From the NCBI GenBank assembly GCA_015520565.1, contig WAPW01000101.1:1-54770 (forward strand): DNA of 54,770 bases, written 5' to 3'. The position numbers and the translations under genes were made by a program. The notes below the pieces were generated by a model. That model saw only the letters and a list, made by a program, of their open reading frames with translations. It was not told the origin of the DNA and did not search any database. Within the stretch, counting starts at the first letter, position 1; every line of letters starts with the position of its first letter. This DNA is from Candidatus Aciduliprofundum sp. (GTDB lineage Archaea; Thermoplasmatota; Thermoplasmata; Thermoplasmatales; Aciduliprofundaceae). Shown here piece by piece: positions 1 through 54,770 of the stretch.

Positions 1-1106
1 ATGCGGACAGCTGCAGCTGCTGTCCTCTTACCATTTCTTGTCTGCAAGAGATACAACTTGCCCTTCTCAACAGTGAATTCAATATCCTGCATATCCTTGT
101 AATGCTTCTCCAAAAGCTCTGCCACATCCTTCAATTGCTTGTACACATCGGGCATGCTCTCTTCCATTGTGGGCAAATCACGGTTAGCATCCTGCTTGCT
201 GTAGTCATTTATTGCGTGAGGAGTACGAATTCCAGCAACTACATCCTCACCCTGAGCATTTGGCAAGAACTCACCATAAAGATGCTTCTCTCCAGTTCTT
301 GGGTCACGGGTGAATGCTACACCTGTGCCGCTATCATCTCCCATATTACCAAACACCATCATAACAACATTAACAGCTGTGCCCATATCATCGGGTATCT
401 TGTTTATCTTCCTGTAAACTATAGCACGCTCATTGTTCCAAGAATCAAAAACTGCCTTTATGGCCATTCTAAGCTGCTCGTATGGGTCCTGCGGGAACTC
501 ATAACCATGCCTCTGGTAAACTTTCTTGTATCTCTCAACAAGTTCTTTAAGGGCATCTACATTCAAATCAACATCTTGCTTTGCCCCATATTTTTCCTTA
601 ATCTTTTCAAGCTCCTCCTCAAATTCGTTATGCTCAATTCCAAGAACCACATTACCAAACATCTGAATGAGACGGCGATAAGCATCCCATGCAAATCTTG
701 GATTGTTCGTCTGCTTTGCAAGGCCTTCAACGCTCTTCTCTGTAAGCCCCAAATTGAGAATTGTGTCCATCATACCGGGCATACTAATTGGGGCACCTGA
801 GCGAACTGATACCAATAGAGGATTATCATCGCTCCCAAACTTCTTTCCTGTGTGCTCTTCAAGCTTCTTTGTGGCTTCAAGAACCTCATCCCAAAGGCCC
901 TCTGGAAAACCCTTCTCTTCAAAATACTTGATGCAGGTCTCTGTTGTTATTGTGTATCCCGGAGGAACAGGCAATCCTATGCGAGTCATCTCTGCAAGTC
1001 CAGCTCCCTTCCCTCCAAGAAGCTTTTTCTTGTCAGCCATTGTAGGTGCTACTTCGTTGAGCTTTTCCAAATCTTCCTTTAGGAAATATGCATATATGTA
1101 TTTCAT
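1..1106 (-). CDS. ppdK: Pyruvate, phosphate dikinase, N-terminal part (cut by window edge)
   Basis: Interconverts pyruvate, ATP and phosphate with phosphoenolpyruvate, AMP and pyrophosphate. The 368 codons inside the window cover the nucleotide-binding half. Visible motifs are [14 protein letters not shown] near residue 27, [13 protein letters not shown], and a [21 protein letters not shown] block, all typical of PPDK and not of PEP synthase. The phosphohistidine and PEP domains would lie before base 1. I chose the ATG at 1106 because a GGTGA ribosome binding site ends five bases before it. An in-frame ATG at 1112 overlaps that site. A TATA-like TATTTATATGG lies near 1145. The opposite-strand ORFs in this stretch are shadows. 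Confidence 0.93.
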
Positions 1107-1240
1107 TTTCATCACCTTTGGTTTGGGAATTATGAAACCATATAAATACCTTCTCAATAAAAGGCATCAAAGATTAAATTTTCTAAGAATGCTACCCTGC
1201 AATCGCAAATAATTTTATATTTCAAACTCTATTGGGAGAT

Positions 1241-1645
1241 ATGAAAGAAGAGATTAAGAAACTGAAGAGTTTTCTTACTGTGGATTCACCTGCAGTGCTA
1301 CTAACCCCATGCGATTTGAGAGATGAGAATTGGCTCTCAGATTTGAATTATAGCGAGATAAAATGCACAAGCTTGAATTGCCAAGAGGAAGATAAAGATT
1401 GCATAAAAATGAATCATCAGGGCCTATATTTACCCCTCCACAGATTCCATGCTTGGCTCATTGATCCTGAGTATTTCATATACAGCCCGGGGTATGCTTT
1501 TTACTTGGGAAGGAGCACGCTCAAAGAATTTGGTATAATAGCATTAACATCGCTTACGGATGATGCCATGGACTCCATTGCACTAAGCTATGGATTTCAG
1601 ATTTTGTACCATGGCAATTGGCATTATTACTTGAAAGCCACATAA
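1241..1645 (+). CDS. Uncharacterised small protein
   Basis: A 134-residue soluble protein that I do not recognise. It has no signal peptide or membrane segment. There are three cysteines in the first 50 residues (TPCDLR, KCTSLNC) and another at KDCIKM, and an aromatic middle (HRFHAWLIDPEYFIYSPGYAFYLG). The mix of short strands and helices could suit a small alpha/beta domain. A TTG at 1232 would add three residues, but the TATA box AATTTTATAT at about 1210-1220 predicts a leaderless mRNA starting near the ATG at 1241. It is divergent from ppdK and converges on nadC, so context gives no functional clue. Confidence 0.6.
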   Translation: MKEEIKKLKSFLTVDSPAVLLTPCDLRDENWLSDLNYSEIKCTSLNCQEEDKDCIKMNHQGLYLPLHRFHAWLIDPEYFIYSPGYAFYLGRSTLKEFGIIALTSLTDDAMDSIALSYGFQILYHGNWHYYLKAT

Positions 1646-1654
1646 TTTAAATGC

Positions 1655-2455
1655 TCAGTAATGAATGTCCAATGAGAAATCCTTAGATATGGCAGAATGT
1701 GTTATAAAGCCCATGGATATTATATCCACATCACACTTTGCATAATTTTCCAGATTTTTAGGTGTTATCCCTCCCGAAACTTCTATCAAAACATTGTATC
1801 TCCTTAACTTCTTTGCTATTTTGCAAACTTTCTCAGGTGAGAAATTGTCCAGCATGATTATATCCACTCCGAATTCAGCAGCTTTTATGGCATCTTCCTC
1901 ATTCTCAACTTCAACTTCAATTTTCTTTGTAAAGCTAGCATTTTTAGCCCTTTTTATTGCCTCCTCTAGCCCAACCAAGGCAATATGGTTGTCCTTTATC
2001 AAAACCATATCTGCGAGGTTCCAACGGTGTGGGTCTCCCCCACCAATCTCCACAGCCAATTTGTCCAAATAGCCCCATAGGGTCTTGCGTGTCGCTGCTA
2101 TCCTTACCTTAGCATTTACCTTTCTTGCTCTATCAACCATCTCCCTAGTTAATGTGGCAATGCCGCTCATTCTTCCGAGAATATTTAACAATGTTCTCTC
2201 TACACTCAAAATCTTGGCTGCATTTCCTTCAATTTCCATAACTAAATTTCCACTCTCAACTTTCTCCCCATCCTTTGCAAATTTCTTAACTCTCAATCCA
2301 AAATTTTTTAATTTACCTTCTAAATAATCAATTCCAGCAAGAATGCACTCTTCCTTTGCAATTACATTGGCAATGGCATTTAAATCCTTGGGAATTATTA
2401 GCTCGGATGTTAAATCACCAAATATCATATCCTCTTGGTACAATTTTTCAAACAT
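1655..2455 (-). CDS. nadC: Nicotinate-nucleotide pyrophosphorylase (quinolinate phosphoribosyltransferase)
   Basis: Converts quinolinate and PRPP to nicotinate mononucleotide, CO2 and pyrophosphate, the third step of de novo NAD synthesis. The 266 residues show family motifs in order: EDMIFGDLTSELI at the N-terminus, ERTLLNILGRMSGIAT, ATRKTLWGYLDKLAVEIGGGDPHRWNLAD, KDNHIAL, and IMLDNFSPE with EVSGGI near the C-terminus. Last gene of the nadX-nadA-nadC operon. It starts two bases after nadA, and its GGAGGT ribosome binding site lies inside the end of nadA. Confidence 0.96.
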   Translation of the reverse strand: MFEKLYQEDMIFGDLTSELIIPKDLNAIANVIAKEECILAGIDYLEGKLKNFGLRVKKFAKDGEKVESGNLVMEIEGNAAKILSVERTLLNILGRMSGIATLTREMVDRARKVNAKVRIAATRKTLWGYLDKLAVEIGGGDPHRWNLADMVLIKDNHIALVGLEEAIKRAKNASFTKKIEVEVENEEDAIKAAEFGVDIIMLDNFSPEKVCKIAKKLRRYNVLIEVSGGITPKNLENYAKCDVDIISMGFITHSAISKDFSLDIHY

Positions 2456-2456
2456 T

Positions 2457-3344
2457 TCAAAATACCTCCAGCATTCTCTCTATGGCCTTTCTTGCCCTAT
2501 TTGCTATATCTTCTGGTACTTTGACCTCATATTTTAAATCTCTTAAACTCTCATAAATTTTTTGCAAGTTTATCTGCTTCATTCCAAGGCATATGGCGTA
2601 GGACCAAGCAGGAATAAATTCTCTATCTGGATACTCCATTTTCAGACGCTCCACCATATCCCTCTCTGTAGCCACTATGAATTTCTTTGCATTGCTCTTT
2701 GCCACATACTTAACCATACCACCTGTGCTCGCAATAACATCCGCCTTGGCCTGCAACTCTGGAGGGCATTCTGGATGAACCATCAAAACTCCATCGTGGG
2801 GGACATTTTCAACATTCAAATTTGTATGAACATAACAATGGCCATTAGGTGGCATGGGAATTATCTTTTTATTGGTTCTCTCTGCAACATAGTGGGCAAG
2901 ATTGGAGTCAGGGCCAAATAGAATTGTATCCTCTTTGAGAGAATTAACAACTTTAACGGCATTGGCAGATGTGCAGGTAATATCTGCAAGAGCTTTGCAA
3001 TCTGCTGTGGAATTAACATAGAGCACAACCGCCGCATCTGGATACTTCTCCTTATATTCCTTTATTATTTCAGGGGTTAAAAACCTAGCCATCTCACAAG
3101 ATGCAATCCTGCTAGGGATGAGAACGAGTTTATCTGGATTCAATATGGCAGCTGTCTCAGCCATAAAATCCACACCTGCAAATACTATAACATCAGCATT
3201 CACTTCCGTGGCTTTTCTTGCAAGCTCAAGGGAATCTCCAACAAAATCTGCAATTCTCTGAACTTCTCCAATTTGATAGTTATGAGCCATTATTATGGCA
3301 TTTCTCTCCTTTTTTAGCTTCATTATCTCTTCTTTCAAATTCAT
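2457..3344 (-). CDS. nadA: Quinolinate synthase A
   Basis: Condenses iminoaspartate with dihydroxyacetone phosphate to quinolinate, using a [4Fe-4S] cluster. The 295-residue length fits the short archaeal/Thermotoga form. Motifs include AIIMAHNYQ near the start, [10 protein letters not shown], the three cluster cysteines in [18 protein letters not shown] and SYAICLGM, and HPECPPELQ with ASTGGM. The gene starts three bases after the nadX stop, with a GGGGTG site, so nadX product (iminoaspartate) is made next to its consumer. Confidence 0.96.
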
Positions 3345-3347
3345 ATT

Positions 3348-4079
3348 TCACACCCCCATTTTTATCACATCATCCAGTGAGCTTATTAGGTAAATGGGAG
3401 ATAAAACTGCAAGATAGCTTGTCTTTGGATTCTGAGGAGATGGCTTGTTCTTGACTCTAATCTCCGCCTCTCCAAAATCCCCTTCAACTAAAATTTCATG
3501 CATATTCTCTTTCATATTTGGATCTGCATAAACTTCAACATCAATATCCATTCCCGCTACTATGGAAAGGAGGACTGAAATATTCACGCTCTTTGGAAAT
3601 TTCTTTATGGCCTCGCTGGCCTTTCCCTTGAATACCAAAGTTCTTTCTTTCACATCGTATCCAAGGGTTTTTGAGTTCTTGGTGCTTCGCAGTGTTACTT
3701 TTTTCAATCCAGCAATTTTTGCAGTTTTTATCAAATCTATGCCACCAATAGCTCCTGAAGGTAAATAAATGTGCGCTCCATTTTTCCTCGCTAATGCAAA
3801 TATTTTCTCCCTGAATTTCACATCTGCTAGGCCGCCCACACTCATTATAAGCATATCTTTTCCCTTTTCAACAATTTTGGGAGCATAGTCAATCACAGCT
3901 TGTGAAGAGGCAGCTTCTATTATAAAATCACACTCTTCTATGAGCTCATCTACATTATTGCAAATATTCGCCTCTATATCTTCACATTTAGAGCTTGCAA
4001 TATCGTAAACTGCTTGAACTTGAAATCTTTGAGCAATATTATGAGCAATGTTTCCACATCCTATTATACCTATTCTCAT
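3348..4079 (-). CDS. nadX: L-aspartate dehydrogenase, first gene of the NAD operon
   Basis: Oxidises L-aspartate to iminoaspartate with NAD(P)+, replacing the oxygen-dependent NadB in anaerobes. The sequence opens with a Rossmann motif MRIGIIGCGNIAHNIAQ, followed by IIEAASSQAV and a catalytic-domain segment LPSGAIGGIDLIK. An upstream in-frame ATG exists at 4097, but AAGGTG at 4091-4086 sits six bases before the ATG at 4079, which also places the Rossmann motif at the start. The leader carries a 20-base inverted repeat described separately. Head of an operon with nadA and nadC. Confidence 0.93.
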   Translation of the reverse strand: MRIGIIGCGNIAHNIAQRFQVQAVYDIASSKCEDIEANICNNVDELIEECDFIIEAASSQAVIDYAPKIVEKGKDMLIMSVGGLADVKFREKIFALARKNGAHIYLPSGAIGGIDLIKTAKIAGLKKVTLRSTKNSKTLGYDVKERTLVFKGKASEAIKKFPKSVNISVLLSIVAGMDIDVEVYADPNMKENMHEILVEGDFGEAEIRVKNKPSPQNPKTSYLAVLSPIYLISSLDDVIKMGV

Positions 4080-4087
4080 GAGCATCA

Positions 4088-4107
4088 CCTTGAACATGTG
4101 TTCAAGG
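4088..4107. promoter_or_regulatory. Palindromic operator or leader hairpin of the nad operon
   Basis: Perfect nine-base inverted repeat with a two-base centre, CCTTGAACA-tg-TGTTCAAGG. On the minus strand a TATA-like TTAAAATTGG lies at about 4131-4122, so the repeat covers the expected transcription start and reaches into the ribosome binding site of nadX. That position suits a repressor operator. As RNA it could instead mask the ribosome binding site. The divergent regulator gene starts 80 bases away. Confidence 0.65.
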
Positions 4108-4186
4108 GGGTATTACGAGCTCCAATTTTAATCTTGCGAGAAAAATTTCAAAAATTTTAAATTCAATTAATTTCTTCTTTAATTGC

Positions 4187-5167
4187 ATGCAGGAGAAAAT
4201 AATAAGAATTTTGCTTAACGCAGGCAAGAATGGTGTATTGCAAGAAGAATTTACAAAAAAGTATGGGATAAGTAAGAGCACCGCTTCTACCATACTATCT
4301 AAGCTTGAAGATGAGGGAAAAATAGTAAGGAAAAGGGTAGCAGGAAAATCTTACAGGGTATGGCATGTTAAGTATTCCCCATTTCCCATTAGGAATGTTT
4401 TGAGGGTTGGTATAGGAAAGGCCACCGAGTATCCTGCAGTGCTTTTAGCTTACAAGGATTTAGATTACCCAAAAATTGAACTTAAAATTTACAAAAGTGC
4501 ATTTACCCTAACAAAGGACCTCGCTGAGGGGTATTTGGATGTTGGCTGCTCTCCCCTAATAACACAAGTTCTATTCGCATTAGTTTATAGGAATATAAAA
4601 ATTAGAGCTGGCTGTGGTTTTAGAGGTGGAGGTATAGCATCAAGAGTTGCAAATCCAAGGATATTTGGAAGCAGCGAGCTTTCAACCATGGAGTTCTCTC
4701 TCAGGAATTATATAGAAAAAAGAGGAATTGAAGCTCAAATAAGGTATTTTCCATCACCCGATAAGATGGTCAAAGCTCTTGAAAATGGAGATGTTGAGGC
4801 AATTGCCATATGGGAGCCTTTCTTATCAGAGTTATCGCAGAATTATAAAATTACTAGATTTGAAGAAATATTTGGAAGGTATCCATGTTGCACCCTCGCT
4901 TCAAATATCCAGGCTGAAAATTCTAGGGAATTAAAAGAATTCTTAAATGCCTATAAAATTGCAACAGAGCAAATTGAAGAGAGGAGAGAGGAGGCGATAT
5001 CACTGCAAGCTAAATTTTTGAGAATTAAAAAAGAGAGAATTGAAAGAGCGTTTAATGGTTTTGACTACGATTGGAAACTTGATATGGATATTGCTTCAAA
5101 ATTCTTGGAGGACTTTGGAATTAAATTAACAAATGCAAGCAAGGCAAGAATATTCAATCTGCTATAA
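4187..5167 (+). CDS. Winged-helix regulator fused to a periplasmic-binding-protein-like sensor domain
   Basis: A 326-residue protein without signal peptide or membrane segment. Residues 1-65 form a MarR/IclR-like winged helix (FTKKYGISKSTASTILSKLEDEGKIVRKR). Residues 70-326 resemble the substrate-binding proteins of the NMT1/THI5/SsuA type (VLLAYKDL, AEGYLDVGCSPLITQV, VKALENGDVEAIAIWEPFLSEL), a fold that would here act in the cytoplasm as a ligand sensor. Leaderless start: TTTTAAATT lies about 28 bases before the ATG. It is divergent from nadXAC, separated by a perfect palindrome, so I infer that it controls the nad operon and itself. The ligand is not visible. Its 3' end overlaps the convergent Lrp-type gene by six bases. 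Confidence 0.75.
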   Translation: MQEKIIRILLNAGKNGVLQEEFTKKYGISKSTASTILSKLEDEGKIVRKRVAGKSYRVWHVKYSPFPIRNVLRVGIGKATEYPAVLLAYKDLDYPKIELKIYKSAFTLTKDLAEGYLDVGCSPLITQVLFALVYRNIKIRAGCGFRGGGIASRVANPRIFGSSELSTMEFSLRNYIEKRGIEAQIRYFPSPDKMVKALENGDVEAIAIWEPFLSELSQNYKITRFEEIFGRYPCCTLASNIQAENSRELKEFLNAYKIATEQIEERREEAISLQAKFLRIKKERIERAFNGFDYDWKLDMDIASKFLEDFGIKLTNASKARIFNLL

Positions 5168-6022
5168 ACCCAATTTATGAGCTACATACTCTATATACTC
5201 TGGATAAAACTTTTCATGCACAATAATCTCATAGAATACCCTCTTTACACCCTTCATACCCACCACACTTTCCATTATCTCATCTACCTCCTGTATAGTT
5301 CTACCGTAGAAAACTCCATAAACCATAGGTGGTGAGGAAAAAGTGGAAACCCTCCATAAATTCTTAATTTTGCCCAATCTCATCTCAAATTGAGAATCAT
5401 CCGTTTCTATAAACAAAGAGAACCAAAATATTTCCTTGGTAGATGGTCTATTAACAATGGGATATACCCTGCAAGCATCTATTTCTCTCAGCTTTCTACA
5501 TCTTTTGGCTACCGTCTTAGAAGATATCCCTATTTCCTCGGCAACTTCTTTAAATGGCCTTCTAGCATTCCTTTTAAGAGACAATAATATCTTCCAATCC
5601 AAGGGTGATAACTCTAAATTTTCCAATTTTTTATGGTGATAAACATCTATTCTGTATGCACCAGTTAATCTCCTTATATAATTTACTTTATCTCTAAGCT
5701 CGTACTCATCCCCATACCATATTTCAGCATAGTACCTCCCTCCAATAACAGAGACAATATGCATAACCCCGCTTAGCTCACCCATAATTTTTATAACCTC
5801 TCTTCTCCTTTTTCTAGCCCTAACTGATATAACTGCACTATTAAAAATCTTATCCGAATTTAGAATAATAGAGAACCCATTTAGCTCACCTCTATCTTTC
5901 ATAGCCCTTAACCTCTTATGCACTCCTGTGGTAGATAATCCAACTTTTTTTGCCACCTCTTGCAAAGGCATGCGCCCATCTTCCCACAACAATTTTAGTA
6001 TCTTTACATCAACTTCATCCAT
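5162..6022 (-). CDS. Lrp/AsnC-type transcriptional regulator with two winged helices
   Basis: A 286-residue DNA-binding protein. A first Lrp-like winged helix spans residues 2-50 (DVKILKLLWEDGRMPLQEVA, GLSTTGVHKRLRAMKDRG). A second one lies around residues 140-190 (DWKILLSLKRNARRPFKEVA, GISSKTVAKRCRKLR). Each is followed by a region that could be an effector domain. Usual Lrp proteins are about 150 residues with one helix-turn-helix, so this is a tandem form. The ATG at 6022 fits a leaderless start about 26 bases after AAAATATATG; a GTG at 6028 is the alternative. It is divergent from a 20-codon ORF. Confidence 0.8.
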   Translation of the reverse strand: MDEVDVKILKLLWEDGRMPLQEVAKKVGLSTTGVHKRLRAMKDRGELNGFSIILNSDKIFNSAVISVRARKRRREVIKIMGELSGVMHIVSVIGGRYYAEIWYGDEYELRDKVNYIRRLTGAYRIDVYHHKKLENLELSPLDWKILLSLKRNARRPFKEVAEEIGISSKTVAKRCRKLREIDACRVYPIVNRPSTKEIFWFSLFIETDDSQFEMRLGKIKNLWRVSTFSSPPMVYGVFYGRTIQEVDEIMESVVGMKGVKRVFYEIIVHEKFYPEYIEYVAHKLGL

Positions 6023-6060
6023 ATACACCCAATACCTTCATAATTCATATATTTTCTTAT

Positions 6061-6074
6061 CTTTAAACTTAAAG
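6061..6074. promoter_or_regulatory. Inverted repeat upstream of the Lrp-type regulator TATA box
   Basis: CTTTAA-ac-TTAAAG is a perfect six-base inverted repeat just upstream of the presumed TATA box (6045-6053) of the minus-strand regulator gene. Lrp proteins commonly bind short AT-rich palindromes at their own promoter, so this is a plausible autoregulatory site. AT-rich inverted repeats also occur by chance. Confidence 0.35.
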
Positions 6075-6188
6075 TTTTAATTTTTCCAAAAATCAAGATA
6101 ATATGGCCAATATTTTTCCTATTAGTAAACAAATATTTAAATATATGGTGAAAATAAAGGAACTTAGAAACCGATGGAGGTGATAAAA

Positions 6189-6251
6189 ATGATAGAGATC
6201 ATGCTAATGATTGGAAAAAACAGGGCCGAGGAGATGAGAAGGAGAAAGTAA
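6189..6251 (+). CDS. Candidate 20-residue microprotein
   Basis: Short ORF of 21 codons, MIEIMLMIGKNRAEEMRRRK: a hydrophobic N-terminal half and a strongly basic tail. The expression signals are better than those of most genes here. A TATA box ATATTTAAATATA lies at 6133-6144, and a near-perfect GGAGGTGAT ribosome binding site at 6176-6184 sits four bases before the ATG. A 12-codon ORF (ATG at 6145) ends inside that ribosome binding site and might couple to it, but it probably lies upstream of the transcript start. The divergent Lrp-type gene is the likely regulator. Function unknown; a regulatory peptide or small membrane-associated protein is possible. Confidence 0.5.
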   Translation: MIEIMLMIGKNRAEEMRRRK

Positions 6252-6264
6252 TCACGCTGACCCC

Positions 6265-6903
6265 CTACCTCACTTTTTTATTTTCTTTGTAGTATTTGCA
6301 GTAATCTTTTATGGGGCATATATCACATTTTGGCCCTACAGGCCTGCAAATTGTGCGCCCAAACATAACCAATAGTTCATTAATTTCTCTCCAGTATTTC
6401 TTTGGTAGAACTTTCATAAGTGCCTTCTCTGTTTCCTCAGGAGTTTTTGTATTAACCCAGCCAAGACGATTTGAGATGCGATGAACATGAGTATCCACAG
6501 CTATAACATCCCTGCCATAGCATCTTGAAAGCACTATATTTGCAGTTTTTCTTCCCACACCGGGCAATTTCAATAGTTCATCAAGGTTATCTGGAACCTT
6601 ACCATCATATTCCTCGTCAATTATTTTTGCTATCTCTTTTATTTTCTTAGCCTTCTGCTTGTAAAATCCAGCAGGATAAATGAGCTTTGCAATCTCTTGG
6701 ATGGATGCGTTTTTCAAAGCTCTTGGTGAGGGATACTTCTCAAACAACCTCTCAGCAACAGTATAGGTAACTTCATCCTTTGTGCGCTGCGATATTACCG
6801 TTGCAATAAGAACTTTAAATGGCTCTCTGGACTTGTATGGGTGAGGGGGTACATTTGCTCTAAGAATTTCTATGACCTTTTCAATTTCCTCCTTTTTCAC
6901 CAT
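6265..6903 (-). CDS. nth: Endonuclease III, DNA glycosylase/AP lyase
   Basis: Removes oxidised pyrimidines and cleaves abasic sites in base excision repair. The 212 residues match the usual size. It shows VLIATVISQRTKDEVT, the helix-hairpin-helix LPGVGRKTANIVL with the catalytic lysine, and VDTHVHRISNRLG with the catalytic aspartate. C-terminal cysteines 186, 193, 196 and 202 have the C-x6-C-x2-C-x5-C spacing of the [4Fe-4S] cluster loop. A GTGATGA site precedes the ATG. It converges with the small ORF at 6189. Confidence 0.96.
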   Translation of the reverse strand: MVKKEEIEKVIEILRANVPPHPYKSREPFKVLIATVISQRTKDEVTYTVAERLFEKYPSPRALKNASIQEIAKLIYPAGFYKQKAKKIKEIAKIIDEEYDGKVPDNLDELLKLPGVGRKTANIVLSRCYGRDVIAVDTHVHRISNRLGWVNTKTPEETEKALMKVLPKKYWREINELLVMFGRTICRPVGPKCDICPIKDYCKYYKENKKVR

Positions 6904-6986
6904 GGCTCATCACTACAATTTATTAAAAATTATCCAATTCTTTTTTCCAAAAAATTTATAATTTTCATAGCTATACCCCCTTTACA

Positions 6987-7355
6987 ATGGATATTGTGAC
7001 CTATGATATTTTATATACTGTGCTTAAAAAACTCTTGGGGCACAAGCTTGAAGATAAAGATATAAAAGATTTGGCAGAATATGTTATAAATTTCTTTGGC
7101 TATCAGGATAGAATAATTGATAATATGCTAACTCCCGCAGATAGGGATGTATTCTACTATCTTGAAGAATTAGAAATTGTAAAGCCCTTTGAGGAAGAGA
7201 TAACTATCTCCAAGGGAAAACTCTGGCGAATCCATTATTGGATTTACAGAAAGGATAAAATTGAGGAAATTTTAAATCAGCATATGGAAGAAAAGAAGGA
7301 GGAAAGTCCCGAGGATTTTTACAAAAAATTATTTGAGGAAATGGGGGAAGAATAG
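6987..7355 (+). CDS. Uncharacterised archaeal protein, possibly winged-helix
   Basis: A 122-residue acidic soluble protein. Residues 1-90 (YDILYTVLKKLLGHKLEDKDIKDLAEYV, LTPADRDVFYYLEELEIVKPFEEEI, KLWRIHYWIYR) have the helix-rich look of a small winged-helix-like domain. The C-terminus is a charged helix (HMEEKKEESPEDFYKKLFEEMGEE). It may belong to the archaeal DUF6015 family, though I am not certain. Leaderless start with TTTATAATTTT about 30 bases upstream. The stop codon abuts the 3' end of the opposite-strand tRNA-Gln with no gap. Confidence 0.65.
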   Translation: MDIVTYDILYTVLKKLLGHKLEDKDIKDLAEYVINFFGYQDRIIDNMLTPADRDVFYYLEELEIVKPFEEEITISKGKLWRIHYWIYRKDKIEEILNQHMEEKKEESPEDFYKKLFEEMGEE

Positions 7356-7480
7356 CAGCCCCGGGAGGATTCGAACCCCCGTCGCGGGATCTCCTCGGGA
7401 ACCTTGGTTGCAGGAGGTAGAGGAACTCGCTGGTGGTTCCCACCAAAGTCCCGCATGCTTGACCGCTACACCACGGGGCT
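7356..7480 (-). tRNA. tRNA-Gln (anticodon TTG) with a 52-base intron
   Basis: Exon 1 is 7480-7443 and exon 2 is 7390-7356. The acceptor AGCCCCG pairs with CGGGGCT, the anticodon stem is CGGGA/TCCCG around loop CTTTGGA, and the T arm is GGGGG-TTCGAAT-CCTCC. The discriminator is G and no CCA is encoded. The intron (7391-7442) lies between positions 37 and 38, the canonical archaeal site cut at a bulge-helix-bulge, and can close with GGGAACC/GGTTCCC. Bases 7406-7439 of the intron match the tRNA-Pro intron at 31 of 34 positions. Confidence 0.93.
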
Positions 7481-7524
7481 ATACTCTTGGAGCAAGGATA
7501 CTATATTTTTCACCTATTTTAACT

Positions 7525-7836
7525 TTATTTCTCATCCAATTTCTCTTCCATAAAATTCAAAATAACATTGGCGCGAGGGAGCATCTCCTCCTCGTACATG
7601 TCCTTTGGATAGTAATTTACAAGGGCATTCAAAACTGCACCTATGGCCCTTTCTTCCTTATCCCCAATATTCTCCAATTTTGCATACTCTTCCTTAACTC
7701 TATTTACAAATTCTTCTTCAAGTTTTACCTCATTGCTGCTGTCCTTAAATATTCCATGCTTCATCATATCCACTATGAGTGCCATGCTTAAGTGCTCCAC
7801 ATACTCCTCTAACAGCTTGCAGTATTCTTCGTCCAT
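7525..7836 (-). CDS. Uncharacterised small acidic helical protein
   Basis: A 103-residue protein predicted to be all helical (MDEEYCKLLEEYVEHLSMAL, EEEFVNRVKEEYAKLENIG, EEMLPRANVILNFMEEKLDEK), with no metal motif or membrane segment. It may be a small helical bundle acting through protein contacts. A TATA box TTTTTATACC lies about 24 bases before the ATG, so it is probably leaderless and separate from its neighbours. Not recognised. Confidence 0.6.
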   Translation of the reverse strand: MDEEYCKLLEEYVEHLSMALIVDMMKHGIFKDSSNEVKLEEEFVNRVKEEYAKLENIGDKEERAIGAVLNALVNYYPKDMYEEEMLPRANVILNFMEEKLDEK

Positions 7837-7870
7837 AGGTGCGTTAGGATTGTTTGGTATAAAAATCTAT

Positions 7871-8344
7871 TCATTTAAGATACTCAGGCAGAAATTTCAG
7901 CATATCCTTGTAAATTGGATAGCCGAGCTCGCTGTACTCTTTTGCCTGATATGCCATCTCCGCCTTATCTACCTCCCTAGCCAGCTGGGCTTCTTCCGAA
8001 TCTCCATAATTGAATTCAATCCAGAGGAGATAGATATCATCAATCTCCGCAATCTCAGCTATTTCCTTTATGGCCTTCTCCTCCACATTCAATTTATCCA
8101 TAAATTTCTCACCCTCTGGAGTTATGTCACCTATCAAAGATTCTGCCAAGTCGTGGATAAGAAGCATCCCAACAACTTTCTCAGCGCTCAATCCCCTATC
8201 TCTTGCTAAAAAATAGCCTAGGAGGGCAGCACGATAGCTGTGCTCAGCAATGCTTTCAGGATAGGGTATGCCCCGCATAACCCAGCCAGTTCTCTTCATT
8301 CTCTTCAATCTCTCCGCATAATTCATAAGTGCACGGAAATTCAT
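7871..8344 (-). CDS. HD-domain phosphohydrolase (YfbR/HDDC2-like)
   Basis: A 157-residue HD-superfamily metal-dependent phosphohydrolase, probably a 5'-deoxynucleotidase like YfbR and human HDDC2. The metal ligands are visible in order: His in SIAEHSYRAA, His-Asp in LLIHDLAESLIGD, and Asp in REVDKAEMAYQ. Length and motif spacing agree with the small single-domain family. The ATG at 8344 is preceded by TTTAATAATTT within the end of the next gene, consistent with its own leaderless promoter. Nucleotide substrate not deducible. Confidence 0.85.
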   Translation of the reverse strand: MNFRALMNYAERLKRMKRTGWVMRGIPYPESIAEHSYRAALLGYFLARDRGLSAEKVVGMLLIHDLAESLIGDITPEGEKFMDKLNVEEKAIKEIAEIAEIDDIYLLWIEFNYGDSEEAQLAREVDKAEMAYQAKEYSELGYPIYKDMLKFLPEYLK

Positions 8345-8366
8345 AGAGGATTATTGTAACAAATTA

Positions 8367-9194
8367 TTAAATCCATTCTTCAAATTTTGTGTATATTCTC
8401 CTCGCATTATCCATTATCCTGCACCAAGTATCTTGCCCATATTCTTGCACAATCCACTGGGCCCTTTTTGGCACGGATTCTATGGGCAAAACTGCATTTG
8501 GGCGAGAGGGCTCGTCCATAAAATCGGTTTCTAGGAGAAATCGTGTGCCTTGAGAGAGGGCCAAGCGGACATTCTTGCGGGATGCAATTACAGATGGAAA
8601 TATGCCAAAATTGCGGGAATCTACGACAGGCGGGGAATAATGCTTTACAACTCTGTCCTTAGGCAATCCCACCTTCTCGGCAAATTCTGCTAGCTCTTTC
8701 CATGTCCTCTCTGTTGCACTTTCAGTATGAAGAATTACTGGCACATCAAGCTTCTTTGCATACTTCATACTCTCCAAAATAACTTCGTTGCTAGCACCCC
8801 ATATTTCATCGCTAACATCAAAATGGGGCCTGCCAACTTCTCCAATTGCATGGGCCTCTCCCTCTTCAATGTACTTGGCTGCAAGCTGCAATCCATTAAT
8901 CAAAAATTCTTTTGCCTTCTCCACACTCATTCCCTTATTAACAAGCTCTACCATATCCACTGGATAAGGGCCAATGGTCAAAAGGACTTTTACATTTGTC
9001 TCTTTCTCAACCATTCTCTTAAGTTTCACAGTATCCTCATATATGCGAAGATAGTAATTTTCATCAAGAGGATAGGAATAATTTGGCACATTGGTTAAAT
9101 TTATATGCGTGCCACCAAATTTCTCAAAGCGCTTAACTGCAAGAACATTCTCACCCTTCAATTGCAAATGCAGATGATTATCAAACACGAGCAT
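8367..9194 (-). CDS. TatD-related metal-dependent hydrolase
   Basis: A 275-residue TIM-barrel hydrolase of the archaeal TatD-like group (amidohydrolase superfamily). Metal-binding motifs in order are FDNHLHL at the N-terminus, the glutamate in AIGEVGRPHFD, His in ILHTESA, His in VVKHYSPP, and Asp in FLLETDFMDE. TatD relatives are deoxyribonucleases, but activity in this group is mostly untested. The ATG at 9194 is favoured over the GTG at 9200, since GAGGTG ends five bases before it. That site contains the stop codon of the small upstream gene, so the two are translationally coupled. Confidence 0.85.
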   Translation of the reverse strand: MLVFDNHLHLQLKGENVLAVKRFEKFGGTHINLTNVPNYSYPLDENYYLRIYEDTVKLKRMVEKETNVKVLLTIGPYPVDMVELVNKGMSVEKAKEFLINGLQLAAKYIEEGEAHAIGEVGRPHFDVSDEIWGASNEVILESMKYAKKLDVPVILHTESATERTWKELAEFAEKVGLPKDRVVKHYSPPVVDSRNFGIFPSVIASRKNVRLALSQGTRFLLETDFMDEPSRPNAVLPIESVPKRAQWIVQEYGQDTWCRIMDNARRIYTKFEEWI

Positions 9195-9196
9195 TC

Positions 9197-9412
9197 TCAC
9201 ACCTCAAAGATGAGCTTTCCATCCTCAAAAATCTTAAAATGCTCTCCCAAGCCGAGAATTTCCCTAATTTTATCAACACGCTCTTGCATATACTCTTCAA
9301 ACTCCTCACGCTTATCCTCTCTAAAAACCTTGATGGCTGTTTTATACAATGATATTTGAAGTTTAACATCAAATCTAATTTTCTCATCAAGATTCGCAAG
9401 CTCTACATCCAT
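9197..9412 (-). CDS. Uncharacterised 71-residue protein coupled to the TatD-like gene
   Basis: Small charged protein with long amphipathic helices (VELANLDEKIRFDVKLQISLY, EDKREEFEEYMQERVDKIREILG) ending in a short strand FKIFEDGKLIFEV. Its stop codon lies in the ribosome binding site of the TatD-like gene, so the two are co-expressed and may work together. Leaderless start, with the TATA box near 9430-9441 shared in palindromic form with the divergent dehydrogenase gene. Not recognised as a named family. Confidence 0.65.
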   Translation of the reverse strand: MDVELANLDEKIRFDVKLQISLYKTAIKVFREDKREEFEEYMQERVDKIREILGLGEHFKIFEDGKLIFEV

Positions 9413-9424
9413 AAGTGTAGGAAA

Positions 9425-9445
9425 TATTTTGAAATATTTAAAATC
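9425..9445. promoter_or_regulatory. Shared bidirectional TATA region
   Basis: The 43 bases between two divergent ATGs (9412 minus, 9456 plus) contain a near-symmetric GAAATATTTAAAATC block. It lies about 20-25 bases from each start, so the same AT-rich palindrome can serve as the TATA box for both leaderless genes. Confidence 0.55.
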
Positions 9446-9455
9446 ATTCTACACT

Positions 9456-10121
9456 ATGAAAGTCATTGTTACAGGAGGAGACAGCGGGCTTGGATTTCAC
9501 ATAGCAAAGGAGCTTAGAAATAGGGGATATGAGATAATAATCGTTGCAAGAAATGAAGAAAAATTAAAGAGGGCTGCAAAGGAATTAGATGCAAATTGGT
9601 ATGCCATTGATTTAGCCAAGAATTATATGGAAGCGGGAGAGATTATAAAAAACGAGAGACCAAAAATTCTTGTAAATGATGCTGGCTTTGGAGCGTATGG
9701 TAGGATGGAAGAGCAAGACTGGGAAAAGCTTGAAAACATGCTCAATCTCAATATTTTAGCGCTTACATACCTCACATACATTGGATTAAAAATTATGGAG
9801 AATGGCTATATTTTAAATGTATCTTCTGTGGCTGCATGCAGAGCACAAAAGAAATTGAGCGTTTATGCAGCTACTAAAGCTTATGTAGAGCAATTCAGCA
9901 AGAGCTTAAATAGAGAAGGAAGAAAAACAAAAATCTCATATCTTCTCCTAGGCCCTACAAAAACGAATTTCTTCAAAAATGCAAATATGCCCACTAAGGG
10001 CCTTGAGAGAATTATGTTAAATCCAGAAAAAGTTGCAAAATATGCGGTGGATAAAATGCTCAAGGGAAAGGAGAGAATTGTGCCTGGGGTGATATACAAG
10101 CTCTACTGCCTTGGAAAATAA
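9456..10121 (+). CDS. Short-chain dehydrogenase/reductase
   Basis: A 221-residue NAD(P)-dependent oxidoreductase with a Rossmann fold. It shows the cofactor motif TGGDSGLGFHIA, an arginine after strand 2 (VARNEEKLKRA, favouring NADP), the NDAG motif (LVNDAGFGAYG), the serine in ILNVSSVAA, the catalytic YAATK, and GPTKTNFF after it. That is the complete SDR catalytic set. An upstream in-frame ATG at 9429 lies inside the TATA region, so the leaderless ATG at 9456 is the start. Substrate unknown. Confidence 0.9.
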   Translation: MKVIVTGGDSGLGFHIAKELRNRGYEIIIVARNEEKLKRAAKELDANWYAIDLAKNYMEAGEIIKNERPKILVNDAGFGAYGRMEEQDWEKLENMLNLNILALTYLTYIGLKIMENGYILNVSSVAACRAQKKLSVYAATKAYVEQFSKSLNREGRKTKISYLLLGPTKTNFFKNANMPTKGLERIMLNPEKVAKYAVDKMLKGKERIVPGVIYKLYCLGK

Positions 10122-10148
10122 AAATGCCCAAACGGGTTTCAAACGCAC
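10120..10148 (-). repeat. Degenerate echo of the tRNA-Arg 3' end
   Basis: About 85 bases downstream of the tRNA-Arg 3' end the sequence GGGCATTTTTATT is repeated exactly. It is preceded by a gapped, weaker match to the T arm (CGTTTGAAACCCG against GGTTCGAATCCCG). The T stem cannot pair, so it is not a functional tRNA. The spacer contains hairpins GAGGTA/TACCTC and TGCAG-ctga-CTGCA. The TTTTTATT after each copy may terminate transcription. It could be an old tandem duplication or an integration scar. Confidence 0.45.
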
Positions 10149-10208
10149 CTGCAGTCAGCTGCACCAACAGAACGAGGTACCTCACTTCGCTCAATACCTC
10201 AATAAAAA

Positions 10209-10334
10209 TGCCCGAGCCGGGATTCGAACCCGGGTCAGAGGCTCACAGCAGCCCCATTCTTTACGGGTAAAGCCGCTTTCTTTAGAAAGGGGCTTCCGCA
10301 GGCCTCCAGGATATCCATGCTACCCCACTCGGGC
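10209..10334 (-). tRNA. tRNA-Arg (anticodon GCG) with a 52-base intron
   Basis: Exon 1 is 10334-10296 and exon 2 is 10243-10209. Acceptor GCCCGAG pairs with CTCGGGC, discriminator A; anticodon stem GAGGC/GCCTC with loop CTGCGGA gives anticodon GCG for CGC codons; T arm CCGGG-TTCGAAT-CCCGG. The intron 10244-10295 sits between positions 37 and 38 and closes with AGCCCC/GGGGCT. Its central 27 bases (10257-10283) recur perfectly at 20231-20257, next to tRNA-Pro. A TTTTTATT run follows the 3' end. Confidence 0.93.
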
Positions 10335-10360
10335 TTGAGAGGAAATTAGAACACTCATAT

Positions 10361-10654
10361 TTATGTTTTGGTCATCTTTTTCTTTCTCTCCTTAGCTGTA
10401 TAGCCAGTTACCCTAAAAAGAAAATCGTTCCATTTCCTAAGGGTTTCTTGGGCCAAACTGCCCTCAACTTTCTTGCTCTTCGTTTCTGCAGCCATCTTCC
10501 CATTCTCAATCCAAACTTCAATTTTCTCAAGAGCACCGAAAGATGATAAAAGATGCCCATTCCCTTCCCTAACCTCTCCAAAAATCTCGCGCATTATGTC
10601 TGCAATCTCATCCAGAGTTTTTTTATGCCCTCTCTTAAAATCGTACAATCTCAT
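10361..10654 (-). CDS. Uncharacterised small archaeal protein (possibly DUF5611)
   Basis: A 97-residue basic protein. RLYDFKRGHKKTLDEIADIMREIFGEV is followed by strands (HLLSSFGALEKIEVWIENGKMAAETKSK) and a C-terminal helix WNDFLFRVTGYTAKERKKK. The opening YDFKRGH and general plan resemble a euryarchaeal family listed as DUF5611, though I cannot confirm it. It lies directly downstream of the 13-gene respiratory operon (27-base gap) and may be cotranscribed with it. Confidence 0.6.
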   Translation of the reverse strand: MRLYDFKRGHKKTLDEIADIMREIFGEVREGNGHLLSSFGALEKIEVWIENGKMAAETKSKKVEGSLAQETLRKWNDFLFRVTGYTAKERKKKMTKT

Positions 10655-10680
10655 AAAAATAGGAAAAATTAAGGAAGTTA

Positions 10681-11160
10681 TTAACTTTTCTCTTCCTTTG
10701 GCTTTGGAGGAACATAGTCCTCTGGCTTAAATAGCACTTCATCCATATGTATTGCTTTATCCTTTTTCTCCCTTATTTGATAAGTTGGAATGAATTTGAA
10801 CTCATCAATGTTTTCGCTTATGTGCTCATATCTAGGAGTTAAAATTAGAGATTTTGTAGGGCAAATATCTGTGCAGAATCCGCAGTAGCAGCAGCGGCCA
10901 TAGTCAATCACAGGTCTCCATTTAAGCCCCTTCTTCCCAGAATTTTCAATTTTCACATAAGTTATAGCATTTGCTGGACATACCTTGGAGCACATTTGAC
11001 ATCCAATACATGTTTCAAGGTTATTTGAGTGAAATCCTCTATAACGCTCCGTGGGCAATTCTAATCCCTCTATATCAGTATGCTTTTGATAAGGATACTT
11101 AATAGTATGTGGATGCTTTGTAAGATGTCTTAAAGCTTTAAATGGTTTCATAACTCCCAT
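10681..11160 (-). CDS. mbsN: Mbs/Mbx complex ferredoxin-like subunit N (NuoI-like)
   Basis: Electron-entry subunit of the membrane-bound complex, with two [4Fe-4S] clusters that pass electrons from reduced ferredoxin to subunit J. The cluster motifs are CIGCQMCSKVCP and CCYCGFCTDICP, each C-x2-C-x2-C-x3-C, as in NuoI and MbhN. I place the start at the ATG at 11160, because GAGGTGAT, which contains the subunit L stop, lies a few bases before it. The ORF extends to 11190 but its first ten codons read through that site. The C-terminal tail is proline- and lysine-rich. Last gene of the operon. Confidence 0.88.
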   Translation of the reverse strand: MGVMKPFKALRHLTKHPHTIKYPYQKHTDIEGLELPTERYRGFHSNNLETCIGCQMCSKVCPANAITYVKIENSGKKGLKWRPVIDYGRCCYCGFCTDICPTKSLILTPRYEHISENIDEFKFIPTYQIREKKDKAIHMDEVLFKPEDYVPPKPKEEKS

Positions 11161-11165
11161 AAACA

Positions 11166-12293
11166 TCACCTCTCTATGTCTGGAGCACAAACATCCAAAC
11201 TAAATATGGTTTGAGAGAAATCTGCTATATTCAATCCCTTAGCAATTGTTTCTGTAACATTTATTCCATGGGTATACGAGGGGCCACGGACATGAACCCT
11301 GTATGGCATTTTTCCACCATCGCTTATAACGAAATATCCATACTCTCCCTTAGAGCTCTCCACACGAGCATAGGCATAGCCCGCTGGAACCTTCCAAGCG
11401 AGAGGATTGGGAAGTTTCAAAGTATGAGGTCCTTCAGGCATTTTCTTTATAACCTGCCTTAGAATCTTTATGCTTTGCTCAATTTCCAACCTTCTAACGA
11501 GCATACGAGAATAGCAATCACAACCATGACCAAGAACCTCAAAATCTCCAAATTTGGGATAGTGAGGTATCTCAAAATCTAAATCTGGATAAGCTGCATA
11601 AGGATCTAACTTCCTAATATCATAGTTATAGCCACAAGCCCTTAAATTGGGACCAGTGACTCCCCATTCTATGGCCTTATCCTCTGGGATAACTCCAACA
11701 TCAGGCGCTCTGCGGAAGAACACTTCGTTGGCAAATAAGAGCTTATCGTAGAATTCAAGCCTGCTCTCAAGGTAATTGAGAACCTTTTCAAGTTTGCGCA
11801 GAAATCCATCGGGTAGGTCCCAGCGCACACCTCCGGGAAATATAAATATGTGATACACCCTAGCTCCAGTTAATTGCTCAAATAAATCAAGTAAATAATC
11901 CCTATCACCCACAGCCCACTGACCAACTGTGTAAAGACCTATAGAACCAGCATATCCACCCATGGTAAGAAGGTGCGATGAAATTCTAGCCATCTCAAGA
12001 ACCATTGTACGGATGTACTTTGCCCTCTCAGGTATATCCCAGTCCATAAGGGACTCAACTGCCATGGCATAAACTGCCTCGTTTACATCGGGCTCAGGAA
12101 CGCATATTCTTGGAATTAGAGCAACATTCATCTGCCAAGTGCGCCTCTCCATTAACTTCTCAAAGCCCCTGTGAAGATAACCTGGGTGAGCTTCTGCCTT
12201 AACGATAGTATCACCATCTACCCAAAGATGGTACATAAAATTGCCAGTTATACCAGGATGCTGAGGACCTATGAATAATTCAAACTCCTTCAT
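11166..12293 (-). CDS. mbsL: Mbs/Mbx catalytic large subunit L (NuoD-like), lacking NiFe ligands
   Basis: Homologue of NuoD and the [NiFe]-hydrogenase large subunit, 375 residues. Hydrogenases bind nickel with two CxxC pairs. Here the N-terminal pair is reduced to one cysteine (PRICVPEPD, Cys64) and the C-terminal pair to one (SLDVCAPDIER, Cys369). From memory this is the pattern of the P. furiosus Mbx/Mbs protein, which reduces polysulfide or sulfane sulfur with electrons from ferredoxin. A NiFe centre is therefore unlikely. Overlaps the end of K by four bases. Confidence 0.88.
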   Translation of the reverse strand: MKEFELFIGPQHPGITGNFMYHLWVDGDTIVKAEAHPGYLHRGFEKLMERRTWQMNVALIPRICVPEPDVNEAVYAMAVESLMDWDIPERAKYIRTMVLEMARISSHLLTMGGYAGSIGLYTVGQWAVGDRDYLLDLFEQLTGARVYHIFIFPGGVRWDLPDGFLRKLEKVLNYLESRLEFYDKLLFANEVFFRRAPDVGVIPEDKAIEWGVTGPNLRACGYNYDIRKLDPYAAYPDLDFEIPHYPKFGDFEVLGHGCDCYSRMLVRRLEIEQSIKILRQVIKKMPEGPHTLKLPNPLAWKVPAGYAYARVESSKGEYGYFVISDGGKMPYRVHVRGPSYTHGINVTETIAKGLNIADFSQTIFSLDVCAPDIER

Positions 12294-12787
12294 TCTTTTT
12301 CACCCCCTTCATCTATTAGGGGCACACTTTCGTATTTCTTCTTCGCATAAGCCACAGTGTCAAAATCTTTACGCATAGGTGGCATATCATCCCAGTCCTC
12401 CAAAATAAATTCGCCTAATCTATCATTGCCCTCAAATTCCACTCCAAACATCTCGTGTATTTCCCTCTCGTATGTTTCAATCTGCGGAAATAAGTGCCTT
12501 AAAGTTTTGTATTTTGGCTCCTTTCTTGGCAAAAATATGCTGAGGAATACATCCTCCTTCTCTTTATAGCTAAAAAGATGATACACTAACTCAAATTTCT
12601 CATCCTTTATCCAATCAATGCAACTTAGGGCTACAAAGTGATTAAAACCATTACTCTTGAATTTAATTATGGCCTCCTCAAGCTTCTCGGGCTTCACCTC
12701 TGCCTTGTATCTTGGAAGAGTATTACCCTTAACCTTTAGCTTTTCAAATTCTAATCCGAGCTCTTTGAATATTTGCTCAGCTTTCAT
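12290..12787 (-). CDS. mbsK: Mbs/Mbx subunit K (NuoC-like 30 kDa)
   Basis: A 165-residue soluble subunit of the complex I-like peripheral arm that sits between L and J. It shows the NuoC signature region HLFPQIETYEREIHEMFGVEFEGNDRLGEFILEDW, and the C-terminal PPMRKDFD seen in this family. Both ends overlap neighbouring genes by four bases (ATGA type), so expression is coupled. Confidence 0.88.
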   Translation of the reverse strand: MKAEQIFKELGLEFEKLKVKGNTLPRYKAEVKPEKLEEAIIKFKSNGFNHFVALSCIDWIKDEKFELVYHLFSYKEKEDVFLSIFLPRKEPKYKTLRHLFPQIETYEREIHEMFGVEFEGNDRLGEFILEDWDDMPPMRKDFDTVAYAKKKYESVPLIDEGGEKE

Positions 12788-13326
12788 TCATCCCACCTCT
12801 TGAATATTCTCATCTGATTTCTCCTGTACTGGTCATAATACTTTCTGTATCTCATCCAGCCATTGGCTTTCCCTTCATCAATGTCCTTCATAAGCTTGAG
12901 AAATGCATCCATTATAGCCTCAGGCCTAGGCATACACCCAGCTATGTACATATCCACTGGAATGTATTTATCCAATCTCTTTATGATATTGTAAGAATCC
13001 CAGTAAATTCCGCCATTTATTGGGCAGGAGCCAAAGGCGATAACATACTTAGGGTCTTGCATCTGCTCATAAACCCTCACTATCCTCTTGAGAGTTTTTG
13101 TGGCAACATAACCTGTAACGAGTAGCAAATCTGCTTGTCTTGGAGTTGCCATGGGTATTATGCCGAACCTCTCCATATCATAGCGGGATGTCATGACTGG
13201 GGGCATCTCCATAGCACCACAGCCAGTACAGAAATGTATCATCCACAATGAGCGCTTTGAGAGCATCCTCTGTATCTTTTTCCATTCTTTATCGGGAATA
13301 ATACTTGGTAATGGATTCTCGTTCAT
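12784..13326 (-). CDS. mbsJ: Mbs/Mbx small subunit J (NuoB-like)
   Basis: Carries the proximal [4Fe-4S] cluster next to subunit L. The cysteines lie in HFCTGCGAMEMPP, IAFGSCPINGG and IAGCMPRPEA, the NuoB pattern. The ORF is open to 13398, but the ATG at 13326 follows GGGGGTGGTG and overlaps the end of M by four bases, giving a 180-residue protein starting MNENPLPSIIP, without the spurious cysteine-rich extension. Confidence 0.88.
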   Translation of the reverse strand: MNENPLPSIIPDKEWKKIQRMLSKRSLWMIHFCTGCGAMEMPPVMTSRYDMERFGIIPMATPRQADLLLVTGYVATKTLKRIVRVYEQMQDPKYVIAFGSCPINGGIYWDSYNIIKRLDKYIPVDMYIAGCMPRPEAIMDAFLKLMKDIDEGKANGWMRYRKYYDQYRRNQMRIFKRWDE

Positions 13327-14288
13327 GGCACCACCCCCAGAAATACAGACATTACATACGCCTGAACTAATCCAGCAATTGCTATGACTGTTGGCCACTT
13401 CCAGTAGAACTTAAATGCCTGTTCAATTCTAAATCTTGGAAATACTGCATTTACAAATATTGCAATCATCCATACTACGAAAATCAGTGCAAGCCATACT
13501 AAGTAGTTTACAAAATAGGCCAATGTACCATATACTGTGGGATTTAGCACTATTCCACCACCGAGGAAGAGGTCAACAAATAGGGAGGTTTCAACAACTA
13601 TGGAGCCAGCAGAGTAAAGCATGAGCAATCCAAGATATTTACCTCCAAACTCCACAAGGGGTCCAGAGGCAATTTCATGGGGGGCAATTGGTATATCAAA
13701 GGGCTTTTCAGCCATCATTCCCTGCAATGCAATATCCGCAGCTAACGCAGAGATTGGTAGGGCTGCAATACCCCACAAATAATTCATCTGCTTCTGTAAT
13801 AGCACTGATAAAGATGCAGTATTGTAGAAAATCATTAGAGAGAGAATTACTATGAGGAATGGCATCTCATAGGACAGCATTAAAGTTAGGGCCCTCATAA
13901 CTCCAACACCTGCATTTGGATTACCGGATGCTCCAGAGCCAAGAGCAAAACCCAACGCTGGTATAGCTAGTATGTAGAGGAGAAGTATGAGGTCTCCCTG
14001 TCCACTGAGCATTATATATCCTCCCATTGGCAAATAAGCTAGAATTAATAGCACTCCTCCCAAGCCAAATAACGGGGCGAAATCAAATATCCAATTGTGT
14101 TTTATATTTGTCTTTTTAGCCAATAGTTTGCCCAAATCTAGAAAATTCTGGTAAATTGGAGGGCCCACTCTATTCTGTATCCTCGCTGTTATCTTTCTAG
14201 CTATACCCATAAAGAGTAACCCTATAACCATCGCAAGGAATAGGTAAAGAGCTACCAATCCAGCATGAATTAGCCAATCAGTTACCAT
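13323..14288 (-). CDS. mbsM: Mbs/Mbx membrane subunit M (NuoH-like)
   Basis: Membrane anchor joining the peripheral arm to the ion-translocating arm. About 321 residues with roughly eight hydrophobic helices. The family motif ARKITARIQNRVGPP follows helix 1, and ALTLMLSYEMPFLIVI and a conserved acidic loop (FDIPIAPHEIASGPLVEF) are in the middle, as in NuoH and MbhM. Start chosen at 14288 (GGTGGTG six bases upstream) in preference to the GTG at 14300. Confidence 0.87.
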   Translation of the reverse strand: MVTDWLIHAGLVALYLFLAMVIGLLFMGIARKITARIQNRVGPPIYQNFLDLGKLLAKKTNIKHNWIFDFAPLFGLGGVLLILAYLPMGGYIMLSGQGDLILLLYILAIPALGFALGSGASGNPNAGVGVMRALTLMLSYEMPFLIVILSLMIFYNTASLSVLLQKQMNYLWGIAALPISALAADIALQGMMAEKPFDIPIAPHEIASGPLVEFGGKYLGLLMLYSAGSIVVETSLFVDLFLGGGIVLNPTVYGTLAYFVNYLVWLALIFVVWMIAIFVNAVFPRFRIEQAFKFYWKWPTVIAIAGLVQAYVMSVFLGVVP

Positions 14289-16102
14289 AGCAACCACCAC
14301 CCTACAAGGAGAAATGCTAAGAATGCTATTCCGAGATATGCAGCATAATCTTGTGGATTGCCCGTATATATTCTCTTGATTTCATAAAATCCTCCTGCAA
14401 AGAATTTGCTGAATTTCTCATAAGCCCTATCTATACTATGTTTTAGGAGTGGAGCCCAAGTATCCCTAAGGGGCTTGTAGTAGTTGTGAGCCGCATGAAG
14501 AGCAACTGATGGTGGTGCCTCTCCTGCCAAATAGTTATCGTACTGATCCACAACCCTTGCTTTCTTCGCCATGAACATCAGCATTGCAAAGATGAGTAGT
14601 AGTATGAATGCTATCCAGAACACTGCCATGTTTGCTCCTCCAATGGCAGAAGAATAACTAAATGTTGTGTAATTCAATTTTCCAATTCCATTCTCAACCA
14701 AAATCTTATTTATCCATCCCAAAATCCATCCCGGAACTATTGAGAATATAACTAATGGAACCATCAATATGAACATGGCTGCAAGCATAGGTCCTGGCGC
14801 TTCTTTGACATTCTTATCTTCATCCTTTAACTGACCAAGGAAGACACCATACAAAATTCTATAGCTATATAAGTATGCACCCACTGAAGCTATGAGCATC
14901 AATGGTGCCACTATGACGAATTTTCTTGATATGGCTGCCTCATAAAGCATCCATTTGGAAATAAATCCTGAGGTTAAAGGTATGCCTGCAAGGGCGAATA
15001 TGGCAAATAACACAAACATAAATGTAAAGGGCATTCTGTAGCCAAGACCTCCCATCTCACTAATTTTGTATTTTCCAGTGCGATATATCACCGCACCAGC
15101 TCCCAAGAACAATAAAGATTTGAAGAAGGCATGGTTAAATGCGTGGAACATTGCTCCCCCAATGGCTAGGGGCGTGCCTAAACCTAAACCTATCATCACA
15201 TAACCAAGCTGACCAATGGATGAATATGCTAGCAATTTGCGTATATCATCCTGGAATATTGCTAGAATTGTGCCTATAAATGCAGTTGCAGCCCCTAAGA
15301 GTGCAAATGGATACCCCATTAAAGATACTCCTCGGAATGTACCAAAGGATTGGAGCAAAGATATCCCTGCTATAGAATACATGCTCATAAATATACCAAA
15401 GGCCCCTAGTTTACTTAGCCCTCCAGAGAGAAATGCCACGAATGGCTGCTCTGAAGAATAAGCATAGGGAGCCCACACATGGAATGGTACAATAGCCATT
15501 TTAATGCCGAATCCCAAGATTAAAAATGTGAGTATCCATGGCCAGATGGCATGGGGAATCGCACCCGAGAGGGCATCTGCATAGAGGAAGCTTCCAGTAT
15601 AGTAATAAATTATTCCTATGCCCATTATCAGTAGATATGCAGATAGCACTCCAAATAGCAGGTATCTTCTTGCATATTCACCGGAGGTGCGGAGAACTAG
15701 AAGATAAATGGACCATGACATCAACTCCCAGAACAAATACAAGCTAAGAAAATCCCTTGCCAATAAAACCCCATTAGCTCCTGCAAATCCTAGGAGCATT
15801 AAAGTAGCAAAACCACCTGCTCTTTTTAGTTTTGAGCTCACTGAGAAGAGGAGAGATGAAAATATGACTGTATTCATCATTAGCATGAAGAACCAAGTAG
15901 TTATGTCAAATGTTAAGTTCAATTTAACACCTATATCAATGGTATATGAGCCAAAGTTACCATACCAAAGGTAAAGGAATATTCCACTTATACCTGTGAA
16001 TATCACTGCAATTATAGGAGCATACTTTTTACCGAAGTAAGAGACAAGGGCGCCCACCAATGGAAGCAATACAAATATCCCAAATAGTGTTAATGCATCC
16101 AT
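14282..16102 (-). CDS. mbsH': Second antiporter-like subunit H' of the Mbs/Mbx complex
   Basis: About 606 residues with 14 or more membrane helices and a long C-terminal extension ending in one more helix. It belongs to the NuoL/M/N-MrpA/D antiporter family. Signature segments are GFGIKMAIVPFHVWAPYAYSS, with the conserved lysine, and KLLAYSSIGQLGYVMIG. The C-terminal part (KPLRDTWAPLLKHSIDRAYEKF) may run along the membrane arm. Two antiporter subunits (H and H') separate Mbx/Mbs from Mbh, which has one. The ATG at 16102 follows GGAGGTG; the ORF extends to 16120. Confidence 0.87.
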   Translation of the reverse strand: MDALTLFGIFVLLPLVGALVSYFGKKYAPIIAVIFTGISGIFLYLWYGNFGSYTIDIGVKLNLTFDITTWFFMLMMNTVIFSSLLFSVSSKLKRAGGFATLMLLGFAGANGVLLARDFLSLYLFWELMSWSIYLLVLRTSGEYARRYLLFGVLSAYLLIMGIGIIYYYTGSFLYADALSGAIPHAIWPWILTFLILGFGIKMAIVPFHVWAPYAYSSEQPFVAFLSGGLSKLGAFGIFMSMYSIAGISLLQSFGTFRGVSLMGYPFALLGAATAFIGTILAIFQDDIRKLLAYSSIGQLGYVMIGLGLGTPLAIGGAMFHAFNHAFFKSLLFLGAGAVIYRTGKYKISEMGGLGYRMPFTFMFVLFAIFALAGIPLTSGFISKWMLYEAAISRKFVIVAPLMLIASVGAYLYSYRILYGVFLGQLKDEDKNVKEAPGPMLAAMFILMVPLVIFSIVPGWILGWINKILVENGIGKLNYTTFSYSSAIGGANMAVFWIAFILLLIFAMLMFMAKKARVVDQYDNYLAGEAPPSVALHAAHNYYKPLRDTWAPLLKHSIDRAYEKFSKFFAGGFYEIKRIYTGNPQDYAAYLGIAFLAFLLVGWWLLW

Positions 16103-16103
16103 T

Positions 16104-17528
16104 TTAGGCACCTCCTGCAATAAAAGTACCTACATGCTGCAGTACCGTAAGTATGGGTTTGGGATACACTCCTATCACCACTATTATAATAGCCAAGATG
16201 ATCAAAGGCACATATGTGGCAGCATCGGGTCTAATTACCTTGCTTTCGTTTCCTCTCTCAAACACTATCTTTATGAATCTTGCATAGTATGCTACTTCTA
16301 CAATACTCGCTGCAAGGAACAGAGCTATTATGGCATAATAACCCTGAGAAAATCCACCCATGAGGATGAAGAACTTGCCGTAGAATCCTGCAAAGGGAGG
16401 CATACCCATTATGGAAAGCGCACCTATGAGAAGAGGAATGCCTATTAGAGGGTTTCTAGCCATACCCTTCATATCCTCTATCTTTCCACTCCTAGCAGCA
16501 TAAATCAGAAAACCCGCCGCTATGAACAACAAGGCTTTCCCTAGAGCATGGGCTATCATTTGATAAAATGCACCTTCAACTGCAAGGGTTGTACCTATTC
16601 CAAGTCCCATAATTATCATGCCCATCTGGCCTATGGAAGAGTAAGCTAGCATCCTCTTCAAATCCTTTTGAGTATATGCCACTATCTCTCCAAAGAACAC
16701 TGTTAGAAGACCCATAACAACCACAAACCAGAGGAAATTGGTGAAGGAGAACATGGTAAATATAACCCTAGCCAGCGCAAATACCCCAGCTTTCGCAGGC
16801 AAAGATGCAAAGGCAGCGCTTATTGGATGTGGAGCTCCATCGTATGCATCAGGTACCCAAGTATTCAGAGGAAACATCTCAGCTTCAACTCCAAATCCCA
16901 AGAAGAGGGATGTGAAGGCCATTATCTTAACATAGGGATCCATTGTGCCTATGCGTGCTGCAATATCAAGCATATTCAATGTTCTAAGCTGTGAATATAT
17001 GAGGGCAATTCCCAAAAGTACAAATGTGCTGCCTATTGAGCCAATAATCACATACTTCATAGCTCCCAAGTACCCTTTCTTATCTTTATTATAAGCAGCA
17101 AGCCCATATGATGCTATGGAAGTCACCTCTAAGAAGACAAATAAATTGAAGAGATCTCCTGTTAATACCATCCCAGTTGAGCCCATAACCAAGAGGAGAT
17201 ATAACATAGAGTATCTCACAATGGGCTCTTTTTCAACTTTTAGATTGTAGATAGATATTGCAAAGGCAACTAGGTTTATAATAAATGCAATTATGGCTCC
17301 CAACGGACCTACCATTAAAACTATGCCCAGAGGGGGTTGAAATCCGCCTATTATATCAAAAACTGGTTTTTGCAAAGCTTCTAGTAAGAGAATACCTGCG
17401 AGGGTTGCATTAAGAGCTGTAGCAAATATGATTAGGTATCTAACTCCCTTTTTACTCCATATTCCTATTATAGGGGAGAGAAATGCAAAGAAAAGTGGCA
17501 ATGCTATAAGAAGCACTGGCCTTATCAT
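16104..17528 (-). CDS. mbsH: Antiporter-like subunit H of the Mbs/Mbx complex (MrpD-like)
   Basis: A 474-residue polytopic protein with about 14 hydrophobic helices, moving Na+ or H+. It contains GFGVEAEMFPLNTWVPDAYDGAPHP, where the family lysine of helix 7 is replaced by an acidic stretch, then FASLPAKAGVFALARV and RMLAYSSIGQMGMIIMG. Its stop is three bases before the H' start and it overlaps G by four bases. Confidence 0.87.
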   Translation of the reverse strand: MIRPVLLIALPLFFAFLSPIIGIWSKKGVRYLIIFATALNATLAGILLLEALQKPVFDIIGGFQPPLGIVLMVGPLGAIIAFIINLVAFAISIYNLKVEKEPIVRYSMLYLLLVMGSTGMVLTGDLFNLFVFLEVTSIASYGLAAYNKDKKGYLGAMKYVIIGSIGSTFVLLGIALIYSQLRTLNMLDIAARIGTMDPYVKIMAFTSLFLGFGVEAEMFPLNTWVPDAYDGAPHPISAAFASLPAKAGVFALARVIFTMFSFTNFLWFVVVMGLLTVFFGEIVAYTQKDLKRMLAYSSIGQMGMIIMGLGIGTTLAVEGAFYQMIAHALGKALLFIAAGFLIYAARSGKIEDMKGMARNPLIGIPLLIGALSIMGMPPFAGFYGKFFILMGGFSQGYYAIIALFLAASIVEVAYYARFIKIVFERGNESKVIRPDAATYVPLIILAIIIVVIGVYPKPILTVLQHVGTFIAGGA

Positions 17529-17860
17529 TTTTTCACCCCCAAAATCTCGTCTAACTCTAGAGTGCCCGTTTTCTTATAGATTCCTATGGCAATGGATAGT
17601 GCAAGAGCCATAACTGATACGCCTATAACTATAGCTGTAAGAACCAATGCTTGGGGAATAGGGTCTACATAAGGCCCTGGGACATTCTCAATAGGTGCAG
17701 TTGCATTTTTTACATACCCAATGGATATGAAGAGTAAATTTACTCCTGTATCCATTATATCAAGCCCTAAAATTATTTTTATCAAGTTTCTCTTTGCTAT
17801 AACTATATACATCCCTATTGCAATAAGTGCTATTGAACCAAGGTAGTAATACTGTATCAC
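17525..17860 (-). CDS. mbsG: MrpC/NuoK-like subunit G
   Basis: A 111-residue three-helix membrane protein of the MrpC/NuoK family (LIKIILGLDIMDTGVNLLFISIG, then a loop, then ALVLTAIVIGVSVMALALSIAIGIY). The acidic residue in helix 2 matches the position used for ion transfer in NuoK. Overlaps neighbours on both sides by four bases. Confidence 0.85.
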   Translation of the reverse strand: MIQYYYLGSIALIAIGMYIVIAKRNLIKIILGLDIMDTGVNLLFISIGYVKNATAPIENVPGPYVDPIPQALVLTAIVIGVSVMALALSIAIGIYKKTGTLELDEILGVKK

Positions 17861-18585
17861 TCTCTCACCCCCATCATTGAATCAACTATTGCTGTCAATT
17901 CACTTCCAACTTTTACTCCAATGGCAACATATATGAGGGGTATAACTCCAGCGCTGAATAGATAAGTGGGCAACCCAAAGGGCAAGAAGTTATAGAGGAA
18001 GTAACCTGCTATAATCAATCCTATTAATCCCACTATAACAAAGGTTAAGCCAGCAATACTCTCTGAAACACTCAGCTTCTCATGCTTAGCATGGAACTTG
18101 GGATACGCTAGATACAGCAGTAAGAAGGCAGAAGCTATAACTGCGCCTCCTGGAAAACCTCCGCCAGGGGTCAAATGCCCATGGATAAATATGTAAGCTC
18201 CAAATAGGATTATAAATCCAAATAAGAGCTTAGAGCCAGTTTCAACCACAGCGTTAGATCTCCTAACTTTCTTCTTTACCTTATTTTCAACATACATCAA
18301 AGAGCCAACTCCTGTGGATGCCAAGAATAACACCGTAACTTCACCTAAGGTATCAAAACCCCTGTAATCCACAACTATAGCTGTAACCATATTTGTGGCG
18401 CCAGTATCATTCTTACCATATGTCAAATAATGCTGAGGCAAAGACATATTGGATGTTTGATTTGTTATTGGGTTGTAGTAATGAGGATATGTACTCATTT
18501 TTTCTCCAAAGGGTATCTTTACGAAAGCTAGAGCAAATACTATAAATATGAGAATTGCCAAAACTATGGCTAGTGCCTTCTTCAT
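17857..18585 (-). CDS. Fused MrpA-C-terminal/MrpB-like subunit (E-F fusion)
   Basis: A 242-residue membrane protein. Residues 1-100 hold a membrane helix, an extracytoplasmic stretch with several N-x-S/T sites, and the MrpA-tail/MbhE signature VVDYRGFDTLGEVTVLFLASTGV. Residues 125-242 are MrpB-like with GHLTPGGGFPGGAVIASAFLLLYLAY. In Mbh these are two genes (E and F); fusion gives the 13-gene count of the Mbx operon. The ATG at 18585 overlaps the stop of the upstream gene (ATGA) and has GAGGTGG upstream. Confidence 0.82.
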   Translation of the reverse strand: MKKALAIVLAILIFIVFALAFVKIPFGEKMSTYPHYYNPITNQTSNMSLPQHYLTYGKNDTGATNMVTAIVVDYRGFDTLGEVTVLFLASTGVGSLMYVENKVKKKVRRSNAVVETGSKLLFGFIILFGAYIFIHGHLTPGGGFPGGAVIASAFLLLYLAYPKFHAKHEKLSVSESIAGLTFVIVGLIGLIIAGYFLYNFLPFGLPTYLFSAGVIPLIYVAIGVKVGSELTAIVDSMMGVRE

Positions 18586-18830
18586 TTTTCCCACCTCTCA
18601 GTACTTCTAATTGCAAATATCACAACCGCCATACTGAGAGCCGCCCCTATAGCTGCCTCTGTAATTGCAACATCTGGTGCTTGAAGCATGTAGAATAGAA
18701 TGGACACTATCAAGCTCATTATCCCTAGAGCTATTGCAGCGGAGAGTAAATCTTTCATCTCTGCAGCTATTATTGCCGTTATTACCGTGATTATTATCAA
18801 TATAATTGAAACAATGGTAAACAGGTCCAT
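18582..18830 (-). CDS. mbsD: MbhD/DUF4040-like membrane subunit D
   Basis: An 82-residue protein with three hydrophobic helices, matching the DUF4040 part of MrpA (AEMKDLLSAAIALGIMSLIVSILFYMLQAPDVAITEAAIGAALS). It is part of the Na+/H+ antiporter module at the distal end of the complex. The start codon follows the stop of the upstream gene with no gap. Confidence 0.83.
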   Translation of the reverse strand: MDLFTIVSIILIIITVITAIIAAEMKDLLSAAIALGIMSLIVSILFYMLQAPDVAITEAAIGAALSMAVVIFAIRSTERWEK

Positions 18831-19178
18831 TTAATCCTCCTCCTTTTCATCTTTATACTTGTCCACTACACTACCTTTCCAAAGCTTAACTCCATGCTTA
18901 TAGCTTGCCCTAGCCAAGGCACTAGCACCTATGGGGGCCGTGAGCACTATAAAAATAGCCAGAATCAAACTCTTAGGCAGCCACCACAGATCTATTAATC
19001 CGATGCCCACTAGTACACTTAAAGCTCCTAAGGTTGTGGCCTTAGTGGCAGTTTGCATTCTATTATAAACATCAGGCATTCTAATTAATCCTATTGAAGC
19101 AAGTAATAGGAAGAAGGTGCCTATGCTAATGAATATATAACCTATTATTTCCAAAATGATATATACAACTGCTGTCAT
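18831..19178 (-). CDS. mbsC: MrpG-like subunit C
   Basis: A 115-residue protein with three membrane helices and the MrpG signature LLASIGLIRMPDVYNRMQTATKATTLGALS; the C-terminal tail is charged and cytoplasmic. Needed for assembly and ion transport of Mrp-type modules. Four-base overlap with the F-like gene upstream. Confidence 0.85.
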   Translation of the reverse strand: MTAVVYIILEIIGYIFISIGTFFLLLASIGLIRMPDVYNRMQTATKATTLGALSVLVGIGLIDLWWLPKSLILAIFIVLTAPIGASALARASYKHGVKLWKGSVVDKYKDEKEED

Positions 19179-19441
19179 AGGCCTCCCTCCAAGTACCTCG
19201 CAAGTGCTATAACTCCAACAAATGCCAATATGCCATATACTAATGCCACATCCAAATATATGAACCTCTTAAAGTAAAATCCTATAATAACTAAGAGAAC
19301 TATTGTTATGTTCGTAAGAATATCCATGGCAACTGCCCTATCTGGTGCAGTAGGACCCTTTACCAAGCGAACTATTGTAAGAGAGGCAGCTACAGAGATT
19401 AAGGTGATAAACACTATGCATAAATCAACTATGCAGCTCAT
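19175..19441 (-). CDS. mbsB: MrpF-like subunit B
   Basis: An 88-residue three-helix protein with the MrpF pattern (LTIVRLVKGPTAPDRAVAMDILTNITIVLLV, the conserved RAVAxD segment, and LVYGILAFVGVIALARYLE). Overlaps the upstream MrpE-like gene by four bases. Confidence 0.85.
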   Translation of the reverse strand: MSCIVDLCIVFITLISVAASLTIVRLVKGPTAPDRAVAMDILTNITIVLLVIIGFYFKRFIYLDVALVYGILAFVGVIALARYLEGGL

Positions 19442-19962
19442 TCAAACACCTCTTTAAGATACTTCTCAAACTCTCCTTTTATTATATCTCCTGCCTCTTT
19501 CTCATCTTCGCTCTGCACATAAATCCAGTGGATATAATATTTGTCATCAATTATCTGCATAGTCATGGTTCCCGGAGTGAGAGTTATAGAGTTTGCCAAT
19601 GCAAGTTTACCTGCTGGATTCTTTAAATTCGTTCTTATCCTTACAATACCAGGTTTTATGGGTTTCTTAGGGCTTAAAACTCTATATGCAACATCAAAAT
19701 TTGCCTTTATCATAGCCCATATAAAAACAGGAATATAGGCAAAAAACCATCCAATTCTTTTTGGAGATAAATTATACAATCCTCTCTGAGATAGATGCTT
19801 GTAACTCAAGGCCGCAGCTATAAGCGAAATAACCACACCCCCTATAAATTCCTCCAAATACTGGTCTGGCTTGATTCTAGGTGAAAATGTGAGTGTGCAC
19901 CAAACTATGATGAATGCTAGGAAGGCATACGCGAACCGGTTCGCATTGCTTACCTTTTTCAA
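19438..19962 (-). CDS. mbsA: MrpE-like subunit A, first gene of the Mbs/Mbx operon
   Basis: A 174-residue MrpE-family protein. Two N-terminal helices are followed by a cytoplasmic domain with NLKNPAGKLALANSITLTPGTMTMQI, the family signature, and HWIYVQ. The only credible start is TTG at 19962, with GGTGG four bases upstream. A TATA box TATTAAATAT lies at about 20020-20011. Everything from here to 10681 is overlapped or nearly so, indicating one transcript. Confidence 0.85.
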   Translation of the reverse strand: MKKVSNANRFAYAFLAFIIVWCTLTFSPRIKPDQYLEEFIGGVVISLIAAALSYKHLSQRGLYNLSPKRIGWFFAYIPVFIWAMIKANFDVAYRVLSPKKPIKPGIVRIRTNLKNPAGKLALANSITLTPGTMTMQIIDDKYYIHWIYVQSEDEKEAGDIIKGEFEKYLKEVFE

Positions 19963-20026
19963 GTTACCACCTTCTTTGAGGTTTTTTGCTTTTCTGTAAT
20001 CTTCAATTCTATATTTAATATTATTC

Positions 20027-20041
20027 GTTCTGATTCAGAAC
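20027..20041. promoter_or_regulatory. Palindrome upstream of the Mbs/Mbx operon promoter
   Basis: GTTCTGA-t-TCAGAAC is a perfect seven-base inverted repeat with a single-base centre, seven bases upstream of the presumed TATA box of the operon. It has outer GTT and AAC like the sulfur regulator SurR site of Thermococcales, but the spacing differs from that published GTTn3AAC form. An activator site is the simplest reading. It also lies about 50 bases upstream of the divergent tRNA-Pro. Confidence 0.5.
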
Positions 20042-20092
20042 CTCAAAAAAGGAAAAATTAATTTATTAGTTTGTTCATTCACCAATCCCCAT

Positions 20093-20213
20093 GGGGCCGT
20101 GGGGTAGCTTGGTTATCCTACCGGCTTTGGGTGAGGAACCACCAGCGGGTTCCTTTACTTCCTGCAACCCTCCAGAAAAGCCGGTGACTCCGGTTCAAAT
20201 CCGGGCGGCCCCA
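20093..20213 (+). tRNA. tRNA-Pro (anticodon TGG) with a 47-base intron
   Basis: Exon 1 is 20093-20131 and exon 2 is 20179-20213. Acceptor GGGGCCG pairs with CGGCCCC, discriminator A; anticodon stem CCGGC/GCCGG with loop TTTGGGA gives TGG; T loop TTCAAAT. The intron 20132-20178 lies between positions 37 and 38, with GAGG/CCTC near its ends and an internal hairpin GGAACC/GGTTCC. Bases 20136-20169 match the tRNA-Gln intron. A TATA box AAATTAATTT lies about 30 bases upstream. Confidence 0.93.
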
Positions 20214-20215
20214 CT

Positions 20216-20309
20216 AAGCCCCTTTCTTAGAAAGAAAGCGGCTTTACCCGTAAAGAAGGGTTTTAAGAAAGCCCTTGACCCGGATTCAAATCCCGGCGGG
20301 CCCGCTAAG
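20216..20309 (+). pseudogene. tRNA fragment: Arg-type intron piece joined to a degenerate tRNA-Pro 3' half
   Basis: Bases 20216-20258 repeat the tRNA-Arg intron, with one 3-base gap and a perfect 27-base core (20231-20257). Bases 20266-20309 repeat the tRNA-Pro exon 2 and its flank (20175-20218) at 34 of 44 positions, including the trailing CTAAG. The T stem of this copy has an A-C mismatch, and its acceptor strand CGGGCCC does not pair with the tRNA-Pro 5' end, so I call it a pseudogene. A split-tRNA 3' half with a partner elsewhere is the less likely alternative. Confidence 0.65.
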
Positions 20310-20331
20310 AGGAGACACCTGCGGTTTCTCC

Positions 20332-20356
20332 CTCTACTCTCTTCCTTCAAGTAGAG
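20332..20356 (+). other. Hairpin upstream of argS
   Basis: CTCTACT and AGTAGAG form a perfect seven-base stem around an 11-base pyrimidine-rich loop. It is preceded by a smaller hairpin GGAGA/TCTCC at 20311-20330 and followed by a third, weaker match to the tRNA-Arg intron core (GCTTTACCC...AAAGAA, 20359-20376). It may be a terminator or processing structure for the tRNA-Pro transcript, or a remnant of another tRNA. Confidence 0.35.
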
Positions 20357-20410
20357 ATGCTTTACCCCTCAAAGAATAATTTTTAAAAATTGGTTGATGG
20401 AGGATCGCAC

Positions 20411-20453
20411 GAGCTGGTGGTTTCTGGAAAGCGGTTTTACCCAGAAAAAAGGG
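20411..20453 (+). repeat. Mosaic of two tRNA-intron fragments
   Basis: GAGCTGGTGGTTT (20411-20423) is close to the reverse complement of the tRNA-Gln/Pro intron block. It is followed directly by GGAAAGCGGTTTTACCC and AGAA (20426-20446), a copy of the tRNA-Arg intron core with few changes. The two types, which occur in different tRNAs, are here fused in opposite orientations. This part of the argS ORF (upstream of 20519) therefore looks like repeat sequence, not protein. Confidence 0.5.
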
Positions 20454-20518
20454 AAAATTTACCTAAAGGAAGATTAGGATTAGGAAAAGTTATTTTTACA
20501 GCTATGCAATCAAGCCCT

Positions 20519-22171
20519 ATGGATATAATCTCAATTTTTAGGGCTCGGGCAAATGCTCTGCTTCGCAATATCGGAATAAATAAGGAGGTAGAAGAGGCAA
20601 AAGAGGATTTTGGAGATTTCACACTTCCCTGCTTCTCTCTAGCAAAGGAAATGAAGAAGAATCCGGCGCTCATAGCGAAGGATATCGCAGAAAAATTGAA
20701 GGATGAACATTTTGAAAAAATTGAAGCTGTTGGCCCTTATGTAAATTTTTGGATCAACGCTAAGAAATTAGCAGAATTAACCCTCAAAGAAATTTTAAGC
20801 GGAGACATTTTCAAATTCTCAAAGAGGGAAAAGGTTATTGTGGAGCATACAAGCGCAAATCCAACGGGACCGTTGCATGTTGGCCGCACAAGAAATTCAA
20901 TCATAGGTGACTCTTTGGCAAGAATAATGAGAAAATACGGATATGATGTTGAAGTACAATACTTTGTGAATGATGTGGGAAAGCAAGTGGCCACTTTCCT
21001 GTGGGGTATAAAAAACATCAAAATTGAGGAGAAAAATGTTAGGGGGGATTACAAATATGTGCCTTATTATCAAGCCGCATATAGGGAGTTGGAGAAGAAT
21101 CCCAAAATTGAGGAGGAAATACAAGAAATTATATGGAAATATGAGAGAGGAGATGAAGAGCTACGCAAAATGGCAAGGGAGTATGTGGGCTCCGTTCTAA
21201 AAGGCATTGAAGAGAGCTTGAAAAATATAAACATTCATTTTGACAATTTTGTCTGGGAATCTTCGCTTGTGAATAAAGCAAGGGAAGTGGCAAATTCTTT
21301 GAAAGAATATCTAAAAGAGGATAACGGTGCATTCTACATTGATTTAAAAGGGCTTGGCATTGAGGGAAAGGATAGATTGTATTTATTCAGGAGAGATGGC
21401 ACAACTCTATATCCCCTTAGGGACATCGCCTATCATCTTATAAAGGGAGAAAAAGCCAGAAAAAATGTTGATGTGTTAGGTGAGGATCACAAGCTTCATT
21501 TTCAGGCAATTAAGAAAATTGTTAAAATTCTAAATAAAGATATAGAGCTATATGCACTTTTTTACTCCTTTGTAAAGCTTCCTGAGGGAAAGATGAGCAC
21601 TCGCCAAGGAAAGGTTGTATATCTTGATGACTTACTAAAAGAGGCAGAGGCAAGAGTTGGTGAGATAATAAAAGACAGAGGATATGAGGAAGAAGAAATG
21701 GAAAGAATAAAGAAAGCAATTGCAGTAGGAGCGATAAGGTTTCACATATTAAATGTGCAAGAAGAGAAGCCCATGACATTTCGCTGGGAAGATGCACTTA
21801 ATTTTGAAGGAGAGAGTGCTCCTTTCATACAATATACCCACGCTAGAGCAGCCAGCATACTGAGAAAAGCTGATTGGGATGGAAAATACTCAATTGAAAG
21901 CATCTCTCATCCCCAAGAGATTAAGCTTCTAAAACTCATGGCAAAGTATCCATCAATGGTTGAGAATGCAGCTGAGAGATTGAGCCCTTACATCATGGCG
22001 AGATACGCATATGCTCTGGCTTCTCAATTCAACCAATTTTACAGGGATTGCCCAGTATTAAAAGAAGAGGAAGAAATAAGAAATGCAAGGTTGGCAATTG
22101 TAAAAGCATTTAAAAAATTAATAAAAGATGTGTTGGAGCTTCTGGGAATAGAAGCCCCAGAAAAAATGTAG
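20519..22171 (+). CDS. argS: Arginyl-tRNA synthetase
   Basis: Class I synthetase charging tRNA-Arg, 550 residues from the chosen start. The N-terminal tRNA-binding domain leads to VEHTSANPTGPLHVGRTRN (HIGH motif), YFVNDVGKQ, the long ArgRS middle, DVLGEDHKLHF, and KMSTRQGKVVYLDDLL (KMSKS counterpart). The C-terminal helical anticodon-binding domain includes YTHARAASILRKA. The ORF runs back to 20390, but a TATA box TATTTTTACA at about 20490 predicts a leaderless start at the ATG 20519; an ATG at 20504 is possible. The gene lies just downstream of tRNA-Arg-like intron fragments. Confidence 0.95.
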   Translation: MDIISIFRARANALLRNIGINKEVEEAKEDFGDFTLPCFSLAKEMKKNPALIAKDIAEKLKDEHFEKIEAVGPYVNFWINAKKLAELTLKEILSGDIFKFSKREKVIVEHTSANPTGPLHVGRTRNSIIGDSLARIMRKYGYDVEVQYFVNDVGKQVATFLWGIKNIKIEEKNVRGDYKYVPYYQAAYRELEKNPKIEEEIQEIIWKYERGDEELRKMAREYVGSVLKGIEESLKNINIHFDNFVWESSLVNKAREVANSLKEYLKEDNGAFYIDLKGLGIEGKDRLYLFRRDGTTLYPLRDIAYHLIKGEKARKNVDVLGEDHKLHFQAIKKIVKILNKDIELYALFYSFVKLPEGKMSTRQGKVVYLDDLLKEAEARVGEIIKDRGYEEEEMERIKKAIAVGAIRFHILNVQEEKPMTFRWEDALNFEGESAPFIQYTHARAASILRKADWDGKYSIESISHPQEIKLLKLMAKYPSMVENAAERLSPYIMARYAYALASQFNQFYRDCPVLKEEEEIRNARLAIVKAFKKLIKDVLELLGIEAPEKM

Positions 22172-22173
22172 AT

Positions 22174-25100
22174 TTATTTACCTCCTTTTTTCTCCTTTGT
22201 TCTCTTTGTAAACTTGCTCTTTGTTGTTTTCTTCTTCTGGTACATCCAGCCAACATAAGCCACTACTATGATTATCACTATGATTCCAACAACCAAAGCT
22301 GGTGTCTTCCAAGGTGCCGGTGCAATTTCTACATTCATCATCTTCTTGTTATCGCTTGTATAGCTCGCAGGTTCATCTGGGCAGTACACTTTTACAGTCA
22401 CTGAATAATTATTAGCACCGTTGAACTTGTAGTGTATGTCATCAATAGCAGAACTACCTGCGCTTAGGTTATAGAATGTATCATTAACCACTTCTTTCCC
22501 ATTGACCATTAGTATTACATAGTACACACGGGCGTCCTTGTTTCCATTGTTTGTCACATTTACCATAAATGTAAGCTCACTTCCTTCCACCTTGTCTCCC
22601 TTGATTTGAACATTTGTAACTGCTAGGTCAGGTCTAACTGGTGCAACTCTAAATGTCTTATTGTAAACTTTGTAATTTCCGGCCTCATCTGTGATATTCA
22701 AGATGATATAATATGTACCAAACTGGGTAAATTCAAGAGTTAGCTTAGGAGAGGTAAAAGTGCCATTTATTATTTTGAAATCTCCAGAACTCTCATTTAG
22801 TACATGATAATTCTTGTCTTTAATTATCCACTGATAAGATGCAATTGTTCCATTATCTGGATCATAGCTAGCAGAGGCATCAAATGTTACTTGCTCCCCC
22901 TCTTTTATCTCTGTGACCTGCTTTCCATTAGAGGTTACATTGACCTTGGGCACTGGAGGTGTTATATCCTTTATTATGGCTTTGAAATTAACGGTAATGG
23001 TATTATTAACAGCATCTGTGAATTTCACCCTTATGGTATAAGTGCCATTTCTCGTTGGCTTCTCAAAGGCATAGGTTTTATTAATTCCACTTGTCTTAAC
23101 TCCATTGAAATCCCATACAACATTAAGTGGTAGAGAAACTTTGTGCTTACCATCATAAGTATCATAGCTATTAGTGGCATCGTAAATGATTTCTTGTGTC
23201 TCGTTAAATGTTAAAGTCACAGGTATTGTTGCAGTTCCATTCACAATACCCACTGTACCATTCTTTCCATAAACATCATAGTTCAAAGTTCTCATATCAG
23301 CAGCCATATTAACCTTAGCAACCATCTTTCCAGATGGATATTCAATTACCATATTCACTGTTGGATAGTATGCATCAGCAAGTATAGTAACATTTGTCTC
23401 ATTTGTGTTTCCACCTCTATCCGCCACTTTCAACTGCAGTGTATGTTTTCCAGCCAAGAATGCCTTAGTGACATTGTAAACTCCCTTGCCTGACGCTTTA
23501 ATTTGCCCATCAAAGAGCCAAGTATAAGTGGTATTCTTAGGATCAACTCTATCCCAGACCATATCATAAACCGCCTTGGATGCGTTGAACCAAACACTCT
23601 TTCCTGCTGGTACAACAATTGTGTAATTGCTTGCACTTTGATTTACTACATAATTCCTGTTCTCCATCTTAGCCCATCCAAACTTGAAGTGGAAAGTATC
23701 AATATAGAGGGCAGGACTCTTTCTCTCTTTCAGATCTATTTTGACTGGTGTATTCTTTATATTTGTAATTGTAAGTGTATTCACATAGCCGTTTACAGTG
23801 GCACCATTAACATCATTGCTTCTCTCAAGGTCACTTGGAAGCTGGATGGTATATTTGTAAACTATTTTAGCTCCAAAGTAGGTTGTCTCTCCACCATAGA
23901 GAGCAAGCTCAACATAACCATGCTTCAATAGCTGGCTTTTGCTTATGTTGTTATTGACATATGTGGCATCAATTGTTACCTTGTATTCCTCATTACCAGC
24001 ATTTATAACCTTCCAGTTTGATGTGTAAGAGGACAATTCATATATATTTCCTCCAAGAGTTATTAAGTTGGTTGTGTACTTAGCAACATTGTTTGTGAAA
24101 TACTGCTCAAGGTATGCGTTATCAACACCCAAGAACTTAAGCTGGTAATAGAGCACTCCTGTATCGTTGTAAGGCAGATTTGCGAGGATTGTCTCATTTG
24201 TTATATCCATTGTGTAAACCATATTTATTGTCTTCAAATCATCTGAAAGAGTTATTGTATAATCAACATCATTCTCCACGGGATTAAGAGATATTTTTGT
24301 AGGAGAAGAGCCCATGAGTTCAGATGCATAGTAGGTTTCAATACCATAGCCATCCGCAGTTATTACAACCTTGTAATTCTGTGGTTCTGCAAGATAGAAG
24401 CTAAATGGACCACCAGGGAACTGCAAAACATTGAATTCGTTGGAGCTCTCATTTATTAGGGTTATGTGCACATTTGTAGCCACTGGAAGGCCTGTGGATG
24501 AATCTTCCACAATACCCCATATCTTCTGGGCATTGCCCACATTTATTGTTAAATTCATATTTCCGCTAACCATCAATTCCTTGTAGTATGCCTTGTTAAC
24601 TCCACCATCCATATAGGTTATCTTCATTGTAACCTTTCCATCGGGCAGGTTGAACAAGCCGTAAGTATCAATGCTCTTGCTTGCAATCTCTACATTCTTG
24701 AAGTATATAGATACATGGGCAGGTATAATCTCTCCATTCTTCTCAACGGTTAAATTGAGAACATTTGGAAGTGGGTACCTATCAACATTTAAGCTCCAGA
24801 AATCACTTCCGTCAAGGGTATGTAATCCTGTGGAATCAAACTTTACAGTGGCAAATGCTTCATCGTAGAAATAATTACCCTTGACCTGTCCATCGGTTTT
24901 GAGAGCATAATTTCCATAAGGTATATTCTCAAACTTCACAACTCCGCTTGATGAGGATACAGCGGAGGATACATATTTACCGCTAATTTCAAACAGGGAT
25001 ACACTCACCCCTGAAAGAAAATCACTATCCCCAGTAACAACATCATGATAAATTAAAACAAATCTCATCTCTCCCTTTTGTGGCTCAAGAGCATTCACTG

Positions 25101-25182
25101 TCCCTGCAAATACTAGGGCACTAAGGAGCAGCAACGCAATCGCTGCAATCACTTCTGTTTTTTTCCAATTCTTGGTGTTCAT
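22174..25182 (-). CDS. Large cell-surface protein with PKD and CARDB domains
   Basis: A 1002-residue exported protein. A signal peptide (WKKTEVIAAIALLLLSALVFAG, likely cut near TVNA-LE) is followed by carboxypeptidase-regulatory-like beta domains (residues 35-320), then beta-rich domains. At least one clear PKD domain lies at about 770-870 (EGEQVTFDASASYDPDNG), with a related segment near 540-620, then a CARDB domain at about 880-960 (PDLAVTNVQIKG). A membrane helix (WKTPALVVGIIVIIIVVAYVG) and a lysine-rich cytoplasmic tail end it. Many N-x-S/T sites suggest glycosylation. Likely envelope or adhesion role. Confidence 0.8.
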   Translation of the reverse strand: MNTKNWKKTEVIAAIALLLLSALVFAGTVNALEPQKGEMRFVLIYHDVVTGDSDFLSGVSVSLFEISGKYVSSAVSSSSGVVKFENIPYGNYALKTDGQVKGNYFYDEAFATVKFDSTGLHTLDGSDFWSLNVDRYPLPNVLNLTVEKNGEIIPAHVSIYFKNVEIASKSIDTYGLFNLPDGKVTMKITYMDGGVNKAYYKELMVSGNMNLTINVGNAQKIWGIVEDSSTGLPVATNVHITLINESSNEFNVLQFPGGPFSFYLAEPQNYKVVITADGYGIETYYASELMGSSPTKISLNPVENDVDYTITLSDDLKTINMVYTMDITNETILANLPYNDTGVLYYQLKFLGVDNAYLEQYFTNNVAKYTTNLITLGGNIYELSSYTSNWKVINAGNEEYKVTIDATYVNNNISKSQLLKHGYVELALYGGETTYFGAKIVYKYTIQLPSDLERSNDVNGATVNGYVNTLTITNIKNTPVKIDLKERKSPALYIDTFHFKFGWAKMENRNYVVNQSASNYTIVVPAGKSVWFNASKAVYDMVWDRVDPKNTTYTWLFDGQIKASGKGVYNVTKAFLAGKHTLQLKVADRGGNTNETNVTILADAYYPTVNMVIEYPSGKMVAKVNMAADMRTLNYDVYGKNGTVGIVNGTATIPVTLTFNETQEIIYDATNSYDTYDGKHKVSLPLNVVWDFNGVKTSGINKTYAFEKPTRNGTYTIRVKFTDAVNNTITVNFKAIIKDITPPVPKVNVTSNGKQVTEIKEGEQVTFDASASYDPDNGTIASYQWIIKDKNYHVLNESSGDFKIINGTFTSPKLTLEFTQFGTYYIILNITDEAGNYKVYNKTFRVAPVRPDLAVTNVQIKGDKVEGSELTFMVNVTNNGNKDARVYYVILMVNGKEVVNDTFYNLSAGSSAIDDIHYKFNGANNYSVTVKVYCPDEPASYTSDNKKMMNVEIAPAPWKTPALVVGIIVIIIVVAYVGWMYQKKKTTKSKFTKRTKEKKGGK

Positions 25183-25304
25183 AGGGTTTTCCCTCCATCT
25201 TTCTTTTCGGTGTGGGGTAAAATCACTTTCTATTTATATACTTTTCTGAGAAATCATAAAAGCACAATAGGAAAAATTAAATATTCTATAAAAAATAAAG
25301 TTTT

Positions 25305-26561
25305 ATGCTTTTGCTCTACATCATATTTGTGCTTATTGGGGTGGGGCTTGGCATAATAACGGGCTTAACTCCCGGGTTTCATGTGAATAATGTTGCCTTA
25401 ATCATTCTCTACATTTACTCTTCTTTTCACATTAATCCCCTGCTTTTGGCAAATCTCATAGTGGCAAATATGATAACGCATACATTTGTGGATTTTATAC
25501 CATCAACATTCTTTGGGGCTCCAAGCGAGGATACATCCCTATCTGTGCTCCCCATGCATAGACTATTGTTACGAGGAGAAGGATTCAAGGCAATATACAT
25601 ATCCACCTATGGCTCTCTCCTAGCAACCATTTTTGCATTGCCTTTAATTCCTCTATTTCAAATTGCACTCGTGAATATGGACCTTGCAAATTCGTTATAT
25701 TTTTACACTCCTTTGCTCCTCTCCCTCATAATCTTGGGCTTGCTTTATCTGGAGAGCAGGAAAAATTTGAAAAGTGTATTTTTCTCACTTCTCGTAATTG
25801 CCATCTCAGGAGCTTTTGGATACATAGCCCTGCATTTTCCATTAAATCACAACTATGCAGTATTTAGCAATGGAATGAGCATTCTATTTCCAATTTTTAC
25901 GGGGCTCTTTGGCATACCTGTATTGCTACTCTCTCAAAACACAATAGTGCCTGAGCAGAAGATAATTAAGCCAGAAATAAAGGGAAAGCATTATTTTTCC
26001 TCTTTTGTAGGCACTCTCTCTGGCTCCCTGGTTGGTTTTCTTCCCGGAGTAACTTCGGGAGTTGCGGCGGCAATATCAAGAATATTCATAAAGGAGGATG
26101 ATACTGAGAATTTTCTATACGCTTTAGGAAGTGTCAATACTGCAAATTATATATTTAACCTTGCTGCCCTATTCTTAATTCTAAGGCCAAGAAGCGCTGC
26201 TGTTAATGTAATAGCCCAAATGCTAAACATATCTCTTTGGTTCAACACGAAATTTCCGCCTTCATCCTTCGTGCTCATCCTCTTAACAGTGGCAATAGCG
26301 TCCTTGCTTTCATTCTTCATAACAATAGCCCTAGGAAAAGGATTTGCAAAAGGTATTGGAAAAATAGGGAGGAAATATGGCTTAATATCTCGCATATTAA
26401 TTGTTATTCTTTTTGCCATAATTTTCATATTTACAGGCATAATTGGAGTGGTGTTTGGAATAATCGCAACTCTCATAGGTCTGCTACCTCCAAAATTTGG
26501 TGTAATGCGAGTGCATTTAATGAGTGTAATTATAATTCCAGTGCTAATTGCCTATCTATAA
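25305..26561 (+). CDS. TctA-like multipass permease (archaeal COG1784 type)
   Basis: A 418-residue integral membrane protein with about ten hydrophobic helices. The N-terminal GLGIITGLTPGFHVNN and the internal repeat VGFLPGVTSGVAAAISR are the duplicated G-x-x-P-G signature of the tripartite tricarboxylate transporter TctA family. No TctB or TctC genes are nearby, as is usual for the archaeal stand-alone group, so substrate and mechanism are open. Leaderless start, with AAATTAAATATTC about 25 bases upstream. It overlaps the convergent neighbour by ten bases. Confidence 0.8.
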   Translation: MLLLYIIFVLIGVGLGIITGLTPGFHVNNVALIILYIYSSFHINPLLLANLIVANMITHTFVDFIPSTFFGAPSEDTSLSVLPMHRLLLRGEGFKAIYISTYGSLLATIFALPLIPLFQIALVNMDLANSLYFYTPLLLSLIILGLLYLESRKNLKSVFFSLLVIAISGAFGYIALHFPLNHNYAVFSNGMSILFPIFTGLFGIPVLLLSQNTIVPEQKIIKPEIKGKHYFSSFVGTLSGSLVGFLPGVTSGVAAAISRIFIKEDDTENFLYALGSVNTANYIFNLAALFLILRPRSAAVNVIAQMLNISLWFNTKFPPSSFVLILLTVAIASLLSFFITIALGKGFAKGIGKIGRKYGLISRILIVILFAIIFIFTGIIGVVFGIIATLIGLLPPKFGVMRVHLMSVIIIPVLIAYL

Positions 26562-26995
26562 AAAATTTGGGAAGAAGAATAATGTATCATAGCGCCAATT
26601 AGTGCTCCACTTAGATGGAATCCCCAAATGATTATCAATCCCGCCACTAGTATCAATGCAAATCTAACCCACTGAGGATAATCGTGTCTTCCTATTCCAA
26701 TACCTAGCAGCAATAATACTAGAAGTGATACACCTATTGAGTATGGCAGTATTCCAAGAAATACCATAACTGTTGTTACAAAATAATCTGATTCTCCAGA
26801 GGCAAGAGAAGGTATTAAAGATTCATAGAAAAATACGCCAATAGCCATAAGTACTAATGCCACTACAAGCACAGTTCCAATTGCAGTAGGACTATACGCC
26901 AACCGCTCAAAAATGGATTTTTTGCGCTTGGGTGCAGGTGCATATGTTTGCTCTGGGGGAATTTGATTCTCGTCATCCATTATATCCCCTACCAT
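26552..26995 (-). CDS. Uncharacterised three-helix membrane protein
   Basis: 147 residues. A hydrophilic, proline-rich cytoplasmic N-terminus (DDENQIPPEQTYAPAPKRKKS) precedes three predicted membrane helices: GTVLVVALVLMAIGVFFY, VTTVMVFLGILPYSIGVSLL and VRFALILVAGLIIIWGF. No family recognised. Start uncertain: ATG at 26995 or 26980; a TATA-like TTTTTAAATAG near 27030 suits either. Confidence 0.65.
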   Translation of the reverse strand: MVGDIMDDENQIPPEQTYAPAPKRKKSIFERLAYSPTAIGTVLVVALVLMAIGVFFYESLIPSLASGESDYFVTTVMVFLGILPYSIGVSLLVLLLLGIGIGRHDYPQWVRFALILVAGLIIIWGFHLSGALIGAMIHYSSSQIFYR

Positions 26996-27106
26996 TTTTA
27001 TCCCCAGCGGATATTGTATTACAACTATTTAAAAATTTAATTAAAAATCCAAATATCTAGCGATAATTTTATATGCCACCAATAACATTACGATTGAGGG
27101 ATTAAA

Positions 27107-27718
27107 ATGGCAAAGAAAGAAGAGAAGGTTGAAAACTGGTATGAAAAACTTGAAAGCGAACTAGAGAAGAAGAGGGAAGAAGTGATAAAGACAATTTCCA
27201 CGGAGAGAGAAAAGAAAAAAGAGTTGAATATGAACCTAATTGAGGATTTCTGGAGAATATGGCTTCAATTCAACAAGATAAATGTTCATTTTAGAATGGA
27301 TCCCCCGCATTCTGAGTGGGGCAAATTCATTGTGTTCCCAGATAAGTGGGAGCTTAGGGATGATTTTGATTTCTCTTCTCTAACTGAGATAGCTCTTGTG
27401 GATTTAACGAGGGATCAGAACAGAACAGGGGATTCTATAAAAATTACATACTATGGGACAGAAGAGGGTGAGAGAATAAAGATGATCTTTGAATTCTTTG
27501 AGGGGGAAGAATATTACAAATACTCTGGATTAAAGAGAATCTACAGCCAGTACATACTATACGATGAAAGCGTTAGTAAGGCAAGCATTGATAAAATGAG
27601 GGATATTCTTCTCAAGGTCATACCAAAATGGTACGAGTCCCATCTTAAGGGGGATAGGAGCATAATAATTGATTACATAAAGAACAATTTTACAAAGGGT
27701 GAGTCCTTCGCTGTCTAA
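27107..27718 (+). CDS. Uncharacterised soluble protein with N-terminal coiled coil
   Basis: 203 residues. Residues 5-45 are a charged coiled-coil-like helix (WYEKLESELEKKREEVIKTI). They are followed by an alpha/beta domain with strands KINVHFRM, WGKFIVFPD, ALVDLTRD and SIKITYYG, and C-terminal helices (ASIDKMRDILLKVIPKWYESHL). GAGGGAT lies shortly before the ATG and TTTTATATG about 35 bases upstream. Convergent with the KaiC-family operon, overlapping by four bases. Not recognised. Confidence 0.65.
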   Translation: MAKKEEKVENWYEKLESELEKKREEVIKTISTEREKKKELNMNLIEDFWRIWLQFNKINVHFRMDPPHSEWGKFIVFPDKWELRDDFDFSSLTEIALVDLTRDQNRTGDSIKITYYGTEEGERIKMIFEFFEGEEYYKYSGLKRIYSQYILYDESVSKASIDKMRDILLKVIPKWYESHLKGDRSIIIDYIKNNFTKGESFAV

Positions 27719-27990
27719 TCTTTGAATTCTTTTTCTATCTGTTTCTTTATCTCCTCTCTCAAGCTTATTTCTTGCTCCCATTCTTCCAAGGAATCCAAAG
27801 CTTCTTTTAATTCTCTTAGGCAATCAATGCATATCCATTTATTCCCAATTTTCTTCATAGGCAAGTTTTTGTATCCTATCCTACCGCAGAAAAAGCAAAC
27901 ATGCATCTCAGGAATCTTGCTCTCCACATAAAGATCAAGCTTCATACTCTCAATTATATTTTTTAAAACATTCTCCTTGATTTTCCTCAC
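27715..27990 (-). CDS. Small zinc-ribbon protein of the KaiC operon
   Basis: 91 residues. A zinc-binding knuckle pair CFFCGR and CIDCLREL (C-x2-C, 24 residues apart) lies in the middle, flanked by an N-terminal helix and a C-terminal coiled-coil helix (EALDSLEEWEQEISLREEIKKQIEKEF). The GTG start overlaps the stop of the upstream gene (GTGA). It is the last of four coupled genes; a partner or adaptor of the ATPases is plausible but inferred only from position. Confidence 0.65.
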   Translation of the reverse strand: MRKIKENVLKNIIESMKLDLYVESKIPEMHVCFFCGRIGYKNLPMKKIGNKWICIDCLRELKEALDSLEEWEQEISLREEIKKQIEKEFKD

Positions 27991-28328
27991 CCCCTGTGCT
28001 TTGGATTCACAAGCAAATATTTCTCATCAATCTTCACCACTGGCAAATTGTTAAGCGCTGCCAAATCTAATAAAATTGCCACTGCCTTATTGTAATTATC
28101 CTTTGTGTTTTTCATACCAAGGTAATACATTATATCCAAGGGAGTTATCCTTGCAACCTTGCTCTCAGAACCTATGTGATTTTCCCATTTTATCTTTATC
28201 TTCTTTGACTCCTCGCTCCCGCTATAGCTTGGCTCAATAATTTCAATATTCAAATTTTTAGGAATCTTCGTAGAAGGTGTAAAGCCAAAATAAACAGCAG
28301 CTATACTCTTCAATTCTTTCTCATCCAT
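27987..28328 (-). CDS. Uncharacterised protein of the KaiC operon
   Basis: A 113-residue alpha/beta protein: a short beta region (LNIEIIEPSYSG, SKKIKIKWENH), then TPLDIMYYLGMK and a helix NYNKAVAILLDLAALNNL, ending in a strand VVKIDEKYLLV. No catalytic motif is evident. Lies ten bases after the active KaiC-type ATPase and overlaps the zinc-ribbon gene. Not recognised. Confidence 0.6.
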   Translation of the reverse strand: MDEKELKSIAAVYFGFTPSTKIPKNLNIEIIEPSYSGSEESKKIKIKWENHIGSESKVARITPLDIMYYLGMKNTKDNYNKAVAILLDLAALNNLPVVKIDEKYLLVNPKHRG

Positions 28329-28337
28329 AGGCTCACC

Positions 28338-29021
28338 TCAGAAGACATCCGCCTGTGCAAGAACATTTATTCCTCCCTCGCCTATCTCGTACAATTTTAC
28401 CTCCCTTGAATGCTGTGTCCTTCTCATCTTCAAAACTCTAATTGTGAGTTTTAGAACATTGTGCTCTTCAAGAAATGAAAGGAGGATAACTCCATCCACA
28501 ACATATTCAACTATTCCGTCCCTGCTTACATTGGGATTCTTCGGGTCTACCTCCGCCGTGAAAATTGCAGTTGCCCCACTTTCCTTTATGCTCTTTGCGA
28601 GCTTGAAAACAATCTTTCTCTTCTCATCAATGCTATCGTACATCATCGTTATCAAGCTTATTGAGTCCACAGCAATTCTTGTTGCACCAAACTCCTTTAT
28701 GAGCTCTGGTATATCGCTCTCTAATCTCTCAACACTGCTCTTAGCATCCTCAGGGTCAAGTTTTAAAAGCTGGAGCTGCGAACCTAAGTATTTTGAGTAA
28801 TCCCACCCAAATCTGCTGGCACTTTCAACCACGCTACCTTCATCTTCTTCCAAGCTCAAAAATATGCATTTTTCCCCATTAATTAGGCCTTCCCATATGA
28901 ATTGCATAGCAAATGTGGTTTTTCCAGTGCCGAAGGCACCTATAACTGCAACACTATGCCCCTTTGGAATTCCACCGTTAAGCATGTCGTCCAATCCCTC
29001 AATTCCAGTTTTTATTCTCAT
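28338..29021 (-). CDS. KaiC/RAD55-type RecA-superfamily ATPase, intact P-loop
   Basis: A 227-residue single-domain KaiC-like ATPase. The opening RIKTGIEGLDDMLNGGIPKG is the family signature. Walker A is GAFGTGKT (residues 28-35), LSLEED carries the catalytic glutamates, RIAVDSISLI is Walker B, and RRTQHSREV is the conserved C-terminal arginine/histidine motif. Start chosen at the ATG 29021 after GGGTGA, which contains the stop of the upstream pseudo-ATPase. Likely a regulatory or signalling ATPase working with its degenerate neighbour. Confidence 0.85.
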   Translation of the reverse strand: MRIKTGIEGLDDMLNGGIPKGHSVAVIGAFGTGKTTFAMQFIWEGLINGEKCIFLSLEEDEGSVVESASRFGWDYSKYLGSQLQLLKLDPEDAKSSVERLESDIPELIKEFGATRIAVDSISLITMMYDSIDEKRKIVFKLAKSIKESGATAIFTAEVDPKNPNVSRDGIVEYVVDGVILLSFLEEHNVLKLTIRVLKMRRTQHSREVKLYEIGEGGINVLAQADVF

Positions 29022-29026
29022 ATTCA

Positions 29027-29845
29027 TCACCCTATCTTTTCAGTATTCACAACAACAAACCCACTGCGCCTGTTTAGAGTGGTATTGAACCTCGCAATCC
29101 TCTCCTCCTCAAGATGAGACATAAGCCCTACAAATTTGAGCACATACATATAGCGATATCTCTTTGAATAACTTCCAGAGCCGTGCCACTCAAATACAAA
29201 TACACCATCAACTGCGTCAAAAAGTAAGTTTTCTTTCATCTCATCCACAACGCCCAGAGTTAAAAGGAGATAAATAACTGTGTTCCATTTCTTGGCTGCT
29301 CTCCTCAATCCCTTTATCACATCAATTAGATTTTCAAAATTTATGCGAGTGGAGGTAACTAAATCAGTTAAAGAGTCCACGATAACTATCCTTCCATTTG
29401 AGTATGAATCAAGAACATTCACGAATTCTTTCAATATTTCTCCCTTTCTCTTCAAAAATTCTCCCGTGCTATCGCTAATCCATCTCCTAGGAACTATGCT
29501 GTTGCGAAAATACTCCACTGACAAATCTTTTATTTTTAGCGAATCTCTAAATGCTTCGGCAAGGTCTTCGTTGAAGGTCAAATCAACTGCCCGAAATATT
29601 TCCTCCTCACTCTTGGAAAAGGATATGTACAATGTGCCCTCGGGGATGTAAATATCCTCGGCCTCTATAATCATAAATTTTCTCCTTTCCTCATATTTCC
29701 TCGCTATGGATAATTTTGCTGCGGAAGTGTAGGCAAATTCAACATTGCCAGAGCCGGGCTCTCCAGCAAGAATTACAACAGAGCCAGCAGGTACTCCCCC
29801 TTTAACGATTTCATCAAATGCTGCCACAGATGTAGGTATTCTCAT
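29027..29845 (-). CDS. KaiC-like protein with a destroyed P-loop (pseudo-ATPase)
   Basis: 272 residues with the same opening as its neighbour (RIPTSVAAFDEIVKGGVPAGS). Where the active copy has GAFGTGKT this one has GEPGSGNV, so the invariant lysine is Asn34 and the Ser/Thr is Val35. A Walker-B-like IVIVDSLTDLVTS remains. Insertions relative to the partner (an IEAEDIYIPEG region and a helical segment in the middle) suggest an added role. First gene of a four-gene operon. The reading frame is intact, so this is a specialised form, not a decaying gene. Confidence 0.8.
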   Translation of the reverse strand: MRIPTSVAAFDEIVKGGVPAGSVVILAGEPGSGNVEFAYTSAAKLSIARKYEERRKFMIIEAEDIYIPEGTLYISFSKSEEEIFRAVDLTFNEDLAEAFRDSLKIKDLSVEYFRNSIVPRRWISDSTGEFLKRKGEILKEFVNVLDSYSNGRIVIVDSLTDLVTSTRINFENLIDVIKGLRRAAKKWNTVIYLLLTLGVVDEMKENLLFDAVDGVFVFEWHGSGSYSKRYRYMYVLKFVGLMSHLEEERIARFNTTLNRRSGFVVVNTEKIG

Positions 29846-29925
29846 CTATCAAACCATAACAATTTGAAATTTAAACCTTTGCATAATGGCAAATTAATTA
29901 TACAACTCTCTCATCATCTTATTTT

Positions 29926-30729
29926 ATGCACAAACTCATAATTGGTATAGATATCTTGGAGGATTGCTTGAATTCAGAAGAGCCCTGGATGTGCGTATAT
30001 AAAAAGCACGAGGAACTCTTTCAAAACTCAATAGGAAAAATGCTCAACACCGATGCATTACAATTTTTCAAAAATACAAAAAAGAATCTATCTGAAATTT
30101 TGAAAATAGTGGAGGTATATAAAAATAAGAGTGACGAAATACATAATATTCTTCAAAGAGTAGAAAATATGTGTCCCATAGACAATAATTTTTCTGTGTA
30201 TTTCCTTCCCACACCCTTTGATTTTGTTATAACTCAATACTCCCAAAAATTGGGACTTTTCATATTTTTTGGTATTGGTGGAGATGATTCCTTTATGAAT
30301 CCAGATAATTTGATTGTGCTCTTACCCCATGAGTATGCCCATATTGTGCGCTTGCATACTGTTCTTTTGCCAGAAGGCATAGATTCTCCTTATCAAATGA
30401 ATTTTGCCAATTTAGCCATACTGGAAGGTTTGGGAATAACATTTTCAGCTTGGTTTAACAATGATTTAAAGAAGGAGAGTCTCTGGAAATATATCCCTTT
30501 TGAGAAGGATAAATGGCAAGAATATATGGAGAGAGAAAATGAATATATAGAACTACTCAAAAACAGGAAGGATGAAAAATTAACTCAAGATACAATACTT
30601 GAGTTCTATGGCCCTGAGAGAAAAGGATACGCTATTGGCTCTCTCTACATTTTCTCCCTGATTGAAAAAGGATATTCTATATGTGAGCTAGATAAAATGA
30701 AGGATTGTGAGATTTTAGATAAACTCTAA
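29926..30729 (+). CDS. Predicted zinc metalloprotease (DUF2268-like)
   Basis: 267 residues without a signal peptide. The zinc-binding motif HEYAH is at residues 135-139 (VLLPHEYAHIVRLH), and a third ligand glutamate is at 167 (LAILEGLGITFSAW), the arrangement of the DUF2268 family of predicted zinc proteases. The N-terminal 90 residues are helical and probably form a substrate- or partner-binding part. Leaderless start: AATTATAC about 27 bases upstream. Target unknown. Overlaps the convergent secreted-protein gene by four bases. Confidence 0.75.
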   Translation: MHKLIIGIDILEDCLNSEEPWMCVYKKHEELFQNSIGKMLNTDALQFFKNTKKNLSEILKIVEVYKNKSDEIHNILQRVENMCPIDNNFSVYFLPTPFDFVITQYSQKLGLFIFFGIGGDDSFMNPDNLIVLLPHEYAHIVRLHTVLLPEGIDSPYQMNFANLAILEGLGITFSAWFNNDLKKESLWKYIPFEKDKWQEYMERENEYIELLKNRKDEKLTQDTILEFYGPERKGYAIGSLYIFSLIEKGYSICELDKMKDCEILDKL

Positions 30730-31871
30730 TTCTTTCTTTGGAAAAAACTCACAGCAAGAATAGTCACAATGATGGATACTGAAACAATTGTACTCGCATA
30801 AAGGGCCACATTTTGCATTTTATATTCTCCGTACAATTGCGGTGCTTCTTTCATCATGCTATCAATCTCAACCTCTTTAGCGGGATGAGATGCAAATTTC
30901 ATAAAAGGTCTATTCAAAATTATCTGCGTGTAAAATCCATTTTCAAGCTTTGCCTCATTATTGAACGCAATTAAATCAAAGAGAGAGCCACGGAGCCACC
31001 AACCAAGCTCCTCAGAAGAGTTTGCCTTTTCATAGGGCATATATGGTATCCCTGCTAACGAGAAGGGTATGTTTTCCAATATACCGGCTCTCTGCACATG
31101 GCTCCCATGCCTGAAAATATGCGCTTGAAAATTAATAATTCCCTTAAATTCTCTATTGAAATTTCCTGTGAGGTTTCTATGGATTGTAACTGTATTATTG
31201 ATTAATTTTCCACTAAATCTATTAGTAGCATAGCCATTAATGCTAGCCCTCACATTTCCCCAGTACTTTGCTTTCATATAGTAGCTCAAATTTCCATCTT
31301 CGTTGAGAATATAGGGCAAGGAAGAATTATAGGCAATGAACATTTTCAAATCGTAGGTGGCTTTAATCTTGCTCGTACTATTCTCCCACATTTGAAAAGG
31401 CTTAGGAATGAAAGAACTCACATTTAGATACTCCTCCCTCGGCTTAGGAGTGTAGAGATGAATGTACTGCTTTACAATTCCATAGAAGCTGTAATTCTTT
31501 CCATTAAATTCCATATTCCTCTTTTTCATTAGAATATAACCATCCCAATTAACCCAATAGAGCTTGATAGAGGAGTTATGATACTCTCCATATACCGTGC
31601 CATTATTGCTTTTCCAAACGCCATTCATAAATCCATAGGTATAGTAAGAACCCTTATAAGTGAGATTGTAAATTCCATCCTCATAATTTGCCTTGACATA
31701 TAATCCCATAACCCTATTTCCATTCATCCTACCCACAAAGCTTGCATTTTCCATTTCCACATTCTTAAAACTCCATTTGTATCCCCAACCCTGTGAGTGC
31801 TGCGCAGAATGCACTGAAGGGATGAGAAGAATTAAAGTGATGAGCAAGGCAATTCCCATGGCAATTTTCAT
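30726..31871 (-). CDS. Uncharacterised surface-anchored glycoprotein-like protein
   Basis: About 381 residues. The N-terminus MKIAMGIALLITLILLIPSVHSA is a signal peptide. The extracytoplasmic part is beta-rich, with many N-x-S/T sites (NASF, NLTY, NNGT, NSSI, NLTG), and an aromatic-rich run of antiparallel strands. A C-terminal helix (VALYASTIVSVSIIVTILAVSFF) with RKN anchors it. The ORF runs to 31886, but TTTATAAAA at about 31900 fits a leaderless ATG at 31871. No family recognised. Confidence 0.7.
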   Translation of the reverse strand: MKIAMGIALLITLILLIPSVHSAQHSQGWGYKWSFKNVEMENASFVGRMNGNRVMGLYVKANYEDGIYNLTYKGSYYTYGFMNGVWKSNNGTVYGEYHNSSIKLYWVNWDGYILMKKRNMEFNGKNYSFYGIVKQYIHLYTPKPREEYLNVSSFIPKPFQMWENSTSKIKATYDLKMFIAYNSSLPYILNEDGNLSYYMKAKYWGNVRASINGYATNRFSGKLINNTVTIHRNLTGNFNREFKGIINFQAHIFRHGSHVQRAGILENIPFSLAGIPYMPYEKANSSEELGWWLRGSLFDLIAFNNEAKLENGFYTQIILNRPFMKFASHPAKEVEIDSMMKEAPQLYGEYKMQNVALYASTIVSVSIIVTILAVSFFQRKN

Positions 31872-31950
31872 AAAAATGCAATGCATTTCTTTTATAAATC
31901 CATTTCTAATCTTAAAAAATTTTAAATATTGCCTCGCTCATAAAAGATTT

Positions 31951-32820
31951 ATGGATGAGAAGATAAAAACGGGAATTCTGGGGCTTGACGACCCTCTGGA
32001 TGGAGGATTGATGGACAAATCTTCCACAGTGGTAATAGGTTCAACGGGTGCAGGTAAAACAACATTTGCAACTCAATTTATAAGGAGGGGTTTGCTTGAT
32101 GGCCAAGATTGCATATTCATAAGCTTGGACGAAAATAAAGAGCAGATAATTAGGGATGCTCTAAATATGGGGTGGGATGACATTACATACTTCGTAGAGG
32201 AAGAAAAATTGATTTTTGTAGATGCCTCTGGCAAAGAATTCAAAGCATTCATAAGAAAAGAGCTCCCAGATTTCGTATCAACTTGGCTTGGGGCTAATAC
32301 TAGAATTGCCATAGACCCTTTAACCCCCGTGGTATGGGCTACACCATCAAGGTACGAGCAAAGAGAATTGCTTGGCTTTATGCTCAAGGAGATGAGAAAG
32401 ATAGGAACTGTGGTGGCTACCTTGGAAGAGCATGGGCCTGCGAATCTATCTGCCCCAGAAACAGCAATTCCAATGTATCTGGCAGATTCCATAATCCATC
32501 TTCGCTATAGGTATGTTGAGGACAACACTCGCAGAGATTTGAAAATTATAAAGATGAGGGGGAGCAGGCATAGCGAAAAGGTATTTCCTTACAAAATCGT
32601 CCGCGGCTTGGGGCTCGTGGTTATGCGTGGAAGCTATCATATGAAGCACACGAGGGTAAATGTGGAAGAGCTTGAAAAGAAGGTTATGGAGAAGCTAAAA
32701 AATGCATCTCCCATAGTGCAAGAGAGAGTGAGAAAACTCATATCAAAATTAAATGATGAGGACCTTGAGGATATAAATCTGGATGAGCTCGCCGATATGC
32801 TTGTGGAGGAATTCTCTTGA
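31951..32820 (+). CDS. KaiC-family ATPase with helical C-terminal extension
   Basis: A 289-residue RecA-superfamily ATPase. It opens KIKTGILGLDDPLDGGL and has Walker A GSTGAGKT, catalytic ISLDENKEQ, Walker B TRIAIDPLTPVVW and the C-terminal RGSRHSEKVFPYKI motif. Residues 235-289 form an acidic helical extension (VEELEKKVMEKLKN, ERVRKLISKLNDEDLEDINLDELADMLVEEFS) absent from the copy at 28338. The long upstream ORF is spurious; TTTTAAATATT about 28 bases before the ATG predicts a leaderless start. Operon with a winged-helix protein and rpiA. Confidence 0.83.
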   Translation: MDEKIKTGILGLDDPLDGGLMDKSSTVVIGSTGAGKTTFATQFIRRGLLDGQDCIFISLDENKEQIIRDALNMGWDDITYFVEEEKLIFVDASGKEFKAFIRKELPDFVSTWLGANTRIAIDPLTPVVWATPSRYEQRELLGFMLKEMRKIGTVVATLEEHGPANLSAPETAIPMYLADSIIHLRYRYVEDNTRRDLKIIKMRGSRHSEKVFPYKIVRGLGLVVMRGSYHMKHTRVNVEELEKKVMEKLKNASPIVQERVRKLISKLNDEDLEDINLDELADMLVEEFS

Positions 32821-33494
32821 AACTCGCCTCCCAGCTTCAAAATTTGATAAAAGAAGAGGAGGAAGAAAAAGGATTTCACATATTTGCAAACAAGCATAGG
32901 AGAGATGCTTTTAGGGAATTAACAAGAGCTCCATGCCAGACATCATCTGCTCTAGCAAAAGCCCTAGGCTATGATGTGCAAGATGTAGAATGGCACCTGA
33001 AAAAATTGATGAAAGAGGGTTTTGTGGAAAAGAGAGAATACAAGAAAAAATTGTTCTATCCATCCGAGTTGATTATGAAAGAGGATATTCCCCTATTCGC
33101 ATTGCTAAATACCAAGAGTGGTTGGTTAATTGTGAATTCTCTCAGAGAGAAATGCAGGGATATGCCCTTCCTTTACAGGCATGTGAGCAGAGCAACAGCA
33201 TATAGGATTGTTAAAGAGCTCCGCATTCTTGGATTTTTAGAGGAGATGAAGGGCACAAAGAGATTAATATGCTTGAATGATAATTTCTATGATAAGATTG
33301 AGAAGTACGATGCCCTTGGCATAGATTTCAAAAAGAGATTCATTGAGAAAATTGAGAAGAGAGGATACAGCGTTGAGGTGATAGGCACTTATAATTATGA
33401 GGTAACAATTAGGATCGTTGGCATAGAAAACTTCACATTGGGCATTTACATATCTCCCCTGAGAACAATTTTGGAGGGAAAAGTATGGAGCTGA
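32817..33494 (+). CDS. Winged-helix DNA-binding protein coupled to the KaiC-family gene
   Basis: 225 residues. A helix-turn-helix lies at about 35-80 (TSSALAKALGYDVQDVEWHLKKLMKEGFVEKREY), and a second winged-helix-like segment at about 115-155 (HVSRATAYRIVKELRILGFLEE). The C-terminal domain (EKIEKRGYSVEVIGTYNYEVTIRIVG) may sense a ligand. TTG start at 32817, overlapping the stop of the ATPase gene (TTGA), with GGAGG seven bases upstream. Likely the DNA-binding output of the neighbouring ATPase. Overlaps rpiA by ten bases. Confidence 0.75.
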   Translation: MKLASQLQNLIKEEEEEKGFHIFANKHRRDAFRELTRAPCQTSSALAKALGYDVQDVEWHLKKLMKEGFVEKREYKKKLFYPSELIMKEDIPLFALLNTKSGWLIVNSLREKCRDMPFLYRHVSRATAYRIVKELRILGFLEEMKGTKRLICLNDNFYDKIEKYDALGIDFKKRFIEKIEKRGYSVEVIGTYNYEVTIRIVGIENFTLGIYISPLRTILEGKVWS

Positions 33495-34165
33495 GGGAAG
33501 AATTAAAAAGAAAGGCGGGAGAGAAGGCCGTGGAATACATAAAAGATGGGATGGTTGTGGGCTTAGGCACTGGCTCTACGGTGAAATACACAATCCTCAA
33601 ATTGGGAGAGCTTGTAAAGGATGGTTTGAATATAATAGGAATACCCACATCAATTGCAACTGAAAAACTCGCAAAGGAGAGAGGAATAAAATTGGGAAGC
33701 ATTGATGATTACCAAGTTATTGATTTAACGATAGATGGCGCCGATGAGGTAGATAAAAATTTGAATTTAATAAAGGGAGGCGGTGGTGCCCTCCTCAGGG
33801 AAAAGATCATCGCGCATGCTTCAAAATATGAAATAATAGTTGTGGATGAGAGCAAAGTAAAGGATATTCTCGGAGATTTCCCCTTGCCCATAGAGATTGT
33901 AAAGTTTGGATACAAGAGAACAATGAATGTATTATCAACTTTGGGCTGCAAACCCCAACTTAGGGTGAGAAATGGGAAAGCATACATCACAGATAATGGA
34001 AATTACATAGTGGATTGTAAATTTGATAAAATTGAAAATCCTGCTGAGCTGGAGAGAAAGATTGATGAAATACCTGGAGTTGTGGAAATAGGCCTCTTTA
34101 TAAACATGGCTAAAGAAGTCATAATAGGAAAAAAAGAGGGTATAGAAATTATGAAAATTCCTTGA
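33485..34165 (+). CDS. rpiA: Ribose-5-phosphate isomerase A
   Basis: Interconverts ribose 5-phosphate and ribulose 5-phosphate, supplying PRPP and nucleotides. The 226 residues show VGLGTGSTVKYTI, IPTSIATEKLAKE, IDLTIDGADEVDKNLNLIKGGGGALLREKIIA and VVDESKV, the full RpiA signature including the catalytic Asp/Glu loop. GGAGG precedes the ATG and lies in the end of the upstream gene. Its 3' end overlaps a convergent regulator gene by 17 bases. Confidence 0.96.
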   Translation: MELREELKRKAGEKAVEYIKDGMVVGLGTGSTVKYTILKLGELVKDGLNIIGIPTSIATEKLAKERGIKLGSIDDYQVIDLTIDGADEVDKNLNLIKGGGGALLREKIIAHASKYEIIVVDESKVKDILGDFPLPIEIVKFGYKRTMNVLSTLGCKPQLRVRNGKAYITDNGNYIVDCKFDKIENPAELERKIDEIPGVVEIGLFINMAKEVIIGKKEGIEIMKIP

Positions 34166-34511
34166 GATTTTTTATTATATTTTCTATATCCTTCATCTTG
34201 CCCCTCAGGTCGTTTTCTATCTCTTCCAAGATTTTGGGAAATGGTTTTGCAAGTTTATAGCCATGAACAGGCCTTCCTTTACCTTCCTTCTTTATATCCC
34301 TTTTAACAATCCATCCCTTCTCACGAAGGTACTTCATTGCAATGCTAACCTCTGGTTGCCTGAGCCCTGTGTTTTTCTCTATCTCTACAGATATAACCTC
34401 ATCTCTATTGTACATGTACGCTAATGTCTTTGCAACATTGCGTGATAATCCTGCCTTTTGCAAGAGTTCTGCAAGCTTTTTATCCTTTTCTGACATCTCG
34501 CCAGATCTCAT
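34149..34511 (-). CDS. Winged-helix transcriptional regulator (TrmB/ArsR-like)
   Basis: A 120-residue regulator. A helix-turn-helix lies at residues 20-80 (LSRNVAKTLAYMYNRDEVISVEIEKNTGLRQPEVSIAMKYLREKGWIVKR). It is followed by a basic wing (KKEGKGRPVHGYKLAKP) and a C-terminal coiled-coil helix (ILEEIENDLRGKMKDIENIIKNL) for dimerisation. Start at the ATG 34511 after GGTGAT; TATA box CTTTATATAG near 34547. Regulon unknown. Confidence 0.75.
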   Translation of the reverse strand: MRSGEMSEKDKKLAELLQKAGLSRNVAKTLAYMYNRDEVISVEIEKNTGLRQPEVSIAMKYLREKGWIVKRDIKKEGKGRPVHGYKLAKPFPKILEEIENDLRGKMKDIENIIKNLKEFS

Positions 34512-34626
34512 ATCTATCACCAACCCATATATTAAAGTGTTCCTATATAAAGTTTTCTATGTTCCAAAAAAATATTTAAATATTTGCCTCCGAAAGAATT
34601 AACTCTATGATTTATTTATTCCCATT

Positions 34627-35175
34627 ATGCGTATGCTAATGCACGCCTGCTGTGCTCCTTGTCTTATGGCTCCTTACAAGCACTTGAGCGAGAAGTATGA
34701 TATAACAGTTTTTTGGTACAATCCAAACATACAGCCCTATAGGGAGTATTTGAGAAGATTAAAGGCATTCAAAGAATACACAAAGAGGATAAATGCAAAG
34801 GTGATTTACGATTACTCCTATCCCTTGGAGGAATGGCTATACAAGGCAAGCATTTTGAGCAAGAAGAGCAATGTACTTCGTTGCAAGTACTGCTATGCGG
34901 ATAGGTTGTACAAAACAGCTCTCAAGGCAAAAGAGTTGAATTTTGATTTCTTCTCCACAACTCTTCTCCTTGCTCCCTATCAAAAGCATGAAATTATTAA
35001 AGAAATTGCAGAAAGGATAGGGAAAAGCGTAGGCATAAAATTCTACTACGAGGATATGCGCAAATGGTTTGATGAGGGAGAGAGAATGGCTAGGGAGGCG
35101 GGAATTTATCGTCAGGGCTATTGCGGCTGCATTTACAGCGAAGCAGACCGATACTGGAGGGAAAAAATTGAGTGA
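34627..35175 (+). CDS. QueH-like (DUF208) epoxyqueuosine-reductase-family protein
   Basis: 182 residues. Cysteines are in HACCAPC (C8, C9, C12), RCKYC (C86, C89) and YCGCIYS (C166, C168), matching the iron-sulfur and extra-iron ligands of QueH, which reduces epoxyqueuosine to queuosine in bacteria. Archaea make archaeosine in place of queuosine, so the archaeal reaction may differ. BRE/TATA-like CCAAAAAAATATTTAAATA at about 34564-34582. Its stop overlaps the TTG start of the next gene. Confidence 0.8.
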   Translation: MRMLMHACCAPCLMAPYKHLSEKYDITVFWYNPNIQPYREYLRRLKAFKEYTKRINAKVIYDYSYPLEEWLYKASILSKKSNVLRCKYCYADRLYKTALKAKELNFDFFSTTLLLAPYQKHEIIKEIAERIGKSVGIKFYYEDMRKWFDEGERMAREAGIYRQGYCGCIYSEADRYWREKIE

Positions 35176-35512
35176 AGAATGGAGAACAAGAAGGGAAAGA
35201 ATTGCGGAATTAATCAAAAATAATGCTCTCAGCCCCTCCGAGATTGCAAAAATTATGGAAATGTCAGTGAAGGATGTATTGGAAGATTTAAAGCATATAG
35301 CAAGCTCGCAAAAATATGGGAAGTTGGTAGTTATGCCTGCAAGATGCAAAAAATGCGGTTACCAGTTCAAGCCAGAGATAAAAATACCCAAAAAATGTCC
35401 AAAATGTCATAGCACTTGGATAGAAGAGCCAAAATTTAAGCTCATAGCAAAATTTAAAATAGAGGGAGTGCTTTATTTAATTGGGGTGAATGAATGGAGG
35501 GGAAGTATTTGA
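35168..35512 (+). CDS. Regulator with helix-turn-helix fused to a zinc ribbon
   Basis: About 114 residues. A helix-turn-helix (ALSPSEIAKIMEMSVKDVLEDLKHIA) is followed by a zinc ribbon with CKKCGYQF and CPKCHSTW, the layout of the archaeal COG3357-type predicted regulators. An ATG-started version from 35069 would run through queH in another frame. I prefer TTG at 35168, with GGAGGG five to six bases upstream and an overlap with the queH stop. Coupled to the QueH-like gene. Confidence 0.78.
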   Translation: MSEEWRTRRERIAELIKNNALSPSEIAKIMEMSVKDVLEDLKHIASSQKYGKLVVMPARCKKCGYQFKPEIKIPKKCPKCHSTWIEEPKFKLIAKFKIEGVLYLIGVNEWRGSI

Positions 35513-37536
35513 TATTTGGAGTTGTGGCCCTGCTTTTGCTATCTTTGGGTGCCACAACAGTGAGTGCTTCTAGCGTGAATTTCTCGCCACAGGAGATTTG
35601 GACATACAAACCAAAGATAGATACAACCTACGATGCAAGTATGGATACTCCCAGAAATAGAATGAAAACTTCTCTGCATTACGATGTGAATGGAGATGGT
35701 GTTACAGATGTGCTTGTTGAAATACACAATTATACAGCCAGAACATACACCTTAATACTTCTCAGTGGCGCAGATGGAAGCGTTCTTTATCAGAATAAAT
35801 TCACAGATGTTGAATATACTGCACCTCCTGTAGAACCATCTGTTTATTCAGTGACATATATTGATAACAATGGAAACTTGCAAGCATCATACCAGTTCGT
35901 AATTTTCGGAAATCATAGCGATAATAACAGGATATCAATTTACAAGCTTGGCAACGATTTGAGCAATGAATCTTACAGAGGCATAGAAATACCAACAAGC
36001 ATAAACACTCCCTATGGCTCCATACCAATAAGCATGTCCTATGTAGAGGTGCAAATACAAAATTACAACTATTCTGCCAAAGAGGGTTTGCTATTTATGG
36101 GATATTATACGGGATATTACACTTTGCCCCCACCCTCTAACACCGCTGTCTATTTCTCTGAGCTCAACTTAACAATGTTAGATTATGACCTAAATTTGGC
36201 GTGGCAGAGAAAAGAGTTATCACCTACTAGCAGTGGAATTGTACCCTTTGGAATGGAAATAACTAACTTAAATGGCTATGGATTTAATCAAGAACACACT
36301 GAGTTTGAAGGAGCGGATATTATCTTTGTAAACGAGTCCTCGGGAAATACAAATATTGAGGCAATTGAGGCAACAGATAGCAGTGTGCTGTGGAATATAA
36401 CCTTACCCGGATTTGCGTATATATCCTCACCCTTTGATTTCTTGGGAGTTATAAGCTCCATTGATTATAACAACGATAGTAGGGTTGATTTGCAAATTGT
36501 TACCTATTATAACAACCAAACCTATGTGCACTTTGTAGATGCCGATGGAAATGTCATAGCTAGATATGATTGGAGCAAAGTGGCTCCTATCCAAGATGCC
36601 ATGCCCACATACATATTCAATCCCTCAAAACCAGCAACGGTGCAGCATAATACAATAGATTTGAATGGAGATGGCAGCAGAGATATTGCCTTCCTTGTAA
36701 ATTACACTCTCCTTGTGGCATTTGACATAAAGAACAATCAAACCTTGTATACAAGGAATTTAAGTGGAGAGTACAGTTACTATTTTGGCTTGATGCTATC
36801 AAAACAAGATATAAACGGCGATGGCATTGATGACCTATTTTTATACGGAGGAAATATGAGTTCAGGGCAGTATTGGTACAAGCTGAACTACACCGCATTG
36901 GATGGCGCCTCTGGTAAGATTATTTGGAGCGCTATTTATGAGCATGTCATAAACCCAGCTCTTGGACCAATATACCCGGTGTACTTCTCAGATTTAAATG
37001 GTGATGGTTATGGAGAAGATATAATCATCCAAGGTTATACTGCTGACTCTTCTGGAGTTCATGCAAATGTAACAGTTATATCTATGAAAGATGGTAGCAA
37101 GCTCTTAACTTTCCAAGTGAATAGCTCTGTTTCAAATACAGATTTTAAATCTTGGAGTACTTTGGCAGTGATGGTAGGTGATGTGAATGGTGACGGAATA
37201 AATGACATGGAAATTTTAATGTATTATTCCACCAAATTGTCCAACAACGAACCATACGAGGATACTTTCATCCGCATTTTCAGCGGCTCTGATGGTACAT
37301 TACTATGGCGTGGAGATGTGATCGGGCAACATATTCCAACAAATATAGTCAGAATGTCTTGGAGTGGAGAATATAGAGCAAGTAGAGTGACTACAAACAA
37401 CAATGATATTCTAATCACCACAGAAGATTCTGTGAGCGATTACGAAGTTCAAAGTGCTGTGCCAGAGTTCAATACAATATTCTTGCCCATATTAGCCATA
37501 ACTATTGCAGCGGTGATTTATCTCCGCCGCAAATAA
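35494..37536 (+). CDS. Exported FG-GAP/VCBS-repeat surface protein with PEF-CTERM-like tail
   Basis: 680 residues. The N-terminal signal peptide (YLIFGVVALLLLSLGATTVSA) is followed by a beta-propeller-like body. Calcium-binding D-x-N-G-D-G repeats include DVNGDGVTD, DLNGDGSRD, DINGDGIDD, DLNGDGYGE and DVNGDGIND. The C-terminus is VPEFNTIFLPILAITIAAVIYLRRK in two parts: a PEF motif, then a membrane helix and basic end, like archaeosortase-processed PEF-CTERM proteins. Start uncertain: the ATG at 35494, or TTG at 35509, which has a better spaced GGAGGGG and overlaps the previous stop. Confidence 0.8.
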   Translation: MEGKYLIFGVVALLLLSLGATTVSASSVNFSPQEIWTYKPKIDTTYDASMDTPRNRMKTSLHYDVNGDGVTDVLVEIHNYTARTYTLILLSGADGSVLYQNKFTDVEYTAPPVEPSVYSVTYIDNNGNLQASYQFVIFGNHSDNNRISIYKLGNDLSNESYRGIEIPTSINTPYGSIPISMSYVEVQIQNYNYSAKEGLLFMGYYTGYYTLPPPSNTAVYFSELNLTMLDYDLNLAWQRKELSPTSSGIVPFGMEITNLNGYGFNQEHTEFEGADIIFVNESSGNTNIEAIEATDSSVLWNITLPGFAYISSPFDFLGVISSIDYNNDSRVDLQIVTYYNNQTYVHFVDADGNVIARYDWSKVAPIQDAMPTYIFNPSKPATVQHNTIDLNGDGSRDIAFLVNYTLLVAFDIKNNQTLYTRNLSGEYSYYFGLMLSKQDINGDGIDDLFLYGGNMSSGQYWYKLNYTALDGASGKIIWSAIYEHVINPALGPIYPVYFSDLNGDGYGEDIIIQGYTADSSGVHANVTVISMKDGSKLLTFQVNSSVSNTDFKSWSTLAVMVGDVNGDGINDMEILMYYSTKLSNNEPYEDTFIRIFSGSDGTLLWRGDVIGQHIPTNIVRMSWSGEYRASRVTTNNNDILITTEDSVSDYEVQSAVPEFNTIFLPILAITIAAVIYLRRK

Positions 37537-37671
37537 TTTTTTATTTTTATACACCATTTTTGAAGGTTTGATTTGTCCTTAGTTTTTCTATTTTCTCCTA
37601 AATCGTTTGTATAACCTAAGAATTTCAATTCCTCTATGAATTTTTTTCTAGCTCATTTTTCTCATTCTCTT

Positions 37672-37796
37672 TTTACCATTTTCACCACTTTTTACCACTT
37701 TTGATGGGTAAATACGGGTAAAACTAATTCCGCTTGCAATTTTTACCATTTTTACCATTTTTTTACCACTTTTACCACCTTTTTAAAGTGGTAAAA
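37672..37796. repeat. Cluster of TTTTACCA iterations
   Basis: Within 125 bases TTTTACCA or TTTTCACCA followed by C/T-TTT occurs about eight times in the same direction, mixed with GGGTAAA motifs. It ends in an inverted pair TTTTTACCACTTT-like / AAAGTGGTAAAAA around 37771-37796. More GGTAAAA copies occur at 38035-38053. No coding frame runs through it. Because flanking genes converge here it is not their promoter. Iterons, a protein-binding array or an origin-like element are possible readings. Confidence 0.5.
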
Positions 37797-37799
37797 ATA

Positions 37800-37900
37800 G
37801 GGGTTATATGTCAGCATAAAAGGGCAATATAGTGGGGTATATGGGCACCAATTTTAAGGGGCTATAATGGCTCAAATAGGCGGATTTTAGGGCTATATGG
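37800..37900. repeat. Four imperfect GGG-TATA-like direct repeats
   Basis: GGGGTTATATG (37800), GGGGTATATGG (37834), GGGCTATAATGG (37859) and GGGCTATATGG (37890) recur at intervals of about 25-35 bases. The short ORFs crossing 37905-38163 on both strands lack ribosome binding sites and have unnatural composition, so I treat 37537-38117 as non-coding. Confidence 0.4.
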
Positions 37901-38117
37901 AGGGTTAAAATGGGTAAAATGCATGAATTTTCATGGATAAGGGGAGGAAAGAGCAATCAAGGGTATGGGTCCGGGAATGCCCAGCGATGCCCATCAAGTT
38001 GCGTGAATTTTTCAAGCTTTTACCCCCAGTTTCTTGGGTAAAAGTGGTAAAAGATTTAAGCTCTTTACTCCCGCAGTCATCAAAAATAATATATCCTACC
38101 TTCCTTCTCTTATTTTT

Positions 38118-38246
38118 GGGCATCTGGGCCCCCGGCGGAGAGCGATGTGTCATCGCACAATGATGCTTGGGCCAGAAGGTGCCCTATAATCCCCCGGCAG
38201 GGTCAGGCACCTTGAAAAATGATAGGTGCTGTTAATGTCGGGGGAT
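38118..38246 (+). ncRNA. Candidate structured RNA with alternative stems
   Basis: GC-rich block in AT-rich surroundings, with a TATA-like AATAATATATCC at about 38084-38096. Stems seen: GGCATC (38119-38124) with GATGCT (38162-38167); GCGATG-tgt-CATCGC (38142-38156); TCCCCCGGCA (38190-38199) with TGTCGGGGGA (38236-38245), ten pairs including one G-T; and GGCACCT (38206-38212) with AGGTGCT (38224-38230). AAGGTGCC (38176-38183) pairs perfectly with GGCACCTT (38206-38213), competing with the last stem. Strand is uncertain. On the minus strand it would be the trkH 3' untranslated region. Confidence 0.5.
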
Positions 38247-38247
38247 A

Positions 38248-39651
38248 TTATCTTCTTATCATATCCGCAAGGAGAATTAGAATTGGAAATATTTCTAACC
38301 TACCAAACCACATCTCTAAAATTAGAGTAACCTTTTCAACCCAAGGCATAAGGGGAGAAGTCAATCCCACAGTTAGGCCCACATTGCCCTCCGCACTTGC
38401 AACTTCAAATAGAGAGTTAACCAAGCTATGTCCGTAGGCCATGAATATAAAAGCACCAAATAGAAGTATGAAAAGATAGGTGGTGGTATAAACAGCCACA
38501 TCCCTAACTTCTGAGGACTCAAAAACTTTCTTGCCTATCTTAAATGGAATAATGGCACTCTGTGGATATAACCTCACTTTAACATACCAGACAATTCCAT
38601 AAACCAATACTATGACCCTTATGAGCTTCAAAGCGGAAGATGTGGAGCCATAGGCGCCTCCAAATATCATACTCAAAATCAATATTGTTTTATCAAAGCT
38701 AGGCAAGTTAGAAAGGTTAGAGAGGCTAAATCCAGTGCCTGTTAAGGCCGAAGTTACATGAAAGAATGCCTGCAAAGATGCCATGCTCCACCCAGAGCCC
38801 AAATATACTAGGTGCAATAGCATCATTCCTGAGAAAAATATTATTATGACCACCATGGCTTTCACTTCTATGCTCATAAACTTCCTAAATTTGCCTCGGA
38901 ATAGATTTATGTGAGATACAAAAGATGTACCTCCAGCAAACATTGCAAATATCATGGCTATGGCAACATAGGGAGAGTATGCAGCTATACTATTATTCGT
39001 GACGGCAAAACCACCAGTGGCGAGGGCGGTCATTGCAATATTTACTGCATCAAATAGAGGGACTTTTAAAAGGTAGAATATGAATGCAAATAGAAATGTA
39101 TAGAAAAGATAGATAACCCATATTTTTCTCACCGTTCCAACTACCGTGGGCTCTGTCTTATCACTCCTCCCCTCTGCAAAATAAAGAGTTTGAACTACCT
39201 TGCTAGTACGGTACATAACGGATAAGAAAAGAGCTATTACTCCAACACCCCCTATCCACTCTGTAAGGGAGCGCCATAGAAGTATGCTCTTTGGGAGAAT
39301 TTCAACATTTGTAAACATAGTTAATCCTGTGGCCGTAAAACCTGACATACTCTCAAACCATGCATCAAGGGGATTCAAATACCCAGAAATAATGAATGGA
39401 ATTGCGCCAAATAGGGACATGAAGAGCCAGCCAATTGCCGCTATCTTAAAAGAGTCCCTGAGCGTTAAATTCTGGGGCGGTGGAAGTTTCATAAATGGAA
39501 CCCATATAAATAAAATCCAGCTTGCAGGAAATAGGAAAGATAGGGTTAATATTACGCTTCTATCAACTATTAGGGCATAAACACCATCAATGAGCATAAA
39601 GATAGATACATAGGTTAGGAGTTTCAGTGAGTAATAAAGTACTTTATTCAT
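38248..39651 (-). CDS. trkH: Potassium uptake protein TrkH/KtrB
   Basis: 467-residue ion-conducting membrane subunit with four MPM repeats. Filter-like segments are SMSGFTATGLTMF, ALATGGFAVTNNS, SALTGTGFSLSNL and ASAEGNVGLTVG. Hydrophobic helices flank each. It sits directly after trkA, four bases apart, so the regulatory and channel subunits are made together. Confidence 0.93.
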   Translation of the reverse strand: MNKVLYYSLKLLTYVSIFMLIDGVYALIVDRSVILTLSFLFPASWILFIWVPFMKLPPPQNLTLRDSFKIAAIGWLFMSLFGAIPFIISGYLNPLDAWFESMSGFTATGLTMFTNVEILPKSILLWRSLTEWIGGVGVIALFLSVMYRTSKVVQTLYFAEGRSDKTEPTVVGTVRKIWVIYLFYTFLFAFIFYLLKVPLFDAVNIAMTALATGGFAVTNNSIAAYSPYVAIAMIFAMFAGGTSFVSHINLFRGKFRKFMSIEVKAMVVIIIFFSGMMLLHLVYLGSGWSMASLQAFFHVTSALTGTGFSLSNLSNLPSFDKTILILSMIFGGAYGSTSSALKLIRVIVLVYGIVWYVKVRLYPQSAIIPFKIGKKVFESSEVRDVAVYTTTYLFILLFGAFIFMAYGHSLVNSLFEVASAEGNVGLTVGLTSPLMPWVEKVTLILEMWFGRLEIFPILILLADMIRR

Positions 39652-39655
39652 CTCA

Positions 39656-40303
39656 CTACCCCAACACTATCTCCCTCACCTTCTTCTCCACACCCTTCTT
39701 GGTGACTATTGCAAGCTCATCCCCTTCTCGTATAACTTCATCTCCCCTAGGCACTATTATCTGGCCCTTGCGCAGAATTGTTGCTATTATGCTTCCCCAA
39801 GGCATGTGTATATCGCTCAATTTCCTATCAACTATTGGGGATAGTTTATCAACACGCACATGCAAGAGCTCAACATCTCCTGAAAAAGTGAGCACTGAGG
39901 TAAAGCCCTTTATCCCTGCGTACATGGCCTTTGCAGCCACTTCAGTTGTGCTAATCACTACATCCACACCCAAACTCTCATAGAGAACCTTATTGCTTGG
40001 ATTCGTAGTTCTAGCTATGACCTTGCCCACATTGTAATTGTGCTTTGCAAGCTGGCAGGCTACAAAATTCACTTGGTCATTGCCGGTGCAAGCAACTAAA
40101 ACATCCGCCTTCAATATACCAGCATCTTCAAGATATGATGCTTCACTACCATCTCCCTTTATAACGAGAATATCATAATTCTCAGCCATATGCCTTGCCC
40201 TATCTTCATCCTTCTCTATCAGCGCTATATTATGACCCTCAGCAACAAGCATACTAACCAAGTACTCACCTATTCTCCCACCGCCAATGACAATAATATA
40301 CAT
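39656..40303 (-). CDS. trkA: TrkA-type RCK regulator of potassium uptake
   Basis: 215 residues. An N-terminal NAD-binding RCK_N domain (MYIIVIGGGRIGEYLVSMLVAEGHNIALIEKD, VIKGDGSEASYLEDAGI) is followed by an RCK_C/TrkA_C domain (GSIIATILRKGQIIVPRGDEVIREGDELAIVT). Gates TrkH in response to nucleotides. The ORF extends to 40381, but the leaderless ATG at 40303 lies about 25 bases after GTTTAAATT and gives the standard Rossmann start. Confidence 0.93.
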   Translation of the reverse strand: MYIIVIGGGRIGEYLVSMLVAEGHNIALIEKDEDRARHMAENYDILVIKGDGSEASYLEDAGILKADVLVACTGNDQVNFVACQLAKHNYNVGKVIARTTNPSNKVLYESLGVDVVISTTEVAAKAMYAGIKGFTSVLTFSGDVELLHVRVDKLSPIVDRKLSDIHMPWGSIIATILRKGQIIVPRGDEVIREGDELAIVTKKGVEKKVREIVLG

Positions 40304-40435
40304 AGTTAAGGTTATCCAAATGGAGAATTTAAACATTTTCGCAAAAAGAGAAATCATTTGAAGTTCTCGTATAAAAAACATGCTTTCTCATGACATGGCT
40401 GTTCTTTCCGAAGCACGATAATTTGATTTTTGTTC

Positions 40436-40498
40436 CAAAATATTTAAATAAGGGGCACCTTTTAATTGGACATGGGTTTAATACCCAGGAGGACAAAA
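40436..40498 (+). promoter_or_regulatory. Strong pilin promoter and ribosome binding site
   Basis: A BRE/TATA block CCAAAATATTTAAATA at about 40436-40451 is followed by GGAGGA at 40490-40495, six bases before the pilin ATG, with an untranslated leader of about 25-30 bases. The same CCAAAA(n)ATATTTAAATA arrangement precedes the QueH-like gene, giving a consensus promoter for this genome. Confidence 0.6.
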
Positions 40499-40500
40499 CT

Positions 40501-41001
40501 ATGAAGAGGATATATAAGAAGAAAGAGGAGGGCGTAAGCCCGGTTATAGCTACCATTTTGATGGTTGCTATAACAGTAGTGTTAGCAGCGACAGTGTGGC
40601 TACTGGTCTCTGGGTACACTGGTGGGAGTTCTTCAACCCCACTAACAATGAGCTTGACATACGATGTACAACAGAGTACTGGAAATACTTCTGTTTTTGA
40701 TATAGCAATGAGCCATCCAACACAAGTCGATGTGACGAAAGTCAAGGTTACCGTGAAAAATGGCACTAGTTTAGTTGGTACAGTTTCAATCAGCGGTTTT
40801 GACAAGATGATAAAAGTAGGCACTAGTGGTGGCCAAAATATATATGTGAAAGTTTTTGACCTTAACAACAATACAAAGCTAGACACTGGAGATCAGATAA
40901 CATTGATCAATGGTGGTAAAGATTCCTCTCTCGGAGGATATACTATAATAGTATCAATTACTGGATACAGTGGCAACGCAAAGGCTACAGTGCCTTCCTA
41001 A
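40501..41001 (+). CDS. Archaeal type IV pilin-like protein
   Basis: 166 residues. The prepilin signal KKKEEGVSPVIATILMVAITVVLAATVW has the charged n-region, a likely cut just before the hydrophobic helix for an archaeal prepilin peptidase, and the SPVIATILMVAITV core of the archaeal pilin (DUF1628-like) family. The globular part is beta-rich with a DLNNNTKLDTGD loop resembling a calcium-binding site. Followed by a second pilin 58 bases downstream. No assembly ATPase gene lies in the window. Confidence 0.85.
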   Translation: MKRIYKKKEEGVSPVIATILMVAITVVLAATVWLLVSGYTGGSSSTPLTMSLTYDVQQSTGNTSVFDIAMSHPTQVDVTKVKVTVKNGTSLVGTVSISGFDKMIKVGTSGGQNIYVKVFDLNNNTKLDTGDQITLINGGKDSSLGGYTIIVSITGYSGNAKATVPS

Positions 41002-41058
41002 ACAAAGAATAAAGAAAATAAAAACCAATTTTTCCCTTTTTTATTTTTGGTGTGTGCG

Positions 41059-41550
41059 ATGAAGAAAGAGGAGGGCGTGACTCCCATTATAGGCATCTTG
41101 CTAATCGTTGCCATAACAATTATACTTGTTACCACAATTTACTTTTTTGCAACTAGCTATTTTAACACGCCTTATATGACCAACCAGCTAATGTGCACCC
41201 TCACAATGGAGCCGCAGGCCTCAAATTCCACTGATGTTTTCTTTACCATTGAAATGAGCAGCCCGCAGCAGATTGATGTGAGCATGGTAAAAATTGGCGT
41301 TTTTCATGGTGGGAAATACACAATGCTAAATTATTCATCCTCCACAGGCACTTGGAGCAATAATACCCAAGGCACATGGCATTATGAGGCAATATTCCAC
41401 GATAACAACAACAATAAAAAACTGGATAGTGGAGATGAAATTGAGATTAAAATCATTGGCACAAATGCCCCTCATTTCTCATCTGGAGATTCTATAAGAT
41501 TGAGCATCGTGGGGTATAATGGCGTTGCAACGGGGTACATAAAATTATAA
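41059..41550 (+). CDS. Second archaeal type IV pilin-like protein
   Basis: 163 residues. The shorter prepilin signal MKKEEGVTPIIGILLIVAITIILVTTIYF is of the same type as the first pilin. The head domain shares the pattern SSPQQIDVSMVKIGV with SHPTQVDVTKVKVTV upstream, and carries DNNNNKKLDSGDEIEIK, the counterpart of the calcium-like loop, so the two are diverged duplicates. A T-rich run (41027-41047) separates them and may terminate or pause transcription. The ATG at 41059 is preferred to the GTG at 41047. Confidence 0.83.
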   Translation: MKKEEGVTPIIGILLIVAITIILVTTIYFFATSYFNTPYMTNQLMCTLTMEPQASNSTDVFFTIEMSSPQQIDVSMVKIGVFHGGKYTMLNYSSSTGTWSNNTQGTWHYEAIFHDNNNNKKLDSGDEIEIKIIGTNAPHFSSGDSIRLSIVGYNGVATGYIKL

Positions 41551-41667
41551 TCTTCCTTCATTTCGCTACTCCAAGATTTTATACCTTTCCCGACATTCTC
41601 CCTTGCCCACTTGCCACAATATATTATCCCTGCAAAGGATAACTAACACTCAATGAACAAATATAAA

Positions 41668-42870
41668 TCACTTCCTCGCAATTATCTTTATCACATCACC
41701 ATCCTTGAGCTCGTAATCGTGGCCGAGAATTCTCTTGCTGCGGCCATCCACGGCACGAATAAAATTCTCACCAAGCTCTGTATGCACCTTGTATGCAAGC
41801 TCCAGAGCTGTGGAGCCAAGGGGAAATAGATAAACATCGGGAAGAACATTTCCATCCTTGTCCGTCCATTTATTCTCATCCTCCACAGGATAAACGGCAA
41901 TCATTTGCAGTACATTGAAAACTGTGTGCTCTATGACCTTCTGCACTCCCGTACCTCCAAATCTATGCATAAATTCGCGAATTTTCTCTAAAGCTTTAAG
42001 CTGTGCTGCACTCAATTTCTCCTCATGCAAAATCTTGAAATCCTCATCTCCTGGCTTGTAATCCACAAGTCCTGCTTTTGCAGCTCTGCGCAGTGCAAGC
42101 TCGTAATCTGCCGATATGGGTATGGCATCATAGCCCTTCTCCCTGCATCTCTCCAAGAATTTTTTCAAATAATCCTCATCGGTTATATCCGCCTTGTTGG
42201 CAGCGATTACCATTGGCTTGGCAATGCGCCTTATTTCAAAAGCTAGGGCAAGGATGTCCTCATCGCTCCATCTACTCGGCTTCTCGTCTAAATTCAAATG
42301 CGATAGTGCTGCATGTACTTGCTTATCATTTATGTTCAATCCTGACAATCTTTCAGCAATGGCCACCTCTATCTTTACCTTCTCCGCCTCCAATCTCCTC
42401 GCAATGCGGGTCCAGCCCCTGCCAATTATATCTGCAATCCAGTAGGCAATTTCCTTGTCTAAAAAATCAACATCCTTGCATGGGTCTCTGCTCCCCTTAG
42501 GCACAGGATTGCCCTCAGCATCCGTTGAGCCAGAAGCATCCACAATATGAATCAACGCTTCCGCTTGGCGCAAATCGTCCAAAAATTTATTGCCTAAGCC
42601 ACGGCCAGCATGCGCCTCGGGCACCAATCCAGCAACATCTATAAGCTCAACAGGTATGTATCTCGTGCCCTCTATGCACAACGATTTTTTTGGGTTGCAT
42701 GGCTTGCCCAACTCCAAATGGGGGCATGGCTTGCGAACATAGCTAATGGCACGATTTGCCTCAATGGTGGTAAATGGATAATTTCCAATCTCAACTGTTT
42801 GCAGGGTCGCAGCTGCGAAGAATGTGGATTTTCCAACATTGGGCTTGCCCACAATGCCTAGCTCTACCAT
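41668..42870 (-). CDS. YchF/OBG-family GTPase with TGS domain
   Basis: About 400 residues. G1 is GKPNVGKST at residues 8-16, [27 protein letters not shown] holds G3 and the family helix, and AANKADI is G4. The C-terminal TGS domain ([32 protein letters not shown]) ends in [11 protein letters not shown]. Ribosome-associated translation or stress GTPase. ATG at 42870 overlaps the stop of the UPF0179 gene; the ORF extends to 42909. Confidence 0.92.
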
Positions 42871-43289
42871 GTGACCAGAACCTTCTTTAGGTTCTTGTTG
42901 TTTGGGCACTTGATATCTTCCACAATCTTCTCAACCTTTATCTTCGTTCCCTCTCTCAAGCCAAGAGGATGGCAAAGCTCGTAGTACTCGCAATTGTATT
43001 CCTTGCAATTTGCTGGTTTGAATGTAACTGTTTCTCCTTCAACCACACCTTTTGCATTTAGTGCAAGGGGCACAGGAAGCTCTTCCACTTCCACAGTTAC
43101 CACTTTGCCTCCATCATGCACTTTGCAATCGTGCTCTTTATCCCTTACAGCCGTTATCTTGTACCACTTTCCTTCGTCAAGATTAAAGCATACATTTTTC
43201 AACTTGCAGTTCCTACATTCTAACAGTGGCCCAAGATATTGAAACTCTAAACCCTCATGAGCAAGCTCTTTTCCTATCAGAGTAATCAT
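42864..43289 (-). CDS. UPF0179 family protein
   Basis: 141 residues. Cysteines are in CRNCKLKNVC near the start and in NCKEYNCEYYELC near residue 105, plus CPNNK at the end, suggesting one or two metal or iron-sulfur sites, as in the archaeal UPF0179 family. Between them is a small beta-barrel (WYKITAVRDKEHDC, VVTVEVEELPVPL). Function unknown. Coupled by overlap to the GTPase gene and four bases after egsA. Confidence 0.85.
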   Translation of the reverse strand: MITLIGKELAHEGLEFQYLGPLLECRNCKLKNVCFNLDEGKWYKITAVRDKEHDCKVHDGGKVVTVEVEELPVPLALNAKGVVEGETVTFKPANCKEYNCEYYELCHPLGLREGTKIKVEKIVEDIKCPNNKNLKKVLVTW

Positions 43290-43293
43290 TCTA

Positions 43294-44355
43294 TCACCTC
43301 CCTATTACTCCAGTTATTCGTGCCAGATTTCTGGCAGCTTCTTCTGTCAAGCCCCTCACCCCTAAAATTGTGTACCTATCCCTCATTTTATGAGCTTGAG
43401 TTAATGCGTTAATTATGTCCTCTTCCTCCACCCCTAGCTCAAGGGCCGTTGTGGGTGCGCCTATCATCCTCAACGCATCCCTAACTTTCTTCCAATTCCC
43501 ACCATGCAGGTACATCATCATTATGGTACCCACACCAACCATCTCCCCGTGCAATGCCTTTCCCGGAGCTATCTTCTCAAGAGCGTGCGCAAATAAATGC
43601 TCGCTCCCACTCGCCGGGCGGGAAGAATGGGCTATGCTCATTGCCATGCCAGAGGCCATTATGGATTTCACCACAATCCAAGCACTCTCCTCTAAATTCG
43701 GCTTTATGGCATCCGCATTCTCAAGCAAAAATTCTGCCGAGTACTTTGCCATGCCATAGGCGGTGGAGCTAAATGACTCATTTCTCAACTTGTGTGCGAG
43801 CTCCCAGTCCTTTATTGCCGTAATATTTCCTATAACATCAGCAGCTCCAGCAGCCAAGTACCTGTATGGAGCTTGAATTAGGATTTCAGTATCAGCCACG
43901 ATGCCCATGGGCTCGTGGGCATCCATTGATATACTTCCCTCACCGTTCTTTATTGTGGCCCTAGGACTGGCTATTCCATCATGCGTTGCAATTGTGGGCA
44001 CACTTATGAATGGCAAGCTTAAATCGTAGGAGGCTTTCTTTGCTAGATCTATCTTGCTCCCCCCTCCAACTCCAACGAGGAAATTCATACCCTTTGCCTT
44101 CTCCTTAACCTTGTCTAAATTCTCCATCGTGGCAGCAGAGGTCAAAATCACATCAACATTGAATTCAGAATCTTCCAAAATTTCCTTAACACTCTTACCT
44201 GCAACCTCATAGCTCTTCTGCCCGCTGACTAAGAGAGCATTGGTGCCAAAGCCAAACCTTCTGCACATTGGGCCAACCTGCTCAAGAACTTCATGCCCTG
44301 CATAAATCTCACGAGGTAGCTGTGTCCACTTGGATTTCTCAAATGTCATTTGCAT
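43294..44355 (-). CDS. egsA: sn-glycerol-1-phosphate dehydrogenase
   Basis: Makes sn-glycerol 1-phosphate from dihydroxyacetone phosphate, the backbone of archaeal ether lipids. 353 residues. The NAD-binding LVGVGGGSKIDLAKKASYD, PTIATHDGIASPRATI, and the metal ligands in ADVIGNITAIKDWEL, SGSEHLFAHAL and LHGEMVGVGTIMM match the family. ATG at 44355, or 44349 (better spaced from AGGGA); a TATA-like TTTTAATATG lies near 44375. Start of a probable operon with UPF0179 and the GTPase. Confidence 0.95.
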   Translation of the reverse strand: MQMTFEKSKWTQLPREIYAGHEVLEQVGPMCRRFGFGTNALLVSGQKSYEVAGKSVKEILEDSEFNVDVILTSAATMENLDKVKEKAKGMNFLVGVGGGSKIDLAKKASYDLSLPFISVPTIATHDGIASPRATIKNGEGSISMDAHEPMGIVADTEILIQAPYRYLAAGAADVIGNITAIKDWELAHKLRNESFSSTAYGMAKYSAEFLLENADAIKPNLEESAWIVVKSIMASGMAMSIAHSSRPASGSEHLFAHALEKIAPGKALHGEMVGVGTIMMMYLHGGNWKKVRDALRMIGAPTTALELGVEEEDIINALTQAHKMRDRYTILGVRGLTEEAARNLARITGVIGR

Positions 44356-44390
44356 TCCCTAAACCCTTTTCGCATATTAAAATTGCGATT

Positions 44391-46181
44391 TCAATTCTCC
44401 AACCCCAAATGCTTTAAAAGTGCCTTTGCTTTCCTCTCTTCCCCATTCTTAAGGTATGTGTATGCAAGATTCAGCTCAGCCTCATAGAATTCGGGGTCTT
44501 TAAAGAAGGCTTTTTTGAAATATTCTTCCGCATTCTTATATTTTCTAGCTTTAAAATATCGCAATCCGAGAGCATTCTCCGCAATCTCATCTTTGAATTT
44601 TTTAAGCTCGTCCCATCTTTTTTCCTCGTAGAGAATATGAGCATAGCCCCTAGGATATTCTTCCTCTTTCTTCTCCTCTTCCCTAGGGCATAGAATTACG
44701 CGCTTCATTGCCTCTAACCCCAAAGCGTTTAGCTCTTTAGGCCCTAACTCTTCCAAAGAATCTGCATTCATATCCGCAAGCTCTAACAATCTTTCTGTGT
44801 TCTTATGCAAGGCATCCTTTATTTCAGCCATAATTTGAGAGTATGCAAGCTCTTTCGCCTCAAGAATCTCTTTAAGTGCCTTTGCAACATTTCCCTTCTC
44901 CAAATTCTCCCTCGCATTCTTAATTTTCCTCTCAATATTTTCATCTTGTACACTTATTTTTTCAATTTCTTCCTTCAAAATTTTCTTTATTTCCTCATAA
45001 TCTTTTATCTCCCTATTCTTTCCTTCAAGCTTCTCTAAAAACTCCCTTGCCTCCTGATTCCCCGGCTCAAGCTCAAGTGCCTTCTTAACTGCCTCTATGG
45101 CCTCCTTTTTCATACTCCTCTTTGCAAATATATTCGCAAGGAGTAAATAGCCGCGGGCATCCTCCTTTAATTTCAAATAATCAGTTAAGGCATTTCTCGC
45201 CTCTTCGTACTTTTTCAAATCAAAATAGAGATACGCCTTATTCAAATACGCATCTGCAAATTTGGGATCAAACTGCAAAGCAGTGTTATAACTTCTCAAT
45301 GCCTCATCATACTTGCCCAAATACTTCAACGCTACCCCCCTATTGTTCCATATTGCAGGCAAATTCTCCCTCAATGCAAGGGCTTTATCGTAGCACATCA
45401 AAGCTTCTTGATATTTCTTTTGGGATAAGAGAACATTACCCCTATTTATCCAGCAGGGAACATTGAGGCGATTGAAATGCACACATTGTCCATACGCTTG
45501 CTCTGCTTCATCCAAATCTCCCTTATCTTCCAGAATTTCTCCAAATATGAACCAAGCTTCATCATCTTTAACATTCTCCTCCAAAATTTTCGTTATTACG
45601 CTTATCGCTTCCTCATACTTCCCCATCTTTTGCAGTATTCTCGCCTTTATCTTCATACCTTCCGGGGTAGCTTTTATCCCCAGAGCTTTATCAACATACT
45701 CCATCGCCTTCTCGTAATTCTCCTCATTTAAGAACTCCTTAGCCCATTGAAGCATTGATTCTAACTCTCCTGCACTGGGAAGGTACCTGCCCTCCCTAGC
45801 TTCTTTGCCCCTCTCCAAGCGGGTAAATTCTTCTTTCAAGCCGAATTCTTCAAGCAATCTCTCAAAATCTTTGCCATTCATAAGGGTTATGTCCTCCCCT
45901 AAATTCTCCTCTTCAAATTCACCCGTGGTTATAATCATCCATTTAATCTCCACACTCTCCACATCAATGAGCTCAAGAATCTCATCCTTCGTAACCTTGG
46001 GCTTGCGCAGAAATATAATGACATAGTGCAAGTTCTTACCCGGAATTGGCATGTAAGCATCAAAAACGGCAATATTCTCCCTATAAACGCTATTTCTTAT
46101 TTTGAATCCCATCTCGGATACGAGACGATTGCATAGATGTACGAATTCTTCCATGCTCATCTTCTCCACCGCTTCAATCAT
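44391..46181 (-). CDS. TPR-repeat protein with an N-terminal Mrr-like domain
   Basis: 596 residues. Residues 1-115 (EEFVHLCNRLVSEMGFKIRNSV, AVFDAYMPIPGKNLHYVIIFL, IKWMIITTGEFEEENL) look like a restriction-endonuclease-like fold of the Mrr type, but no E/Q-x-K catalytic pair is seen. Tandem TPRs occupy about 145-385 (CWINRGNVLLSQKKYQEALMCYDKAL, AIWNNRGVALKYLGKYDEALRSYNTAL). A charged coiled coil follows (390-470), and a final TPR pair (KYKNAEEYFKKAFF). A scaffold for protein contacts. Overlaps the upstream TPR gene by four bases. Confidence 0.75.
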   Translation of the reverse strand: MIEAVEKMSMEEFVHLCNRLVSEMGFKIRNSVYRENIAVFDAYMPIPGKNLHYVIIFLRKPKVTKDEILELIDVESVEIKWMIITTGEFEEENLGEDITLMNGKDFERLLEEFGLKEEFTRLERGKEAREGRYLPSAGELESMLQWAKEFLNEENYEKAMEYVDKALGIKATPEGMKIKARILQKMGKYEEAISVITKILEENVKDDEAWFIFGEILEDKGDLDEAEQAYGQCVHFNRLNVPCWINRGNVLLSQKKYQEALMCYDKALALRENLPAIWNNRGVALKYLGKYDEALRSYNTALQFDPKFADAYLNKAYLYFDLKKYEEARNALTDYLKLKEDARGYLLLANIFAKRSMKKEAIEAVKKALELEPGNQEAREFLEKLEGKNREIKDYEEIKKILKEEIEKISVQDENIERKIKNARENLEKGNVAKALKEILEAKELAYSQIMAEIKDALHKNTERLLELADMNADSLEELGPKELNALGLEAMKRVILCPREEEKKEEEYPRGYAHILYEEKRWDELKKFKDEIAENALGLRYFKARKYKNAEEYFKKAFFKDPEFYEAELNLAYTYLKNGEERKAKALLKHLGLEN

Positions 46182-47038
46182 CGCTCCACCCCCAAGAGCT
46201 CTGCATCAAATCCAGCTCTTTTCATCCTCGTTGCTATCTTCTTCCTCTCCTCCTGCATATCCAATTCCCCATATATGCGGTGAAGAAGAATATATGAGTT
46301 AAGATGGTACCTATTCTTGCTTAATGCTTTTTCCAAATACTCAATGGCATCCTTGTACCTTCCAAGCTTTACAAGGGAGAGAGCGAGCTTGTAATACACC
46401 TCATCCTTAGGATTCAATTCTGCCACATGCATGTACGCTTCGGCTGCACTTTCGTACTCTGCCATGGCATAAAGGGTATCTGCAAAATGCTCCCAAGAAT
46501 ACGCATCATCTAAAATCTCCATATACAACCCTTGAGCAGAATCCTTCTCTCCCATTTCAAGCAAAAGAGCTGCTTTCTCAAGAAGGTATTCTTTCTTACC
46601 ACTTTTTGCTAAAGAGTCAATCAATTTCAAAGCTCCTCTTAAATTGCCCCTCTCCTTCAATATCTTGTACCTCAAAAACTTGCCAGCATCTCCCTCAACT
46701 CTCTGAGCGAACAATTCTGCAAGGGAAAGATAGTAATCGGGGCTAATCTCAAAATTTTCAAGGTAGAAGGCATATCTGCTATGGAAGAATAAAGCTGCCT
46801 TTGCTAATATTTCAAAATTCACCTCTTCTCCCTTTAGCCCCTTTCTTGCCATATCATTAAGGGCAATAAGATTCTCATCACTTATTATTCCCCTTTCAAT
46901 TGCCTTCTCAAGCTCAAAAATCTTGTTGGGAGCGATGAAGCTCTTTCTCATCAAAAATGGATACTCTTCCATAATCTTGTGGGTGCATTCCTCGCACACA
47001 GGACGCTTTGATTCTCGTCCGCATATTATGCAATTCAC
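46178..47038 (-). CDS. TPR protein with N-terminal zinc finger
   Basis: 286 residues. The N-terminal MNCIICGRESKRPVCEECTHKI has two C-x2-C knuckles of a zinc finger. It is followed by a helical region and TPRs in the C-terminal half (YAMAEYESAAEAYMHVAELNPKDEVYYKLALSLVKLGRYKDAIEYLEKALSKN, in parts). The GTG start at 47038 is leaderless, with TTATAAAG about 22 bases upstream. Forms a two-gene operon with the larger TPR protein and probably acts with it. Confidence 0.75.
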   Translation of the reverse strand: MNCIICGRESKRPVCEECTHKIMEEYPFLMRKSFIAPNKIFELEKAIERGIISDENLIALNDMARKGLKGEEVNFEILAKAALFFHSRYAFYLENFEISPDYYLSLAELFAQRVEGDAGKFLRYKILKERGNLRGALKLIDSLAKSGKKEYLLEKAALLLEMGEKDSAQGLYMEILDDAYSWEHFADTLYAMAEYESAAEAYMHVAELNPKDEVYYKLALSLVKLGRYKDAIEYLEKALSKNRYHLNSYILLHRIYGELDMQEERKKIATRMKRAGFDAELLGVER

Positions 47039-47111
47039 AAGTAATATAGTACTTTATAAGATAAAAATTTTCTCACGGAAATTATTAATAATCGCCCCAT
47101 CATGCTTTCCT

Positions 47112-48050
47112 ATGAAAGTTCTGGCCCTGCAATGCAAGAGATTTGAATTGTTGAAAAGGATGCTAGAAGGATTTGATGTTAGATGCTTGGAAGATGCAGA
47201 TGATGAGTTCTTAAATTCTGTTGAAATTGTTTTGGCGCATAGCTGGAGAAAATTAGAAAGTGTGCTTCCAAAATTGAAGAATTTGAAGATGATTCAAGCA
47301 TTCTCTGCAGGCGTGGACCACTATCATTTTGAGAGAATCCCTGAAAATGTCATTGTATGCACGAACTCTGGTGGCAATTCTTGGGGTGTAGCTGAGCATG
47401 CCGTTGCTTTAATATTTGCAGCATTGAAGAAGGTTATTTACAGGCACAACGAGATGCTCAAGGGCAATTTTCCACAGATGGTAGAGTCAAAACTTCTCAG
47501 GGGTAAAATAGTAGGGCTAATTGGATTGGGAAATATTGCTAGAGAGCTAACTGCAATGCTTCGCGGCTTTCACCCCCGCTTTATGGGAATAAGCCGAAGC
47601 GGAAAATGCAGTTTTTGCGATGATTTCATATTCGTTGGCACTGTGGAGCAAATTGACTTCTTGCTTGAAAATTCAGATATTGTAGTTCTCGCCCTACCCC
47701 TAACAAAGAGCACAAAGGGATTAATAAATAGGGAGAAATTAAACCACATGAAGAAAGATGCAATCTTAGTTAATATTGCTCGTGGGAAAATTATAGTTGA
47801 GGAGGACTTATATGAATTCTTAAGAGAGAATAAAAATTTCACGGCAGCTCTGGATGCTTGGTGGCATTATGGTGAGGGATTTAAGCAAGAGTATCCCTTT
47901 GAGAAACTTCCAAATGTTATTCTAAGTCCCCACTGCGCTGGCTCATACGAGGGATTCTGGGACGAGCTAACAATCTGGGCTGCAGAGAACATAAAATTAT
48001 TTGCCCAAGGTAAGCCGAGAAATGTGGTGAGGAGAGAGGATTACTTATAA
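47112..48050 (+). CDS. D-isomer-specific 2-hydroxyacid dehydrogenase
   Basis: 312 residues. NAD-binding GKIVGLIGLGNIARELTAMLRG, the active-site arginine in LVNIARGKIIVEEDL, and the catalytic histidine in LSPHCAGSYEG (normally preceded by a conserved Glu region) fit the D-2-hydroxyacid dehydrogenase superfamily. The N-terminal domain is short (MKVLALQCKRFELLKRML). Substrate could be glyoxylate, phosphoglycerate or another 2-ketoacid; no serine genes are adjacent. The upstream extension of the ORF overlaps the TPR gene and is spurious. The 3' end overlaps the convergent glycosidase by ten bases. Confidence 0.85.
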   Translation: MKVLALQCKRFELLKRMLEGFDVRCLEDADDEFLNSVEIVLAHSWRKLESVLPKLKNLKMIQAFSAGVDHYHFERIPENVIVCTNSGGNSWGVAEHAVALIFAALKKVIYRHNEMLKGNFPQMVESKLLRGKIVGLIGLGNIARELTAMLRGFHPRFMGISRSGKCSFCDDFIFVGTVEQIDFLLENSDIVVLALPLTKSTKGLINREKLNHMKKDAILVNIARGKIIVEEDLYEFLRENKNFTAALDAWWHYGEGFKQEYPFEKLPNVILSPHCAGSYEGFWDELTIWAAENIKLFAQGKPRNVVRREDYL

Positions 48051-49300
48051 ATGTTCCCATATTTTTCTAAAATTTCATAATTTACTTCCTTTTCTTTGCT
48101 TATCTCTCCATAAACATAGGCACTTTTCCTCGGCTTTCTTTGAAAATTCTTGTAATTTATTTCCACTAATCCAAACCTTGGCGCGAAGCCCTTGTCCCAC
48201 TCAAAATTGTCCATAAAGGACCAGTAAAAATAACCCTTTACATTATGCCCTTCCTTAATCGCCCTATGCAACTCCTGCAAATGTTGAACTATAAAAGATA
48301 TTCGCCACTCATCATCCTTCGTTGCTATCCCATTCTCCGTTATGTAAATTGGCTTTTTGTACCTATAAACTTTCTCAACTGCTTTGTATATGCCCTCTGG
48401 ATACACACTCCAGCCCATATCCGTCCTCTTTTCCCCCATTTTTGCAGGCCTAACATCCAAGAAGAATTTTAAAGGGTTGTAGCTATGCCTCACTTGGTAA
48501 GCCGTGTAATAATTCACTCCTATGAAATCAGCATCGCTCTGTGGAACTTCATATCTCCCCATTATTCCTTCATAAGTGCCATTCCATATGGCATTCAAGA
48601 AATTGAAATTGAACATATTATCAACCTTCCTAGCAGCTTTTAAATCCTCATTTCTCTGGCTTGCAGCTAAGAAAATCGGTATGTTTTTAACCATCCCTAC
48701 TTTATGCTCCTTATGCAGAATTTCATAGGCAATTGAATGGGCCTTTAGAATATTAGCTGCAACTCTGCTTGCAACCTTGGGTGCTTTCTCAAATGGGGGC
48801 CATTTTCCAAAAATATAACCATTGGCCACATAAACCATAGGCTCGTTAAAAGTGGCAATCAATTTAACATCAAGAATGTCCTTCAAGGCCTTTACATACT
48901 CTTCCCAATACTTCAAATTATCCTCCTTCGTGAATCCCCCCTTTTCCAAAAACCAGAAGGGAAGGGTGAAATGATGCAAGGTTACCAATGGAATTATTCC
49001 TTTTTCATTTAGCAAATTTATGATTTCTTGGTACTTCTGCAAAGAATTCTCATTAATCTTACCCTCTTTAGGAAATATTCTTGCCCATTCAATAGAGGAT
49101 CTGTATGCGTTGTAGCCCAAAGAGCGCATTAATTCAATATCTTGCCTGTAAAGGTTCCAATAATTGCATGCCTTTCCTGATTTGAATGGCAATTTTCCTA
49201 TACTCTCATAATGCCACCAGTCGCTATTCACATTATCTCCTTCAATTTGGTGCGCTGCCGTTGCAGTTCCAAAAATGAAATTTGGTGGAAATTTTAGCAT
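48041..49300 (-). CDS. Family 1 glycoside hydrolase (beta-glycosidase)
   Basis: 419 residues of a GH1 TIM barrel. It opens KFPPNFIFGTATAAHQIEG, with LVTLHHFTLPFW. The acid/base Glu153 is in TFNEP and the nucleophile Glu322 in ITENG; GYFYWSFMDNFEWDKGFAPRFGLV is at the aglycone side. No signal peptide, so intracellular sugars are cleaved. Slightly shorter than the 480-510 residues of Sulfolobus and Pyrococcus enzymes. Lies next to a ROK sugar kinase that could phosphorylate the released glucose. Confidence 0.94.
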   Translation of the reverse strand: MLKFPPNFIFGTATAAHQIEGDNVNSDWWHYESIGKLPFKSGKACNYWNLYRQDIELMRSLGYNAYRSSIEWARIFPKEGKINENSLQKYQEIINLLNEKGIIPLVTLHHFTLPFWFLEKGGFTKEDNLKYWEEYVKALKDILDVKLIATFNEPMVYVANGYIFGKWPPFEKAPKVASRVAANILKAHSIAYEILHKEHKVGMVKNIPIFLAASQRNEDLKAARKVDNMFNFNFLNAIWNGTYEGIMGRYEVPQSDADFIGVNYYTAYQVRHSYNPLKFFLDVRPAKMGEKRTDMGWSVYPEGIYKAVEKVYRYKKPIYITENGIATKDDEWRISFIVQHLQELHRAIKEGHNVKGYFYWSFMDNFEWDKGFAPRFGLVEINYKNFQRKPRKSAYVYGEISKEKEVNYEILEKYGNIYK

Positions 49301-49334
49301 AAAAATGAATGAGCAAAGAAGTATAAAAAGGTGC

Positions 49335-50135
49335 TTAAAGCAATCCCCTCTCTGCTATTAGTGCAGCTCCAAGAGCCCCTGAATATTCGCTCTTAGCTCT
49401 CTCAAAAATTATATTATCCACATCTATGATGCTTAAAAGCTCTGCAAGCTCTTCCTTCATGGGCTCAATAAATAGCTCATAGGCGTTTGAAATACCTCCT
49501 CCAATTATTACAATTTCAGGGTCTAGCAATTGGATGGCATAGGATACTCCTCTACCTACTATCCTCCCATAATCCTTCATAAATTCCAACGCCTCTTTAT
49601 CTCCATTCATAGCTCTCTTTGCATTCTTTTCCACATTCACATACTTTCCTCCTGCTACCGTTTCAAAGCATCCTGTTTTTCCGCATTTGCATCTCTGCGT
49701 GAAGAATCCCTTTATATGGCCAATCTCCATGGCACTTCCTTTGCCAATATAGGGCATTCCTTTAAAAACAAGTCCTGCACCCACACCTGTGCCCAAGGCA
49801 ACAAGAAGAAGAGGGTCATACTTGCCCCCTCTAAGAGCATATTCACCATAAGCCATGGCAGTGCAATCGTTCATAATTATGGCTCTTTTGAAATAATGTC
49901 CCAAATCTTTTCCATCCAATTCGGATATATTTGGTGCCTTGACGCATATCCCATTTCGCAAATAGCAGGGTACGCCGATTCCCACAATTTTTTCTTCATT
50001 TTCTTCAATTATTCCCTCAATAATTTTTATAACCTCGCCCTTCTTAGTTTTTAATTTCCATTTCTCTTGAATTTCCCCATTCTCAACCCTAGCAGCAAGA
50101 ATATTCGTGCCTCCAACATCAATTCCTAAAGACAT
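49335..50135 (-). CDS. ROK-family sugar kinase (probable glucokinase)
   Basis: 266 residues. ATP-binding LGIDVGGTNILAARV and ALGTGVGAGLVF, a catalytic Asp in IIMNDCTAMAYGE, and the ROK zinc motif with GHIKGFFTQRCKCGKTGCFETV (His plus three Cys) place it in the ROK family. Glucose or a related hexose is the likely substrate given the beta-glycosidase 34 bases downstream. Likely cotranscribed with it. Confidence 0.88.
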   Translation of the reverse strand: MSLGIDVGGTNILAARVENGEIQEKWKLKTKKGEVIKIIEGIIEENEEKIVGIGVPCYLRNGICVKAPNISELDGKDLGHYFKRAIIMNDCTAMAYGEYALRGGKYDPLLLVALGTGVGAGLVFKGMPYIGKGSAMEIGHIKGFFTQRCKCGKTGCFETVAGGKYVNVEKNAKRAMNGDKEALEFMKDYGRIVGRGVSYAIQLLDPEIVIIGGGISNAYELFIEPMKEELAELLSIIDVDNIIFERAKSEYSGALGAALIAERGLL

Positions 50136-50217
50136 AGATTATAATCACAATGAATATAAATTAATTTGGCAAGGCAAAAAATTAATAACATCAATGCTAT
50201 AGATAACTGGGGATAGA

Positions 50218-51699
50218 ATGAGTGTGGATAAGATAATATCACACCTACACTCTTACCCACCCAGATATGGGCCAGAGTGGGGGAGCGGGGGAATATTCGG
50301 CTTGAAATATTACAAGAAAATGCTATACTATACACTAGCATTTGAAGCTGAGGCACATTTTATAAGGGATTACGATGAGCAAATTTACAATTTTAGAATG
50401 CTTGGCAAAGGGCCTGCTTCTGGAGGGGATACTTACAATGCTGTAGAAGTTGTGGATGATTTTCTCTATTTTGGTGGTTGGGCTCATGCACCGGCAATTT
50501 TCAGAAACGGAAAAATTAACTTTAAGAACAAGTACTCCCATGTGCACGAGTACAACATAGAGGACGATTCTCTCAGGCTTCTCTGGAAAGATTCCATCCA
50601 CCATCGCACAAAATGGGCTGGAGAGGTTAGCGATATTATCTACGACCCCTATGAAGATAGATTGCTCATACCTAGGCAAGATGGGCACAAAAATTTGGGT
50701 GTCTATGCCATTGATAGGGAAACAGGGGAAGAGAAGATGCTAACCGATGTCTCTGCATTGAAGGGAGATATCCTGCATGACTCTGTATTTTTCACCTCAG
50801 GAGATAATTTCAATAAAGGGGTGCAAAATGTTCTCTCATTTGATTTAATAGAGAAAAGATGGGAAAAATTCCATGTTAAAGATTTGCCTTCATTAGACGG
50901 GGAGAATATTCTTGTGAATTCTGTTGGGGATGTTGCATCCCTTTACAACAGATTCTTCATATTTACTCGCGGAGGAATATTGATAGGCAATCCTGTGAGT
51001 GGAGAGAACTTCAAAGCTGCCAGATTATTTGATTTTTTCACCTTTCAATCTCCAATGCGCTCAAAGGTTCTTCACATCAATGGTGGTGCACTGGTTGCTT
51101 ACAACGCCCACCATGATGCAATATACCGCGTGAAAAGCGTTGAAGACAAAATAAAATACACATTGACAAACGCCATAGTAGCCCCAACCTTATTGGTATA
51201 TGTGACCCCACCCATGGTAAAGATAGTAGGTACCTTTGGAGCTAGAATTACATCCCTTGAAACGGTGGGAGATAAGATAGTTTTGGGCACAAACACCTCT
51301 CCAAATCTGGGCTCTGAGGATGCACTTCCCTACGATGCGGGCCATAGGGGATTTAGCATACTTGACATAAATACCTTGCAAAATTCTCCACCTCCTGTTA
51401 CAATCTCCATACCCCTTGAGCTTATATCCCTAGTCATACAAAAAACAAAACATCATAATTTTGGGGGCATACCCCTTGAGGGATACAAAAATCCAAAATT
51501 GATAATATATGCTTCAAAAACAAATAAATTAGGCGTATTTGAATACGATTTATCCCTACCATTAAACGATTCTTATCCTGAAAAATTCACAATAATATCT
51601 GGAAAGAATGTGATAGATTTATCCTCCTTCTCGGGATTGGTTTCATTCTCCTTGAGAAATATTGATTTAAATGGAAAAATAAAAATTGTGCTAGAATGA
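50218..51699 (+). CDS. Archaeal DUF2139-like beta-propeller protein
   Basis: 493 residues, beta-rich throughout with repeated blade-like segments (DDFLYFGGWAHAPA, DIIYDPYEDRLLIPRQDG, NRFFIFTRGGILIGNP). The conserved-looking start GPEWGSGGIFGLKYYKKML and FEAEAHF suggest the DUF2139 family of archaea (moderate certainty). No signal peptide. Divergent from the sugar kinase with an 82-base spacer containing AAAATTAATAAC and GGGGAT. A role with carbohydrates is suggested only by neighbours. Confidence 0.65.
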   Translation: MSVDKIISHLHSYPPRYGPEWGSGGIFGLKYYKKMLYYTLAFEAEAHFIRDYDEQIYNFRMLGKGPASGGDTYNAVEVVDDFLYFGGWAHAPAIFRNGKINFKNKYSHVHEYNIEDDSLRLLWKDSIHHRTKWAGEVSDIIYDPYEDRLLIPRQDGHKNLGVYAIDRETGEEKMLTDVSALKGDILHDSVFFTSGDNFNKGVQNVLSFDLIEKRWEKFHVKDLPSLDGENILVNSVGDVASLYNRFFIFTRGGILIGNPVSGENFKAARLFDFFTFQSPMRSKVLHINGGALVAYNAHHDAIYRVKSVEDKIKYTLTNAIVAPTLLVYVTPPMVKIVGTFGARITSLETVGDKIVLGTNTSPNLGSEDALPYDAGHRGFSILDINTLQNSPPPVTISIPLELISLVIQKTKHHNFGGIPLEGYKNPKLIIYASKTNKLGVFEYDLSLPLNDSYPEKFTIISGKNVIDLSSFSGLVSFSLRNIDLNGKIKIVLE

Positions 51700-52311
51700 T
51701 CAATAGACATTCCAAAGGGAACTAAAATAATCTTCGTATTGCTGAGCCACTGCCTTGCTCTCTATTATAGCATCTGCCTCATGGTTGTAATTCAAAGCAC
51801 TAGTACTCCAGTTTGTAGAGCCAACAATCACTATTTTATGGTCTATAATTACTAACTTATCATGCGTTGTTTGATTGCTCCAGTCAAATTTCACTTGAAT
51901 TTTATGACTCTCAAAGTATTCTTTCCAATTTTGTGCCCATTCAACCATCTGGGGACTTTCAAATCCATAACCTTTTCCATCATCCAAAATTATTTTAACA
52001 TCCACTCCTCTATTCTCAGCCGCCACCAAAGCTCTTCCAAGGGCTGATACTTTGTGCGTATCCTTGTCTGGATTTCCATACCATTTCATCTCAAACATAA
52101 CTATGTGAATGCTAACATTGGCATTGTTTATCTTCTCAATTACCACTGGATAATATTCCCTATCTTCAATTGGAATAACTTTGATATTGGAAGCTTCTAC
52201 CACCGTGTACTTGTTTCCATTATTACCCTGCTGCGCTAACATTTCTGCTGACATAAATCCCGCTATGAAGGCAAGTATAACTGCTGTAACGAGAATTGCA
52301 CGGGTATTCAT
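51700..52311 (-). CDS. Exported phospholipase-D-superfamily nuclease-like protein
   Basis: 203 residues. Signal peptide or anchor (RAILVTAVILAFIAGFMSAEMLA) followed by a single HKD motif, H150-x-K152-x4-D157-x6-G-S-x-N (THDKLVIIDHKIVIVGSTNWS), as in the Nuc-type endonucleases that work as dimers. It lies after the gene for an anchored OB-like protein, 31 bases apart. An extracellular nuclease for DNA uptake or scavenging is a reasonable inference; phospholipid cleavage is the alternative. Confidence 0.85.
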   Translation of the reverse strand: MNTRAILVTAVILAFIAGFMSAEMLAQQGNNGNKYTVVEASNIKVIPIEDREYYPVVIEKINNANVSIHIVMFEMKWYGNPDKDTHKVSALGRALVAAENRGVDVKIILDDGKGYGFESPQMVEWAQNWKEYFESHKIQVKFDWSNQTTHDKLVIIDHKIVIVGSTNWSTSALNYNHEADAIIESKAVAQQYEDYFSSLWNVY

Positions 52312-52342
52312 AAAGGAGAGAATAATATCAATTTATTTAATT

Positions 52343-53161
52343 TTATTCCAATTTTAGCTCGTATTGTGCTTCGTATGCATTGTAAATAAATTCTCCTTCT
52401 AAAACCCTATATCCAGATGGTAAATTCTTATCAGCCACAACTTTTAGAGAGTAAAGACTATCTCTAAGATATCCATAGTAAAAATAGGAAATTATGCTGC
52501 CATGAATCCAAACAACTTTGCCTTCATACTTGGCAAGCTCATCCAAATTTACGCAGGTGCCATTGTATTGCAAGCTTATATTTTCCGCGTGAAAAATTCC
52601 TTTTTCGTAATATCCCTTTATATAAACATTTCTCTCTCCAAAATAGCCATTCTTCACATAAACTTTTATCAAATTGAATCCATCTGTAAATTCAAAATAA
52701 TTGCTTATCCTCATAGCACTCAAATTTCCTCGCAGCTTAATATGCATACCCACAAAATGCTCGGGCTCCGCAAGAACTTCCTTAAGATTCAATTCCAAAT
52801 ATTTCGCAATGATTTGCAAATCTCCTTCCCTATGAACTACCACTTCAATTGAACCATGATAATTAATTACTTGGCCCTTGGCAATTACAACCTCGCCGGG
52901 ATATAAAATTTTGGAAAATTGAATAAAAAGGATTGTTTTATTCTCAAATTTTTCATCGTAAATGTAAGCCAATACACCATTTGTAATGTTCTTGGCATAT
53001 CCAACTACACCTTTAACTTCTACATAATCCCCAATATGCCTTGTCACTCCCCCAATATTTACCTTCTCTGGCTTTACATTTGAAGAATAGATATAGAGCA
53101 AACTCAAAGCTATAACGATAATAACGAGCAGAGCAATTAGCTTTCTCTCCTTGATATGCAC
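52343..53161 (-). CDS. Membrane-anchored extracytoplasmic protein with OB-like domains
   Basis: 272 residues. The N-terminal helix (LIALLVIIVIALSLLYIYSS) anchors an outside part made of repeated small beta-barrel-like units (GDYVEVKGVVGYAKNITNG, GEVVIAKGQVINYHGSIEVVV, GMHIKLRGNLSAMRISNYFEF, NVYIKGYYEKGIFHAENISL, GKVVWIHGSIISYF), the pattern of tandem OB folds. GTG start at 53161, leaderless after TTAAATAATAAA. Upstream partner of the PLD-type nuclease; could bind nucleic acid at the cell surface. Confidence 0.65.
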   Translation of the reverse strand: MHIKERKLIALLVIIVIALSLLYIYSSNVKPEKVNIGGVTRHIGDYVEVKGVVGYAKNITNGVLAYIYDEKFENKTILFIQFSKILYPGEVVIAKGQVINYHGSIEVVVHREGDLQIIAKYLELNLKEVLAEPEHFVGMHIKLRGNLSAMRISNYFEFTDGFNLIKVYVKNGYFGERNVYIKGYYEKGIFHAENISLQYNGTCVNLDELAKYEGKVVWIHGSIISYFYYGYLRDSLYSLKVVADKNLPSGYRVLEGEFIYNAYEAQYELKLE

Positions 53162-53348
53162 TCTTATAAATCCGAGTTTTATTATTTAAATTTTCCTTCG
53201 GGAAAAAGTTCTTCATCTTTGTGCCATCCGTCTTGAAAAAGAACATTCCCGCTATGTACACAGGCATACCCTTATTATCTATTGCTCCTAATCTCGCATC
53301 TGAAGGTTTGGCGCTCTGCAGATATGAATATGAGATTTGAGTGTTCAA
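53162..53348 (-). pseudogene. Possible gene remnant
   Basis: An open stretch translating as LNTQISYSYLQSAKPSDARL and then GAIDNKGMPVYIAGMFFFKTDG has protein-like composition, but no credible start (only TTG at 53348, no ribosome binding site), and it runs into the promoter of the next gene. It may be the surviving part of a lost gene between the toxin gene and the OB-protein gene. This 214-base interval shows nothing else apart from a T6 run near 53351-53356 that may terminate the toxin transcript. Confidence 0.2.
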
Positions 53349-53375
53349 AAAAGCATGATTCTCGCTAAATCATAG

Positions 53376-53633
53376 TTAATGTTTCTCATCATACACTTTG
53401 CTGCGATGTCCAATGCTTAAAATTATTATCTTTTCTCCTTCTATCCGGTATATGATTCTCCATTTCCCCACCCTTGCACTTCTCAATCCTTTCAATTCAT
53501 ATCTCAATGGCTTGTATCTCTCAGGATCTTCCACTATTTCACTTAACGCTTCTACTATTCTCTCTTTTGTATTCTTGTCCATTTTCTGTAATTTTTTAAG
53601 TAACTTGGGAGATATGAGTATGATGTAGCTCAT
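53376..53633 (-). CDS. RelE/ParE-type toxin
   Basis: An 85-residue mRNA-interferase-like toxin: LISPKLLKKLQKMDKNTKERIVEALSEI, PLRYELKGLRSARVGKWRIIYRIEGEKIIILSIGHRSKVYD. The conserved core (RVGKWRIIYRI, then GHR-x-x-VY) is the RelE/YoeB-type arrangement. Start overlaps the antitoxin stop by four bases, the standard antitoxin-first order. Most likely a chromosomal toxin-antitoxin module. Confidence 0.9.
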   Translation of the reverse strand: MSYIILISPKLLKKLQKMDKNTKERIVEALSEIVEDPERYKPLRYELKGLRSARVGKWRIIYRIEGEKIIILSIGHRSKVYDEKH

Positions 53634-53815
53634 AACCCTATCTCCTTCTCTAACTCTTCTATACTTAGAAACTCTCTCATCTCTCCTCTCTTGTATGCTT
53701 CTTCGCTCTCTCGTATTTCACTTACTATTTCTTTGTTGGCCAAAATCTCCGCTTCCTCTTCAAAGGATTCTACTATCTCCCTTAACTCCCTCGCAAACAT
53801 TAATAGTATCCCCAT
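53630..53815 (-). CDS. Cognate RelB-type antitoxin
   Basis: A 61-residue acidic helical protein (REIVESFEEEAEILANKEIVSEIRESEEAYKRGEMREFLSIEELEKEIGL, in parts), like the archaeal RelB-type antitoxins. The C-terminal half would wrap the toxin. Possible starts are 53830, 53815 and 53800. TATAAAT at 53837-53831 predicts a transcript starting near 53808-53812, so a very short leader with ATG 53815 or 53800 is likely. Confidence 0.8.
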   Translation of the reverse strand: MGILLMFARELREIVESFEEEAEILANKEIVSEIRESEEAYKRGEMREFLSIEELEKEIGL

Positions 53816-53854
53816 CTCACCACTGACCATATTTATACATCACCTAACTCTATT

Positions 53855-53947
53855 TTAAGGTTTCTTAGCATTCATACTTTCCTGCTTCTTCCATTCTTCC
53901 CACGCCTCTTTGAGTTTTAAGCCAATATCTTTGCTTACCACACCCAT
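53855..53947 (-). CDS. Candidate 30-residue ORF upstream of the toxin-antitoxin pair
   Basis: A 31-codon ORF encoding a basic, tryptophan-containing helix (VVSKDIGLKLKEAWEEWKKQE). A TATA-like GGATTTAATTG about 18-20 bases upstream suits a leaderless start. That AT-rich box is shared head-to-head with thyX. It ends 40 bases before the antitoxin and could be a fragment of an older antitoxin, a third module member, or chance. Confidence 0.35.
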   Translation of the reverse strand: MGVVSKDIGLKLKEAWEEWKKQESMNAKKP

Positions 53948-53987
53948 TTATGGAAAAACAATTAAATCCAAAATACAATTACTCGCC

Positions 53988-54641
53988 ATGAAAACTTGCA
54001 GGGGTTCTCAATGTCTCAATGTTGAGCTTATTGCATACTCTTTGCCAAGGGAAGGGGGTGTTGATGAGTTAATAGCCGAGAGTGCTGCCATATCTCATGC
54101 TCCAGAATTTAGAAAATTGAATGAGAAAAGGGTTAAGCACTTAGTAAATCTCCTAAAAAAATTAGGGCACGAGAGCGTTTTTGAGCATGCGTGCTTCACT
54201 TTCCGTGTTGAAGGAATATCTCGCGTGTGCTCTCACCAGCTCGTTAGGCATAGGTTGGCAAGCTATACGCAGCAGAGTCAAAGATATGTTAATTTGAAAG
54301 AGCCAAAATTTATAGTGCCCGAGGCAATTTATGGAAGCGAGTTTGAAGATGAATTTATGGAAATATTGGAGAGGGCTGCAAAGCTTTATCGCAGAATGGT
54401 TGAAGGGGGGATAAGGAAGGAGGATGCTCGCTTCATTCTCCCTCAAGGAATTGAAACAAAGATAATTATAACAATGAATGCTAGAGAGTTAAGGCATTTT
54501 ATCTCCCTTCGCTGTGACCCAAGTGCCCAATGGGAAATAAGGGCTATGGCAAAAGAGATGCTCAAATTAGCTTACGAGAAAGCTCCAATTTTATTTGAGG
54601 ATTTATACAATAAGTATATAGAGGACAAAACTGACCAGTAA
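53988..54641 (+). CDS. thyX: Flavin-dependent thymidylate synthase
   Basis: Makes dTMP from dUMP using methylenetetrahydrofolate and FADH2. 217 residues. The ThyX signature RHRLASYTQQSQR is at residues 87-99 (T replacing N at position 94), with HESVFEHACFTFRVEG before it and a C-terminal NARELRHFISLRCDPSAQWEIR that carries the substrate-binding residues. The ORF runs back to 53910, but ATG 53988 is leaderless after ATTAAATCC and is the natural start. Confidence 0.95.
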   Translation: MKTCRGSQCLNVELIAYSLPREGGVDELIAESAAISHAPEFRKLNEKRVKHLVNLLKKLGHESVFEHACFTFRVEGISRVCSHQLVRHRLASYTQQSQRYVNLKEPKFIVPEAIYGSEFEDEFMEILERAAKLYRRMVEGGIRKEDARFILPQGIETKIIITMNARELRHFISLRCDPSAQWEIRAMAKEMLKLAYEKAPILFEDLYNKYIEDKTDQ

Positions 54642-54684
54642 TTATAAAATATGAGGATTTCATGGCTTTCGCAAGGTGATTTAA

Positions 54685-54770
54685 ATGACAGTGGATAAAG
54701 AAACTTTGAAAAAAGGCGAAGAAACTAGAAAAAGGATAGTTGAGGCAAAAGAGGCAGAGAAGAGAATTGC
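54685..54770 (+). CDS. Start of an unidentified gene (cut by window edge)
   Basis: 28 codons are visible, a highly charged helical N-terminus (MTVDKETLKKGEETRKRIVE, AKEAEKRIA). The ATG follows AAGGTGAT by four bases and TAATTATAAAATATG lies about 40 bases upstream, so it is a real gene start. Too little is visible to assign a family. Confidence 0.6.
   Translation, partial: MTVDKETLKKGEETRKRIVEAKEAEKRI

Follow-up and report, generated by a model that had tools for sequence, protein, structure and literature searches.

Between two convergent genes in the window (the whole 54,770-nt stretch of Candidatus Aciduliprofundum sp. DNA analysed here) lies a compact, GC-rich element, and the question it raises is whether it encodes an RNA and, if so, of what kind. 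An earlier note had described a structured RNA with competing stems in a switch-like arrangement. Our analysis supports the first part of this description: that the + strand here carries a structured RNA gene is very probable. With high confidence, we read 38118-38247 (+) as encoding an archaeal H/ACA guide sRNA of two hairpins, relatives of hairpins II and III in HgcG/Pab40/Pf7/Afu4. The predicted features are listed below.

38086-38093 (+): TATA-like box ATAATATA, about 25-32 nt 5' of hairpin 1 and preceded by an A-rich, BRE-like CAAAAA
38118-38188 (+): hairpin 1 (HP1), putative H/ACA hairpin with K-turn; two-sided changes in every helix
38118-38125 with 38177-38184 (+): HP1 lower stem, 8 pairs; two-sided changes in relatives
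38126-38130 (+): HP1 candidate left guide strand GGGCC; GGGC complements 23S GCCC of helix 92
38131-38137 with 38164-38171 (+): HP1 GA stem, one bulged base; two-sided changes in relatives
38138-38163 (+): HP1 K-turn and terminal stem; GA 38138-38139, bulge AAU 38159-38161, GA 38162-38163
38172-38176 (+): HP1 candidate right guide strand CCAGA; CAG complements CUG before U2606
38186-38188 (+): HP1 box AUA, 14 nt beyond the pair that closes the pocket
38190-38247 (+): hairpin 2 (HP2), putative H/ACA hairpin with K-loop; Rfam match, folding, two-sided changes
38191-38199 with 38236-38244 (+): HP2 lower stem, 9 pairs; conserved pairing
38200-38205 (+): HP2 candidate left guide strand GGGUCA; complements 23S UGACCC (1978-1983); GGGUCA in 57/67 relatives
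38206-38212 with 38224-38230 (+): HP2 GA stem, 7 pairs; conserved pairing
38214-38222 (+): HP2 K-loop GAAAAAUGA (GA-AAAAU-GA); GA and UGA conserved
38231-38235 (+): HP2 candidate right guide strand GUUAA; GUUA complements 23S UAAC (1972-1975); GUUA in 58/67 relatives
38245-38247 (+): HP2 box AUA, 14 nt beyond the G-U pair that closes the pocket

Locus, folding and family

The element consists of two hairpins in tandem. A + strand gene ends at 37536, and trkH (38248-39651) is convergent on the - strand, its stop codon (38248-38250) abutting the last box of the RNA. This convergent trkH adjoins the RNA 3' end at all 15 family loci checked and in Aciduliprofundum sp. JdFR-45 (loci L046-L061 together), and does not do so in other relatives. 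The TATA-like box that the earlier note had placed upstream was found; an RAAAA plus A/T box occurs at about -33 to -23 of HP1 in most of 15 family members, where the upstream DNA has otherwise diverged around it, and the RNA would be transcribed from this side. The long intergenic stretch upstream also holds short tandem arrays of TTTTTACCA(C) at 37669-37785, with complementary GGTAAAA copies nearby. The GC contrast with the surroundings is real, though only modest (0.54 against about 0.35-0.46 in the flanks). Folding of 38118-38246 (+) is far stronger than expected by chance (z -5.15, 0/200 shuffles as good), as is that of the 3' hairpin alone (z -5.28, 0/200), while the - strand of the same interval folds more weakly (z -3.9).

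The window's genome is closely related to Aciduliprofundum / DHVE2 archaea. DNA searches showed the element to be present in its genus and in almost every member of the family, and a covariance model (R1) had hits in 53 of the 117 genomes searched in the order and in 127 of a 400-genome sample of the class, almost always as one copy per genome. In a plain MAFFT alignment of 17 close relatives, 94.7% of cells pair in the two-hairpin structure, and 16 of 39 pairs show two-sided change (shuffled mean 5.9, 0/500). The count of compensatory changes in related archaea that the earlier note had proposed as a check came out clearly in favor of a structured RNA: two-sided change with pairing retained was seen in 36 of 39 pairs among 68 aligned sequences, an alignment fitted to the covariance model and hence biased towards it. 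Two-sided cells in this alignment number 709 (208 in shuffles), and the covariation score is 0.669, compared with 0.210 when shuffled and at most 0.102 with partners slid; sliding the partners lowers pairing from 91% to 41-46%.

At a permissive threshold, the sole notable Rfam match was HgcG (Pab40, H/ACA), over the full model, with 31 bits (E 1e-6 in a small search) against a gathering score of 77 bits (RF00064). The best relative, the homologue in Aciduliprofundum sp. JdFR-45, aligned to all three HgcG hairpins with 65 bits (E 2e-17), still below this cut-off. The same search gave no match to SRP RNA, RNase P RNA, C/D sRNA or other Rfam families, in agreement with the absence of such hallmarks noted before. 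Elsewhere in the window, at 7356-7480 (-), Rfam reports a 125-nt tRNA gene that was missed by ARAGORN and probably contains an intron.

Anatomy of the two hairpins

The stems described in the earlier note are present, including those in the 5' half, the inner 7-pair stem (38206-38212 with 38224-38230) and the outer stem of 10 pairs (38190-38199 with 38236-38245). The outermost U-A pair of the last (38190-38245) is, however, broken in most relatives (10/15 close relatives and 34/58 in the wider alignment), and its A fits better as the opening base of the HP2 AUA box. What that note missed are the signs of an H/ACA RNA in the sequence: the GA...UGA of a K-turn or K-loop, the pocket and the ANA box.

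Each of these fits what is expected of an archaeal H/ACA hairpin, namely an internal pocket above a lower stem of about 9 pairs, a K-turn or K-loop that contains tandem G-A pairs and sits 10 layers above the pocket, and an ANA box 14-15 nt from the closing pair (14 nt in both hairpins). The two-part complementarity around an rRNA uridine that should accompany them is decisive for HP2 and, for HP1, supported by 16 species. Productive archaeal guides are reported to have a GA stem of 10 and an ANA box at a distance of 14 or 15 nt (PMC4652768), and both hairpins agree with this rule in their 10-layer GA stem and in the position of the box; in HP2 the upper stem is made up of 7 pairs, a U-U and two G-A layers. 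The HP1 K-turn is well kept in 67 relatives, with the 5' GA in 57 and the 3' UGA in 61. Its box reads ACA in 29 of these relatives, AUA in 20, AAA in 7 and AGA in 3, and the HP2 box reads ACA in 32, AUA in 22 and AAA in 11, such that the canonical ACA carried by distant relatives is the commonest ANA form. The minimum free energy (MFE) fold of the window sequence shuts the HP1 pocket by pairing GGCCC with GGGCC; as the functional fold of HP1 we instead adopted the one that the relatives favor, with the K-turn and a single bulged base.

The window's genome carries genes for both partner proteins that were searched, Cbf5 (379 bits) and Nop10 (84 bits). In the mechanism we propose, L7Ae would bind each hairpin at its K-turn or K-loop and Cbf5-Nop10-Gar1 would contact the stems as well as the AUA box. 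The pocket, being open, would then pair with 23S rRNA on both flanks of one uridine, which Cbf5 would isomerise to pseudouridine. HP2 is expected to act in this way on U1976 (helix 69, E. coli 1915) and HP1 most likely on U2606 (A-loop, helix 92, E. coli 2554).

Predicted targets and competing readings

The assignment of HP2 is the firmer of the two. Against the organism's own 23S and 16S rRNA, U1976 (GUAAC-UA-UGACCC) scores -19.7 kcal/mol with a runner-up at -12.5, these and all other guide-target energies being simple stacking sums rather than RNAsnoop values. Across 16 species no other site is as well conserved as U1976, whose mean is -18.3; among 30 shuffles of the guide, the best gave -10.1. 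The complementarity is decisive, and HP2 is predicted to direct pseudouridylation of U1976. This is the site known for HgcG/Pab40/Pf7 of the Thermococcales (RF00064), which are likewise tandem H/ACA hairpins, and the last hairpin of Pab40 guides P. abyssi L2016, equivalent to E. coli 1915 (PMC4652768, PMC2584109). In the window's RNA, too, it is the last hairpin that is complementary to helix 69. The RNAs differ in that HgcG/Pab40 has three hairpins and the window's RNA two, with AUA boxes and a score below the Rfam cut-off. Afu4 of Archaeoglobus fulgidus also differs in having three motifs, of which Af4.3 can guide L1970 (E. coli 1915; PMC4652768) and shares with HP2 both this site and a basal G-U pair. 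A Haloferax H/ACA RNA has an HP2 predicted to guide E. coli 1915/1917 (PMC2584109), but its hairpins are parted by a long spacer and the site given for its HP1 is E. coli 2586.

For HP1, the organism's own rRNAs alone give no decisive site, as several others score equal to or better than U2606. Across the 16 species, U2606 (GGGGCUG-UAC-GCCCAU) emerges as the best conserved site (mean -17.0, 16/16), with the next site at -12.2 and the best shuffle at -11.5, and 16S rRNA from the same 16 species offers no HP1 site comparable to it. The own-genome candidates at 23S 389, 1166 and 2341 and 16S 287 were all outscored by U2606 once the 16 species were used. In 11 species, all of the order, rRNA CUG occurs with guide CAG, and in five from other families rRNA UUG occurs with guide CAA; this is guide-target covariation, probably reflecting one or a few evolutionary events rather than 16. 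The pairing at U2606 is unusual in leaving three target bases and one base of each guide strand unpaired, and in the window genome the 5' side has only 3 base pairs. We consider it reasonably probable that HP1 directs modification of U2606, a prediction graded below that for HP2 because its pairing geometry is weaker.

Published guides place this prediction among known sites. Pab40.2, the hairpin comparable to HP1, is instead assigned to L1932 (PMC4652768), and as a target of HP1 this site was rejected, the region near the organism's own 1892 being unsuitable; the Pab40.1 site (L2588) was likewise rejected, as the guide strands do not match. Af4.2b is assigned to L2601 (PMC4652768). Judged by its spacing from helix 69, 631 nt as against 630 here, that position would lie no more than about one base from the A-loop site. 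Pab35.1 (HgcF) of P. abyssi belongs to a different RNA gene and targets a neighboring A-loop uridine, L2672, which is E. coli 2555 when counted from U2669, E. coli 2552 (PMC2584109). Position 2555 is an A in the window genome, and therefore only 2554 can be the target there.

The alternative with most in its favor is that HP2 is the only working guide for a named site and that HP1 is structural or degenerate, with a closed pocket, or serves another target. The MFE closure of the HP1 pocket, the short 5' duplex at U2606, the similar scores of other own-genome sites and the different assignment of Pab40.2 (PMC4652768) all speak for it. Conversely, the K-turn and ANA box of HP1 are well conserved across the class, and in all 16 species its guide strands follow the sequence of the A-loop, beating every shuffled control. 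We regard this alternative as rather unlikely, and prefer the reading of HP1 as a second guide.

An RNA switch, as the earlier note had envisaged, would have 38176-38183 pair with 38206-38213, disrupting the HP1 lower stem and the HP2 upper stem and so regulating a gene or the RNA's own activity. The 8-pair complement is indeed perfect in the window. In the 17 relatives, however, 83.0% of cells pair in this helix against 80.7% in shuffles, two-sided change occurs in 3 of its pairs against 1.6, and one central pair is broken in 8, while the competing two-hairpin structure is kept at 94.7% and both hairpins are independently conserved. The mutually exclusive helices are thus not both conserved, as would be expected of a riboswitch-like element, and there is no + strand gene directly downstream, the neighbor being the convergent trkH. 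As shuffles retain the alternative helix about as well, the switch reading is rejected and its probability is very low. That the element is merely a transcription terminator or bidirectional hairpin, with no RNA gene, is given almost no weight even though it lies between convergent genes beside the trkH stop codon, as no T-run terminator was detected at the element, relatives outside the family (except JdFR-45) keep it without adjoining trkH, and the unpaired pockets and boxes are conserved.

A third hairpin and other candidate guides in the lineage

Most relatives outside the window's family, and also JdFR-45, possess a third hairpin with a K-turn and box immediately upstream of HP1, which is absent from the HP1-HP2 array in the window. 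Loci with this upstream hairpin include L061/L026, L062, L067, L073, L079, L081 and L090, and the guides differ between families. A model of the third hairpin (R2) hits another contig of the same genome, C45, at 15715-15777 (+) with E 6e-7. The C45 element is a free-standing H/ACA hairpin with the same K-loop as the window's RNA, and is probably the relocated third hairpin. Its guides match U2563 of the organism's own 23S rRNA (UCGUC-UC-UCCCUA) at -24.5 kcal/mol, the next different site scoring -13.3. By constant spacing, U2563 would correspond to P. abyssi 2603, a position whose modification in Thermococcales needs no guide (PMC6138745). At the U2563 site, the other members of the order have rRNA UUCC, and some of their upstream hairpins carry GGAA. 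At about 2550-2570 of the organism's own 23S rRNA (locus L024), by the peptidyl transferase centre, the sequence is GUUGUCGUCUCUCCCUAUCC in the window's family as against GAUGUCGUCU(C/G)UUCCUAUCC in the rest of the order.

Contig C67 carries, near 6489-6505 (-), an H/ACA-like hairpin that shares the K-loop of the window's RNA and has an AUA box, and whose guides match 16S U456 (GACGGG-UG-CCAGCC, 530 loop) at -24.8 kcal/mol; this uridine we take to be E. coli 516. There are also 14-nt matches on contigs C93, C62 and C27.

One way to draw these observations together is that this Thermoplasmatota guide RNA has been rebuilt along with its rRNA, an account for which we judge the chances to be about even. 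Hairpin II would have come to address the A-loop uridine (E. coli 2554) through matched changes in guide and rRNA, hairpin I would have left the array in the window's family, and the free-standing C45 hairpin would guide E. coli 2511 (P. abyssi 2603, guide-less in Thermococcales).

In the literature searched, no earlier description of H/ACA guides from Thermoplasmatota came up. The guide RNA is ordinary in kind and its class is known; it is new for the lineage as far as we could find, and comparison with relatives backs it well. At its cut-off, the Rfam HgcG model misses the window's lineage, and model R1 recovers the element across the class. The analysis predicts precise positions of pseudouridine in the two functional centres contacting A-site tRNA, and the relatives offer a natural series of joint changes in guide and target. 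It also opens to test why one archaeal group guides a site that another modifies without a guide.
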